From the NCBI GenBank assembly GCA_001769125.1, contig MEOG01000046.1:109625-163407 (forward strand): DNA of 53,783 nucleotides. Direction: 5' to 3'. The DNA comes from Bacteroidetes bacterium GWF2_35_48 (lineage in GTDB: Bacteria; Bacteroidota; Bacteroidia; Bacteroidales; GWF2-35-48). Numbering within the stretch: position 1 is the first letter of the stretch; each line of letters starts with the position of its first letter. Below, piece by piece: positions 1 through 53,783 of this stretch. The notes beneath the pieces were generated by a model. That model was not told the origin of the DNA. It saw nothing but the letters and a program-made list of their open reading frames with translations, and made no database searches. A program made the position numbers and the translations under genes.

Positions 1-1
1 T

Positions 2-2200
2 ACATTATTCTTTTGGGCTAATAATGGTATTAATGGTATTGAGCTTTGGAAAAGCGATGGAACCGAAGCAGGAACAGTTATGGTAAAAGATATATGTGCT
101 GGTTCTTGTAGCTCATTTGAACAGAATTACACTCCTTATTTTGCAAATGTAAACGGCATTTTATATTTTTCTGCAAATGATGGAATAAATGGGAAGGAAC
201 TTTGGAAAAGCGATGGTACTGAAACAGGGACTATAATGGTAATGGATATAAACCCTGGTTCAGCTTCCGCTTTACCAAGTAATTTTGCAAATGTCAATAA
301 TACATTATTTTTTAAAGCTAATGACGGGTTAAATGGCTATGAACTGTGGAAAAGCGATGGCACTGAATCTGGAACAGTTATGGTAAAAGATATCACCCCC
401 GGCATAAATTCATATACTCCAATGTATTTAGTAAATGTTAATGGCATTTTATTTTTTCAAGCTGAAAATGATAGCAGTTCTTCTGATTTATGGAAAAGCG
501 ACGGTACAGAAGCAGGTACTGTTATGGTTAAGCAACTAAATTCTAATTTAAGTTTGTTTACAGATGTCAATGGTATTTTATTTTTTAAAGTAGATAGTAG
601 TATATGGAAAAGCGATGGAACCGAAGCCGGAACCGTGTTGGTAAAAGACGGCTTAACTTCGATAAATATATTAAAAAATGTAAATGGCACTTTATTTTTT
701 CGGACAAATGATTGTTCCGCAGGTTATAAGCTATGGAAAAGCGATGGAACCAATGCAGGTACTGTTATGTTAGCAGCCTTCGGACCTTGTTCTCCTGTAA
801 CTAATAATATTACCCACTTTACCGTTGATGCCAATGGTAATATTTATTTTCAGGCCAATGATGGCATAAATGGAGAAGAACTTTGGAAAAGCGATGGTAC
901 CGAAGCTGGAACGGTTATGGTAAAAAATATTTATTATGCCACTTCCCCTGAATCAGATCCATACAGATTAACAGATGTCAACGGTACATTATTTTTTCAG
1001 GCAAATGATGGAATAAATGGCAAAGAGCTTTGGAAAAGCGATGGTTCAGAAACAGGTACTGTTTTAGTGAAAAATATATGTGCAGGTTCCTCTAATTCTA
1101 ACCTTGATTGGTTAACAAATGTTAATGGTACTTTATTTTTTCATGCAGTTAATGGAATACATGGGTCTGAACTGTGGAAAAGCGATGGTACAGATGCAGG
1201 GACTGTTATGGTTACAGATATTAATCCTGACTCTTCCGGTTCTTACCCTTCTCGTTTAACAAATGTAAATGGCACTTTATTTTTTACTGCTTATGACGGG
1301 ATAAATGGCTATGAACTTTGGAAAAGTGATGGGACAGAAGCTGGGACTATTATGGTAAAAGATATTGTACCAGGTACTGGTTCTTCTTATCCCGAACAAT
1401 TTATCGCAGTAAATGAAACATTATTCTTTATGGCAAATAACGGAATTAATGGTCTTGAATTATGGAAAAGTGATGGCACCGAAGCAGGAACAGTTATGGT
1501 AAAAGATATATGTGCCGGTTCTTGTAGCTCATTTGAACAGAGCTTCACTCAGCCTTTTGCAAATTTAAATGGTATTTTATTTTTTTCAGCTAATGATGGG
1601 ATAAACGGGAATGTTCTCTGGAAAAGCGATGGCACGGAAGCAGGGACTGTTATTGTAAAATATATCTCCTTTAGCAAAATGACAGCAGGTAATAATGTGT
1701 TATTTTTTAAGGCCATTGATGGAATACATGGGTCTGAACTGTGGCAAAGCGATGGTACAGATGCAGGGACTGTTATGGTTAAAGATATTAATCCTGGCTC
1801 TTCCAGTTCTTACACTAATGGAACCCTTTATCCTTTCAGTTGTGCTTTTAATGGTGCTATGTTTTTTCCTGCTACTGATGGGACAAATGGAGTTGAATTA
1901 TGGAAAAGCGATGGTACCGAAGCAGGTACGGCCATGGTTAAAGATATTTATTCTGGTTCTTCAAGCTCTTATCCAACCAATTTGACATTTGTAAATGATG
2001 TGCTATTTTTTACTGCTGATAATGGTACAAATGGCAGGGAGCTATGGAGAAGCGACGGAACTGAGGCAGGGACGGTTATGTTGGATGATATCAGGGTCGG
2101 GTCAAATAGTTCTAGTCCCTATTACTTAATTAACGTGAATGGAACTTTATTTTTTAATGCAGACGATGGTAAAAAAGGTAAAGAACTCTGGAAATATTTT
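2..2200 (+). repeat. tandem ELWxxDGT coding repeats (~15 copies, ~141-bp period)
   Basis: The DNA motif around tggaaaagcgatgg recurs about every 140 bp from base 48 to 2080. Most copies are diverged, but some blocks are nearly identical. The segment near 75-130 matches 1490-1550, and 1152-1244 matches 1719-1812, which points to segmental duplication or recombination inside the array. Confidence 0.9.
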
Positions 2201-4339
2201 CACTGTTATGGTACTCCATCTACTTTTACAGTATCTGCTTGCGATAGTTACACTTGGCTTAATGGAGTTACTTACACCTCAAGTACAAATACACCAACAT
2301 ATATATTATACGACGCATCTGGCTGCGATAGTGTCGTTACGTTGAATTTGACCATCCATAATTCAGACACTATAATTGATAGTCACACCGCTTGTGATTC
2401 TTATACATGGATTGATGGTATTACTTATACAACAAGTAACACGACTGCAACTTATATATTAACGAATGTGAATGGTTGTGATTCTGTGTATGCTCTCAAC
2501 CTTACGATTAATAATTCATTCACAGATACGGTTAATGTCGCAATTTGTGAAGGGGAAACCTTTGCATTACCAGATGGTACAATTGTTACAACTTCCGGAA
2601 CTTATACGTCACAGTTTATGAGCATTTTTGGCTGTGATAGCACAATTGTAACAGAACTTGTTGTAAATACATTGCCGATTATTTACTTTTCGGGACTTTC
2701 TGCTGAATATTGCAAGACAGACACGAATGTCTTGTTAATTGGCAATAATTCAACAGATGGTATTTTTACAGGAACCGGTTTGATTAGTGGAACTAATATT
2801 TTTAATCCTGTGAATGCATCTTTAGGCTCAAGTTTAATATCATATACATATACTGACAATAATGGCTGCACAAATACCTATTCACAGGCAGTCACTGTAA
2901 ACGAGGTCCCAGAGATTACTGTTTCAACTACCAATGCAAGTTGCGGTGAAGCTAATGGTACAGCTTCAATACAAGCTACGGGAGGTACAGCGCCTTATAC
3001 TTACTCCACAGGAAGTAGCACTTTGACGAATATCCCAGCCGGTTCATATAGCGTATTAGTAACTGATGTAAAAGGGTGTAAAGCAGATCAAACATATTTG
3101 ATTATTAACGATGGTGGTCCCCTTGTTACGATAACACAACAAAATAACCCTACCTGTAATGCATCATGCGATGGTTCAATAATCATTGATGTAACAGGTG
3201 GTAATCCACCTTATCTTTATAATTGGTCTAATGGCTCTACACAACAGAATCCAACTAATTTATGCAGTGGTGAAATCAGTGTAGAAGTACAAGATGGAAA
3301 TAATTGTATTACCGGAATTGTTGCAGATTTGGGCTTCACTCAACCATATCCAACTATTTACGGGAGAATAACCTATAGTGGTGGTGGCATAGATGGGCAG
3401 TATGCAACACTAAAAATTTACTCAATAACGCAGCAACAGGGAGGCGGCTACCAAGAGGTTGATGCAGAAACACAAATTGCTTCTGATGGTACATTTTTCA
3501 TATCCCAATTTTTTCCAGATAATTATGTTTTGAAAGTAATCCTAAATGGAGAAAATCCTGCCTACGAAAGTTTAGTAAGTAGTTATTATTCTACCATCGG
3601 TAATGCATATACATGGGAAATGGCTGATACTATTAACATGAGCTGTGGAATAAGTTTTGAGGCAAATATTACTATGTATGAATTATCTCCATTTATTCCG
3701 GGTAATGGCGTTATTAGTGGTTCAATTGTGTATGCTGAAACAAGTTCAAAAAATCAAAAAGGGATTTATATTAACCATAGCAAATCAACTGGTACACCAG
3801 TTACATTCACAGATATTTTTATACAATCAGTACCAATTAATTTACCCTTTTCAAATACATTTACCAATGAAAACGGCGAATACGAATTTGCAGAAATACC
3901 AGAAGGCATATATTCTTTAAAAGTTGAAATACCGGGCTTCCCGATGTTGTCAACATATGAAGTTACAATTAATGGATTAGATACAAGCTTTTCCGATCTT
4001 AACTTTTTTGTAGACACTCTATATGGTGGAGACATTTATACTTCCAGTATCAATAATTCAGGTGTAGAAAGCCCTGTTATATCCTTTTCCGTATTTTCGA
4101 ATCCTTATCGTGAATATACTAATATTATTTACAAGCTAAGTAATTCAAGTCATGTTACTTTGGAAGTTTATGATGTTATTGGTAATAAAGTAATAGTCCT
4201 CGCAGATGAACATCAAATTGTTGGTGAATACAATTATTTGTTAAATGCAAAAAAATTACAATTAAAATCAGGTTCTTACTTTGTTCAATTAATTTCTGGT
4301 ACTAATATTTATTTGAAGAAAATTATTCAGATTGAATAA
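2..4339 (+). CDS. ELWxxDGT-repeat surface protein with T9SS type A sorting domain (5' end outside window)
   Basis: The reading frame is open to base 2, upstream of the first ATG at 80, and already encodes the repeat, so the start lies left of the window. The first ~730 residues hold about 15 copies of a ~47-residue unit centred on ELWKSDGTEAGT, each followed by a VMVKDI-type strand and a NGTLFF strand; the last copy is degenerate. Next come two or three units with a CDSYTW...GCDSV signature, two SprB-like units (GGTAPYTY, GGNPPYLYNWSNGS) and a carboxypeptidase-regulatory-like beta domain. The final ~85 residues (SNPY... EVYDVIGNKV... GSYFVQLISG) are a type A T9SS sorting domain. Known for the family: such proteins are exported across the outer membrane and anchored or released. 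Inferred role: a secreted or surface-attached repeat protein, possibly an adhesin. The ligand is unknown. Confidence 0.9.
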   Translation, partial: TLFFWANNGINGIELWKSDGTEAGTVMVKDICAGSCSSFEQNYTPYFANVNGILYFSANDGINGKELWKSDGTETGTIMVMDINPGSASALPSNFANVNNTLFFKANDGLNGYELWKSDGTESGTVMVKDITPGINSYTPMYLVNVNGILFFQAENDSSSSDLWKSDGTEAGTVMVKQLNSNLSLFTDVNGILFFKVDSSIWKSDGTEAGTVLVKDGLTSINILKNVNGTLFFRTNDCSAGYKLWKSDGTNAGTVMLAAFGPCSPVTNNITHFTVDANGNIYFQANDGINGEELWKSDGTEAGTVMVKNIYYATSPESDPYRLTDVNGTLFFQANDGINGKELWKSDGSETGTVLVKNICAGSSNSNLDWLTNVNGTLFFHAVNGIHGSELWKSDGTDAGTVMVTDINPDSSGSYPSRLTNVNGTLFFTAYDGINGYELWKSDGTEAGTIMVKDIVPGTGSSYPEQFIAVNETLFFMANNGINGLELWKSDGTEAGTVMVKDICAGSCSSFEQSFTQPFANLNGILFFSANDGINGNVLWKSDGTEAGTVIVKYISFSKMTAGNNVLFFKAIDGIHGSELWQSDGTDAGTVMVKDINPGSSSSYTNGTLYPFSCAFNGAMFFPATDGTNGVELWKSDGTEAGTAMVKDIYSGSSSSYPTNLTFVNDVLFFTADNGTNGRELWRSDGTEAGTVMLDDIRVGSNSSSPYYLINVNGTLFFNADDGKKGKELWKYFHCYGTPSTFTVSACDSYTWLNGVTYTSSTNTPTYILYDASGCDSVVTLNLTIHNSDTIIDSHTACDSYTWIDGITYTTSNTTATYILTNVNGCDSVYALNLTINNSFTDTVNVAICEGETFALPDGTIVTTSGTYTSQFMSIFGCDSTIVTELVVNTLPIIYFSGLSAEYCKTDTNVLLIGNNSTDGIFTGTGLISGTNIFNPVNASLGSSLISYTYTDNNGCTNTYSQAVTVNEVPEITVSTTNASCGEANGTASIQATGGTAPYTYSTGSSTLTNIPAGSYSVLVTDVKGCKADQTYLIINDGGPLVTITQQNNPTCNASCDGSIIIDVTGGNPPYLYNWSNGSTQQNPTNLCSGEISVEVQDGNNCITGIVADLGFTQPYPTIYGRITYSGGGIDGQYATLKIYSITQQQGGGYQEVDAETQIASDGTFFISQFFPDNYVLKVILNGENPAYESLVSSYYSTIGNAYTWEMADTINMSCGISFEANITMYELSPFIPGNGVISGSIVYAETSSKNQKGIYINHSKSTGTPVTFTDIFIQSVPINLPFSNTFTNENGEYEFAEIPEGIYSLKVEIPGFPMLSTYEVTINGLDTSFSDLNFFVDTLYGGDIYTSSINNSGVESPVISFSVFSNPYREYTNIIYKLSNSSHVTLEVYDVIGNKVIVLADEHQIVGEYNYLLNAKKLQLKSGSYFVQLISGTNIYLKKIIQIE

Positions 4340-4415
4340 TCTTTGAGAGAGCATTATAGTATGTGATAGCCTCTGTGCTTGCAAAGAAAATGCTGTCGAT
4401 TGCGCCCACCACAAG

Positions 4416-4553
4416 CTCGGATTTAGTCCAAACCTGAGCTGTCGATGTGCAATCCGAGAATATAATTCTTTCCTGTCTTCGCGGTGCAAAGATGTTCCAC
4501 ATCTTGACACATTGCAACTATTCGCTATAAGGATTAAAGATGTGAAACGTCTT
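4416..4553. repeat. cluster of intergenic inverted repeats
   Basis: The 285-bp gap between 4339 and 4625 holds three palindromes. CTCGGATT (4416-4423) pairs with AATCCGAG (4451-4458). AAGATGT-TCC-ACATCTT at 4489-4505 is perfect. AAGATGT-GAA-ACGTCTT at 4537-4553 has one mismatch. The segment looks richer in GC than its flanks. It may be REP-like elements or operators for the downstream caspase gene; the sequence does not decide between them. Confidence 0.5.
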
Positions 4554-4579
4554 AGTATATAAGAAATTATCAATATACT

Positions 4580-4610
4580 TTTGTAACATAATTAAAAAAT
4601 ATTTACTTTG
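4580..4610 (+). promoter_or_regulatory. Bacteroidota-type promoter of the WD40-caspase gene
   Basis: TTTG at 4580-4583, a 19-nt spacer and TTACTTTG at 4603-4610 match the TTTG-N19-TAnnTTTG pattern with one mismatch. Transcription would start close to the ATG at 4625, giving a very short leader. Confidence 0.45.
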
Positions 4611-4624
4611 AAAAAAAAACAACA

Positions 4625-7123
4625 ATGAAAAAACTATCATTTCTTATCATCACACTTTTTATCGCGTGTACCATTAATGCGCAGAAACTTTTAAAAAGCA
4701 TTGCAAAAGCTCATGAAGGCTCAATAAATGCAGTGGCAATAAATAGCGACGGAAAAAATGTGATATCCGGTGGGTCTGATAAAAGAACACATCTTTGGGA
4801 TATAAAAACCGGAGAGAAAGTAAAATCATTCGGAAGCCATGCAGATAAAATAACAGGCCTTGCTTATAATTCCAGTTATAAAACATTCATTACAGCCAGC
4901 AGTGATATGAAAATCATCGTGTGGGGCGCAGACGACGGGAAGCCGAAAGGAATAATAAAAGGAATTACTGCACCGGTAACATCTGTCGCAATTAACCCAA
5001 TTAATGAAAATATTGCCTGTGGAACAGGAACAGAAATTAAAATTTTTGATGAAAAGTACAGGCTTCTTGCAACGCTGCAAGGGCATGGCAAAACAGTTAA
5101 TTCTATTGCGTTCGGACCTGATGGAAAAATGATTGTATCGGGTGGAGCAGATAACACCATTCGTACTTGGGATGCATCTTCGGGACAACTTCTAAATACA
5201 ATAAATGCTGATCAAAAAGATGTATTGTCTGTATGCTTTAGTTCAGATGGGAAACATTTAGGAAGTGCCGGAGCTAATGGTTCTGTAAAAATGTGGAGCG
5301 CACAATCAGGTAATTTAGTTGCTGAATTTAAAGATTATAAAGCAGCTGTCAGAACTGTTGTTTTTTCACCGGATGCCCGCTATATTGCTGCTGCTGGAGA
5401 AGGGAACAATGTTATTATCTGGGAAACAGAAAATATGCAATTAGTTGAAAATTTTCCTGCAAACGATAAAGGAGTTAATGCAATTGCATTCAGCGATAAC
5501 GGCAGTACATTTGTGGCTGTTGGAAATGATGCTGCTATTAAAATTTGGGACATCGGAAAATTAAATATCGGAAAAAAGAAATTTATAAAAGAAGATGCGC
5601 AACCAGACCTGGTTTGTACTCCCGCAATTCTTATTGATGATAATGACAATGGCATTATTGAAACAAATGAAAGCGCATCCATTACTTTTAATTTACAAAA
5701 CAATGGAGAAGGACAAGCTTATGATGTTGTTGCAAATATTTCTTTAGAAAATCCTGTTAAAGGTTTGCTTGTGGATAAACAATATAAAATTGGAAATATA
5801 GGTAGCTTAAAGTCCATCAAAGTTTCTATTCCGGTTAAAACCACAGAAGAATTAGAAACTATAAAAGGAAAATTTAAAATTAATTTTACGGAAGCAAATG
5901 GGTATAAAATAAATCCGTTTGATATGGCTTTTCAAACAAAAGGAGCAGCTTCTACATTTATTATGATTACACGCTTTGACTACACTTCTCCAACCGGAAA
6001 ATGTGAAAAAGGAAAACCCATTACATTAAATCTTGTATATCAAAACACAACAAATGCTGAAGCCAAAAACATTAAAATAAATTATATTCTTCCCGAAGAT
6101 GTTATTGCTGTTGATAAACTTTCCGAAAACTTAGGCGATTTCAAAGCCAATGAAGCTAAAGAAGGAAGTGTGCAATTTATTGCTAACGACAACTACGGAG
6201 AACCCAAAATTCGTGTTAAAGTGAAAATTGATGGAGCAGCGTTTACCAATGCCGATGATATTGATTTATCAATTACTATGAATGAAAAATTACCTGTAAA
6301 CATTGGCTCATCAGAACTTATTGCAGAGGATCAGACCTTATATCGTGGCGACCCGTTGAAAGGCTTGAATCTTTCTACTGCAAAAAAAGAAATGGAAATC
6401 GGAAATTATTATGCACTAATTGTAGGAGTAGATAAATATTCAAACCCATGGACACCTTTAAAAAATGCAGTGAAAGATGCAAAAGCAGTTGAAGCAATAT
6501 TAAAACAAAAATATAAATTCGATAAATTTATAACCCTGTATGACGAACAGGCAAGCCGTCAGGAGATAATAGACAAATTTGAATGGCTGCTTGCAAATGC
6601 TAAAGATAAAGATAATGTTTTTATTTATTACTCCGGACATGGCGAATACAAAGAAGCCCTAAATAAAGGATACTGGGTACCTGTAGATTCTAAAACAAAT
6701 TCAACTTCGAATTATATTTCTAATTCTGATATTCAAACCTTCCTTGCAGGAATCAAATCCAAACATACCTTACTTGTTTCAGACGCTTGTTTCAGTGGCG
6801 ATATCTTCAGAGGAAAAACTGAATATCTACCTTATGAAAATTCAGAAAAATATTACAAAAAGGTACACGGACTCTCATCTCGCCAGGCGATTTCTTCGGG
6901 CGGTATAGAACCTGTAATGGACGGTGGTAGCGACGGACATTCTATCTTCTGCTATTATCTTTTGAAAGTATTGCGTACAAATACAAATAAATATTTTGAT
7001 GCCGGGCAATTGTTTTCTGAAATAAAAATTCCAATTGTAAATAATTCAAACCAGACACCAAACTTCAGTCCTATTAAAAATACAGGTGATGAGGGTGGGC
7101 AATTTATTTTTATAAAAAAATAA
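4625..7123 (+). CDS. exported WD40-repeat / caspase-like (peptidase C14) protein
   Basis: This 832-residue protein starts with a signal peptide (MKKLSFLIITLFIACTINAQ), so it should leave the cytoplasm. Residues ~27-325 contain seven WD40 units, each ending in a W/F-D or W-like position (HLWDIKTG, RTWDASSG, KIWDIGKL), enough for a closed seven-bladed propeller. Two CARDB/Ig-like beta domains follow (~335-550; DNDNGIIETNESASI is typical). Residues ~590-830 form a caspase fold: YYALIVGVDKY strand, catalytic His672 in YSGHG and Cys722 in DACFSG. Both catalytic residues are present. There is no T9SS tail, so the product may be periplasmic or lipid-free envelope-associated. Substrate and trigger are unknown; caspase relatives usually cut after Arg/Lys. 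A terminator follows directly, so the gene is probably monocistronic. Confidence 0.88.
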   Translation: MKKLSFLIITLFIACTINAQKLLKSIAKAHEGSINAVAINSDGKNVISGGSDKRTHLWDIKTGEKVKSFGSHADKITGLAYNSSYKTFITASSDMKIIVWGADDGKPKGIIKGITAPVTSVAINPINENIACGTGTEIKIFDEKYRLLATLQGHGKTVNSIAFGPDGKMIVSGGADNTIRTWDASSGQLLNTINADQKDVLSVCFSSDGKHLGSAGANGSVKMWSAQSGNLVAEFKDYKAAVRTVVFSPDARYIAAAGEGNNVIIWETENMQLVENFPANDKGVNAIAFSDNGSTFVAVGNDAAIKIWDIGKLNIGKKKFIKEDAQPDLVCTPAILIDDNDNGIIETNESASITFNLQNNGEGQAYDVVANISLENPVKGLLVDKQYKIGNIGSLKSIKVSIPVKTTEELETIKGKFKINFTEANGYKINPFDMAFQTKGAASTFIMITRFDYTSPTGKCEKGKPITLNLVYQNTTNAEAKNIKINYILPEDVIAVDKLSENLGDFKANEAKEGSVQFIANDNYGEPKIRVKVKIDGAAFTNADDIDLSITMNEKLPVNIGSSELIAEDQTLYRGDPLKGLNLSTAKKEMEIGNYYALIVGVDKYSNPWTPLKNAVKDAKAVEAILKQKYKFDKFITLYDEQASRQEIIDKFEWLLANAKDKDNVFIYYSGHGEYKEALNKGYWVPVDSKTNSTSNYISNSDIQTFLAGIKSKHTLLVSDACFSGDIFRGKTEYLPYENSEKYYKKVHGLSSRQAISSGGIEPVMDGGSDGHSIFCYYLLKVLRTNTNKYFDAGQLFSEIKIPIVNNSNQTPNFSPIKNTGDEGGQFIFIKK

Positions 7124-7129
7124 TAAATC

Positions 7130-7160
7130 AAAAAACCGGAAAAACAATTTCCGGTTTTTT
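7130..7160 (+). terminator. rho-independent terminator of the WD40-caspase gene
   Basis: AAAAAACCGGAAA, a 5-nt loop and TTTCCGGTTTTTT form a perfect 13-bp stem ending in a T-run, 7 nt after the stop codon. Confidence 0.9.
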
Positions 7161-7185
7161 ATTTAATTCATTATTGTAGTTTTTA

Positions 7186-7335
7186 TTTGCAATACACTAT
7201 TGTCCGATAAATAAACAGGGTGCTCCTATGGAGTTCCTTAATTTTAAGTCCCAGAGCGCCCTGTTATCAAAATGAGTTATAGTGACATATTTAACGTGAA
7301 TGATAAATTTTTATCGGACAACAATGTTTGCAATA
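7186..7335. mobile_element. 132-bp MITE with 9-bp target-site duplication
   Basis: The element spans 7195-7326. Its ends are imperfect inverted repeats, CACTATTGTCCGATAAA on the left and the complement of CATTGTTGTCCGATAAA on the right (15 of 17 match). It is flanked by the direct repeat TTTGCAATA at 7186-7194 and 7327-7335. Inside, AACAGGGTGCTC (7214-7225) pairs with GAGCGCCCTGTT (7254-7265), one mismatch. There is no ORF. The size and 9-bp duplication suggest mobilisation by an IS4-like transposase encoded elsewhere (inference). It lies 29 bp upstream of the next start codon. Confidence 0.75.
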
Positions 7336-7354
7336 CTTGCTTTTTTAAACTTTA

Positions 7355-10300
7355 ATGGCAATAAAAAACATACATATAATACTTTTTGTTTTTCTGATGC
7401 TTTTTCAAGTTTCCGTTTTTGCAGATGGAACAAAAACGCTGCAAGCCTCCGATACTTCAGAAAATCGCATGCAGCTTATGCCTTATTTCAGTTGGTTTGC
7501 CATGTACGATTGCCCCGACGATTACCGCTTGAATATTCATGTGAAAGAAGCAGGTGAAAAAATTTATCTGGGATTTGGAAATATTAACGATAATAGCGGA
7601 AACCTGAAACATGATGTATTTTTCAGAATAAAAGATCCACTTGGAAATGTTGTATTCGGTCCCGATACCATTCCCTATTCGGGCGCAGGATTTATAAATT
7701 CTTTTCAGGAAGCTGTAAGCGGTCCACAAAACATCAATCCGGCAGGCTATGTTCCCCTTATTTTTGAACCGGCAACATCCGGAGATTTTATTGTTGAATT
7801 TTCTTTTGCAAGAACAGGCGGCGCTCTTGTTGTTAAAACACCTGAAGAACAAATATACCAGATAGGCTATGGATTATTTGGTCCGGCTTTTACAGATTCA
7901 CTTATTTGCGCTGATGTAGCATATATTCCCGACAGCAGTTCATTGTTTACTGGTTGCTCCGGTTATCTCCCGTCTTCTTTTGCAGGAAAAATTGCGCTTA
8001 TTGACAGAGGTTCCTGTTTCTTCTCAACAAAAGTTCTGAAAGCGCAAGAAGCAGGAGCTGTTGCGGTAATCGTGGTAAATAATAATCCCAACGAAGGCGT
8101 TATGTCCATGTCTTCTGGCGACAGTATAACAGCATCTTTAATCACGATTCCTTCTTGTTTCATAACATGGGGAAACGGTCAGGATATTAAACAATGGCTT
8201 CAGCAGGGCGATGTTCATGTTTGTTTCGGAGATTCCAGCTATGGAGTTGAACGCCGGATGTTCAGGTATTTCGATGTTTCCGTAAGTAATGCAACCGGAG
8301 AAATAATTGATGGTCGTTTATGGTCAAAAGCCTGGCAGCTTTCAACCGTCCCTTTTGAAGGCTCTCCGGATCCTTTTGCCGACCCCTTTATTGGAAAAGT
8401 ATTTGTCTACACAGTGGACAGCATGGTTACATCTTTTGATTTTAATGGAATGAAACCCTTTGTATTTACAATGTCTGCAAATAGTAATGGCTGTTTTGCC
8501 ACAGGCGATCTTGTGAATGACAGAAAATCTACAGGGGGTCTCCATATTCTTCCTCAGTTTAAAATATTTCTCTCTCCTCCGGATTCTGTTGTTTTTCCGA
8601 CAGGATCAACAGGTAAACTAATTGAACCTATCAGCATTACTAATTGCCCACCGGGTCCTTATTGCGTAAAAATTAATGTTACAAAACGCGGTCGTGCACG
8701 ACTTCGTATTGACCTTGACAATACTCCCGGTTACCAGCCACAAGGTGAAGATGTGGAAATAATAAGCTACATTACCGAAGGTGAAAATTGTCTGTTCTGG
8801 GATGGAAAAAGTTATACCGGAAATTCGATTCCCACACCAGCTAATCTGAACATTCAATTGCAATATTTAAGCGGAGAAACGCATACGCCTCTGTTTGACA
8901 TTGAATCAAACGATTCCGGATTTGTAATTACTGTTGAACGCCCCTTTAATCCATATTACACTCCTTCTCAATTTTGGGACGATACAAATATTCCTGATGG
9001 CACTTCTGAACTTAATGGCTGCACGGGCACTTCAGGAGGTTGTCACGCATGGAATGACTCAATAAATTGCAGTGGCAGCATGCCTTGTTCGCTGGGCGAT
9101 CAAAAAACAATTAATACCTGGTGGTATGCAAGCATGCTCGATACATCATTTGTTATTCATTTTGATTTCCTGAAAACGAATATTGGTATACAAAATGTAT
9201 CATGCTTCGGGCTTAATGATGCCAGCATAGAAATTGTTCCATCTGGGGGAGCAATTCCATATTCTATAAGCTGGGTAAATTTTTCTTATGATAACCTTTT
9301 CGCAATTGATAGCTTAATTGCCGGATGGTATGCCTTTTCTGTAAGCGATGATTTCAATTGTTCGGTTTCAGATTCTGTGTTTATAAGCCAACCTGAAGAA
9401 TTAATTATTAATATTGATTCTTCTATTAATAATCTCTGTTATTACGACAGTCTGGGTCAGATATTCGTTTCTGCAAGCGGGGGAACAATTCCTTATACTT
9501 ATTTTACATCAGAAACATCTTCTGTAACCGGAATATTTTCAAACCTTCCTGCCGGAACTTTTACCCTGTTGATTCATGATCAGAATAATTGTAAAGACAG
9601 CACTGTTGTTGAAATTACGAGCCCACCGGAGATTATAACTATAATAGATTCTATAATTACACCGAAATGTTTTGGAGACACGAACGGAGCAATATACACG
9701 AGTACAAGCGGCGGAATCGGTATTTTGCAGTTTCAGTGGAATACGAACAACACAACAGAAAACATTAACAATCTTTTACCCGGAACATTCTATCTGACAA
9801 CAACAGATGAAAATAATTGTAAAAAAATATCTGAAATAACGATTCCCGCTGTTGAAGAGCTTTCTATTACAATAGATTCAATTGCGCATAATAAATGCAA
9901 CAAAATAACCGGTGGAATATATACAAGCACTGCAGGAGGAACAGCGCCTTTTTCTTACAACTGGACAAATTCTGTTTCACATATAGATGATGCTACCGGG
10001 CTGATTGCAGGTTATTATTCACTCACTGTTACTGACAGTTATTCATGTATTGCAGACACGGAAAATATTAGAATTTTGCAGTACTATCAGGAATTATCAG
10101 ACATTAAAACAACCATTGAAAAATCGTGCAAAGGACAATGTACAGGTCAATCGAAGGTATTAATAACCGGAGGCATTGCGCCCTTTAATGTGCAATGGAG
10201 CAACGGCAATACAGGAATTAACGCAAACGCTCTTTGCCCCGGAAATTATTCTGTTTCTGTAACGGATAGAAACGAATGTATTGATTCTGCATCTGTAAGC

Positions 10301-10819
10301 ATTGACGAATATTCTTCTGCTGTTGAAATAAATTCTCTTTATAAAGAAGATTCAAAGTGCCCGGATATATGCAGTGGGAATATTCATGTCAGAGCTTCAG
10401 GGGGAATCAGACCCTACACTGTGAAATTAAACGGAGAAAAAAAAGATTCGGTACTACACAAACTTTGCCGTGGAAATTATCAGATAACTATAAATGATTC
10501 TGTTGGGTGCAGCGTATCTGATTCGCTTTATATTTATGACTTCCTGCTTCCGGACAATGAGCTGCCCAACATCATAACGCCGAACGATGATGGCTTTAAT
10601 GATCAGTTTATTTATAAAACAAGTTGCGAGTTTCCTCTGATACTTGAAATATTCAACAGATGGGGAAATCTTATTTATTATCAGGAAGCAATAAATATTA
10701 CGTGGGATGGAACAACAGCATCAGGAATGAAAGTATCCCCCGGAACTTATTATTATATAATAAAAGCTAAAAATACAAATACAAAATTTATTAAAAAGGG
10801 AGTGTTACAGGTAATGTGA
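7355..10819 (+). CDS. PA-domain and SprB-repeat protein with T9SS type B (gliding-motility-associated) C-terminal domain
   Basis: This 1154-residue protein has a signal peptide (first ~23 residues, ...LFQVSVFADG). Residues ~190-295 are a protease-associated (PA) domain (GKIALIDRGSCFF, AGAVAVIVVNNN). No protease catalytic motif is visible. Residues ~608-1065 contain six SprB-type units with SGG..PY...W and AG.Y...V.D...C signatures. The last ~88 residues (LPNIITPNDDGFND, IFNRWGNLIY, SPGTYYYII) are the type B sorting domain of gliding-motility-associated proteins. Known for the family: type B cargo such as SprB is exported by T9SS and stays on the cell surface. A surface adhesin or scaffold is inferred. 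The start at 7355 is chosen because it gives a clean signal peptide; the MITE lies just upstream. Confidence 0.88.
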   Translation: MAIKNIHIILFVFLMLFQVSVFADGTKTLQASDTSENRMQLMPYFSWFAMYDCPDDYRLNIHVKEAGEKIYLGFGNINDNSGNLKHDVFFRIKDPLGNVVFGPDTIPYSGAGFINSFQEAVSGPQNINPAGYVPLIFEPATSGDFIVEFSFARTGGALVVKTPEEQIYQIGYGLFGPAFTDSLICADVAYIPDSSSLFTGCSGYLPSSFAGKIALIDRGSCFFSTKVLKAQEAGAVAVIVVNNNPNEGVMSMSSGDSITASLITIPSCFITWGNGQDIKQWLQQGDVHVCFGDSSYGVERRMFRYFDVSVSNATGEIIDGRLWSKAWQLSTVPFEGSPDPFADPFIGKVFVYTVDSMVTSFDFNGMKPFVFTMSANSNGCFATGDLVNDRKSTGGLHILPQFKIFLSPPDSVVFPTGSTGKLIEPISITNCPPGPYCVKINVTKRGRARLRIDLDNTPGYQPQGEDVEIISYITEGENCLFWDGKSYTGNSIPTPANLNIQLQYLSGETHTPLFDIESNDSGFVITVERPFNPYYTPSQFWDDTNIPDGTSELNGCTGTSGGCHAWNDSINCSGSMPCSLGDQKTINTWWYASMLDTSFVIHFDFLKTNIGIQNVSCFGLNDASIEIVPSGGAIPYSISWVNFSYDNLFAIDSLIAGWYAFSVSDDFNCSVSDSVFISQPEELIINIDSSINNLCYYDSLGQIFVSASGGTIPYTYFTSETSSVTGIFSNLPAGTFTLLIHDQNNCKDSTVVEITSPPEIITIIDSIITPKCFGDTNGAIYTSTSGGIGILQFQWNTNNTTENINNLLPGTFYLTTTDENNCKKISEITIPAVEELSITIDSIAHNKCNKITGGIYTSTAGGTAPFSYNWTNSVSHIDDATGLIAGYYSLTVTDSYSCIADTENIRILQYYQELSDIKTTIEKSCKGQCTGQSKVLITGGIAPFNVQWSNGNTGINANALCPGNYSVSVTDRNECIDSASVSIDEYSSAVEINSLYKEDSKCPDICSGNIHVRASGGIRPYTVKLNGEKKDSVLHKLCRGNYQITINDSVGCSVSDSLYIYDFLLPDNELPNIITPNDDGFNDQFIYKTSCEFPLILEIFNRWGNLIYYQEAINITWDGTTASGMKVSPGTYYYIIKAKNTNTKFIKKGVLQVM

Positions 10820-10852
10820 CAGGAAGGACTTTTGATTTATATAAAAGTAAAA

Positions 10853-10874
10853 AAGCGCAGCCAAAGCTACGCTT
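10853..10874. terminator. hairpin between convergent genes
   Basis: AAGCGCAGC, a CAAA loop and GCTACGCTT form a 9-bp stem with one mismatch, between the ends of the convergent genes at 10819 and 10901. The T-tracts are weak, so terminator function is tentative. Confidence 0.45.
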
Positions 10875-10900
10875 ACTATAATATAAATTTTAATTTCAGA

Positions 10901-11515
10901 TTAAAACAAACCGTGAATTTCCGCATCTATTTTATTGATGACTTCGCGCAGGTGCAGCGGGTTTTCAGAGAAATTTGTATTATCAACATCCACAACTAAA
11001 AGTTTACTGAAGTTGTAAGAAGTAATCCACGCTTCGTATCTTTCATTCAGGCGTGTTAAATAATCTATGCGGATTGTATTTTCGTATTTTCTACCTCTTT
11101 TCTGTATCTGATTTACAAGATTAGGAACCGTAGAGCGAAGATAAATCAATAAATCCGGCGGTTGTATAAGTGTAACCATCAATCCGAAAAGTGAAAAATA
11201 ATTTTCAAAATCGCGGGTTGTCATCAAGCCCATTGAATGAAGATTCGGAGCAAAAATGTAAGCATCTTCATAAATCGTTCTGTCCTGAATTATTTTTTTT
11301 CCGGATTTTCTGATTTCGAGAATCTGGCGAAAACGGCTGTTCAAAAAGTAAACCTGAAGATTGAACGACCAGCGTTGCATGTCTTCGTAAAAATCATTCA
11401 GATAAGGATTGTCGTCCACATCTTCGTAATGAGGCTCCCATGAATAATGTTTCGCAAGCAATCTTGTTAATGTTGTTTTTCCTGATCCTATATTTCCGGC
11501 AATTCCAATATGCAT
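10901..11515 (-). CDS. deoxynucleoside kinase
   Basis: A 204-residue P-loop kinase that phosphorylates a deoxynucleoside with ATP in the nucleotide salvage pathway. Walker A is GNIGSGKT (residues 7-14). DRTIYEDAYIF is the family's catalytic/substrate segment and the arginine-rich stretch RGRKYE lies in the lid region. Length matches bacterial dNK (dAK/dGK-like) proteins of about 200-220 residues. Base specificity (dA, dG, dC or T) cannot be told from the sequence. It sits downstream of purL on the same strand with a 137-nt gap, so cotranscription is possible; both act in nucleotide supply. No good promoter was seen in the gap. Confidence 0.88.
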   Translation of the reverse strand: MHIGIAGNIGSGKTTLTRLLAKHYSWEPHYEDVDDNPYLNDFYEDMQRWSFNLQVYFLNSRFRQILEIRKSGKKIIQDRTIYEDAYIFAPNLHSMGLMTTRDFENYFSLFGLMVTLIQPPDLLIYLRSTVPNLVNQIQKRGRKYENTIRIDYLTRLNERYEAWITSYNFSKLLVVDVDNTNFSENPLHLREVINKIDAEIHGLF

Positions 11516-11652
11516 AATTTTAAAGATTAAATTTGAAACTAAAATACACTTTTTCTGTAAGTATTCATTTTTAAAAGAACATAACCGGGAAAAAAGTTTT
11601 CAACAGATTAGCCGGAATCGCATGAACAGATGAGTTGGGACATATCATTTCG

Positions 11653-13884
11653 TTACGCCATAAATTTTTCCAGAACTGAATCATACGTTTTTTTCATATC
11701 CTGAATAAAACCGAAAGAAATATCATCAACACGTATTTCGCCTTTTGTAACATGACCAATTGTGGAAAACGGAAAATTATTATCAAGCATAAAATCAATG
11801 AATGCCGTTTCTTTAGATTGGGAAACAGAAACAATTACTCTTCCCTGCGCTTCTCCGAACAGAAAGGCATCGCGGCGAATTTCTGCATCTGTGGTAATAT
11901 CAAATCCAAAACCTCTCGGCATAGCACTTTCAAGCAGAGCAATAAAAAGCCCTCCATCGGAAATATCATGAGCAGAACGAATCAGATTTTTCTGAATCAG
12001 CCCTTTTATTATCTGATGTAAATTGTATTCTTCATCAAGATTAAAATAAGGGGCAGGAGATCTTTTAATTTTATGCCATGCATTCAGATATTCAGATGAA
12101 GAAATATCATTTTTAGATTCGCCGATAAGAAAAATCATACAACCTTTACTCTTGAATGCCATGGTCATGTGATGATTTTTATTTTTCAAAACACCAAGCA
12201 TGCCAATGGTCGGTGTAGGATAAACCGGCTCCACTTTCCCTCCGATAGACGTTTGGTTGTAGAAGCTCACATTTCCACCCGTTACAGGCGTTTCAAATTT
12301 CTGACAAGCTTTTCCCATTCCCTTTATTGCGCCGACAAATTGCCAGTATACCTCAGGGCTGTAAGGATTGCCAAAATTCAGACAATTAGTGATAGCAAGA
12401 GGTTCTGCCCCGGAACAGATAATATTACGGGCAGCTTCAGCAACGGCAATCATTGTTCCTGTTTCAGGCTCTGCCATTACGTAACGCGAATTGCAATCGC
12501 AGGTTAACGCGAGCGCGATATTTGTGCGTTTGATATTCACAATTCCTGCATCAGATGGGAAATTTGTGCTCATGTTGGAGGTTCCGACCATCGTATCGTA
12601 TTGCTCAACTACCCATTTTTTAGATGCAATGTTTGGTTGCTGAATCATAAATTCAGCAAGCTCTTTCATATCTTCCGGCTCAGGAACATCTTCAATATTA
12701 AAATTTTTAATTTCTTTCAGATAATGGGGCTCTTTATAAGCGCGATCGTAAACCGGAGCGCCTCCTCCAAGTACGAGTGTAGATGCAGGAACTGTTGCAA
12801 CAGGCTCATTATTCATGAAAAAATTCAGAACATCTCCTTCGATAACTTCACCGATAATGGCACAATGTAAATCCCATTTATCAAATAATTCTTCAACAAT
12901 TTTTTCTTTTCCCTTTTCAACGACAACAAGCATACGCTCCTGCGATTCTGAAAGCAGAATTTCCCATGCTTCCATATTTTTCTGGCGCAAAGGAACTTTA
13001 TCAAGATATACATTCATTCCAACGCCACCACGTGCGGACATTTCAGAGGTAGAGCAGATAATTCCCGCTGCGCCCATATCTTGCATTCCGACTACAACGC
13101 CCGTTCTTTTTAACTCAAGACTTGCTTCGAGCAATAGCTTTTCCTGAAAAGGGTCGCCCACCTGAACAGAGGGAATATCGTCAGCAGAATTTTCGTGAAG
13201 ATCGGCAGATGCAAATGTTGCGCCATGTATACCGTCTTTACCTGTTGAAGAACCAACAATATATACCGGATTTCCTATGCCTTTTGCCGTTGCAGAAATC
13301 ATTTCTCCCTTTTTCATCACACCCACAGACATTGCATTTATAAGCGGATTAGCATTATAACACTCATCAAAGCAAACTTCTCCACCAACTACGGCTACTC
13401 CAAAGGCATTGCCATAATCTCCGATTCCTTTAACAACACCTTTCACGAGCCATTTAGTACGATCAAGGTTAATATTACCAAAACGAAGGGAGTTAAGTTG
13501 TGCAATAGGTCTTGCTCCCATTGTAAATATATCGCGATTAATTCCGCCTACGCCTGTTGCTGCTCCCTGATAGGGCTCTACAGCAGACGGGTGATTGTGT
13601 GATTCAATTTTAAATGCGCAGGCATAACCTTCTCCGATATCAACCAATCCTGCATTTTCCTCTCCTGCTTCAGCAAGTATTGCTTTCCCTTTTCGGGGAA
13701 GGGTTTTGAGCCATTTTATTGAATTTTTATACGATGCATGTTCGCTCCACATAACAGAGTAAATACTAAGCTCAGTGTAATTTGGCTTGCGTCCAAGTAT
13801 CTGACAAATTTTATCGAACTCTTCATTATTAATTCCCAGTTTGTGGGCTACCTCTGTTGTTACTTCAATATTTGCTAATGCCAT
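11653..13884 (-). CDS. purL: phosphoribosylformylglycinamidine synthase subunit PurL
   Basis: A 743-residue protein of the small PurL class, the fourth step of de novo purine synthesis (FGAR + Gln + ATP to FGAM). It needs separate PurS and PurQ partners, neither of which is in this window. Visible family marks are the N-terminal segment with MWSEHASYK (~45-53), ESHNHPS around residues 94-100 with the following GAATGVGGINRDI, and the second AIRS-type half starting near GTSNMSTNFPSDAG. The length agrees with PurL of the PurSLQ type rather than the ~1300-residue fused enzyme. The start MALANIEVTTE follows a short leader from a TATTTTTG element. Confidence 0.95.
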   Translation of the reverse strand: MALANIEVTTEVAHKLGINNEEFDKICQILGRKPNYTELSIYSVMWSEHASYKNSIKWLKTLPRKGKAILAEAGEENAGLVDIGEGYACAFKIESHNHPSAVEPYQGAATGVGGINRDIFTMGARPIAQLNSLRFGNINLDRTKWLVKGVVKGIGDYGNAFGVAVVGGEVCFDECYNANPLINAMSVGVMKKGEMISATAKGIGNPVYIVGSSTGKDGIHGATFASADLHENSADDIPSVQVGDPFQEKLLLEASLELKRTGVVVGMQDMGAAGIICSTSEMSARGGVGMNVYLDKVPLRQKNMEAWEILLSESQERMLVVVEKGKEKIVEELFDKWDLHCAIIGEVIEGDVLNFFMNNEPVATVPASTLVLGGGAPVYDRAYKEPHYLKEIKNFNIEDVPEPEDMKELAEFMIQQPNIASKKWVVEQYDTMVGTSNMSTNFPSDAGIVNIKRTNIALALTCDCNSRYVMAEPETGTMIAVAEAARNIICSGAEPLAITNCLNFGNPYSPEVYWQFVGAIKGMGKACQKFETPVTGGNVSFYNQTSIGGKVEPVYPTPTIGMLGVLKNKNHHMTMAFKSKGCMIFLIGESKNDISSSEYLNAWHKIKRSPAPYFNLDEEYNLHQIIKGLIQKNLIRSAHDISDGGLFIALLESAMPRGFGFDITTDAEIRRDAFLFGEAQGRVIVSVSQSKETAFIDFMLDNNFPFSTIGHVTKGEIRVDDISFGFIQDMKKTYDSVLEKFMA

Positions 13885-13904
13885 AATCTTTATATTAAAC
13901 CAAA

Positions 13905-13912
13905 CAAAAATA
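13905..13912 (-). promoter_or_regulatory. possible -7 element for purL
   Basis: On the minus strand this reads TATTTTTG (TAnnTTTG), about 20 nt before the purL ATG. No TTTG lies at the expected distance upstream, so this is a weak call. Confidence 0.3.
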
Positions 13913-14020
13913 TTAATTAATTTGTATTTCCTTCATTACTGTTGATAAATTTATCCACGTATAATTACGCAGCATGTTAAAAAAAATAATAATAATTTAT
14001 ACCTCAGTGATAATATAACT

Positions 14021-14028
14021 TAAATTTG
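14021..14028 (+). promoter_or_regulatory. possible -7 element for the 14054 gene
   Basis: TAAATTTG matches TAnnTTTG and lies 25 nt before the ATG. The -33 TTTG is not evident. Confidence 0.3.
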
Positions 14029-14053
14029 AACCATTAATTTTACAGAATAATTT

Positions 14054-14383
14054 ATGGATTTATCGAAAAAAGACAAAAAGGCTGCACGAGAAATCATTGA
14101 AAAGGGTCTTCAAAAAGAAATGGCTCAAGGTCTCGATGATTTCTACATTATTTTAAATTCCTGGCGAGAAAAAAAATCCGACAATCTTGATGCGTATCAT
14201 CAATTGTACAAAAAAATAACAAAATTTGACAAACACATTTCCAGACGCTACGACTATGTTACAGGGTCAAGATATTTATTAACTGTTTCAGCACTTCTTT
14301 ATGATGATGTGATTTCAGAATGCGACCTGTCCTGTTTTTCTGAAGAGGTCAGAGAATATTTAATAAAAATTAAAAATTTTTAA
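14054..14383 (+). CDS. small conserved-type hypothetical protein
   Basis: A 109-residue, charged, probably all-helical cytoplasmic protein (MDLSKKDKKAAREIIEKGLQ...). No signal peptide, membrane segment or motif that I recognise. The N-terminal half is rich in Lys and Glu and could form a helical hairpin. It has its own plausible promoter element 25 nt upstream and reads away from purL. I judge it a real gene from its clean start and normal amino-acid composition, and because no ORF competes with it. Function unknown. Confidence 0.6.
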   Translation: MDLSKKDKKAAREIIEKGLQKEMAQGLDDFYIILNSWREKKSDNLDAYHQLYKKITKFDKHISRRYDYVTGSRYLLTVSALLYDDVISECDLSCFSEEVREYLIKIKNF

Positions 14384-14393
14384 TTACCAAAGA

Positions 14394-14567
14394 TTCGCAT
14401 TCATCGCTGGAGCGACTCCGTGCTGGCAATAAGGAGGGCGGACACACTCGTCCCCTTCCCGCATGGCATGGCATTGAAACGAGTACGAACGGGACATTCA
14501 ATCTACTATAAAATAGTATCTTTGTATTTTGTACTGCAACCTTTTAAGGGAAAAACAGTCTGTATAT
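14394..14567 (+). repeat. intergenic repeat, copy A (with promoter-like tail)
   Basis: This stretch shares two blocks with 16205-16460. The first is GC-rich, with TCCGTGCTGGCAAT, GGGCGGAC and CTCGTCCCCTTCCCGCATGG. The second is AT-rich, from CATTCAATCTACT to CAGTCT (14495-14560), and almost identical in the two copies. Both copies lie just upstream of T9SS cargo genes. The small ORF across it (14420-14641) is not believable. Confidence 0.75.
14517..14524 (+). promoter_or_regulatory. TAnnTTTG element in repeat copy A
   Basis: TATCTTTG, inside the block shared with the second copy, 143 nt before the ATG of the T9SS protein at 14667. No TTTG at -33; the conserved CATTCAATCTACT lies there instead. 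Confidence 0.4.
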
Positions 14568-14666
14568 TATACCGTTATTCGCCAGCTGTCAAAAGATTGT
14601 ACACGAAAAATAATATTAACGAGAACATTGATCTTCATTAACCAAACCCCGTTTAAAATAGAATAT

Positions 14667-16172
14667 ATGTATTACTTGAAAAAAAATCATATACCATTTC
14701 TGAAATTACTTGTTTTTGCAATAACTCTATTATCTTTCCAAAATATAAAAGCACAAAATTATAAATGTATTAAAACGGATGCTATTACTCACTTTGAGGG
14801 TGCTAATAGTATAATCGCATCAATAAGAATTGACTCTGTTTTTTATGTTGGAGATACTATTGATAATATAAGTTTTCATATGATTAGAGATACGGGTCTT
14901 TATAGTAATATTTATAAATATAATGGAGCATCTTGGATAGGATATAAATATAGACTTTTACCCAATGGCGATAATATTTTCTTTAATGCCTATCATGAGC
15001 CGATTATTATAAAAACACCAATATATATTAATAATTCATGGGAAATGTACAGGTCTGATTCATTAAATATTGTAATAACCGCTGTTGTCTCGGAAATTAT
15101 TAATATGTCCTTTTTAGGATTGACTGATTCAATTGCGACAATCAAATTATTTGCAAAGGATACAAATAATATTTCAATCGAAAACCCGGTAAATAATTAT
15201 ACATTACGATTAAGTAAAAATTATGGTCTGAAAACAATTTTTAATTTTTATACATTCCCTTTTACTAATTCATTAAATCAACGCTGTTTCTATTTTTTAT
15301 CTGACACGCTAAATCTAATTGGTATCACAAATCCAAGGATTGGTTGGCAAAATATAACTGCTTATGATGTTTATAACTGGCAACCTGGTTGGGAATTTCA
15401 TACTACAGAAGGAACAACAACTCTGCATGGATCTTATCCTTGGTATGATTATACAGAAAACAAAATTAGAACAATTTTAAATAGGGATTCTATTCAAGAT
15501 ACACTCGTATATACAGTAGATTTGTGTTTTTATAAATACATTGATGCAAACGGAAATATATCATATAATAGATACCGAGATACAATTATTGAGAAGCATT
15601 CGTTAATTACGAGATGGAATAGATTACCTAATGAGCCCTATTATGAATATTATAATGGTATTTCCTACTACATAAAAACAGAAAAAAAAGTATCAGAATC
15701 TGGATTCATTTTTGTGCCTAACCAAACTGATACCAATTATCTTCAGCCAATGAATTATGATCATGCTTGTTTTTATAGATGGCATACGGCATTAGGAGAG
15801 ACTTTTTTGTGTCAAGGGTTTTTAGCACAGCCAGACAGTTTAGGTTTTGCATATTATAGAAAGGATTCTATTGAATTTGGTACTCCTTTTAATTGTAGCA
15901 CATTACTTAATTCAGAGAATATTCACGAAGAGAAAAACGATATAAAAATTTTTCAAGATTTATCAAATGGAACAATTACTATTGATTTAATAGATTCAAA
16001 ATCGCATGGATTTACTATAAAAATTTTTGATTTGCTTGGTAGATCTATAATTGCGACAACTGATACTAAAGACAAATATATATTTTCATTAGATAAATTC
16101 AAAAGTGGGGTTTATATTATCAATATACAATCAGACAAATTTAATATTTCAAAAAAGATTATAAGACAATAA
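14667..16172 (+). CDS. T9SS type A sorting-domain protein of unknown function
   Basis: I chose the ATG at 14667, not the upstream in-frame ATG at 14529, because it begins a standard signal peptide (LKLLVFAITLLSFQNIKAQ) and the upstream extension runs through the promoter-like repeat. The product is 501 residues. Residues ~25-415 are beta-rich with many Tyr, Asn and Asp and match no family I recognise. The last ~80 residues (IKIFQDLSNGTITIDL, IKIFDLLGRSI, FKSGVYIINIQ) are a type A T9SS sorting domain. The protein is therefore expected to be exported to the outer surface. It is probably a single gene: the next gene has its own copy of the upstream repeat. Confidence 0.8.
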   Translation: MYYLKKNHIPFLKLLVFAITLLSFQNIKAQNYKCIKTDAITHFEGANSIIASIRIDSVFYVGDTIDNISFHMIRDTGLYSNIYKYNGASWIGYKYRLLPNGDNIFFNAYHEPIIIKTPIYINNSWEMYRSDSLNIVITAVVSEIINMSFLGLTDSIATIKLFAKDTNNISIENPVNNYTLRLSKNYGLKTIFNFYTFPFTNSLNQRCFYFLSDTLNLIGITNPRIGWQNITAYDVYNWQPGWEFHTTEGTTTLHGSYPWYDYTENKIRTILNRDSIQDTLVYTVDLCFYKYIDANGNISYNRYRDTIIEKHSLITRWNRLPNEPYYEYYNGISYYIKTEKKVSESGFIFVPNQTDTNYLQPMNYDHACFYRWHTALGETFLCQGFLAQPDSLGFAYYRKDSIEFGTPFNCSTLLNSENIHEEKNDIKIFQDLSNGTITIDLIDSKSHGFTIKIFDLLGRSIIATTDTKDKYIFSLDKFKSGVYIINIQSDKFNISKKIIRQ

Positions 16173-16204
16173 GAGAATATAAAATAATAATCGGCGCATA
16201 TCAC

Positions 16205-16460
16205 CTAAGGTTCGCACTCGTCTCCGTGCTGGCAATTAGGCGGGCGGACGAGTGCGTCTATATTGCTTGAAGGGCAAAAATTGATTACAGAAAAACATGC
16301 ACTCGTCCCCTTCCCGCATGGTGCTGCGTTGTGACGCTGCAACGACGAGCGTGAATGGGAAACCGCTAACAAAAGGGATTTTTTCACATTCAATCTACTT
16401 TAAAAATAGTATCTTTGTATTTTGTACTGCAACCTTTTAAGGAAAAAGCAGTCTATGTAT
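16205..16460 (+). repeat. intergenic repeat, copy B (with palindrome and promoter-like tail)
   Basis: This is the second copy of the 14394-14567 repeat, lengthened by an insertion in the GC-rich half. GCACTCGTC (16214-16222) and GACGAGTGC (16247-16255) form a perfect 9-bp inverted repeat, and GCACTCGTC recurs at 16299-16307. The block 16387-16460 is the near-identical AT-rich part. This accounts for the 304-bp gap before the 16477 gene. Confidence 0.75.
16410..16417 (+). promoter_or_regulatory. TAnnTTTG element in repeat copy B
   Basis: TATCTTTG in the same position of the repeat as copy A, 60 nt before the ATG at 16477. It is the best promoter candidate for this gene. Confidence 0.45.
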
Positions 16461-16476
16461 TGTAGTTAATTTACCA

Positions 16477-19400
16477 ATGAAAAAAACATTCATAATAATA
16501 ATATTTCTTCTGTCCCTTGTTAAAGTTTCAATCGGACAGATAAGTCAGGGAGGCACTCCTATTGGCTTTGGGAAAAATCTGAACCTTTCCCTGAATGAAA
16601 ATGTTCCTACACAAACCCTTCCCGGTATTGATGTTGAGAGCCTAATTGCTGAAGATTTAACAAACGATAATAACAAACAAATTCCCTGGCGTTTCGGCGA
16701 AAATATTCCTGTTGATATTGATATAAAAACCGATGCTGTATCAGACATGCTGTCGGACGGCAGCAAACTCTGGAGGCTTCGTATTTACGCTCCCGGAGCT
16801 TTATCTATGAATTTCAGATTCGATAATTATTACCTTCCACAGGGTGCAAAATTATTTTTTTATGATGATTTGCATACACATCTGCTTGGCGCATTTACTG
16901 ATTTCAATAATCAGAGCGATCGTGTTTTTGCTTCAACGCTTATCGAAGGTGAAGCAATCATTCTTGAGTATTATGAACCGGCAAATGCTGCCTTTTCCGG
17001 AGAACTTCATATTGATCAGATAACACACGGGTACAGAAATATTTTTGATTTTCTGCAAAAAGGCTTTGGCGGTTCCGGTTCTTGTAATAATAATGTTGTG
17101 TGCCCTGAAGCTGTCGGTTGGGAAAATGAAATCCGCGCTGCCTGTATGCTTGTAGTTAATGGTAATGGGTTTTGCTCCGGTTCTTTGGTCAACAATACAT
17201 CAAACGATGGCACTCCTTATGTGCTTACAGCCAATCATTGTTCCGGTTCAAATAATTTCTCCAGTTGGGTATTCTGGTTCAATTGGCAAAGCGCAACCTG
17301 CGAGAACCCCGCTTCTTCTCCGGCTTACAATTCAGTATCCGGATCTGTTTTAATATCCAGATACGCTACCTCCGATTTTTGTCTTGTTCAGATGAACCAA
17401 ACTCCACCGGAAGAATACAATGTTTTTTATGCCGGCTGGTCGAAAGAAGGCATTGTATCTCCATCGGCAGTTTGCATACATCATCCCAGAGGCGATATTA
17501 AAAAAATCACATTTGCTGATAATCCTACAATTGCGGCCATTTACAGCAATGTGGACTCATGGCAGGCATTGTGGACAGACGGCGCAACGGAGCCCGGCTC
17601 TTCCGGCTCTCCTTTGTTTGACAAAGATCATCGTATCATCGGGCAGCTTTATGGCGGACCTTCTTCATGCACTGCCAGTCCTGAATACATGAATGATTAT
17701 TATGGCAGGTTTTCCGTGTCATGGGAAGGAACAAGTCCGGATGTAAGACTCAAAGACTGGCTCGATCCCCTGAACATTGACCCTCCGTTTATAGATGGGT
17801 ACGATCCCAATACGCCCACATTTGCTTTAGACGCAAAACCCAAATCCATTGATGCTCCCCTAACTGCCTATTGCGGACTGCAAAGCATTTCTCCTGTTAT
17901 TAAAATTCAAAATGCAGGAGCAACAGAATTAACAAGTCTTACTGTTAAATACAGCCTCAACGGAGGAGTTTTTACAGAGCAAATTTGGGCGGGCAACCTC
18001 ACTACAGGAGCAATTGCCCTTGTTACCTTTCCCTCTATTTCGCTAAATCTGGGCAATCATGTTTTTACAGTTGTAACAGAAAATCCGAACGGACTTCCCG
18101 ATGATAATACGTCAAACGACACACTCGTGAAAAACTTCTCCGTTTCTATTGGTGCAACATTACCTTTTACTGAAAATTTTGAAAGTTCGGTTTTTCCGCC
18201 AGTGACCTGGAGTATTTTAAATCCGGATGGAAGCATTACATGGGATCGCACAACACTTGCCGCAGGTAATGGCACGAGCACAGGTTCTGCCTGCATCAGC
18301 CTGAGAGGTTACACGGGAACAGGACAAATGGACGCTTTGCTGCTTCCTAAAATAAATATGGAAACCATTTCAAATGCCACCATGACCTTTAAAGTTGCCT
18401 ACCGCAGATACAACGCGCAATACAGCGACCGCCTGAAAATTTATATTTCTACAGATTGCGGATTATCTTTCAATACGGTTATTTATGATAAATCGGGCTC
18501 TACACTTGCAACCGGACCTGATATGACGACTGCATTTTTTCCCGTTGTAGCAGAAGACTGGAGAACAGAAACCATTAATCTTACACCCTACATCGGAAAT
18601 ACCATTCAGTTAAAATTTGAATGCACAAATCAAAACGGAAATAACCTTTTTATTGATGATATAAATATCATGAACAACATGCCGCCGGGAGCCCTGTTCT
18701 ATTGCAATGATACAAGTTCCTGCACGGGCGTTATTTCATTTATTGACCAATCGTATGGCTTCCCTGAAACATGGCTTTGGAATTTTGGAGATGGAGAAAC
18801 TTCCACCTTGCAATATCCAACACATACGTACACGTCAAGCGGTAATTTTTCCGTAACATTAACCGTGAACAACAGCTTTGGTTCTACATTCTATACACGA
18901 TCCAATCTTGTGCATATAAATTTACCCGACGCCCCTGTTGTTTTATCTTCCTCACGTTGTGGAGAAGGAAACTTAATGTTAAGTGCTACTGCTTCCGGAA
19001 GCCTTTACTGGTTCGATGCTCCAAGTGATGGAACGCAAATCGGAATGGGAAATAACTACAATACGCCCTATTTATCATCAACAACATCCTACTATGTAGA
19101 AAACAGAGTGGGTCTCCCCTCTTTATACTTTGGCAGTATTGACTCTACAACGAATGGTGGAAATGCAAATCTTAATGCAGAATACTGGCAGAATTTTGAA
19201 GTTCTTGTTCCGATAAGACTTGTGTCGGTTGTTGTGAATTCAGCGGCAGAAGCATATCGCACGATTTATCTGAGAAACGCATCTGGAGTAAATTTAGATT
19301 CCGTTGTAATAAATATTCCCTTTGGTGTAAACCGTATTTATTTGAATTTAGATTTGCAGCCCGGGTTCTATCAGCTTGTAGGACCAAAAAATGCAAATTT

Positions 19401-21309
19401 GTGGAGAAATAATGCAGGAATTACCTATCCTTACACAATTCCCGGAATGATAAGCATTACCAGCTCCAACGTAAATAACCGTTATTATTATTTTTATGAA
19501 TGGGAGGTACAGGAGCCCGGTTGCGTTAGCACAAGAAGCGAAGTTACGGCCTTTATAAGCCCCGCACTGATTGCGGGATCGGCACTGATAGGTTCTGCCG
19601 AAATTTGCAGCGGAGAATCTGTTTCATTAAGCCTGAGCGGATATGCCGGAAACATACAATGGCAACAATCCGTTGATGGTATATCTGGTTGGACCAATAT
19701 TTCAGGCGCAGTAACAGATTCGTTTGCAACAGAGGCGATTCTTTCCGATTTATGGTTCAGGGCGCATTTATCCGGTGATGGATGTCAGGATGTTTATTCA
19801 AATAGTGTGAATGTTGAAGTATCACCAGGTAGTCAGGCAGGAGCAATACAAGCATCTCAAACTTTAATTTGCAATGGCGACAGCATTGAATTCTCAATTG
19901 AAAATTATACCGGAATCATTCAGTGGCAAAGCAGTTCTGATGAAATAAATTTCTTTGATATTTCAGGAGAAACAGCAGAAATATATAATACCGGCGCATT
20001 AACAGAATCGGTTTCCATAAGGGCTTCTGTAACCAACAACAATTGTCCCTCTGCATTTTCAAATACATTTTTTATTGATGTAAATGAACCGGCAACAGCA
20101 GGATTATTAATAGCAGAATCAACAGATATATGCGAGGGAGAAACGAGTACGCTTCAACTTTCCGGCTCCTTTGGAACTATAAAATGGATGGAGTCAACGG
20201 ACAGCATCAACTGGACAGAAATAGTATCAGCAACAGACACGGTATATCAAACAAGTGTTTTAAATGCTGAAACTTTTTATCAGGTTATAGTAACACAGCC
20301 GGGTTGCCCTGATGCTGAAAGTGCTGTTGTTTCAGTTATCCCTCACGAACCACCTACTGGTTCTGTAAGCGCAACCAATGCGAGCTATGGCAATAGCGAT
20401 GGGCTTGCGTCTGTTTCTACAACAGGAGGTACGGGCTCTTTCTCTTATGTATGGTCGGACGGACAAATCACTCCGACTGCTGAAAATCTTGCACCGGGAA
20501 GCTACAGTGTTACGGTTTCTGATGGAGTATGTACCATTTCTTTTTCTTGCACAATTGAAGAGAATCCTTCTGTCTATCCTACTGCAAATTTCAGCGCGAA
20601 TGATCAGCTTATTTGTACCGGAATGACCATTCATTTTACGGATATGACCAATAACAATCCTCTTACATGGCAATGGTATTTTCCCGGAGGAAGCCCCGCC
20701 AGTAGTAACGATCAAAATCCAAGTGTAACGTATAATAATATCGGGGCATACCATGTAATTCTGAAAATAACAAATCAGTTTGGTTTCGATTCTATTGTAA
20801 AAAACAATTTCATAACCGTAACATCGCCGGGTACTCTTTCATTTGCTGTTACAAACGAATCGACTCCCGAAGCCAATGACGGCTCTATAACGGTTAATGT
20901 CATCGGAGGAAATCCCCCTTATGCTTATTACTGGAGCAATGGCAGCACCACGCAATCAATTTCGAATCTTACAGCAGGTGTTTATTCTGTTGCAGTTTAT
21001 GATGCGAGCGCATGCTTTGTTACAAGCCCTGTTACACTTGATGTCAATGTTGGAATTCGTGATTTAGACAATAACAAAAATCTATTTGTATATCCGAATC
21101 CCGCATCTGAAAAAATTAAGATTCTATCCGGCAATAATAAGATTCTGAAAATTGAAATTACAGATATTTCCGGAAAGCATTTAAAGCTCATTGAAAACAA
21201 AACGATCAGAGAAGAATACGATATTTCCTTTTTATCAAATGGCTTATATCTTTTCAAAATTTTTACAAGCAAAAATATTTCCCAAATCAAAGTTGTTGTT
21301 GCAAGATAA
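16477..21309 (+). CDS. secreted lysyl-endopeptidase-like serine protease with adhesin modules and T9SS type A domain
   Basis: A 1610-residue protein with signal peptide ([21 protein letters not shown]). A ~200-residue N-terminal domain is followed by a chymotrypsin-fold protease. The triad is His254 in TANHC, Asp300 in TSDFCLVQM and Ser376 in GSSGSPLF, the pattern of lysyl endopeptidases. After it come a CARDB-like domain, a jelly-roll module around [11 protein letters not shown], a PKD domain (~737-815), an Ig-like unit, three ~88-residue Ig-like repeats (~1035-1290; IQWQQSVDG type), a SprB unit, a second PKD (~1367-1450) and another SprB unit. The tail from ~1528 ([23 protein letters not shown]) is a type A T9SS sorting domain. 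The N-terminal and protease domains are paralogous to those of the 30507-46871 protein. Inferred role: an extracellular protease held near the cell by adhesive modules. Confidence 0.9.
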
Positions 21310-21341
21310 TAAAATTGCTGCCCTATAATCTATACCAAGCC

Positions 21342-21437
21342 CGGTCATTATTTGCGCTTTTGGAAAACCCTTGAGGTCTCCATTGGATAGGCACGTTGAG
21401 ACCTCAAGGGTTTCAACGATTGAGAAAATAATGACCG
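21342..21437. repeat. nested palindromic element (MITE-like), 96 bp
   Basis: The outer arms CGGTCATTATTT (21342-21353) and AAATAATGACCG (21426-21437) are perfect complements. The inner arms AAACCCTTGAGGTCTC (21365-21380) and GAGACCTCAAGGGTTT (21398-21413) are a perfect 16-bp pair with a 17-nt loop. There is no ORF. It follows the protease stop by 33 nt, so as RNA it could also act as a 3' hairpin. Confidence 0.7.
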
Positions 21438-21520
21438 ATAAAAGTATATAATCGTTATTACAATTCCATGTACACTTTTTTGCACCATATTTCGTTTTAT
21501 AATTCGTTGTAAAATAAATC

Positions 21521-22195
21521 ATGAAATTTTTTGCTTTGAAATTTTTTGTTTGTTTGTTCCTTTCGCTAGTGTTGCTGCACCCTGTTTTTTCTCAGGAAAA
21601 TGATTTCAGTGCCGGTTTTATGGCTGGTGGCAATGGTATTGACATCAGAGGAAAAAGTTACTCTTTCTGGCGCGGTACGAATAATGATACATGGGGTGGA
21701 TTGGGAATTTCAGGAGGAATTTTCTGCGAACGCTATCTTTTTAAAAATTTTCTTGCAGCACTACAGATAAGATATATTCAGAAAGGCAGCACATATCAGT
21801 TTTTAAACGGATTTAACGAAACGCAAAGAGAAGCGCTGCGAATTCAATATATTGAAGTACCCGTGTTGGTTGGTTATAAATTCAAACCAAAAGAAGGAAA
21901 AGGATACTGCATTGTGCAGGCAGGAATTGCTTATGCGCAGTCAATTTCTTCAAAATATATTTTCAATGAGCTGGCAGAAAACACGAAAAAACAGGAAATG
22001 GAAAATTTTAAAAATAAAGACCTGTCAATAGTTGCTTCTCTGAAAGTGCCACTCAATGAACCGGGGAAAAATAATTTCTTTCTTGGTCTTACTGCCGACT
22101 GGTCTTTAATATCAATACACAAGTATTACGATTTGCATAATTTGTGTTACGGGTTGGAGTTATCGTATTTTTTCTTTTCAACGAAGAGAAAATGA
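21521..22195 (+). CDS. outer-membrane beta-barrel protein (PorT-like)
   Basis: A 224-residue protein with a clear signal peptide (FVCLFLSLVLLHPVFSQ). It has alternating hydrophobic strands typical of the small 8-stranded PorT-type barrels of Bacteroidota: GFMAGGNG, GLGISGGIFCERYLF, AALQIRYIQKG, IEVPVLVGYKF and the terminal strand YGLELSYFFF. The characteristic 'YIEVPVLVGYKF' strand supports the call. It probably sits in the outer membrane. Its task is unknown, but family members include a T9SS component and many uncharacterised proteins. Convergent with the toxin gene. Confidence 0.75.
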   Translation: MKFFALKFFVCLFLSLVLLHPVFSQENDFSAGFMAGGNGIDIRGKSYSFWRGTNNDTWGGLGISGGIFCERYLFKNFLAALQIRYIQKGSTYQFLNGFNETQREALRIQYIEVPVLVGYKFKPKEGKGYCIVQAGIAYAQSISSKYIFNELAENTKKQEMENFKNKDLSIVASLKVPLNEPGKNNFFLGLTADWSLISIHKYYDLHNLCYGLELSYFFFSTKRK

Positions 22196-22220
22196 AGAGT
22201 CTTAAAAAACGGAAGCGGTT

Positions 22221-22634
22221 CTATCCAAAAAGATCAAAATAATTTTTAGGAGAAATTATTTTTGTCCCCTCAAATTCGGACAATTTGAAGTGACGGATAT
22301 TTCCAGTGATAAGATAATCTGCTTTTGCTGCTATTGCAAGTTCAAGAAGCCTGTTATCGGCTTCATCGGTAATAACATTTACAGAAATACCGGGCTCATA
22401 TTTTTCTGCAAGTAAATTAATTGTTGATAAAACAATATCTGCATTAATTTTAAATTCTGGATATTTTAAAAATTTATCTCTTGAAAGAACAGATGTATAC
22501 TCTGAAAAAACTTTTTCTGAAATACAGAGAATAGCTTTTTCTGCAAAAATAATTTCTTCAATAATCAAAGAGGGATATCCATCAGAAATAAGAGCAGAAA
22601 CAATAATATTTGTGTCAAGTATAACTCTATGCAT
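22221..22634 (-). CDS. PIN-domain toxin of a type II toxin-antitoxin pair
   Basis: A PIN-fold ribonuclease of the 'putative toxin component, PIN family' type. The acidic metal site is visible: Asp in VILDTNIIVSAL near the N-terminus, Glu in FSEYTSVL, and Asp in TDEADNRLLELA, then ADYLITGN near the C-terminus. I chose the ATG at 22634 (137 residues) over the in-frame start at 22664. It begins directly with MHRVILDTN, overlaps the upstream antitoxin stop by 8 nt, and has AGGAGG five bases before it, an unusual Shine-Dalgarno for this phylum. The toxin is expected to cut RNA when free of the antitoxin. It is the downstream partner of 22627-22848. Confidence 0.82.
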   Translation of the reverse strand: MHRVILDTNIIVSALISDGYPSLIIEEIIFAEKAILCISEKVFSEYTSVLSRDKFLKYPEFKINADIVLSTINLLAEKYEPGISVNVITDEADNRLLELAIAAKADYLITGNIRHFKLSEFEGTKIISPKNYFDLFG

Positions 22635-22848
22635 TCCTCCTGCTTTCATTAATTTCCTTTTCAATATCCTTTTCTGTCATATCCGACAAACCTGTCTTTT
22701 TTGCAATCTGCCTGCATCGTATTATAGCATCGCGAGCTATCATAATGCTGATTTTTTTATAAAATTCCTCGAAAGTCAAATTCGTTTTATCAATACCTAA
22801 TTTTAAAAACTCATTATCCGGTATTGTAATATTTACTGTTTTCATCAT
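22627..22848 (-). CDS. antitoxin partner of the PIN toxin
   Basis: A 73-residue protein (MMKTVNITIPDNEFLKLG...) with a beta strand then helices and a basic, polar C-terminus, like small antitoxins encoded with PIN toxins. The gene lies directly upstream of the toxin and overlaps it by 8 nt, so translation is probably coupled. A second Met at codon 2 makes the exact start uncertain by one residue. A TATCTTTA element about 20 nt upstream may be the promoter. The N-terminal strand could be a ribbon-type DNA-binding motif controlling its own operon (inference). Confidence 0.72.
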   Translation of the reverse strand: MMKTVNITIPDNEFLKLGIDKTNLTFEEFYKKISIMIARDAIIRCRQIAKKTGLSDMTEKDIEKEINESRRNA

Positions 22849-22959
22849 GATTTGATTTTATTATTGTAAAGATACAAAAAATATTGATTATTCAAGCGAT
22901 GTTAATTTTAAAGCAAAACATCATTGTGTAATTTATCATTATTCGTTTCCTTTTTTTTC

Positions 22960-22967
22960 TACATTTG
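22960..22967 (+). promoter_or_regulatory. possible -7 element upstream of trpS
   Basis: TACATTTG matches TAnnTTTG, but it lies 212 nt from the trpS ATG and lacks a TTTG at the correct spacing. If used, the mRNA leader would include the palindrome at 23011-23113. Confidence 0.3.
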
Positions 22968-23010
22968 CACTTGTAATAATTTGTTGCTTGTAATAAGGTA
23001 TGGTTATTCA

Positions 23011-23113
23011 CCAAAAATAGTGGACTTTGTTAAATGGATAGTTATAAATAGTTGCAAGTTGCAAGTTGTAGTCAACCTGCAACTTGTAACAAAATAAATG
23101 ACCCACTAATAGT
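23011..23113. repeat. imperfect nested palindrome upstream of trpS
   Basis: Within the 331-bp gap 22849-23179, AATAGTGG (23016-23023) faces CCACTAAT (23103-23110), TTTGTTA (23026-23032) faces TAACAAA (23087-23093), and CAAGTTGCA (23055-23063) faces TGCAACTTG (23078-23086). It is followed by GTGTCGGACAAC, which shares TTGTCCGA (complement) with the ends of the 7195-7326 MITE. Probably a decayed MITE-like element. No ORF. Confidence 0.55.
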
Positions 23114-23179
23114 GTCGGACAACTGAAAAAACAGAAAAATCATCTTTCGTTATTACCAGCAACGTTTAAATTTTTTATC

Positions 23180-24169
23180 ATGGAAATTGTACTCAGTGGC
23201 ATACGCTCTACAGGGAATCTGCACCTCGGAAATTATTTTGGTGCGCTCAGAAATTTTGTAAAAATGCAATATGAAAATAAATGTTATTTTTTCATTGCAG
23301 ATTATCATTCTTTGACAACACATCCTACTCCAAAGGATTTGCACAGCAGCGTAAAACAGGTCTTTGTAGAATATCTTGCAGCAGGTCTTGACCCTGAAGC
23401 AGCCACTTTGTATCGTCAGAGCGATGTACCGGAAACAACCGAATTGTATTTGCTTTTAAATATGAATGCCTATATGGGCGAGTTGGAGCGATGCACATCT
23501 TTCAAAGAAAAAATCAGAACTCAGCAGGAAAATATCAATGCTGGCTTGCTCACGTATCCGGTGCTTATGGCTGCTGATATTCTCATTCATAAATCGCATA
23601 AAGTTCCTGTAGGAAAAGATCAGGAGCAGCATTTAGAAATGACCCGTACTTTTGCAAACCGCTTCAACCGCTTGTATAATGTTGAGTATTTCCCGGAGCC
23701 TGTGGCGTATAATTTCGGAGAAGAACTTGTGAAAATTCCCGGTCTTGATGGATCAGGAAAAATGGGGAAATCCGAAGGCAATGGAATTTATCTGGCAGAT
23801 GCTCCTGAAGAAATCCGTAAAAAAGTTATGCGCGCTGTAAGTGATTCAGGACCAACTGAGCTAAATCAGGAAATGGCAGAGCCAATAAAAAATCTTTTCG
23901 CTATTATGAAAGCCGTTTCAAAACAAGAAACCATAGACTTTTATATTGAAAAATATAATACCTGTCAGATTCGTTATGGAGATATGAAAAAGCAGTTGGC
24001 AGAAGATATTATTTTGTTTACAAGCCCCATCCGTGAAAAAATTTCAGAGCTTTCAAGAGATGAAGAATATCTCAGAAAAGTTGTAAATATGGGAGCAGAA
24101 AAAGCGAGGGAAAGCGCTGCAAAAACCGTAAGAGAAGTACGCGAAATAATAGGATTTAAAAGCTTTTAA
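23180..24169 (+). CDS. trpS: tryptophanyl-tRNA synthetase
   Basis: A 329-residue class I aminoacyl-tRNA synthetase that charges tRNA-Trp. The HIGH-like signature is TGNLHLGNYFGA (residues 11-22) and the KMSKS-like loop is GKMGKSEGN (around 193-198). ADYHSLTT, PVLMAADIL and the VGKDQEQHLE segment are typical of TrpRS. Length is normal (~325-335). It is followed after 2 nt by a glycosyltransferase gene, so the two are probably cotranscribed. The start MEIVLSGIRSTG fits the family. Confidence 0.97.
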   Translation: MEIVLSGIRSTGNLHLGNYFGALRNFVKMQYENKCYFFIADYHSLTTHPTPKDLHSSVKQVFVEYLAAGLDPEAATLYRQSDVPETTELYLLLNMNAYMGELERCTSFKEKIRTQQENINAGLLTYPVLMAADILIHKSHKVPVGKDQEQHLEMTRTFANRFNRLYNVEYFPEPVAYNFGEELVKIPGLDGSGKMGKSEGNGIYLADAPEEIRKKVMRAVSDSGPTELNQEMAEPIKNLFAIMKAVSKQETIDFYIEKYNTCQIRYGDMKKQLAEDIILFTSPIREKISELSRDEEYLRKVVNMGAEKARESAAKTVREVREIIGFKSF

Positions 24170-24171
24170 TC

Positions 24172-24930
24172 GTGACAGAAATTTCTGTTGTAATCATAAC
24201 TTTTAACGAAGAACGCAATATTGAAAGATGTTTGCGCTCTGTGCTTTCTGTTGCAGATGATATTGTCGTTGTTGATTCTTTCAGCACCGACAAAACAGAA
24301 GAAATTTGTTCCCGCTATCCGGTACGATTTATTGCCCACAAATTTGAAGGGCACATTGAGCAAAAAAACCGGGCAATAACACAGGCAAAATTTCCACATG
24401 TGCTCTCGCTTGATGCAGACGAAGAACTAGACGAGCAGTTGATAAAATCAATTGCAGAGGTAAAAAACAATTGGCAATACGATGGCTATTATTTTAATCG
24501 GTTAACCAATTATTGTGGCAAATGGATTTATCACTGCGGATGGTATCCTGATAAAAAATTACGTTTGTGGGATAGTCGCAAGGGCGCATGGGCAGGAGAA
24601 AATCCGCATGACAGGTACGATATGATTCCCGATTCTACAAATAAATATATTGCCGGAAATCTCAATCATTATTCCTATTATTCTATAGCCGATCACCTGA
24701 TGCAGGTAAATAAATTTACAGACATTGCATCACGGGAATTATTCAAAAAAAATAAAAAGCCCTCATTGTTTGATATTACATTTCGTCCCTGGTGGAAATT
24801 TGTAAGAGATTATTTTTTCAGGGCAGGATTTTTAGACGGATATTATGGCTTTGTAATATGCATTATTTCTGCACATGCCAATTTTTTGAAATATGCAAAA
24901 TTGCGACAGATGTGGAAAATGAAAATTTGA
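24172..24930 (+). CDS. family 2 glycosyltransferase, LPS core (WaaE/KdtX-like) type
   Basis: A 252-residue GT-A enzyme. The nucleotide-sugar domain starts at the N-terminus (ISVVIITFNEERNIERCLRSV), with VVDSFSTDKT and the metal-binding LDADEEL. The C-terminal part (KKLRLWDSRKGAW, HYSYYSIADH, WWKFVRDYFFRAGFLDGYYGF) is typical of the WaaE/KdtX-like group that adds a sugar to lipopolysaccharide core. It likely acts at the inner face of the cytoplasmic membrane. The start is GTG, 2 nt after the trpS stop; the next in-frame ATG would remove the whole catalytic core. Acceptor and donor sugars are unknown. Confidence 0.85.
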   Translation: MTEISVVIITFNEERNIERCLRSVLSVADDIVVVDSFSTDKTEEICSRYPVRFIAHKFEGHIEQKNRAITQAKFPHVLSLDADEELDEQLIKSIAEVKNNWQYDGYYFNRLTNYCGKWIYHCGWYPDKKLRLWDSRKGAWAGENPHDRYDMIPDSTNKYIAGNLNHYSYYSIADHLMQVNKFTDIASRELFKKNKKPSLFDITFRPWWKFVRDYFFRAGFLDGYYGFVICIISAHANFLKYAKLRQMWKMKI

Positions 24931-24948
24931 TGATGTGAAAAATTATTT

Positions 24949-25572
24949 TTATTTTTTACAATAATTGTCAGGGTTGAAAATAATATAATTTCGAATTTGA
25001 TTTAATCGGTTTGTATTTGCAATAATTTCGTCATAATAACGTGCCTGCCAACCAATCCATTGTAACCCTAATTCATTATATTTTTTTGTGCATGCCGATT
25101 TAAATGAACGGATAATTGCATGAATTGATCCGGGTTTGGGCGATATTTTTGCCATGATTTCATTTTTTATAAAATTTTCGTGGTTGGTGGTGTGTTTGGT
25201 GTTATGTTTGTCGTCATTTAGATACGTTGCATGCAACGTATCTACGGGACAAACAATATCGGGACAAACATCAACACCATTTGATTCAATTTCGGGTTTT
25301 AACCGTTTAATGCCAATTATTCCATGAATATGATTGGGCATAACGATAAATTGATCCAACCATATATTTTCAAAATGTTGTGGAATTTCACGCCAAAACA
25401 AATCGGCAATTAATCCTATTTCATTTAATATCATTTTACCATCCAATACATCACCGAAACAACAAATGTGATTCTTGGTACATATTGTAATAAAATATTT
25501 ACCTCCGCGGGCATAATCCCATCCTTTTTTTCTCGTTGTTTCTGCGCGATATTTATTTCCAAACAAGGTCAT
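24949..25572 (-). CDS. REP-associated tyrosine transposase (RAYT), IS200/Y1-like
   Basis: A 207-residue HUH-type protein. YFITICT (~26-32) and the HUH motif His81-Ile-His83 in MPNHIHGII are diagnostic. FKSACTKKYNE (~157-167) and WIGWQARYYDEII (~172-184) are the C-terminal family segments. Tyr165 is my candidate nucleophile, but Tyr179/180 cannot be excluded. Residues ~93-140 are a hydrophilic variable stretch holding a DNA palindrome (25219-25244). The ATG overlaps the mpl stop by 4 nt (ATGA), so translation is coupled to mpl. I see no terminal repeats or target duplication around the gene, consistent with the immobile, single-copy habit of RAYTs. Family role: processing of REP palindromes. 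Confidence 0.85.
   Translation of the reverse strand: MTLFGNKYRAETTRKKGWDYARGGKYFITICTKNHICCFGDVLDGKMILNEIGLIADLFWREIPQHFENIWLDQFIVMPNHIHGIIGIKRLKPEIESNGVDVCPDIVCPVDTLHATYLNDDKHNTKHTTNHENFIKNEIMAKISPKPGSIHAIIRSFKSACTKKYNELGLQWIGWQARYYDEIIANTNRLNQIRNYIIFNPDNYCKK
25219..25244. repeat. perfect 26-bp palindrome inside the RAYT reading frame
   Basis: The core GATACGTTGC-ATGCAACGTATC is fully self-complementary and extends by TA on both sides. On the coding strand it encodes about residues 110-118 (VDTLHATYL). The codons just upstream carry a direct repeat of GTTTGTCCC. The sequence resembles short dispersed REP-type palindromes I recall from Bacteroidota and cyanobacteria. Confidence 0.85.
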
Positions 25573-26933
25573 TTTTCTCTAATTATTTTTTCTGCAAAAT
25601 CCTTGAAATTAATTCCCGAAAAATTACCGGAACTCATCATAAGAAGATTTGTATCTTTCCAATTTGTTTCCAATAAGATTTTAACGAGCATTTCTGAATC
25701 TGTAAATACGGTTACATTGTTACTTGCAAATGCCTCTTTAACCTGTTGCGGTGTTATTTCTTTCAATCGCTTGTGAGCTATGGTTGCAGGATTGAAATAC
25801 ACATACGCAACATCTGCTGTTTCCATAGAACCATTATACAAAGGGAGAAAATCTTCATTCAGACTGCTAAATGTATGCAGCTCCATACAGGCAACTAATT
25901 TTCTTTCGGGAAACTGAACTTTCACCGCGCTGGTAGTGGCTTTCAGCTTGGAAGGCGAATGGGCAAAATCGAGAAATACATTTGTAAAATTATTTTTTGT
26001 CAGCAATTGCAAGCGTTTTGATGCACCTTTAAAAACAGAAATGGCTTCGTAAAACTGTTCGTCTGACAATCCGATTTTATTACAAACAAACCTTGCTCCG
26101 TTCAGGTTTTGCAAATTGTGTTCACCAAATATCATCAGAGGAGTTTTTGTACCTCCATGTATTACATACGTGATGCCATCTTTCGTTTCATTTACATGCG
26201 TGGAATAAGGTATTTTATCAATAACATTTTTTGATACAGCAACAATTTTATTAATATTTTCATCGCCCTCGAAGTAAACAAGGGAACCATTTTTTTCAAT
26301 CAGATCAATAAAAACACTAAACTGCTCAACATAAATTTCAAATGTTGGAAACACATTGATATGATCCCATGCTATTCCACTCAATAATGCTATATTGGGC
26401 TTGTAGAGATGAAATTTCGGGCGTCTGTCGTCGGGAGACGATAAATATTCATCGCCTTCAATAATGCAGAATTTCGCATCGTGACTGAGTTGCACCATGG
26501 TTTCAAATCCTTCTAATTGTGCGCCCACCATGTAATCGTGTTTGATTTTATGATAATTTAATACATGCATAATCATAGAAGTAATGGTTGTTTTGCCATG
26601 ACTTCCACCTATCACAACACGAATTTTATCTTTCGAGGCTTCGTAAATATATTCAGGATAAGAATAAATTTTAAGATTTAATTCTTTTGCCCTGGCAAGC
26701 TCAGGATTATCTTTCATTGCGTGCATTCCCAAAATTATGGCATCTAATTTCTCCGTGATTCTTTCCGGAAACCAACCTGTTTTTTCAGGCAGTAAGCCAT
26801 ATTTGGAAAGATTTGTTTTCGCCGGATTAAATACTTCGTCGTCGGAACCAGTAATATTAAATCCTTTTTTATGCAGTGCTATAGCCAGATTGTGCATTGC
26901 GCTTCCACCAATTGCTATAAAATGAATATTCAT
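25569..26933 (-). CDS. mpl: UDP-N-acetylmuramate:L-Ala-gamma-D-Glu-meso-DAP ligase (murein tripeptide recycling)
   Basis: A 454-residue Mur-ligase-family enzyme. It joins recycled murein tripeptide to UDP-MurNAc with ATP in the cytoplasm. The N-terminal Rossmann start IHFIAIGGSAMHNLA matches Mpl/MurC. The ATP loop is GGSHGKTT (109-116), and EGDEYLSS and the GIAWDHINVFPT segment follow. The phrase HFIAIGG and the overall length favour Mpl over MurC, and no mur cluster surrounds it. It is divergent from dapF, whose product makes the meso-DAP in its substrate. The last 4 nt overlap the RAYT start. Confidence 0.9.
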   Translation of the reverse strand: MNIHFIAIGGSAMHNLAIALHKKGFNITGSDDEVFNPAKTNLSKYGLLPEKTGWFPERITEKLDAIILGMHAMKDNPELARAKELNLKIYSYPEYIYEASKDKIRVVIGGSHGKTTITSMIMHVLNYHKIKHDYMVGAQLEGFETMVQLSHDAKFCIIEGDEYLSSPDDRRPKFHLYKPNIALLSGIAWDHINVFPTFEIYVEQFSVFIDLIEKNGSLVYFEGDENINKIVAVSKNVIDKIPYSTHVNETKDGITYVIHGGTKTPLMIFGEHNLQNLNGARFVCNKIGLSDEQFYEAISVFKGASKRLQLLTKNNFTNVFLDFAHSPSKLKATTSAVKVQFPERKLVACMELHTFSSLNEDFLPLYNGSMETADVAYVYFNPATIAHKRLKEITPQQVKEAFASNNVTVFTDSEMLVKILLETNWKDTNLLMMSSGNFSGINFKDFAEKIIREK

Positions 26934-27000
26934 AAAACTTGCTTTTAAATATTTTGTAAAACTATTTAAAAATCCTTTTTACTGAGTCCGGTAAATAAAT

Positions 27001-27008
27001 TACTTTTG
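27001..27008 (+). promoter_or_regulatory. -7 element of dapF
   Basis: TACTTTTG matches TAnnTTTG, 21 nt before the ATG at 27030. It overlaps the TTG at 27006, so a start there would precede the mRNA 5' end. This supports the 27030 start. Confidence 0.45.
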
Positions 27009-27029
27009 AACAATCAATTTTTCATAAAA

Positions 27030-27812
27030 ATGAAAATCAACTTTTATAAATACCACGGAGCCGGAAATGATTTTATTCTGCTGGATGACAGAGAAAACAA
27101 ATACAACATGTTTAGTTATCAACAAATTGCGTTCTTGTGCCACCGTCGCTTTGGCATTGGAGCAGATGGCTTAATGCTACTGCAAAATCATCCGGATTAT
27201 GATTTCAAAATGATATATTATAATTCTGACGGGCATGAGGGTTCCATGTGTGGAAATGGAGGAAGATGCATTGTTTCTTTTGCCAATAAATTGAGAATGA
27301 TTTCAGAAAAAACAACGTTTCTGGCAAGTGATGGAGCGCATGAAGCATACTTAGAAAAAGATGGTATCATTAAGTTACGCATGTCAGATGTTTTTAATAT
27401 TGAAAAAGCGGAGGATTATTTTTTCTTAAATACCGGATCGCCACATTATGTTACTTTTAGAAAAAACGTGTTATCGGAAGACATTCTGACAGAAGGAAGA
27501 AAAATAAGATACAACGAGCGATTCAGCAAAGAAGGAACAAATGTAAACTTCGTTGAAAAAAAGAGTGATCATATTTTTGTATGCACCTACGAAAGAGGTG
27601 TTGAAGAAGAAACATTGTCCTGTGGAACCGGTGTTGTTGCATCAGCTTTAGCTGCAATTAAGAATAAAACACCCGGCTTTTATCAAATAAATGCAAAGAC
27701 AAAAGGAGGAAATTTATCGGTTTACTGCACAAAAGTATCTGACACTGTTTTTAACAATATTTGGCTGGAAGGACCTGCTGCCTTTGTATTTGATGGTGTG
27801 ATAACATTATAA
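27030..27812 (+). CDS. dapF: diaminopimelate epimerase
   Basis: A 260-residue cofactor-free epimerase turning LL-DAP into meso-DAP for lysine and peptidoglycan. Both catalytic cysteines are present: Cys74 in MCGNGGRC and Cys198 in LSCGTGVVASA. The N-terminus MKINFYKYHGAGNDFILLDD is the usual DapF start, so I use the ATG at 27030 rather than the in-frame TTG at 27006. A TAnnTTTG element overlapping that TTG agrees. It is divergent from mpl with a ~96-bp shared control region, and ends at a strong hairpin. Confidence 0.95.
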   Translation: MKINFYKYHGAGNDFILLDDRENKYNMFSYQQIAFLCHRRFGIGADGLMLLQNHPDYDFKMIYYNSDGHEGSMCGNGGRCIVSFANKLRMISEKTTFLASDGAHEAYLEKDGIIKLRMSDVFNIEKAEDYFFLNTGSPHYVTFRKNVLSEDILTEGRKIRYNERFSKEGTNVNFVEKKSDHIFVCTYERGVEEETLSCGTGVVASALAAIKNKTPGFYQINAKTKGGNLSVYCTKVSDTVFNNIWLEGPAAFVFDGVITL

Positions 27813-27813
27813 A

Positions 27814-27849
27814 AAACCGGTGGCTGAGCAACGTCGAAGCCACCGGTTT
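27814..27849. terminator. strong hairpin between convergent dapF and ygeW
   Basis: AAACCGGTGGCT, a 12-nt loop and AGCCACCGGTTT form a perfect 12-bp stem right after the dapF stop, and could terminate both strands. The loop sequence (GAGCAACGTCGA) with its GGCT/AGCC shoulders resembles REP-type hairpins common in this phylum. Confidence 0.75.
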
Positions 27850-27869
27850 GTATTTCTAATACAAGCTTT

Positions 27870-29060
27870 TTAAACAATAATTCTCTGTGTTCCGTTTTTG
27901 TATAATTTCTTCAGAATATCTGCTGAATTTTTAAAGCGATTTGTAAGAATCATTGAGGCTATAATGTAAGGTTTGTACCCTGCTTCAATATAAGTTTCAA
28001 TCCTGTATTTTTCAAAAACTTTTGCAGAAACTTCACCTTCTTTACAGGAAACATCTGTTATATCTGCCGGTAAACAATGCATGTAGAGCGCTTTTCCGCC
28101 CTTTGTGAGTTTCATTTTCTTTTCATCACATTCCCAGTTTTTGAATTTTGCATTGTTGGCAAGGCATTGTTTTTCGAGGTCTTTTAATCCGTCTTTATCG
28201 CCTTTTTGTAAAAGCGTAGTACGTTTTTGCATCACAGAATATGGCGCCCAGCTTTTTGGATACACAATATCTGCATTTTTAAATGCTTCTTCCATGCTGT
28301 TTGAAACTTTGAATTTACCTCCGCTTGCTTTTGCGTTTTTCTTTGCAATATCAACAACATCGGGAATCAATGAGTATCCTTCTGGATATGCCAGTTCTAC
28401 ATCCATTCCAAAGCGGGTCATTAAACCAATGATACCTTGTGGTACAGATAGCGGTTTTCCATAGCTGGGAGAATAAGCCCATGTCATGGCAATTTTTTTA
28501 CCTTTCAGCTTATCTAATCCACCAAAATAATTTTTCAGATGCAGTAAATCAGCCATACTTTGCGTGGGATGGTCAATGTCGCACTGAAGATTTACAATGC
28601 CGGGTCTCTGAGCTAAAACCCCTTTTGAATGGCCTTCGTCGAGTGCTTCGCCCACTTCTTTCATATAGGTGTGACCAGCACCGAGAAACATATCGTCTCG
28701 AATACCAATAATATCTGTCATGAACGAAATCATGTTAGCGGTTTCTCGAACTGTCTCGCCATGGGCAATCTGAGATTTTGCTTCGTCGAGATCCTGCACT
28801 TCCAGTCCTAACAAATTGCATGCGCTTGCAAACGAAAAACGGGTGCGGGTGGAGTTGTCCCTGAAATTAGAAATACCCAGTCCGCTGTCGAAACATTTTG
28901 CTGAAATATTGTTGTCGCGCATGTATTTCAATGCTTCTGCAACGTAGAGGACAAGCTCTAATTCTTTTTGGGATTTATCCCAGGTCAGCAAAAAATCTTT
29001 CTGAAATAGATTTGCTTTTAGGGAGGTAATTTGTTTTAGGATACTTTCAAATTTTGTCAT
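27870..29060 (-). CDS. ygeW: YgeW-type knotted carbamoyltransferase
   Basis: A 396-residue member of the aspartate/ornithine carbamoyltransferase fold. The carbamoyl-phosphate loop STRTR (residues 70-74) and the HCLP motif (in MHCLPADITDV) are intact. Length and the segments FDSGLGISNFRDN and TWAYSPSYGKP fit the YgeW family rather than ArgF (~310-330 residues) or the Bacteroides N-succinylornithine enzyme. The natural substrate of YgeW is not established; it is linked to a catabolic cluster with YgeY. Here ygeY lies directly upstream on the same strand, 140 nt away, but no ygeX (diaminopropionate ammonia-lyase), hydantoinase-like or carbamate kinase gene is next to it. Confidence 0.87.
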   Translation of the reverse strand: MTKFESILKQITSLKANLFQKDFLLTWDKSQKELELVLYVAEALKYMRDNNISAKCFDSGLGISNFRDNSTRTRFSFASACNLLGLEVQDLDEAKSQIAHGETVRETANMISFMTDIIGIRDDMFLGAGHTYMKEVGEALDEGHSKGVLAQRPGIVNLQCDIDHPTQSMADLLHLKNYFGGLDKLKGKKIAMTWAYSPSYGKPLSVPQGIIGLMTRFGMDVELAYPEGYSLIPDVVDIAKKNAKASGGKFKVSNSMEEAFKNADIVYPKSWAPYSVMQKRTTLLQKGDKDGLKDLEKQCLANNAKFKNWECDEKKMKLTKGGKALYMHCLPADITDVSCKEGEVSAKVFEKYRIETYIEAGYKPYIIASMILTNRFKNSADILKKLYKNGTQRIIV

Positions 29061-29093
29061 AGTTTTAATTTTGATTATTTATTTTATTTGATT

Positions 29094-29192
29094 GCCACAA
29101 AGACTCAAAGGCACAAAGTTTCACAAAAGGAATTTGAATATTTCTTTGTGTTTCCTGCCGCAGGCAGGTTCGTGCCTTTGAGTCTTTGTGGC
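29094..29192. repeat. palindromic element between ygeY and ygeW
   Basis: A perfect 21-bp inverted repeat (29094-29114 and 29172-29192; core CACAAAGACTCAAAGG) encloses a 57-nt centre with a smaller palindrome CCTGC-CGCAG-GCAGG. There is no ORF. It resembles dispersed 'GCCACAAAGAC' elements I recall from Bacteroidota genomes. It fills most of the intercistronic gap and would form a long stem in a ygeY-ygeW transcript. Confidence 0.75.
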
Positions 29193-29200
29193 TTTTGCCT

Positions 29201-30400
29201 TTACACAAGATACGCATACCCCGCATAAAAAGCACTAGCCGCAACCAAATCACTCACCGGAACTTTTTCATCGGGAGCATGGGCTAATACTTCATTTCCC
29301 GGACCAAATCCAATCGTTGGAATTTTATGAATTCCGTTGGTCGCAATGCCATTGGTTGAGAATGTCCACTTGTCAATTTTAGGAGCTTTGTTGAAAAGCC
29401 CTTCGAATACCTGAACGCCTGCTTGCACAACATGTTCTCTTTCTTCAATTTTCCAGGTAGGATAATATTTCTCCATGCCATAACGAAGTCCGGTGTAAGC
29501 AACTACATCGTAGTATAATACTTCCACGGTAGCATCCATGTCTTTAATAATTTCCTGAATTTCTGCTACTGCAGATTCTTTGGTTTCGCCCCATGTTAAA
29601 CGTCTGTCTAAATGAAATTGCGCATAGTCTGCAACTGCACAGAGAGAGGGGCTTCCAGATTTGATTTCAGAAATGGTTACAGTTCCTTTTCCGAGGAAAT
29701 CATCGTGCTTCAGGCGTTCGTTTAATTTTTCAATTTCGAGCGCTGCGCGGGCTGCCATATATACAGCATTTTTTCCTCGTTCCGGAGCAGAACCATGACA
29801 AGACACACCACGAAATTTTACCACAATTTCCATTCGTCCTCTATGACCGCGATAAATATTAAGATTGGTGGGCTCTGTGCTAATTACAAAATGCGGAACT
29901 AATTTTTCTTCTTCAATAAGATATTTCCAGCAAAGACCGTCGCAATCTTCTTCCATAACGGTTGCAGTAACATACAGGGTAACATCTTTATCAAAACCAA
30001 GTTCTTTTAAAATTTTGCCGGCAGTAACTGCTGCTGCGGGCCCGCCCTTCTGATCAACAGTTCCTCTTCCGAAAACAAAGCCATCTTTTATCTCTCCAGA
30101 GAATGGATCAAAAGTCCAGTTATCAATATTTCCAACATCAACAGTATCAATATGTCCATCAATAGCAAGTATTTTTTTCCCATTACCGATACGGCCAATC
30201 ACATTGCCAAGTCCGTCAATGCGAACCTCATCAAAACCGGCTTCTTCGAGTTGTCTTTTAAATTCTGCACAAACATCTTTTTCCTGCATACTGACAGATT
30301 TTATTTTAATCAGTTTTGATAAATTTTCAGCAGTATAGCTTTCATACTTCTTTGCAAGCGCGTTAATTTTTTCAAAAATTTCTTTCATAAAAAATTTCAT
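29201..30400 (-). CDS. ygeY: M20-family metallohydrolase, YgeY type
   Basis: A 399-residue dizinc amidohydrolase. Metal and catalytic residues are visible: His83 and Asp85 in DGHIDTVD, Asp116 in GRGTVDQKGG, and Glu150-Glu151 in VMEEDCDG. A dimerisation domain with HGSAPERGKNA follows. The sequence pattern and pairing with ygeW fit YgeY, annotated elsewhere as 'selenium metabolism-linked hydrolase'. Its substrate is unknown, and nothing selenium-related is visible in this window. Start: Met1 at 30400 or Met5 at 30388; both lie near a TACATTTG element. Inferred role: hydrolysis of an N-substituted amino acid or peptide. Confidence 0.87.
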   Translation of the reverse strand: MKFFMKEIFEKINALAKKYESYTAENLSKLIKIKSVSMQEKDVCAEFKRQLEEAGFDEVRIDGLGNVIGRIGNGKKILAIDGHIDTVDVGNIDNWTFDPFSGEIKDGFVFGRGTVDQKGGPAAAVTAGKILKELGFDKDVTLYVTATVMEEDCDGLCWKYLIEEEKLVPHFVISTEPTNLNIYRGHRGRMEIVVKFRGVSCHGSAPERGKNAVYMAARAALEIEKLNERLKHDDFLGKGTVTISEIKSGSPSLCAVADYAQFHLDRRLTWGETKESAVAEIQEIIKDMDATVEVLYYDVVAYTGLRYGMEKYYPTWKIEEREHVVQAGVQVFEGLFNKAPKIDKWTFSTNGIATNGIHKIPTIGFGPGNEVLAHAPDEKVPVSDLVAASAFYAGYAYLV

Positions 30401-30417
30401 TAAAATGAATAATAAAA

Positions 30418-30425
30418 CAAATGTA
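30418..30425 (-). promoter_or_regulatory. possible -7 element of ygeY
   Basis: On the minus strand this is TACATTTG (TAnnTTTG), 18 nt before the first candidate ATG. No clear TTTG at -33. Confidence 0.35.
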
Positions 30426-30455
30426 AATAAAATTTTACATGTTTAATCAATTCGC

Positions 30456-30485
30456 AAAAAAAAAGGCTGACCAAACGGTCAGCCT
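30456..30485 (-). terminator. rho-independent terminator of the giant adhesin gene
   Basis: On the minus strand, AGGCTGACC, a GTTT loop and GGTCAGCCT are followed by a run of nine T. It lies 22 nt after the stop codon of the 5454-residue protein. Confidence 0.9.
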
Positions 30486-30506
30486 CTTTATTAATTTTTA
30501 TAAAAA

Positions 30507-33500
30507 TTAATCTTTAAGAATAATTTTATGCATAAAGACCTTGTCTTGTGTGTAAAGAGAAATCAAATATACACCCGGTCTAAAATCTTTCAGATTCAGG
30601 CTGATTGTATTATTTACATTTTCTTCGATGAATAATTCTCTTCCAATTACATCACATACGGTTACTTTTGTAAAGTTCATACTTGAAACTTCAATAGTAA
30701 GCGGGCCTGTAGTCGGATTTGGATACACAAAATAACTTTGTGATAAAGCTGCAGAACTAATAGAAACGATAACATTTACAGTGTCTGATGCAGTAACAGT
30801 ACAAAGATTTGCATCCGTAACAGTTACAGAATATGTCCCAGCAGTAAGGAATGTTGCTGTTTGTTCAGTCTGATTACCTGAAGCAGCATCCCATACGTAA
30901 GTGTAAGGAGGTACACCACCAATAACATTTGCTGTAATAGAGCCATCATAGCTACCTACGATTGATTCATCCACAACAAAAGTAGATGCAATCAATTCAG
31001 TTGGTGAACTAATGCTAAGATTTTCTACCACAATACAACCGGCAGCATCCTGTACGCTTACTTCATAAGCTCCTGCACATAAGTTAGAAGCAAATTGTCC
31101 TGTATGTCCATCATAAGTCCATGTGTAAACATAAGGACCAACACCACCGGTTGCCATAACAAATGCAGCACCATTACAAGTTGTATAACATGATGCATCA
31201 TTAATGTTGGATGTAAGTACCGGAGCTCCTTCAACGCCTACAGAAAATGTATCTACTAACGAACAGCTGTTTCCATCAGATATTGTTGCGATGTAATCTC
31301 CTTCTGCAAGGGTGGAAATAGCCGGTGTTGTTTCGGTATTTGACCAGTTATAGGTATAAGAACCTGTTCCACCAGTAACAGTTAATGATATAGAACCGTT
31401 TGTATTGTTACATGTTGTATTAACAATAACAGCATCTGCAATAATTGGCATTGGGTCGTTAATCTGTGATGTTTCAACAGTAACGCAACCCGCTGCATCT
31501 GCAACTGAAATTGTGTATGAACCAGCGCAAACATTTGTAGCAAATGCGGTATGGTGATTATCATAAGCCCATGTATATGTATAAGGAGCAGTACCACCCG
31601 AAGCCATCGCAAAAATATTTCCATCACATGAACCAACGCATAATGGGTCTTGTGGAGCAAAAGTAATAACAGGCGCATTTGCATTTGTAACAAGTGCAGA
31701 TGTGGTAATTGTACAGTTGCTAGCATCTGTAACAGTTACATTGTATGAACCGGCTGCAACAGTGCTTAAATCTTCTGTTGTGGATGTGTTGTCCCAAACA
31801 AAAGTATAAGGAAGCGTACCACCATTTACAGTAAGATCAACTGTACCATCGTTTACTCCGCAGGAAGCTACAGTTCCAACTGCACTTGCCTCAAGCAGGG
31901 TAGGTTCAGAAACCGATGCAGTCAGAATTAGAGAACAAAGATCATCTGTAATTGTTACAGTATATGAGCCTGCTGACAATCCGGAAATATCTTCTGTTGC
32001 TTCGCTATTTGACCAATTAAATGTAATAGTTCCGGTTGAATTGGAAACTGTAAGGTCAAGAGCACCATCTGTAAGTCCGTTGCAGGAAATATCTGTTGCA
32101 TTAATTGAAGCAATCATCTGACAAGAAGAAGCGTTGATGATAATATCAGCAGTAGCAGAGCAAGCATTCGTATCTGTTACAACAACTGAATATGTTCCTG
32201 CTGCAAGTCCGCTGAGGTCTTCAGTTGTGTTGCTGTTTGACCATGCAAACGTATAGCCGGGAGTTCCACCAGAAACAGTCAAATCAATTGTACCATCATT
32301 GCCTGCTGCAGTTTCATCTGTTGATGTATAAGAAATAGTAATTACATCCGGATTAACAATAATTACTGATGTTCCAGCTGAACAATTCATCTGGTCTGAA
32401 ACAGCAAGATCATAAGTTCCCGATGTCAAATTAATGATTGTTTCTGTAAATGACCCATTTGACCATGCAAAAACGTACGGAGGATTACCACCAGTAGCAG
32501 AAGCAGAAACACTTCCGTCATTTTGTCCATTACATGATATTTGCGTAACATCTATAGATGGGATCAGTTCATCCGGCTCTGTTATTGTTACAGATGCAGT
32601 TGTGGCGAACGTTAAATTATCAGTAACAGTTACATTATATATTCCAGCTTCAAGGCTAGTAACAGCTTCTGATGTTTCACCGGTAACAGACCATTCAAAA
32701 GTATATGGAGCTGTACCTCCTGTAACAACAGCAGTAGCAGAACCATTACTTTCACCATAACATACAACATTGCTGACATTAAAGTTAACTGACATTGCTG
32801 AATTTACTGTTACTAAAACTGTATCAATGTCAGAACATCCAGCACTATTTTCAACAGTTACATAATATGTGGTGGTTGCAGCCGGTGAAACAGTGATAAT
32901 ATCAGTAGTTTCATTGGTGCTCCATGTGTAATCATAACCGCCGGTAGCTGTTAGTGTTGCATCTGCACCCTGCATGATAACCTGATCATCTCCTGCATCA
33001 GCAATAGGATTCGGATTTACTGTTACTGTTTCAGAAAGAACTACAGTTTCAGCGCCATCACCTACTGTTACGTAATATGTTGTGGTTTCAAGGGGAACTA
33101 CAGTCGGATTTATTTCTGTAGATGTAAATCCTGAAGGATCAGATGACCATGAGTAATTATATGTACCCAAACCACCTGATGGAACTACTGCAAGTTGCAC
33201 GGATGCTCCTTCGCAAATAGCTGTAGGTGTTGCAGAAATTGTTGCAGTAAGTGGACCACCGGTAATATATACAGTAACAAAATCTGAACTTTCACAACCG
33301 CTAATATTATCAGTAACCAGCATTGTAAACACGCTTGTTTCTGTTAAATTAACAGTAACAGGATTTTGAGCAGTAGCATCAGCCAGTAAATTAACAGGAG
33401 TCCATGAGAAGGAATAATCTCCTGCTCCAACAATACCTGTAAGTGTGGTAGATGTTCCATACGGAATGTTCTGATCAGAACCAGCATCTACTACAGGAAG

Positions 33501-36500
33501 ATTGTTTACAACGACTGTAACCTGTGCTGTGTTAGAACATAGATTTGCATCTGTGCCTGTTACAGTATATGTAGCTGTAGCAGCAGGAATGAATGCAACA
33601 TTGTTTGCAACAGAACCACTCCATAAATAAGTATTTGCACCATTACCTGTTAATGTAACAGATGTGCCAGAACAAATTGAAGTTGCATTTGCGTTTGCAG
33701 TTACAATTGGTAATGCATTAATAGTAACAAGAACTTGTGCAGTATTTGAGCAGGAATTTGCATCAGTACCTGTTACAGTATATGTAGCTGTAGCAGCAGG
33801 TGAGAATGCGGTTCCATCAACAACACTATTACTCCATGTGTATGTTGAAGCACCACCACCAGTCAATGTTACCTGTGTGCCAGCACAAACAATCGTTTCA
33901 GTTGCATTTGCAATTACCTCAGGTAATGGATTTACAGTTACTGAAACAGATGGTGTAACAGTCGTATTACCATCATATATTTCACAATAATAAACAGTGT
34001 TTTCTGTTGGTGTTACAACAGGATTAACATCAGAAGATGTAAATCCGGCAGGAACAGATGTCCATGAATACGTATATGAGCCTGTTCCACCAGATGGTAC
34101 AACTCCAAGTGTTACTGAAATGCCTTCACAAATTACTGTAGAGCTGGCAGTAGCAGTACCAGAAAGCGGTCCTCCTGTTACAATAATTGTAACATTATTT
34201 GTACCTGTACAATTCGTATTGGCATCAGTAACAACAAGTGTAAATACTGTAGATGTTTCCAGTGAAATTGTTACAGGAGAGGCAACAGCGGCATCAACTA
34301 ATGAAGTAGAGGGTGTCCATGAGTATGTGTAATTTCCAGAACCACCCGATGCAGAGCCATTCAATGTTGTAGTACTTCCAAATGTAATAGACTGATCTGT
34401 TCCTGTATTTACTATAACTGCCGGGTTTACATTAACTGTAACCTGTGCTGTATTTGTACAAGTATTCACATCAGTACCAGTTACAGTATACGTTGCTGTT
34501 GCAGAAGGTGTAAATGCAACACCATTAGTAACACTGTTGTCCCATACATAGGAAGTAGCACCTCCACCGGTTAGTATTACAGATGTCCCAGCGCAAACTG
34601 TAGTAGCACTTGCATTGGCTGTAATTACTGGTAACGAATTTACGGTTACGTTAACGTTTGCTGTATTTGTACAAGTATTAACATCTGTCCCTGTTACAGT
34701 ATATGTAGCAGTTGATGAAGGAGTAAAAGCAATACCATCTAATATACTATTATTCCAAACATAAGAGACAGCGCCGCCACCGGTTAAAATTACAGAACTT
34801 CCCGAACATACTGCAGATGCAGATGTGTTAGCCGTAACAACCGGAAGTTGATTTACAGTAACAGTAACCTGTGCAGTGTTTGTACAATTATTTGCATCTG
34901 TACCTGTAACAGTATAAGTTTTTGTAATTGTAGGAACAAATGCAACAGCATCTGTTACACTGTTGTTCCAAATATATGATACAGCGCCACCGCCGGTAAG
35001 CGTAACAGAAGCTCCCGCGCACACAGCATTAGCTGTTGTGTTTGCAGTAACAGTTGGCAATGGATTAACATTAACTGTAACCTGTGCTGTATTTGAACAA
35101 GTATTTCCATCGGTTCCTGTAACTGTGAAAGTTGTTGTTGCAGAAGGAGCAAAAGCTACTCCGTTAGCAACACTGTTATCCCATGTATATGAAACAGCGC
35201 CACTACCAGTGAGTGTTACTGATGTTCCGGCACAAATGGTCGTTTCAGAAGCATTCGCTATAACATTTGGCAAAGGATTAACAGTTACTGTTAGCTGTGC
35301 TGTATTTGAACATGTATTTGCATCTGTTCCGGTAACTGTATAAGTTAATGTAGAAACAGGAGTAAATGCAACACCGTTAGAAACACTGTTATTCCATACA
35401 TAAGAAACAGCTCCACCTCCAGTTAAAGTAATATCTGTTCCTTCACAAACAGTACTTGCTGTCGTGTTAGCAGTTACTGTAGGTAATGGGTTGACATTTA
35501 CTGTAATCTGATCTGTATTAGTACAGCCATTCAATGTGCCTGTAACAGTATATATTGTTGTAGCTGTTGCTGCAAAAGAAACACCATCTGTAACACTATG
35601 ATCCCATGTGTATGAATTAGCGCCACTACCTGTAAGAGCAACCAGTGTCCCTTCGCAAACAGTAGTTTCTGTAGCATTAGCAACAACTGTTGGTATTGGA
35701 TTGACAGTAATTACATAATTTGAAGATACAGTACCCGTACCACAGGTATTTACTCCTTCAACAGTAATATTTCCTGATACTGCATTTGTAGCAAAATCAA
35801 CAGTTATTGAGTTTGTGTTATTTCCTGAAACAACAGAAGCACCAATAGGTAATGTCCATGTATAACCCGTTGCATTTACAATCGGATTAACAGAGAAAGT
35901 AATTCCGGTTGTTCCTTGACAAACCTCAGCAGTCCCAGTGATAATACCAGCGGCTTCAGGTAATGGATTAACAACAATCGTTGCACTTGTTGAATATATC
36001 ATTCCACAACCGCCACCATCAATAGCTGCATGGTATTCCCATGAGCCGGCAGAAACAGGTGTTTCGGAATACGTAGTGTTTGTATTTGCGATATCAATCC
36101 AAACTCCGGCATCAACTCGTTTTTGCCATTTGATGATTGCACCGGAATTACCTGATAATGTAAGAGTGCCCGTTCCTTCGTTGATACAAATTGTTGCACT
36201 ACCTGAAACGCTTCCTGCAGAGGCTGCCGGAGAAACAATAACTGTTATAGTTGTTGAATAAGCTACAGCACAAGTTCCACTTTGAACTTCTGCTCTGTAA
36301 TCCCATGTTCCGGCTGTTGTCGGTGTTTCTTCATAGCTGTTTGTTGTATTAACAATATCTGTCCATGAACCACCATCTACGCGTTTTTGCCATTTATTAA
36401 TCAGTCCGGTATAACCAGTCAGAGTAATTGTTCCAGTTGATGAAGACAAGCAAATCGTGCCTCCGCCATTTAATGTTCCACTAACAGTAACAGGAGATAC

Positions 36501-39500
36501 AACAACAGTTGCAACTGCAGAAAATTCTGCACCACAAACACCGCTTTGTACCTGTGTTCTGTACTCCCATGTTCCTTCACTGGATGGAGTTTCAATATAA
36601 GTGTCATTTGTATTTGCTATATCATTCCATGCGCCACCGTCTAATCTTTTCTGCCATTTAATAACAGATCCGGTATATCCTGTAAGTGTGAGGGTGCCTG
36701 TTTGGTCATTCAGACAAATAGCAGCATCTCCGGAAACTGTACCGCCTACAGTAGCTGGATTCACAGTTACTACGGTAGCATTGGAATAAACTTCAGTGCA
36801 AGTTCCACTTTGAATAACAGCTCTGTATTCCCAAACACCCGATGTAGCAGGCGTTTCTGAATAAGTTGTATTTGTGTTCGTAATATCTACCCATGAACCA
36901 GCATCAACACGATTTTGCCATTTAATAACATTACCGGTATAACCTGCAAGGGTAAGAGTTGCCGTAGATGCACCCAAGCAAATTGTTGAGCCACCAGTAA
37001 CAGATCCTGCAACTGTTGCAGGAGAAACAACTACCGTTGCATTTGTTGAATAATCTGTAGCACAAGCACCACTCTTTATTTCAGCTCTATAGTCCCATGT
37101 TCCTGCAAATGCCGGTATTTCAGAATAGCTTGCTGAAGTATTTACAATGTCATTCCATGTGCCACCATCAAGACGTTTCTGCCATTTAATTACAGAACCA
37201 ACATTACCTGACAATGTCAGAACTCCTGTATTGGAGCCATCACAAATATCAGAAGCACCTGAAATAGTACCACCAACAGTTAATGGATTCACAACAATTG
37301 TTCTGCTTCCGGAATATGTAAATACGCCGCTATTATCTGTATAGGCTCTGTATTCCCATGTTCCTACTGTAGCTGGTGTTTCAGAATAAGTAGCAAGTGT
37401 ATTTGTAATAGTATTCCAACTTCCTCCATCAACTCTGCTTTCCCAGCGAACAATTGTTCCTGTATAACCGCTTAAAGTCATGGTACCTGTTGTAGAACCC
37501 AAACAAAGAGGAGTTGTACCACCCGTGATACTTCCACCGCTTGCAGGAATTACAACAATTGTATTGAATGTAGAATATTCAAGAGCGCATGAACCGCTTT
37601 GAACAACAGCCCTGAAATCCCATGTTCCTGCTGGAGAAGGTGCTTCAGAATATGTTAAATTTGTATTTACGATATCTTCCCAAGTACCACCATCAAGCCT
37701 TCTCTGCCATTTAATAACAGCGCCTGTTTGTCCGCTTAAGGTCATTGTTCCTGTTGAAGAACCTTCAACAATAGGAGTTGAACCTCCTGTAACAGCACCT
37801 GCAGCAGTAATTGGGGAAACTACTACAACAGCAGCCGATGAATAAACAGAAGAGCATGAGCCACTTTGGATTTCAGCTCTATAATCCCATGTTCCGGCAG
37901 ATGCAGGTAGTTCGGAATAAGTAGTATTAGTATTTACAATATCAGTCCATGAGCCACCATCAACTCTTTTCTGCCATTTTACAATAGCTCCGGTATTGCC
38001 GCTTAACGTTAAAGTTCCGGTTGATGCTCCGAGACAAATTGCAGTACCACCTGAAATGCTTCCTCCAACACTTAAAGGAGATACTGTAACAGCAAGCGTT
38101 TGAGCGGTTCCATCTCCGCAGGTATTTGATGGAGTTACTGAAATACTTCCAGAAGTTGAACCAGCAGTAGCAGTGATTGAATTTGTTGTACTTGTACCTG
38201 CCCATCCTGCTGGAAGTGTCCATGTATAGGTAACACCACTTACATTGGTAACACTGTATGTTTGTGTAGATCCCTGACAAATTGCAGCACTTCCAGAAAT
38301 TACAGAAGGCTGTGCAGGAACATCAGAAACGGTAACTGCAAGTGTTCTTACAATCCCATTTCCACAGGTATTTGATGGGGTAACTGAAATGTTTCCATTT
38401 CCTGAACCAACGGTAACAGTAATTGAATTAAATGTACTTGTTCCTGTCCATCCTGTTGGTAATGCCCATGTATATGTAACACCGGCAACATTTGTTACAC
38501 TGTATGTTTGTGTACTTCCCAAACAAGGAGAGGTACTGCCTGTAATAGCGCTTGGCTGTGCAGGTACATCTGAAACAGTAATCGCAAGTGATTGCGCAGT
38601 TCCATTTCCACATGAATTCGAGGGAGTAACTGTTATATTACCTGAAGTTGCGCCAACAGTAACAGTTATTGAATTTGTGGAGCTTGTTCCGGACCATCCA
38701 GCCGGGAGTGTCCAGGCATAAGTAACACCGCTAACATTTGTTACACTGTATGTTTGTGTTGAGCCGGCACACGGGGTCGTATTACCTGTAATCGTGCTTG
38801 GCTGTGCAGGAACTGTTCCTACAGTAACAGCAAGCGTTTGAGCTGTACCATTACCACAAGTATTTGAAGGAGTAACAGAAATATTTCCAGAACCAGAACC
38901 AACAGTTACAGTTATAGAGTTTGTCGTGCTTGTTCCTGTCCAACCGGTAGGAAGAGCCCAATTATATGTTACACCAGAAACAATTGTTACACTATATGAT
39001 TGTGTTGAACTCTGACATGGGGTTGTGCTGCCCGTAATAGCTGATGGTTGTGCCGGTACGTCTGAAACTGTTACAGCAAGTGTTCTTGCAGTACCTGTAC
39101 CACAAGTATTGGAGGGTGTAACAGAAATATTTCCTGAGCCAGAGCCAACAGTAACTGTAATTGAATTAGTAGTACTTGTGCCTGTCCATCCTGTTGGTAA
39201 TGCCCACGAATATGTGACACCTGCCACATTTGTTACGCTGTAAGTTTGTGATGAGCCCAAACAAGGTGTAGCACTGCCTGTAATGATAGAAGGTTGTGCA
39301 GGTACTGTGGTTGTTGTTACAGCAAGTGTTTGAGCTGTTCCATTTCCACAAGTATTTGAAGGAGTAACTGAAATATTTCCAGAACCTGCGCCAACAGTAA
39401 CAGTGATTGAATTTGTAGTGCTTGAGCCAGACCATCCAGCAGGGAGTGTCCATGCATAAGCAACTCCGGAAACATTCGTAACACTATATGTTTGTGATGA

Positions 39501-42500
39501 ACCCACGCAAGGAGTTGTTGAGCCAGTAATTGCTGATGGTTGTGCAGGTACTGTACCAACAGTAACAGCAAGCGTTTGAGCAGTACCATCGCCGCAGGTA
39601 TTTGAAGGAGTAACTGTAATGTTACCAGAACCGGAGCCAACAGTAACAGTTATTGAATTTGTTGTGCTTGTGCCTGTCCATGCTGTAGGAAGTGTCCATG
39701 TATATGTTACACCAGAAACATTTGTAACACTATATGTTTGGGTTGATCCCTGACACGGACTAGTACTTCCTGTAATTGCTGTTGGTTGAGCAGGAACATC
39801 AGAAACAGTTACAGCAAGTGTTCTCGCAGTACCTGTACCACAAGTGTTAGAAGGTGTAACAGAAATATTTCCTGTACCAGAACCAACAGTAACAGTTATT
39901 GAATTTGTAGTGCTTGTACCAGACCAACCTGTTGGTAAAGCCCATGTGTATGAAACACCGACAACATTGGTAACACTATAAATTTGTGTGGAACCAATAC
40001 AAGGATTTGTGCTTCCTGTAATTGTAGACGGCTGTGCAGGGACATTGGCAACAGTTACTGCAAGCGTTCTGGCTACTCCATTACCGCATGTGTTAGAAGG
40101 TGTAACAGAAACATTGCCAGAACCAGCACCAACAGTAACAGTTATTGAATTAGTCGTGCTTGTACCAGACCATCCCGCGGGGAGTGTCCAGGCATAAGTT
40201 ACACCAACCACATTCGTAACACTGTATATTTGTGTTGATCCAACGCAAGGAGTTGTTGATCCAGTAATTGTTGAAGGTTGCGCAGGTACTGTATTGACAG
40301 TAACAGCTAATGTTTGAGCAGTACCATTTCCGCATGTATTTGACGGTGTTACTGTAATATTTCCAAAACCGGAACCAACAGTAACCGTAATAGAATTTGT
40401 CGTGCTTGTTCCTGTCCATCCTGTAGGTAGTGCCCATGTGTAAGTAACGCCTGTAACATTAGTTACACTATATGTTTGGGATGAACCCTGACAAGGAGTT
40501 GTGCTTCCTGCAATAGTGGAAGGTTGTGCTGGTACATTCGTAACTGTAACAGCAAGAGTTCTGGCTGTACCAGCCCCGCAAGTATTTGAAGGGGTTACAG
40601 TGATATCGCCTGTACCTGTGCCAACAGTAACGGTAATAGAATTCGTTGCACTTGTACCTGTCCATCCTGTTGGGAGGGTCCATGCATAGGTAACACCGCC
40701 AACATTAGTAACGCTATATATTTGTGATGACCCAACACAAGGAGTAGTGCTTCCACTAATTGTACCTGGTTGTGCAGGAACATTGTTTACTGTTACAGCC
40801 AAAGTTCTTGCAGTACCATTTCCGCACGAATTGGAAGGTGTAACGGAAATATTGCCTGAACCTGTTCCAACAGTAACAGTTATTGAGTTTGTTGTACTTG
40901 TACCTGTCCACCCGGTTGGGAGCGCCCATGTATAAGTAACACCAGAAACATTGGTTACGCTATATGTTTGAGAGGAACCAACACAAGGTGTAGTTGAGCC
41001 ACTAATTGTACCTGGCTGTGCAGGGACTGTATTTACACTCATTGTAATAGTATTGGATGTTGCAGGGTTTCCTGTAGGACATGCAATATTAGAGGTTAAA
41101 ACGCAGGTAACTGCATCGCCATTAGCAAGAGTAGTCGAAGTATACGTAGTACCACCTGTTCCAACATTTCCACTGTTTAGTTTCCACTGATATGAAGGAG
41201 TTGTCCCTCCATTTGTTGGAGTAGCTGTAAATGTAACACTATTACCAGTACAAATTGCACCTGAAGGATTAGCTGCAATGCTAACACTAACTGCAGAAGC
41301 TGCATTTACTGTAATATAACCTGTTTTAATTTCAGCATCATTTCCATTAGCATTTGTAACGGTAAGACTAACATCATAAGTTCCGGGTGTATTATATGTA
41401 ACCGTCGGATTTTGAGCTGTAGAAGTAGTGGGAGTGCCACCGCTGAAACTCCATGCCCATGATGCCGGAGAATTTGTACTTAAATCTGTAAAAGCAACCG
41501 TACTGCCCGCGCAAACACTTGTTGGTGTTCCTGAAAAATTAGCAACAGGAGGGAACGTTGGCATTGGAACTCCCATAACAATAATATCATCTATTAAGCA
41601 GGCTTTCCCTGCCTGAATATTACTTATTCCACTTATTGCTGTATTCGTTCTCATAATCCATCGTAAATAAACTGACGCAACATCACTACATTCTGAAGGT
41701 AATTCAATATCCGCTAAGTTAGCAGTAGCAAATAACCAATTACTATTTGCTAAAGTAATATTTGTTGCTCCTGTAACATCTGTCCATGTTCCACTAACAC
41801 CAATTTTATACTGAAGTTTAAAATCTCTTGGGGATCTAAGATCGTCACCTGTCATTTTAGATGAAACTTTTATGGTTTGGTAGCCTAATGTTGTAAATTC
41901 TACCTGATAAAATTTGAGACCACTGCCAGTGCCCCACGTAGTTGCACTTGCACATCGGGTTGAAGCTCCGGCAGTAGCAAATGTAAGCGCAGAAACACCA
42001 CCTTCTCCTGTGATTATTTTTGTCAGGTTTGCTGCAATTCCACCATCAGCAGTAGCATTATCATTCGTAAGTGGAAAATCCCAGTAAACAATTGCTTCTG
42101 GAGCAGACGATACTGTAATGTATCCGGTTTTTGTTTCACTATCTCCACCTATTCCATTAGAAGCAGTTAAAGATACTGTATATGTGCCAGGAGTATTATA
42201 GACAACAGAAGGGTTTTTTACAGTTGATGAAGAAGGTGTTCCACCATCAAGCGTCCAGCTCCATGTTGATGGAAAGTTTGTACTTAGATCAGTAAAATTA
42301 ACAGTAGAACCTGTTACAACACTTGTTTGATCTGCTATAAAATCAGCAACAGGAACATCACAGGCAATTACAACACTGTGCGTGTATGATTCAAAACTGG
42401 CACCACATGCATTGTTTGCATGTACAGAAATATTCCCCATAGTGCCGGGACATGAAAAACTTGCTGTCATGTTTCTTGTGGTTGCACCTGCTGTAATTGT

Positions 42501-45500
42501 ACCAAAGCTAGGCATTGTCCAAGTGTAACTTGTAGCTCCTGAAACATCAGGTACAGAATAAGCAACGCCTGTTTGACCGCCAAAAACCTCCTGTAATCCT
42601 GTAATTGGACCTGGTCTGGCAGGTACAGCACTAAATGTTAAAGCTTTTGTTGAACCTGTTCCATCACCGCACATGTTAGCACCATAAACACTAACATTGC
42701 CTGCAGCCTGATCTGTAGCAAAGCTAACAGTTATAGAATTTGTGTATTCTCCTGCAGTTATTGTTGCACCTGTTGGTACATCCCATACATAATAAGTAGC
42801 TCCTGTTATTGTAGGAACAGTATAAACATTTCCAGTTGAACCCTGACAAGGAGTTGCTGATCCAGATATTGTTCCAGCTGCAGAAGGAAGTGTATTGCAT
42901 TGTTGTCCTGTAATCAGAATGTCATCAATAAAAGAATATGCACCATCAGCAACAGCCCCCCCATTTACAGAAACTTCAGATGTTTTGTACCATACAATTT
43001 CTATAGATTCCGCGTTATCACATTCAGCAGGAAGTTGTACGTTAGAAACAACTCCTTGAGTCCAACTTGATACAGTTGTCAATGGAGGAACATCCTTTAA
43101 CCAAGAAAACGAACCTCCATTTACTGAATAGTATATAGCAAAATTTTGTGGAGACGCATTATTATTTCCCATTTGTTTGGATGAGAGCTTGATGTTGGTA
43201 TAACCCAATGTTGTAAATGTTACAGACCATGCTGTAGTGGGATTAGCATTGGCATCATTCCAGTTTTCTACACCTGCGCAGCGAGTAGATGCTCCGGTTA
43301 CGGTATAATTTTGCGTTGAAGGGTTTGGTGCACCTGTTGATGCAACATATCCCCAGTTGGTAATAGTAGCAGTTAAATTTGCAGTAATCCCTCCATCTGC
43401 AATAGCATTATCTGTTACATTCGGGAAATTCCAGAATACTACATTTGTTGTTGGCGCAACGTGAATGTAGCTGGCTTTAGTTTCAATATCTGTCCCATTA
43501 GCATTGGTTGAATTATGAGTTACATCATAAAGACCTGCACTAGCATAGCTTACGTTTGATTGGTTTTGTGTTGTAGAAGAAGCAGGGGAGCCACCGGAGA
43601 AAGCCCAAGACCATGAGGTTGGCGTAGCGCCTGTTGACTGATCCGTGAAATTAACAGAAGTACCCGGAGCAATTTCTGTGTTATCTGCATAGAAATCTGC
43701 ATCGGGTTTGCTTCCGGCAGGTTTGTCTTTACAATATTCGGGTAAAATGTATAATGAACCAATTTTATTAAAAGTTGTCTGTACAGATGTCCAGCTTGTG
43801 CCATTATAATATGAAGTTGTATTTGTTTTCCCTTCACCACCATAAGCCCAATAGCAGGCAAAAGTATCAAGACTGGCAACATAATTAAGCTGGAATCCAA
43901 CCCAGAATGTTGTTCCTACAGAAGCAGGAGCAAAGTTTACATAATTGATATATCCTGCCTGTAAATCTTTAACAGCCATAATTCTGGAAGTAAGCACTGT
44001 CCCAGGTTGTCCTGCGTTATCACTCCAAACGCAAAATGTTACATTGGTTGTACCTCCCACTACATCTGCATTTCCAACCGCAACAGCCAGAGATTTTACT
44101 TTCCCTGTTCCCATGCCTGCCGGTAAAGTAATTTTATCTGCATAGGCGGTAATATTGGCTCCTCCTACGGTAGCATGACCCGGAACATAACCCATTGTTG
44201 CCGGAGAAGGTTTGTAATAGTAAGTAACATTGTCATCATCAAGTAAATTGCCAGTAAAACGGCAATCATAGAATACATGAATGTATTCAGTTTTTGTTTC
44301 AACAACATAACCATTTTCGTTGATTGCTTTGAGTGTTACGGCATAGTCTCCTTGTGTATTATATGCAATGTTTGTTGGATTCTGTGCTGTTGAGGTTGAA
44401 GGCGTACCACCTTCAAAAGTCCACTCATAAGAAGTAGCATAATTTGACAGGTCGGTGAAATTTACACTACCACCTTGTTGGACGTTTCTGCTGTTCACTG
44501 TAAAATTAGCCTGAGGCAAAATATTTTCAGCTAAAACGCCTTCAAGACAAACATCATCAATGCCCCATGCATAACCCCATCCCGGGGCTCCGTCCATATT
44601 TAATGTACTTCTGAATGTAAATCTGACTTTTACATTTGTCTGACTGGCTGCTGCACCTGTAATATCTATCTGAACATTGTCGGGATTTGGAGAGCCATCG
44701 TTGTTTGCATAATTACCATTTACTACATATCTTGTTGATGTGGTAAAGTTATCAGTACTTACATAAACAAGAGTACTATCATAATATTTTGTATACGCTT
44801 GTTGAAATTTAAGAAATACCTGAGGATATGCTCCACAATCAACTCCGTTTGCGTTTGTAATGCTTGACCATTGGTCAACATTTGTAGATGTTAAACCATC
44901 AGAATCAAAAAGAGCATAATTGCCACCTGAAGTTGAATTAATTTTACCAGGGTTGCCTGCGCTGTAATAGCCAATAGGCGCTGCAGAAGTTACAGCCCAT
45001 AATTGAGTATTAGGAACATGACTTACGATGGTCCAATTAGCTGCAGTAGTAAAATCATCACACCAGATTGTTTCATTTGGAGCACCTGGAAGAACAGTAA
45101 TATATCCTACTTTTTCCTGTGTTTGTGTACCAGCTAGGGGAGTTGTTGTTGTTAATGAAACCCTGTATGTTCCTTGCTGATAATACGTAACACCTGGAGG
45201 TGTCTGAGCGGTAGAAGTAGCAGGAGAGCCTCCTTCAAACTGCCATAACCATGAGGTTGCGCCGTCTGTAATATCTGTGAAATTTACGGAGCTGTTAGCA
45301 TAAATTGTCGTAGGAACCCCATAAAAATCAGGATATCCGGAATAAGGATCATAACCGTTAACAGTAGTAGAACCAGAGGTAACAGGGTCGAGCCATGGTT
45401 TTAGTCGTTGATTGTCTAAAGTACCCATAAGATCCCAGTGATTATAAATTTTCCCGTAATCGAAAGAGGAACCTGTAGCGCAATTAGCTTCTGTTCCTCC

Positions 45501-46871
45501 GGTTAATGTCCCAACCTGACGTTTACTGCTGTTGAACAAAGGAGAACCGGAAGATCCTCCTTCTGTTTGACTGTACCCATTGGCAGTCTGGGCGTAAGTA
45601 CCAACCCAGAAAGCATTTGTTGCACCAACAGCACCCGTACCTCCATTAAATGTTCCTGTTGTAAGAGTTGAGGTAAAAGTAGATATTTTTTTAATGTCTC
45701 CCTGAGGATGGTGAATACCAACACCGCTTGTAGAAGCTGTATTTGTTCTATCCCAGCCATTATAATAAGGATGATTAGCTTGAGGAGGAGTCGTATTTAA
45801 TTGAACAAGGCAAAAATCAGAGCCTCCATTAATAGGGCTATAAGATTTGAGAGCGCAACCAATCATAGTATTGTAGGTAGGTTCTGTTCCTGTAACACAA
45901 CCAGACGATTCATAATTAAAATAAAACTGCCATTGATTCATTTCTGTTGGAGTAGAATATGCCGATCCTGCATCTGGCATACCATGGCAATGGTCAGCAG
46001 TAAGGAAATAAGGAGTTCCGCTGTTATTTGTTGTGTTGATTAATGCACCGGTACACCAGCCCCAGCCGCCTCCACCAAGAATAAACATTTCAGCAACACT
46101 TCTTTTTTCAACCTGCCAGTTGTCTCCTTCAGGAGAGCAGTTAACATTTACCTGACATTCATTTGATGCGCCAAAACCGGTATCTTTAGTTGGGTCATAT
46201 TTTGCAAGATGTGGAACATCGCGATATACATATATTAGACCCGAAATACTTATGGACGGGATATCTTTGTTAATAGATAATTGATTTGACGGAACAAATT
46301 TATCACCCAGAAATTTTCCGAAATTGTTATTATCTGGTTTTTGTTTAATCGTTTTTGGTGCAATGTATTCTAACGTCAATGCTTCTCCCTGTATCAGTTC
46401 TGTACTAAAAACTCTTTGATCGGGATTATTTTCACTAGTGAATGCACCGATAACCTGATTTTTATTATCATTGTAAATATACAATTTTCCTCCTTCAGGA
46501 ATATAAAAATCACTATAGGTTACCCCAAGTGCTTTAGCACCAAGAGAACTAAGTTTTAAACGCCAGATTTTTGTACCATTAGGAAGAATTGTCCAGGTTC
46601 CTGCATTTGACATATCGTAGTCAAGAGGAATTGTTCTTCCGACCCAAAGGATAATCCCTTTTTGCGCATCTTCTGCAATAACCTGATCTACATTAATACT
46701 TGGAACATTAATAGCCTCAAAATCTGAGGTTATTGTTGCATCCGAAAAACTAAGCGGAAGACCACCTTTACTGGGTTGCGCAAAGGTAATCGTGCTGCTT
46801 ACCAAAAACAGCAAACCAACTAACAATAAATAAACTTGTCTCATTTTACAGGGTTTTAAAATATTAAACAT
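30507..46871 (-). CDS. giant (5454-residue) secreted serine protease-adhesin with PKD, Ig-like and SprB repeats and T9SS type A domain
   Basis: One uninterrupted 16.4-kb frame. The signal peptide (LLLVGLLFLVSSTITFAQ) fits either the ATG at 46871 or, more compactly, the ATG at 46844. An N-terminal domain precedes a lysyl-endopeptidase-like protease with His294 (TADHC), Asp352 (GSDFCLVQL) and Ser441 (GSSGSPLF). Residues ~515-1945 alternate five PKD domains (FTDLSTN, W.W.F.GG.P..S) with jelly-roll modules ending in IDDI and Ig-like units. Residues 1947-2930 are 12 tandem 82-residue Ig-like repeats. Residues 2931-3634 are eight ~88-residue repeats (KWQKRVDGG). From 3724 come eight ~71-residue repeats (CAGTSVTLTGGGA) with PKD-like spacers. 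Nine SprB units (~4690-5365) and a type A sorting domain end the protein. Inferred role: an extremely long surface protease-adhesin. Confidence 0.92.
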   Translation of the reverse strand: MFNILKPCKMRQVYLLLVGLLFLVSSTITFAQPSKGGLPLSFSDATITSDFEAINVPSINVDQVIAEDAQKGIILWVGRTIPLDYDMSNAGTWTILPNGTKIWRLKLSSLGAKALGVTYSDFYIPEGGKLYIYNDNKNQVIGAFTSENNPDQRVFSTELIQGEALTLEYIAPKTIKQKPDNNNFGKFLGDKFVPSNQLSINKDIPSISISGLIYVYRDVPHLAKYDPTKDTGFGASNECQVNVNCSPEGDNWQVEKRSVAEMFILGGGGWGWCTGALINTTNNSGTPYFLTADHCHGMPDAGSAYSTPTEMNQWQFYFNYESSGCVTGTEPTYNTMIGCALKSYSPINGGSDFCLVQLNTTPPQANHPYYNGWDRTNTASTSGVGIHHPQGDIKKISTFTSTLTTGTFNGGTGAVGATNAFWVGTYAQTANGYSQTEGGSSGSPLFNSSKRQVGTLTGGTEANCATGSSFDYGKIYNHWDLMGTLDNQRLKPWLDPVTSGSTTVNGYDPYSGYPDFYGVPTTIYANSSVNFTDITDGATSWLWQFEGGSPATSTAQTPPGVTYYQQGTYRVSLTTTTPLAGTQTQEKVGYITVLPGAPNETIWCDDFTTAANWTIVSHVPNTQLWAVTSAAPIGYYSAGNPGKINSTSGGNYALFDSDGLTSTNVDQWSSITNANGVDCGAYPQVFLKFQQAYTKYYDSTLVYVSTDNFTTSTRYVVNGNYANNDGSPNPDNVQIDITGAAASQTNVKVRFTFRSTLNMDGAPGWGYAWGIDDVCLEGVLAENILPQANFTVNSRNVQQGGSVNFTDLSNYATSYEWTFEGGTPSTSTAQNPTNIAYNTQGDYAVTLKAINENGYVVETKTEYIHVFYDCRFTGNLLDDDNVTYYYKPSPATMGYVPGHATVGGANITAYADKITLPAGMGTGKVKSLAVAVGNADVVGGTTNVTFCVWSDNAGQPGTVLTSRIMAVKDLQAGYINYVNFAPASVGTTFWVGFQLNYVASLDTFACYWAYGGEGKTNTTSYYNGTSWTSVQTTFNKIGSLYILPEYCKDKPAGSKPDADFYADNTEIAPGTSVNFTDQSTGATPTSWSWAFSGGSPASSTTQNQSNVSYASAGLYDVTHNSTNANGTDIETKASYIHVAPTTNVVFWNFPNVTDNAIADGGITANLTATITNWGYVASTGAPNPSTQNYTVTGASTRCAGVENWNDANANPTTAWSVTFTTLGYTNIKLSSKQMGNNNASPQNFAIYYSVNGGSFSWLKDVPPLTTVSSWTQGVVSNVQLPAECDNAESIEIVWYKTSEVSVNGGAVADGAYSFIDDILITGQQCNTLPSAAGTISGSATPCQGSTGNVYTVPTITGATYYVWDVPTGATITAGEYTNSITVSFATDQAAGNVSVYGANMCGDGTGSTKALTFSAVPARPGPITGLQEVFGGQTGVAYSVPDVSGATSYTWTMPSFGTITAGATTRNMTASFSCPGTMGNISVHANNACGASFESYTHSVVIACDVPVADFIADQTSVVTGSTVNFTDLSTNFPSTWSWTLDGGTPSSSTVKNPSVVYNTPGTYTVSLTASNGIGGDSETKTGYITVSSAPEAIVYWDFPLTNDNATADGGIAANLTKIITGEGGVSALTFATAGASTRCASATTWGTGSGLKFYQVEFTTLGYQTIKVSSKMTGDDLRSPRDFKLQYKIGVSGTWTDVTGATNITLANSNWLFATANLADIELPSECSDVASVYLRWIMRTNTAISGISNIQAGKACLIDDIIVMGVPMPTFPPVANFSGTPTSVCAGSTVAFTDLSTNSPASWAWSFSGGTPTTSTAQNPTVTYNTPGTYDVSLTVTNANGNDAEIKTGYITVNAASAVSVSIAANPSGAICTGNSVTFTATPTNGGTTPSYQWKLNSGNVGTGGTTYTSTTLANGDAVTCVLTSNIACPTGNPATSNTITMSVNTVPAQPGTISGSTTPCVGSSQTYSVTNVSGVTYTWALPTGWTGTSTTNSITVTVGTGSGNISVTPSNSCGNGTARTLAVTVNNVPAQPGTISGSTTPCVGSSQIYSVTNVGGVTYAWTLPTGWTGTSATNSITVTVGTGTGDITVTPSNTCGAGTARTLAVTVTNVPAQPSTIAGSTTPCQGSSQTYSVTNVTGVTYTWALPTGWTGTSTTNSITVTVGSGFGNITVTPSNTCGNGTAQTLAVTVNTVPAQPSTITGSTTPCVGSTQIYSVTNVVGVTYAWTLPAGWSGTSTTNSITVTVGAGSGNVSVTPSNTCGNGVARTLAVTVANVPAQPSTITGSTNPCIGSTQIYSVTNVVGVSYTWALPTGWSGTSTTNSITVTVGSGTGNISVTPSNTCGTGTARTLAVTVSDVPAQPTAITGSTSPCQGSTQTYSVTNVSGVTYTWTLPTAWTGTSTTNSITVTVGSGSGNITVTPSNTCGDGTAQTLAVTVGTVPAQPSAITGSTTPCVGSSQTYSVTNVSGVAYAWTLPAGWSGSSTTNSITVTVGAGSGNISVTPSNTCGNGTAQTLAVTTTTVPAQPSIITGSATPCLGSSQTYSVTNVAGVTYSWALPTGWTGTSTTNSITVTVGSGSGNISVTPSNTCGTGTARTLAVTVSDVPAQPSAITGSTTPCQSSTQSYSVTIVSGVTYNWALPTGWTGTSTTNSITVTVGSGSGNISVTPSNTCGNGTAQTLAVTVGTVPAQPSTITGNTTPCAGSTQTYSVTNVSGVTYAWTLPAGWSGTSSTNSITVTVGATSGNITVTPSNSCGNGTAQSLAITVSDVPAQPSAITGSTSPCLGSTQTYSVTNVAGVTYTWALPTGWTGTSTFNSITVTVGSGNGNISVTPSNTCGNGIVRTLAVTVSDVPAQPSVISGSAAICQGSTQTYSVTNVSGVTYTWTLPAGWAGTSTTNSITATAGSTSGSISVTPSNTCGDGTAQTLAVTVSPLSVGGSISGGTAICLGASTGTLTLSGNTGAIVKWQKRVDGGSWTDIVNTNTTYSELPASAGTWDYRAEIQSGSCSSVYSSAAVVVVSPITAAGAVTGGSTPIVEGSSTGTMTLSGQTGAVIKWQRRLDGGTWEDIVNTNLTYSEAPSPAGTWDFRAVVQSGSCALEYSTFNTIVVIPASGGSITGGTTPLCLGSTTGTMTLSGYTGTIVRWESRVDGGSWNTITNTLATYSETPATVGTWEYRAYTDNSGVFTYSGSRTIVVNPLTVGGTISGASDICDGSNTGVLTLSGNVGSVIKWQKRLDGGTWNDIVNTSASYSEIPAFAGTWDYRAEIKSGACATDYSTNATVVVSPATVAGSVTGGSTICLGASTATLTLAGYTGNVIKWQNRVDAGSWVDITNTNTTYSETPATSGVWEYRAVIQSGTCTEVYSNATVVTVNPATVGGTVSGDAAICLNDQTGTLTLTGYTGSVIKWQKRLDGGAWNDIANTNDTYIETPSSEGTWEYRTQVQSGVCGAEFSAVATVVVSPVTVSGTLNGGGTICLSSSTGTITLTGYTGLINKWQKRVDGGSWTDIVNTTNSYEETPTTAGTWDYRAEVQSGTCAVAYSTTITVIVSPAASAGSVSGSATICINEGTGTLTLSGNSGAIIKWQKRVDAGVWIDIANTNTTYSETPVSAGSWEYHAAIDGGGCGMIYSTSATIVVNPLPEAAGIITGTAEVCQGTTGITFSVNPIVNATGYTWTLPIGASVVSGNNTNSITVDFATNAVSGNITVEGVNTCGTGTVSSNYVITVNPIPTVVANATETTVCEGTLVALTGSGANSYTWDHSVTDGVSFAATATTIYTVTGTLNGCTNTDQITVNVNPLPTVTANTTASTVCEGTDITLTGGGAVSYVWNNSVSNGVAFTPVSTLTYTVTGTDANTCSNTAQLTVTVNPLPNVIANASETTICAGTSVTLTGSGAVSYTWDNSVANGVAFAPSATTTFTVTGTDGNTCSNTAQVTVNVNPLPTVTANTTANAVCAGASVTLTGGGAVSYIWNNSVTDAVAFVPTITKTYTVTGTDANNCTNTAQVTVTVNQLPVVTANTSASAVCSGSSVILTGGGAVSYVWNNSILDGIAFTPSSTATYTVTGTDVNTCTNTANVNVTVNSLPVITANASATTVCAGTSVILTGGGATSYVWDNSVTNGVAFTPSATATYTVTGTDVNTCTNTAQVTVNVNPAVIVNTGTDQSITFGSTTTLNGSASGGSGNYTYSWTPSTSLVDAAVASPVTISLETSTVFTLVVTDANTNCTGTNNVTIIVTGGPLSGTATASSTVICEGISVTLGVVPSGGTGSYTYSWTSVPAGFTSSDVNPVVTPTENTVYYCEIYDGNTTVTPSVSVTVNPLPEVIANATETIVCAGTQVTLTGGGASTYTWSNSVVDGTAFSPAATATYTVTGTDANSCSNTAQVLVTINALPIVTANANATSICSGTSVTLTGNGANTYLWSGSVANNVAFIPAATATYTVTGTDANLCSNTAQVTVVVNNLPVVDAGSDQNIPYGTSTTLTGIVGAGDYSFSWTPVNLLADATAQNPVTVNLTETSVFTMLVTDNISGCESSDFVTVYITGGPLTATISATPTAICEGASVQLAVVPSGGLGTYNYSWSSDPSGFTSTEINPTVVPLETTTYYVTVGDGAETVVLSETVTVNPNPIADAGDDQVIMQGADATLTATGGYDYTWSTNETTDIITVSPAATTTYYVTVENSAGCSDIDTVLVTVNSAMSVNFNVSNVVCYGESNGSATAVVTGGTAPYTFEWSVTGETSEAVTSLEAGIYNVTVTDNLTFATTASVTITEPDELIPSIDVTQISCNGQNDGSVSASATGGNPPYVFAWSNGSFTETIINLTSGTYDLAVSDQMNCSAGTSVIIVNPDVITISYTSTDETAAGNDGTIDLTVSGGTPGYTFAWSNSNTTEDLSGLAAGTYSVVVTDTNACSATADIIINASSCQMIASINATDISCNGLTDGALDLTVSNSTGTITFNWSNSEATEDISGLSAGSYTVTITDDLCSLILTASVSEPTLLEASAVGTVASCGVNDGTVDLTVNGGTLPYTFVWDNTSTTEDLSTVAAGSYNVTVTDASNCTITTSALVTNANAPVITFAPQDPLCVGSCDGNIFAMASGGTAPYTYTWAYDNHHTAFATNVCAGSYTISVADAAGCVTVETSQINDPMPIIADAVIVNTTCNNTNGSISLTVTGGTGSYTYNWSNTETTPAISTLAEGDYIATISDGNSCSLVDTFSVGVEGAPVLTSNINDASCYTTCNGAAFVMATGGVGPYVYTWTYDGHTGQFASNLCAGAYEVSVQDAAGCIVVENLSISSPTELIASTFVVDESIVGSYDGSITANVIGGVPPYTYVWDAASGNQTEQTATFLTAGTYSVTVTDANLCTVTASDTVNVIVSISSAALSQSYFVYPNPTTGPLTIEVSSMNFTKVTVCDVIGRELFIEENVNNTISLNLKDFRPGVYLISLYTQDKVFMHKIILKD
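30780..32800 (-). repeat. nine SprB-type coding repeats (~75 residues each)
   Basis: The units share C.G..DG......GG..PY...W and AG.Y.V.V.D...C. They are well diverged from one another, unlike the 246-bp array, so they are older. Boundaries are approximate. Confidence 0.8.
33507..35702 (-). repeat. ~71-residue Ig-like coding repeats, 6 + 2 copies
   Basis: Six contiguous copies lie at 34428-35702 and two more at 33507-33932. They are separated by a different pair of PKD-like modules (33933-34427). Signature: VCAGTSVTLTGGGA.SY.W..SV..GVAF.P..T.TYTVTGTD.N.C.NTA. Confidence 0.85.
35970..38081 (-). repeat. eight ~88-residue Ig-like coding repeats
   Basis: The units share GTLTLSG.TG.IIKWQKR.DGG.W.DI.NT...Y.E.P...GTWEYRA...SG.C. 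They resemble the three Ig-like repeats of the 16477 protease and were probably drawn from the same module pool. Confidence 0.85.
38082..41033 (-). repeat. tandem array of 12 x 246-bp coding repeats
   Basis: Exactly 2952 bp, equal to twelve units of 82 codons with no length change. Units start at VPAQP and share CVGSSQTYSVTNV, GVTYTWALPTGW, NSITVTVG and NTCGNGTAQTLAVTV. Two cysteines per unit (PC and TCG) could form a disulfide. Copies are highly similar at DNA level. Confidence 0.93.
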
Positions 46872-47054
46872 TTGATATAATTTTAGGATTAAAAAAAATA
46901 TTTTCAGGTAATTTTAGTCCGGAAGGTATAATTTGTACTCGTATGTTAGTAAAAATAGTAAAATATAGCGACATAACAATTATTTAAATCACATTTAATA
47001 ATTTGTTTTTCAGAAACATAAAAGCATTTTTTGTTTTTCGGGTAATTGGGGGAA

Positions 47055-47086
47055 CAAAAATAAAATATATTATTTGATCTAACAAA
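47055..47086 (-). promoter_or_regulatory. possible promoter of the giant adhesin gene
   Basis: On the minus strand TTTG (47086-47083), a 20-nt spacer and TATTTTTG (47062-47055) fit the Bacteroidota pattern. The leader would be about 180 nt. Together with the lysS promoter this is what I can see in the 417-bp gap 46872-47288; the rest is AT-rich and unremarkable. Confidence 0.4.
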
Positions 47087-47232
47087 AATTAAGACGAAAA
47101 AAAAGACCCAAAGGTTGCTTTTTAATTAAATCCTGATTGTTAGTGATTTAGTATAAAAATATATTCGGTTTTTCGTTATGTCCATCCATTTTTGTTTTGT
47201 ATAACTGTTAACTTCAATTCAATTATCATCCA

Positions 47233-47263
47233 TTTGCCACATCCATGCAAATTTATATCTTTG
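47233..47263 (+). promoter_or_regulatory. promoter of lysS
   Basis: TTTG (47233-47236), exactly 19 nt, then TATCTTTG (47256-47263): a full match to the Bacteroidota consensus, 25 nt before the lysS ATG. The best promoter in the window. Confidence 0.75.
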
Positions 47264-47288
47264 CCCAGTTTTTTAAATAACAATTAAT

Positions 47289-49016
47289 ATGAGCCATCAC
47301 GAATTAAGCGAACAGGAAATTATCCGCAGAAATACACTAAAAGAAATTACAGAAACAGGAATGAATCCCTATCCTGCTGCTGAATTTACAGTTAATGTTA
47401 CTGCAAAAGAAATTCATGAAAACTATACTACTGAAAAAGATAATTATCAAGATATATCTATTGCAGGACGTATCATGAGCCGCAGAATCATGGGAAGTGC
47501 TTCTTTTGTGGAAATTCAGGATGAAACAGGTAGAATACAATTGTATTTTAACCGTGATGCAATTTGCCCCGGAGAAGACAAAAATCTTTACAACAATGTA
47601 TTTAAAAAAATGCTTGATATCGGCGATATTATTGGCATAAAAGGCTATGTTTTTATTACAAAAATGGGAGAAATATCGGTGCATGTTTCCGAATTTACAA
47701 TTTTGTGTAAATCGGTGCGACCGCTTCCTATTGTAAAAGAGAAAGACGGAGTTGTTTACGATGCTTTTTCTGATCCGGAACAGCGTTATCGTCAGCGTTA
47801 TCTTGACCTGATTGTAAACCCGCAAATCAAAGATACGTTTATCAAACGTACAAAACTGATGAATTCTATGCGTGAATATCTGAATCAAAAAGGATACCTT
47901 GAAGTTGAAACACCCATATTACAGCCCTTATACGGAGGTGCTGCTGCGCGACCTTTTAAAACACATCATAACACGCTTGACCAGACTTTGTATTTACGTA
48001 TTGCAAATGAACTTTACCTGAAACGCCTCATTGTTGGTGGTTTTAATGGGGTATATGAGTTTTCAAAAGATTTTCGCAATGAAGGAATGGATCGTTTTCA
48101 CAATCCTGAATTCACGCAAATGGAACTTTATGTGGCTTATAAGGATTATAACTGGATGATGAATACTGTTGAGGAAATGGTTGAAAAAATTGCCATAGAC
48201 CTGCATGGAACAACGGAAGTTAAAGTAGGCGAAAATATGATAAATTTTAAACGTCCATGGAAACGATACACCATGTTTGAAGCAATTAAAGAATACACAG
48301 GAATTGATATTTCCCTAATGGATGAAACGCAGCTGAGTGAAACTGCCAAAAGTTTGCACATTGAAATCAATGAAACAATGGGCAAGGGCAAGCTGATAGA
48401 TGAAATTTTCGGCGAAACCGTTGAAGCAAAATTAATTCAGCCAACATTTATAACAGATTATCCGATAGAAATGTCTCCGCTTGCGAAAAAACATAGAAGC
48501 GTAGAAGGGCTTGTAGAGCGTTTTGAAGCAATATGCAATGGCAAAGAATTGTGCAACGCTTATTCTGAGTTAAACGACCCGATTGATCAGCGCGAACGAT
48601 TCGAACAGCAGCTTGTTCTGGGCAAACGCGGCGATGAAGAAGCCATGCTTTTAGATGAAGATTTTCTGCGCTCTCTGGAATTCGGTATGCCTCCGACAGC
48701 AGGTCTGGGCATCGGCATTGACCGCCTAAGCATGATTATGACCAACTCCAATTCTATTCAGGATGTGATTTTCTTCCCACAAATGCGCCCCGAAAAAAGA
48801 ATTCAGACAGACAGCGATGATAAATTTGCAGAACTCGGTATTCCTGCCGAATGGATATCTGTTATACAGAAAGCAGGCTATAACACTATTGATGCAATAA
48901 AAAACACGAACCCAAATAAATTACATCAGGAAATCTGTGGGTATAATAAAAAGAACAAACTCGGACTTACAAATCCCTCACAAGAGGATGTAAAAAAATG
49001 GGTAATCACAATTTAA
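47289..49016 (+). CDS. lysS: lysyl-tRNA synthetase (class II) with C-terminal extension
   Basis: A 575-residue class II enzyme charging tRNA-Lys. The OB-fold anticodon-binding domain spans ~55-150 ([26 protein letters not shown]). The catalytic domain follows with motif 2 [18 protein letters not shown] and motif 3 [13 protein letters not shown]. After ~505 there is an extra tail ([20 protein letters not shown]... [14 protein letters not shown]), predicted helical with a helix-hairpin-helix look and typical of Bacteroidota LysRS (~575 versus ~500 residues elsewhere). The start [14 protein letters not shown] is 25 nt downstream of a perfect promoter. Confidence 0.97.
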
Positions 49017-49047
49017 TTATCTACAAAATAATGTGCGGAAAAAAAGA

Positions 49048-49192
49048 ATTCGATAGATGTACAATTGGTGCTCGATAGATGTTCGATTGTTGATTCGATA
49101 GATGTACGATTGTTGATTCAATAGGTGTTCGATAGAAGTACGATTGTATTCCTATTGTATTCCTATTGTATTCCTATTGAATTTCTATAGAA
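49048..49192 (+). repeat. short tandem and dispersed direct repeats between lysS and gdhA
   Basis: Part one (49048-49143) repeats variants of TTCGATAGATGTACGATTG with a TTGATTC spacer, about four times. Part two (49144-49186) is TATTCCTATTG at an 11-bp period, three clean copies plus a degenerate fourth. No spacers of equal length and unique sequence, so not a CRISPR. Non-coding. Confidence 0.8.
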
Positions 49193-49233
49193 CAATCATT
49201 TTTTCCTGTTGAATTTCATCTTCTGTAAAAACA

Positions 49234-49264
49234 AAAAAACTCCCCCGAACCGGTGGAGTTTTTT
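49234..49264. terminator. bidirectional terminator between lysS and gdhA
   Basis: AAAAAACTCC (49234-49243) pairs with GGAGTTTTTT (49255-49264) across an 11-nt loop. A- and T-runs on the two sides suit termination of gdhA on the minus strand and of lysS on the plus strand. Confidence 0.8.
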
Positions 49265-49285
49265 AAACAAAATTTATTAATAACC

Positions 49286-50620
49286 TTAAAGAACACCCTG
49301 ATCTAACATTGCATTGGCAACTTTCAGGAAGCCTGCAATATTTGCGCCTTTTACATAGTTAACATAGCCATCGCTACCCTTACCATGTTTTACACAAGCT
49401 GAATGAATGTCTTTCATTATCTGATGTAATTTTTGATCAACTTCTGCTGCCGGCCAATTCAATTTCATGGAATTTTGCGACATTTCCAAACCGGAAGTTG
49501 CTACACCACCTGCATTAGAAGCTTTTCCAGGGGAGAATAATATTTTAGCCTTGTGGAAAACTTCAATTGCTTCTGGAGTAGATGGCATGTTTGCGCCCTC
49601 AACAATACAGATGCAACCATTTTTTATCAGGTTGTTAGCATCTGCCTCATTCAATTCATTTTGGGTTGCGCAAGGTAAAGCCACATCGCATTTAACTTCC
49701 CAAGGACGTTTTCCTTCATGGAATTCAGCTTTAAATTCATACGCATAAGGTTTAACGATATCATTGTTTGAAGCACGTAGTTCAAGCATATAATCAATTT
49801 TTGCTCCACTTATGCCTTCCTTATCGTAGATATATCCATCAGGACCAGAAATTGTTACAACTTTTCCGCCTAGCTCATTAACTTTTTTAGCAGCTCCCCA
49901 TGCAACATTTCCGAAACCCGAAATACTTACTGTTTTACCTTTAAAATCGGTATCTTTGGTTTTCAGCATTTCCTGCGCAAAATAAACAGCTCCATAACCT
50001 GTAGCTTCCGGACGAACAAGTGAGCCGCCCCAGCCAATACCTTTTCCAGTAAGAACACCTGTATTTTCACGGGCTAATTTGCGGTACATGCCATAAAGAA
50101 AACCTATTTCGCGACCACCAACACCAATATCGCCAGCAGGAACATCTGTTTCCGGACCGATAATTTTCCAAAGCTCAAGCATGAAACTCTGGCAGAAACG
50201 CATAACCTCAGTGTTTGATTTTCCTTTAGGATCAAAATCAGAACCTCCCTTAGCTCCTCCCATAGGCAGAGTTGTCAGTGAGTTTTTGAAAATCTGCTCG
50301 AATCCTAAAAATTTAAGAATGCTGAGATTTACCGAAGGGTGAAAGCGTAAGCCACCTTTATAAGGCCCAATGGCATTATTAAACTGAATCCTGTATGCAA
50401 GGTTTACATGCGTTTCGCCCTTATCGTCTACCCAAGGAACTTTTACCGTTAAAATACGGTCAGGCTCAATAAGACGTTCAATAATTTTTGCAGATTCAAA
50501 TTGAGGATTCTGATTGTAAATTTCTTCAATTGATTCCAAAACTTCTCTTACTGCTTGCAAATACTCCACCTCTCCGGGGTGTTTCTTTTCGAGATCATTC
50601 AATATTTTTTCTACGTTCAT
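49286..50620 (-). CDS. gdhA: glutamate dehydrogenase, hexameric NADP-type
   Basis: A 444-residue enzyme interconverting 2-oxoglutarate plus ammonia and glutamate, linking carbon and nitrogen metabolism. Substrate-site residues are visible: Lys88 in PYKGGLRFHPSVN, Lys124 in PMGGAKGGSDFDPKG and Asp164 in PAGDIGVGGRE. The Rossmann loop is SISGFGNVAWGAA. Length and GGAKGG context fit the ~445-residue hexameric class, usually NADP(H)-dependent; coenzyme preference is inferred from family, not read from a specific residue. The gene is divergent from the Crp/Fnr regulator across a 310-bp region that holds an Fnr-like palindrome. Confidence 0.95.
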   Translation of the reverse strand: MNVEKILNDLEKKHPGEVEYLQAVREVLESIEEIYNQNPQFESAKIIERLIEPDRILTVKVPWVDDKGETHVNLAYRIQFNNAIGPYKGGLRFHPSVNLSILKFLGFEQIFKNSLTTLPMGGAKGGSDFDPKGKSNTEVMRFCQSFMLELWKIIGPETDVPAGDIGVGGREIGFLYGMYRKLARENTGVLTGKGIGWGGSLVRPEATGYGAVYFAQEMLKTKDTDFKGKTVSISGFGNVAWGAAKKVNELGGKVVTISGPDGYIYDKEGISGAKIDYMLELRASNNDIVKPYAYEFKAEFHEGKRPWEVKCDVALPCATQNELNEADANNLIKNGCICIVEGANMPSTPEAIEVFHKAKILFSPGKASNAGGVATSGLEMSQNSMKLNWPAAEVDQKLHQIMKDIHSACVKHGKGSDGYVNYVKGANIAGFLKVANAMLDQGVL

Positions 50621-50836
50621 TACAATTATGATTTAAAGATTTGTTAAAAAATAACAATTTAATTTGACACAAAATAAGTACTATTGATTTATTATAAAAA
50701 TGAATTTCATCAGTGTTTTTAAACAGATAATTATGCTTTTAATCTTACGAATAAAAAAGCTTCTTTTTTGTTACAAATTTACTCATTGTTAAGAAAATGC
50801 ATTTTATTTTTACAAATTTATTTTATACGTGTTTTG

Positions 50837-50852
50837 ATTGATTTTTATCAAT
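50837..50852. promoter_or_regulatory. Fnr/Crp-like operator palindrome
   Basis: ATTGAT-TTTT-ATCAAT is a perfect 16-bp palindrome containing the Fnr consensus TTGATnnnnATCAA. It lies about 70 nt upstream of the probable transcription start of the Crp/Fnr gene, and between that gene and gdhA. The rest of the 310-bp gap is AT-rich and has TACAAATTTA twice (50772-50781 and 50811-50820). Confidence 0.6.
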
Positions 50853-50876
50853 ACAATTGTTAATTTTAAATATTCT

Positions 50877-50908
50877 TTTGCGAGTTGAAAACAATAGTAC
50901 TAATATTG
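50877..50908 (+). promoter_or_regulatory. possible promoter of the Crp/Fnr regulator gene
   Basis: TTTG (50877-50880), a 20-nt spacer and TAATATTG (50901-50908) match the consensus with one mismatch, 22 nt before the ATG. Confidence 0.4.
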
Positions 50909-50930
50909 CAAAGTAAATATTTTTTAAAAT

Positions 50931-52055
50931 ATGACGGGCGATACAAATAACATAAAAACCGTAATTCACTCTCTTAATGAGCGGGTTAAAGAATTAAATT
51001 GTCTTTATCTGGTTGATGAAATTCTGCAGGATTATAGCTTGCCTTTAGAGCTTTTGTTTTCAAAAATAAATGAAATCATTCCTCAAAGCATGCAATATGT
51101 TGATATTTGCTGCTCGTGCATCCTTTATGACTCACAAGAATACATCAGTAAATCTTTTAAAAAAACAGAATTAAAACTTTTCGCGCAGGCGAGTACGAGT
51201 GAAAAAATCATAGAGGTATGCGTTTATTATACAAAACCCGTTAAAATTGAGCATCGAACCATATTCCTTCCTGAAGAACAAAAGCTTCTCAATACACTTG
51301 CTATTAAAATTGCCAGATACATTGAATACCGAAATCTACGCGATACTCTGAACAATAAAATGTCCAATAATTTAACTAAAACGGATACTTTTTTGACAGA
51401 AAATACAGATACATGGCTTAGGTCTCTTTCATTAACTGATTCTGAAATACAAAAAATAACCCGTGTAAAAATTTCTTTCAGGAAAGGTGAAACGATTTGT
51501 AAGCAGGGAGCCCTTACAAATCACATTATGTTATTATCAGAGGGACTTACCAAACTGTATTTAGAAAGCGCACAGGACAGAAGTTTTATTTTCAAAATAA
51601 TTAAACCTCACGATTTTATTGGTTTATCGTCGCTCTATGGAGAAAACAGATATACTTTTTCTGCCGCGGCAATAATCCCCTGCTCTGTTTATCTAATAGA
51701 AAAAGAAACACTGAAAGCTATCTTTTTTAATAATTCAGAATTTGCATACAAGGTCATGACATGGTTCAGTCAGAATTTCAGTTTAATACTTGAAAGAATG
51801 TCGAGTGTAACAAACAAGCAATCTGTAGGAAGAATGGCTGATGTTATCTTGTATCTGGCAAAGGATATATTCTCAAATAATCTGATTGAAGGATACATTT
51901 CGCGAAAAGATATAGCAGAACTTGCAGGGATAAGTACTGAAAGCGCTGTGCGAATTTTAAGTGATTTAAAAAACGACAATATTATAAGCCTGAACAGAAA
52001 CGAAATTCAAATTCTAAATGAAGAATTACTACGTTCTATCAGCATGGTTGGATAA
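50931..52055 (+). CDS. Crp/Fnr-family transcription regulator with extra N-terminal sensor-like domain
   Basis: A 374-residue protein, longer than the usual ~220-230. Residues 1-~150 form an additional domain (LNERVKELNCLYLVDEIL ... LLNTLAIKIARYIEYRNL), a GAF-like module I associate with signalling proteins. Residues ~160-290 are a cyclic-nucleotide-binding-type beta roll (FRKGETICKQGALTNHIMLLSEGLTKLYL). Residues ~300-365 are a Crp-type winged helix with YISRKDIAELAGISTESAVRIL; Glu and Arg of the recognition helix are conserved. No Fe-S cysteine cluster of the classical Fnr kind is evident; two cysteines sit in CCSC near residue 60. It may bind the palindrome upstream of its own gene. Convergent with the next gene, 2 nt apart. 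Confidence 0.85.
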   Translation: MTGDTNNIKTVIHSLNERVKELNCLYLVDEILQDYSLPLELLFSKINEIIPQSMQYVDICCSCILYDSQEYISKSFKKTELKLFAQASTSEKIIEVCVYYTKPVKIEHRTIFLPEEQKLLNTLAIKIARYIEYRNLRDTLNNKMSNNLTKTDTFLTENTDTWLRSLSLTDSEIQKITRVKISFRKGETICKQGALTNHIMLLSEGLTKLYLESAQDRSFIFKIIKPHDFIGLSSLYGENRYTFSAAAIIPCSVYLIEKETLKAIFFNNSEFAYKVMTWFSQNFSLILERMSSVTNKQSVGRMADVILYLAKDIFSNNLIEGYISRKDIAELAGISTESAVRILSDLKNDNIISLNRNEIQILNEELLRSISMVG

Positions 52056-52057
52056 AC

Positions 52058-53783
52058 CTACTCACAAGGCTTATATACAATTCCCAGATTATTTTTTCCG
52101 TCAATTTTAATAGTCAAAGGATTTTTAAATGCAACATGCCGTATAAACTCATTTTCGTAGACACAATCCTGTTTTGTAAGAAAATCCACATCATAATATC
52201 CATCGTTTAGGTAAGGATTTATTGTAAAATAACCTACTCTGAATGAAGTCAGGTTCTGGAAAAAATGCGTACCCTGACTTGGGTCTATTCTGTAATTATC
52301 AAGTCCTGACTCAATGATAAGTCTTGCAGACGAAATCTGTGGCCATTTTACAGGAATACCGAGCCATGGATCGCTAGAACCCCAGCGACCGGGACCAATT
52401 AAAACATAATTTTTTCCGTTTTTCACAAACTCAATATTTATTTTTTCTATTACCTCTGCTATTTCATGATTTTTTGCAGCATTAAACTTATCCGGCTTTA
52501 CATAAACCACATCACAAATATCATAAATAATCCCATTCCCTAATGCGGTTTTACTGAAAATAATAGTTTTGTCAAAAGGCACATTGTTTAAATTGAGATT
52601 TACCATTTCTTTGTTTTCAACAATAGGTCGGATTTGCAGAAAATTAAAAATTACAGGTTGACCTTTTGGCACATCAACATTTACGGCAAATTCTATTTCA
52701 ACAGGATTACCCATTTCTTTCTGGGCAATAGTTAGAAGCTCAGATAAAATTTCGCTCAGAGGAAAAACATTGTGCTGCAACACGTGGGCAAAGGTTACTA
52801 TTTTTTTGCCACCCTCATGAATTCCATCCCGTATAACCTGATTCTGATAATCGTACGTAGATCCGGCTAATCTGAATGAAGAGCTATTTTCAACATCTCT
52901 AATAGGAATTTTAACGATATTTATCCCATCATCACACGAAGGAGTAAAACTTTCAGGATTTAAATTCAAAGCGTAAAAATACTTCTGCGTATCTCTCAAT
53001 GCCATATCAGGAGAAGAAAGTTGTAGGATTTTTTTCGGATATTGTGGTGAAAATCGTAGCGCTTGTCCTCCATCAACAATATATTTACCTAATCCGAAAG
53101 CAAGGCTGACAATCCCATCTTCCGACGTTTCCGGCGCAATAGGATAAAAGTTTATAGAGCGCGCAACGCCCGAAATTACAGGATAAAACATATCGTTATA
53201 CTGCTGTCCGCATACTTCCTGCAAGATAATTCCCATTTTCTCTTCATCAATTACATTAGAAGTAGCAGTCATATATGCTTTGCTGCTTTTAAAAAATACG
53301 GAAGCATAAACGCTTTTAATAGCTTCTGTCAAAAATTTAAGCGTTAGCTTGGGATCGTTTTCTATTTTGGGCACCATGTATGTGCTGTAGATGCCTGCAA
53401 AGGGCTGGTAGTGCGAATCTTCAAGCTTACTGGAAGATCGTACAGCAATAGGACCTTTTATTACAGAAATAAAAGCGTATAAATCCTGTAAAACGGTGCT
53501 GGGTAATTTAGCGGCAACAAAAGCATCTAATATTTCCTGATCGTCTTCACTCTTTAAAGCAATGCTGTATAAATTATGCGCTTCCATAAATTCGTCGAAA
53601 ACATCGCTGCTCAAAACAACTGTACGTGGGATTGTAACCTTTATACCTTCCCACTTTTCAAATAATTCATATTTTTTCAGGATTAAATCAATATAAGCCA
53701 AACCTCTTGCTTTTCCACCGACAGAGCCATCTCCCACACGCGAGAAATTAAGATATTCATCAATATTTTTCCCGTCGAATTTA
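52058..53783 (-). CDS. PEP-synthase-like protein, PEP/pyruvate-binding (ATP-grasp) domain (5' end outside window)
   Basis: The frame stays open to the right edge (KFDGKNIDEYLNFSRVGDGSVGGKARG upstream of the GTG at 53737), so the start lies outside. Visible are GSVGGKARGLA, the ATP-site IAVRSSSKLEDS and LQEVCGQQYN, the marks of the N-terminal domain of PEP synthase and pyruvate phosphate dikinase. The protein ends ~375 residues after that core with ENEFIRHVAFKNPL and no swivelling phospho-His domain or PEP-binding TIM barrel. It is therefore not an ordinary PEP synthase; it is a member of a poorly characterised ATP-binding group. Function unknown: it may phosphorylate or sense a small molecule (inference). 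Confidence 0.8.
   Translation of the reverse strand, partial: KFDGKNIDEYLNFSRVGDGSVGGKARGLAYIDLILKKYELFEKWEGIKVTIPRTVVLSSDVFDEFMEAHNLYSIALKSEDDQEILDAFVAAKLPSTVLQDLYAFISVIKGPIAVRSSSKLEDSHYQPFAGIYSTYMVPKIENDPKLTLKFLTEAIKSVYASVFFKSSKAYMTATSNVIDEEKMGIILQEVCGQQYNDMFYPVISGVARSINFYPIAPETSEDGIVSLAFGLGKYIVDGGQALRFSPQYPKKILQLSSPDMALRDTQKYFYALNLNPESFTPSCDDGINIVKIPIRDVENSSSFRLAGSTYDYQNQVIRDGIHEGGKKIVTFAHVLQHNVFPLSEILSELLTIAQKEMGNPVEIEFAVNVDVPKGQPVIFNFLQIRPIVENKEMVNLNLNNVPFDKTIIFSKTALGNGIIYDICDVVYVKPDKFNAAKNHEIAEVIEKINIEFVKNGKNYVLIGPGRWGSSDPWLGIPVKWPQISSARLIIESGLDNYRIDPSQGTHFFQNLTSFRVGYFTINPYLNDGYYDVDFLTKQDCVYENEFIRHVAFKNPLTIKIDGKNNLGIVYKPCE

Follow-up and report, generated by a model that had tools for sequence, protein, structure and literature searches.

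The gene for a REP-associated tyrosine transposase (RAYT, TnpAREP) of Bacteroidetes bacterium GWF2_35_48 carries a perfect 26-bp palindrome within its reading frame, and we favour, with moderate confidence, the explanation that this gene-borne palindrome is the RAYT's own cognate REP, carried in a disordered linker of the protein and maintained as a DNA element. The parts of this reading differ in firmness: the status of the palindrome as cognate REP of its RAYT is very likely, its maintenance as DNA and not as peptide is likely, and its role as a resident seed copy is proposed tentatively. All coordinates refer to the window, i.e., the whole stretch of 53,783 nucleotides (contig MEOG01000046.1, positions 109,625 to 163,407) that was analysed. 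The features are as follows:

24949 to 25572, minus strand: RAYT (TnpAREP) gene, encoding an HUH-Y1 nuclease of 207 aa, assigned from motifs, profiles and fold
25569 to 26933, minus strand: upstream ligase gene, presumably mpl-like (context only), the TGA of which overlaps the RAYT ATG as ATGA
25324 to 25332, minus strand: H-I-H of the HUH motif, residues 81–83
25180 to 25305, minus strand: variable linker, residues about 90–131, predicted to be disordered from AlphaFold2 model confidence
24985 to 24987, minus strand: probable catalytic tyrosine Y196 (YIIFNP), its role assigned by analogy with TnpAREP
25219 to 25244, no strand: perfect 26-bp palindrome at the core of the in-gene REP
25218 to 25245, minus strand: 28-nt REP unit with a GTAG foot (25245–25242) and a decayed second foot CTAA (25221–25218)
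25245 to 25270, minus strand: 11-bp direct repeat TGTTTGTCCCG in two copies (25270–25260 and 25255–25245), abutting the GTAG foot

The sequence TAGATACGTTGCATGCAACGTATCTA is exactly self-complementary over 26 bp and is the longest perfect palindrome in the window (runner-up 22 bp); first-order Markov simulation of the window, repeated 100 times, gave 22 bp at most and never 26 bp. It is read in frame as codons 110–118 of the minus-strand ORF 25572–24949 (translation context ..PVDTLHATYLND..), as described in an earlier note made from the letters alone, and the location between the HUH motif and the C-terminal helix and the REP character given there were borne out. The coding-strand form of the unit (25245–25218) is GTAGATACGTTGCATGCAACGTATCTAA, i.e., GTAG-ATACGTTGCATGCAACGTAT-CTAA. 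One foot is intact, in agreement with the GT[AG]G foot of GTAG-type REPs, and the other is decayed (CTAA for CTAC). The last G of the second repeat copy is common to the GTAG foot.

On the sequence and model evidence taken together, the window protein is a RAYT. It was matched by the NCBIfam model for REP-associated tyrosine transposases (NF047646) with 40.8 bits (E 1.9e-10), below the curated cut-off of 80 bits, which belongs to one model and not to the family; the same model matched all 30 members of an alignment of the group at E ≤ 0.001. A Pfam search of the window protein gave no match, and Pfam Y1_Tnp was found in 11 of the 30 members. A profile sequence match to TnpAREP 4er8 was obtained (E 3e-8), and Foldseek with the AlphaFold2 model (mean pLDDT 80.6) gave 4er8, TnpAREP bound to a REP hairpin, as the top match (E 3e-6). 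The alignment shows no variation at H81, H83, W175 and Y196. The linker is its unconserved part, which disposes of the idea, raised beforehand as an argument against a REP, that the encoded residues might be conserved in distant homologues. Model confidence is low in the linker and lowest at residues 107–122, where the palindrome is encoded. The ATGA overlap at 25569–25572 makes translational coupling of the RAYT, as the downstream cistron, to the upstream cell-wall recycling gene probable.

The host-genome search that the earlier note called for showed that the palindrome recurs: the inner 24-mer was found at 18 own-genome sites with up to three mismatches, and the reversed-pattern control at none. 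The complete two-footed 28-mer GTRRATACGTTGCATGCAACGTATYYAC was present at 9 of the 15 own-genome sites fetched as loci. A relaxed core gave 46 own-genome sites versus 8 for the control, sister sequences such as GACGTTGCATGCAACGTC among them. Dispersal over 18 sites is as expected of a REP, albeit low beside the more than 100 copies stated in the abstract of PMC2817692.

The genome encodes four full-length RAYTs, the other three being 32–41% identical to that of the window, and each of the four carries a perfect in-frame palindrome of 22–26 bp in its linker, different in every case. Two of these palindromes are dispersed, with 18 and 17 sites; each of the other two occurs once in the whole genome at up to three mismatches, inside its RAYT. 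In the locus of the same-genus RAYT L038, from the one other genome of the family examined, no perfect palindrome reaches 14 bp. As regards the suggestion of a REP that inserted without breaking the frame, the frame is indeed kept; a single lineage-specific REP entering one gene does not describe the case, and the notion of a lineage-specific insert must be given up, as the three sister RAYTs and most of the wider group bear linker palindromes that mostly differ between groups. For one sister (L041, identical with L019) a CGTC tag was considered, as a possible exception to the statement, in the accessible part of Di Nocera et al. 2013 (PMC3733652), that no transposase accompanies CGTC REPs; it was rejected because the sister L065 has GTAG..CTAC feet within the same design. 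A separate locus (L020, G000:C118) holds a C-terminal RAYT fragment beside ORFs with repeated RRGITPS-like motifs, suggestive of read-through across several REPs.

RAYTs of the window kind (E ≤ 1e-15) were found in at least 121 of 294 genomes of the order. The order set comprised 110 RAYT ORFs from 109 loci (113 examined), being the full-length ones among the matches listed; 7 of 117 ORF segments were dropped (two shorter than 120 aa, five lacking a W[QH] motif), and L038 was left out. Linkers reached a hairpin score of at least 8 in 87 of the 110 ORFs and of at least 10 in 70. The corresponding numbers were 11 and 6 for the N-terminal parts, 2 and 1 for the C-terminal parts, and 16/550 and 2/550 for codon-shuffled linkers. 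A second set was taken from named records (the best 80 of 539 confirmed stretches, of which three loci without HUH or W were dropped to give 77); it favours relatives of the query, because all members came via one HUH peptide pattern. Its linkers scored at least 8 in 62/77 and at least 10 in 52/77, and codon-shuffled versions in 9/385 and 1/385; overall, a strong hairpin arose in 2–3% of codon shuffles. All 18 phylum labels among these best 80 of 539 included at least one hairpin-bearing RAYT (Cyanobacteriota 5/9, Chloroflexota 4/6, Thermodesulfobacteriota 3/3, several candidate phyla too; records without label 1/5), although single labels may be wrong because many records are metagenome assemblies. 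A strong hairpin is absent from 23/110 order linkers and 15/77 named-record linkers; the number of palindrome-bearing linkers is a conservative one, since degraded palindromes (e.g., L103) score below the threshold. Plasmid carriage was seen in one record (Spirosoma, 34% identity) and is of little use here.

The in-gene REP of the window is an authentic feature of an already published kind. In the accessible part of Quentin et al. 2018 (PMC6006769), in-frame REP insertions are described as predominating within subclass 2.4 tnpAREP genes. As far as that part describes the subclass, the window RAYT resembles it in the HuH motif NH[IFV]H (here NHIH), in WQ, and in a variable insertion after HuH, between beta3 and alphaC, with an in-frame REP between HuH and Y; GTAG double-foot REPs and hosts in Bacteroidetes, Cyanobacteria and other phyla are further points of likeness. 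It differs in the Y motif by one position (YIIFNP versus YIxNNP, the latter being the group consensus in our alignment) and in having no flanking REP copy: the inner 24-mer does not recur elsewhere in the whole window at up to three mismatches, whereas REPs within about 1 kb are a feature of the subclass. GTAG REPs inside varied genes are reported in the accessible part of Di Nocera et al. (PMC3733652), and these, together with the Rickettsia palindromic elements, are likewise short palindromes read through in frame; there the host genes vary, whereas here the palindromes lie, time after time, in the same linker of the presumed mobiliser's own gene. The E. coli RAYT/TnpAREP REPtron (4er8) shares the fold and the HUH-Y1 core, a GTAG-footed REP being the presumed target by analogy, but E. 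coli rayT has no strong internal palindrome (best score 6). The recognition of REPs by TnpAREP has been treated in what we take to be Corneloup-type work. In its accessible part, that study (PMC8266576) proposes two TnpAREP groups that co-evolved with their REPs.

The relationship between palindrome and RAYT was measured with 76 RAYTs scoring at least 9, core identity being taken outside the linker and the flanks being the adjacent 15 nt. For pairs at 65–80% core identity, palindrome identity was 0.75 versus 0.32 for the flanks, and in 13 of 53 such pairs the palindrome was identical over 18 nt; at 80–98% core identity, palindromes were identical in 5/5 pairs, with a flank identity of 0.47. 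Palindrome identity tracks RAYT relatedness (r 0.46, 0/2000 permutations). Palindrome types also group on the RAYT tree, which was built from few columns and has 44 of 107 inner branches open. Among close relatives (L120/L130; L106/L113/L122), the palindrome is unchanged and short repeats have turned over on both sides.

The association with further copies was examined at two scales. A further palindrome copy lay within 1.5 kb outside the gene for 17/60 RAYTs, and for 7/600 in a cross control with foreign palindromes. Four palindromes (P1–P4) were also searched in 77 draft genomes, three at up to one mismatch and P1 exactly, the same limits defining a sole copy. The 231 sites found, of which at least 23 fall within analysed RAYTs, give no unbiased enrichment because the patterns were chosen from RAYTs. 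The gene-borne copy was the sole copy in the genome in 12/23 cases, and copies were confined to the RAYT locus in 16/23 genomes. Further copies were present in 11/23 carrier genomes versus 38/285 others (Fisher p 0.0002; the others include G111 and G254, in whose RAYTs P2 occurs as a variant with a one-base loop), an association carried by two of the four palindromes (P2, p 0.003; P3, p 0.001), with P1 (0.28) and P4 (0.39) not significant. The richest P1 genomes, G174 and G078, contain 45 and 16 exact copies of AGACGCAAAATTTTGCGTCT, and none of the RAYTs analysed there (part of each genome's RAYTs) bears AGACGCAAAATTTTGCGTCT. Dispersed families without a gene-borne copy were thus seen, as were gene-borne copies without a dispersed family.

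A neutral account, similar to the view taken by Quentin et al. 2018, is the strongest competitor and is considered unlikely. It holds that insertion has a cis preference, the enzyme copying REPs into the nearest single-stranded DNA, i.e., its own gene, where the linker alone tolerates an insert; perfect copies would be young, and old ones would decay. The further copies at the RAYT locus (17/60), degraded palindromes such as those of L103 and L131, and the predicted disorder of the linker all speak for it, as does the accessible text of PMC6006769, where it is suggested that these loop insertions are harmless and may hardly affect the protein. The tree requires the palindrome to have been gained or lost at least 19 times, which favours this account too and means that the palindrome is not essential. 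Against it stand the 12/23 sole copies, for which no donor is left in the genome, and the RAYTs at 91–93% identity, in which palindromes are the same though the flanks have turned over. The same 28-mer is moreover found as sole copies at 68% aa identity (L117 vs L120 and L130), in a set selected for bearing the palindrome; identity among such sole-copy RAYTs is no test for that reason, the fair comparison being that of the 76 RAYTs. As linker palindromes are recurrent, follow RAYT relatedness and are often the sole copy, it is not enough to say that a REP inserted by chance, and the balance has moved from chance insertion toward a REP that belongs to the gene.

An mRNA hairpin controlling translation or decay of the RAYT, unrelated to the target choice of the nuclease, is improbable. 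Strong RNA folding of the region (z -5.4) would suit such a role, but any such palindrome would show it. Palindrome mismatches comprised 15 G-T, 17 A-C and 47 of other kinds; G-U on the coding strand is hence not in excess of A-C, and pairing is kept as often in the template strand as in the mRNA (17 vs 15). GTAG feet showed no strand bias among 87 palindromes (coding strand only 17, template only 10, p 0.25; both 42, neither 18), and the sequence, beyond pairing alone, tracks RAYT relatedness. The regulation at mRNA level suggested in the earlier note thus found no specific support; among the kinds of explanation, a putative cis target or recognition site, which it had also listed, fares best.

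Template switching at a hairpin during replication can make or repair palindromes without selection (quasipalindrome correction). As the origin of the conserved palindromes this is very improbable, since it would keep pairing and not sequence, and the sequence is conserved. It probably contributes to the flanks. In its favour, the longest exact direct repeat reached at least 9 nt in 39/132 flanks versus 8/660 shuffled ones, and some arms extend far past the feet (e.g., L070, L140). Inverted arms beyond the feet are a slight effect (mean duplex energy -9.9 vs -9.1 for swapped flanks). The linkers of L070, L140, L068, L105 and L128 contain perfect coding-sequence palindromes of 38–52 bp reaching past the GTAG feet. 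In one RAYT branch (L050, L059, L078, L079, L083), the linkers contain minisatellites composed of REP halves and flanked by two inverted GTAGGGGC-type REPs, which resembles a REPIN within the gene.

With the foot on the coding strand, the palindrome is read in phase 0 in 48/59 cases and in phase 1 in 11/59; none of the 59 is in phase 2, in which TAG would fall in frame. The excess of phase 0 over phase 1 makes some peptide preference possible. Conservation of the encoded peptide itself for protein function has a negligible probability: phase 0 (VET..SL-like) is commonest, but the phase differs in 16/75 same-palindrome pairs, and the palindrome-encoded residues are lowest in model confidence and unconserved.

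If the palindrome is the cognate REP of its RAYT and is maintained as DNA, constraint would act on the DNA hairpin plus the GTAG foot, and the encoded HUH nuclease would recognise this hairpin as TnpAREP recognises REPs. Enzyme and target would then stay together as a unit in inheritance and transfer, and the gene-borne copy could give rise to dispersed REP families anew. The enzyme may also feed back on its own gene via the same hairpin. A further-reaching and rather unlikely proposal is that the target hairpin is built into the gene so that enzyme and substrate form a self-contained replicator, in which the gene-borne REP persists and genome-wide REP families are short-lived offshoots, reseeded from the coding sequence with each move to a new host. 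No statement on frequent sole copies, on an own palindrome for each RAYT of one genome, or on palindromes outlasting their flanks was found in the accessible part of PMC6006769; a literature search, covering mainly freely accessible journals and their main texts, returned nothing on gene-borne REPs as sole copies or conserved against their flanks.

These observations bear on the spread of REPs and on the part that RAYTs play in their hosts. A RAYT with its presumed target in its own frame, often as the sole genomic copy, offers a compact system of one gene and one hairpin with a clear read-out. Should it be the copy in the gene that persists, REP families would have a gene as their source, and models of their birth and loss would be altered.
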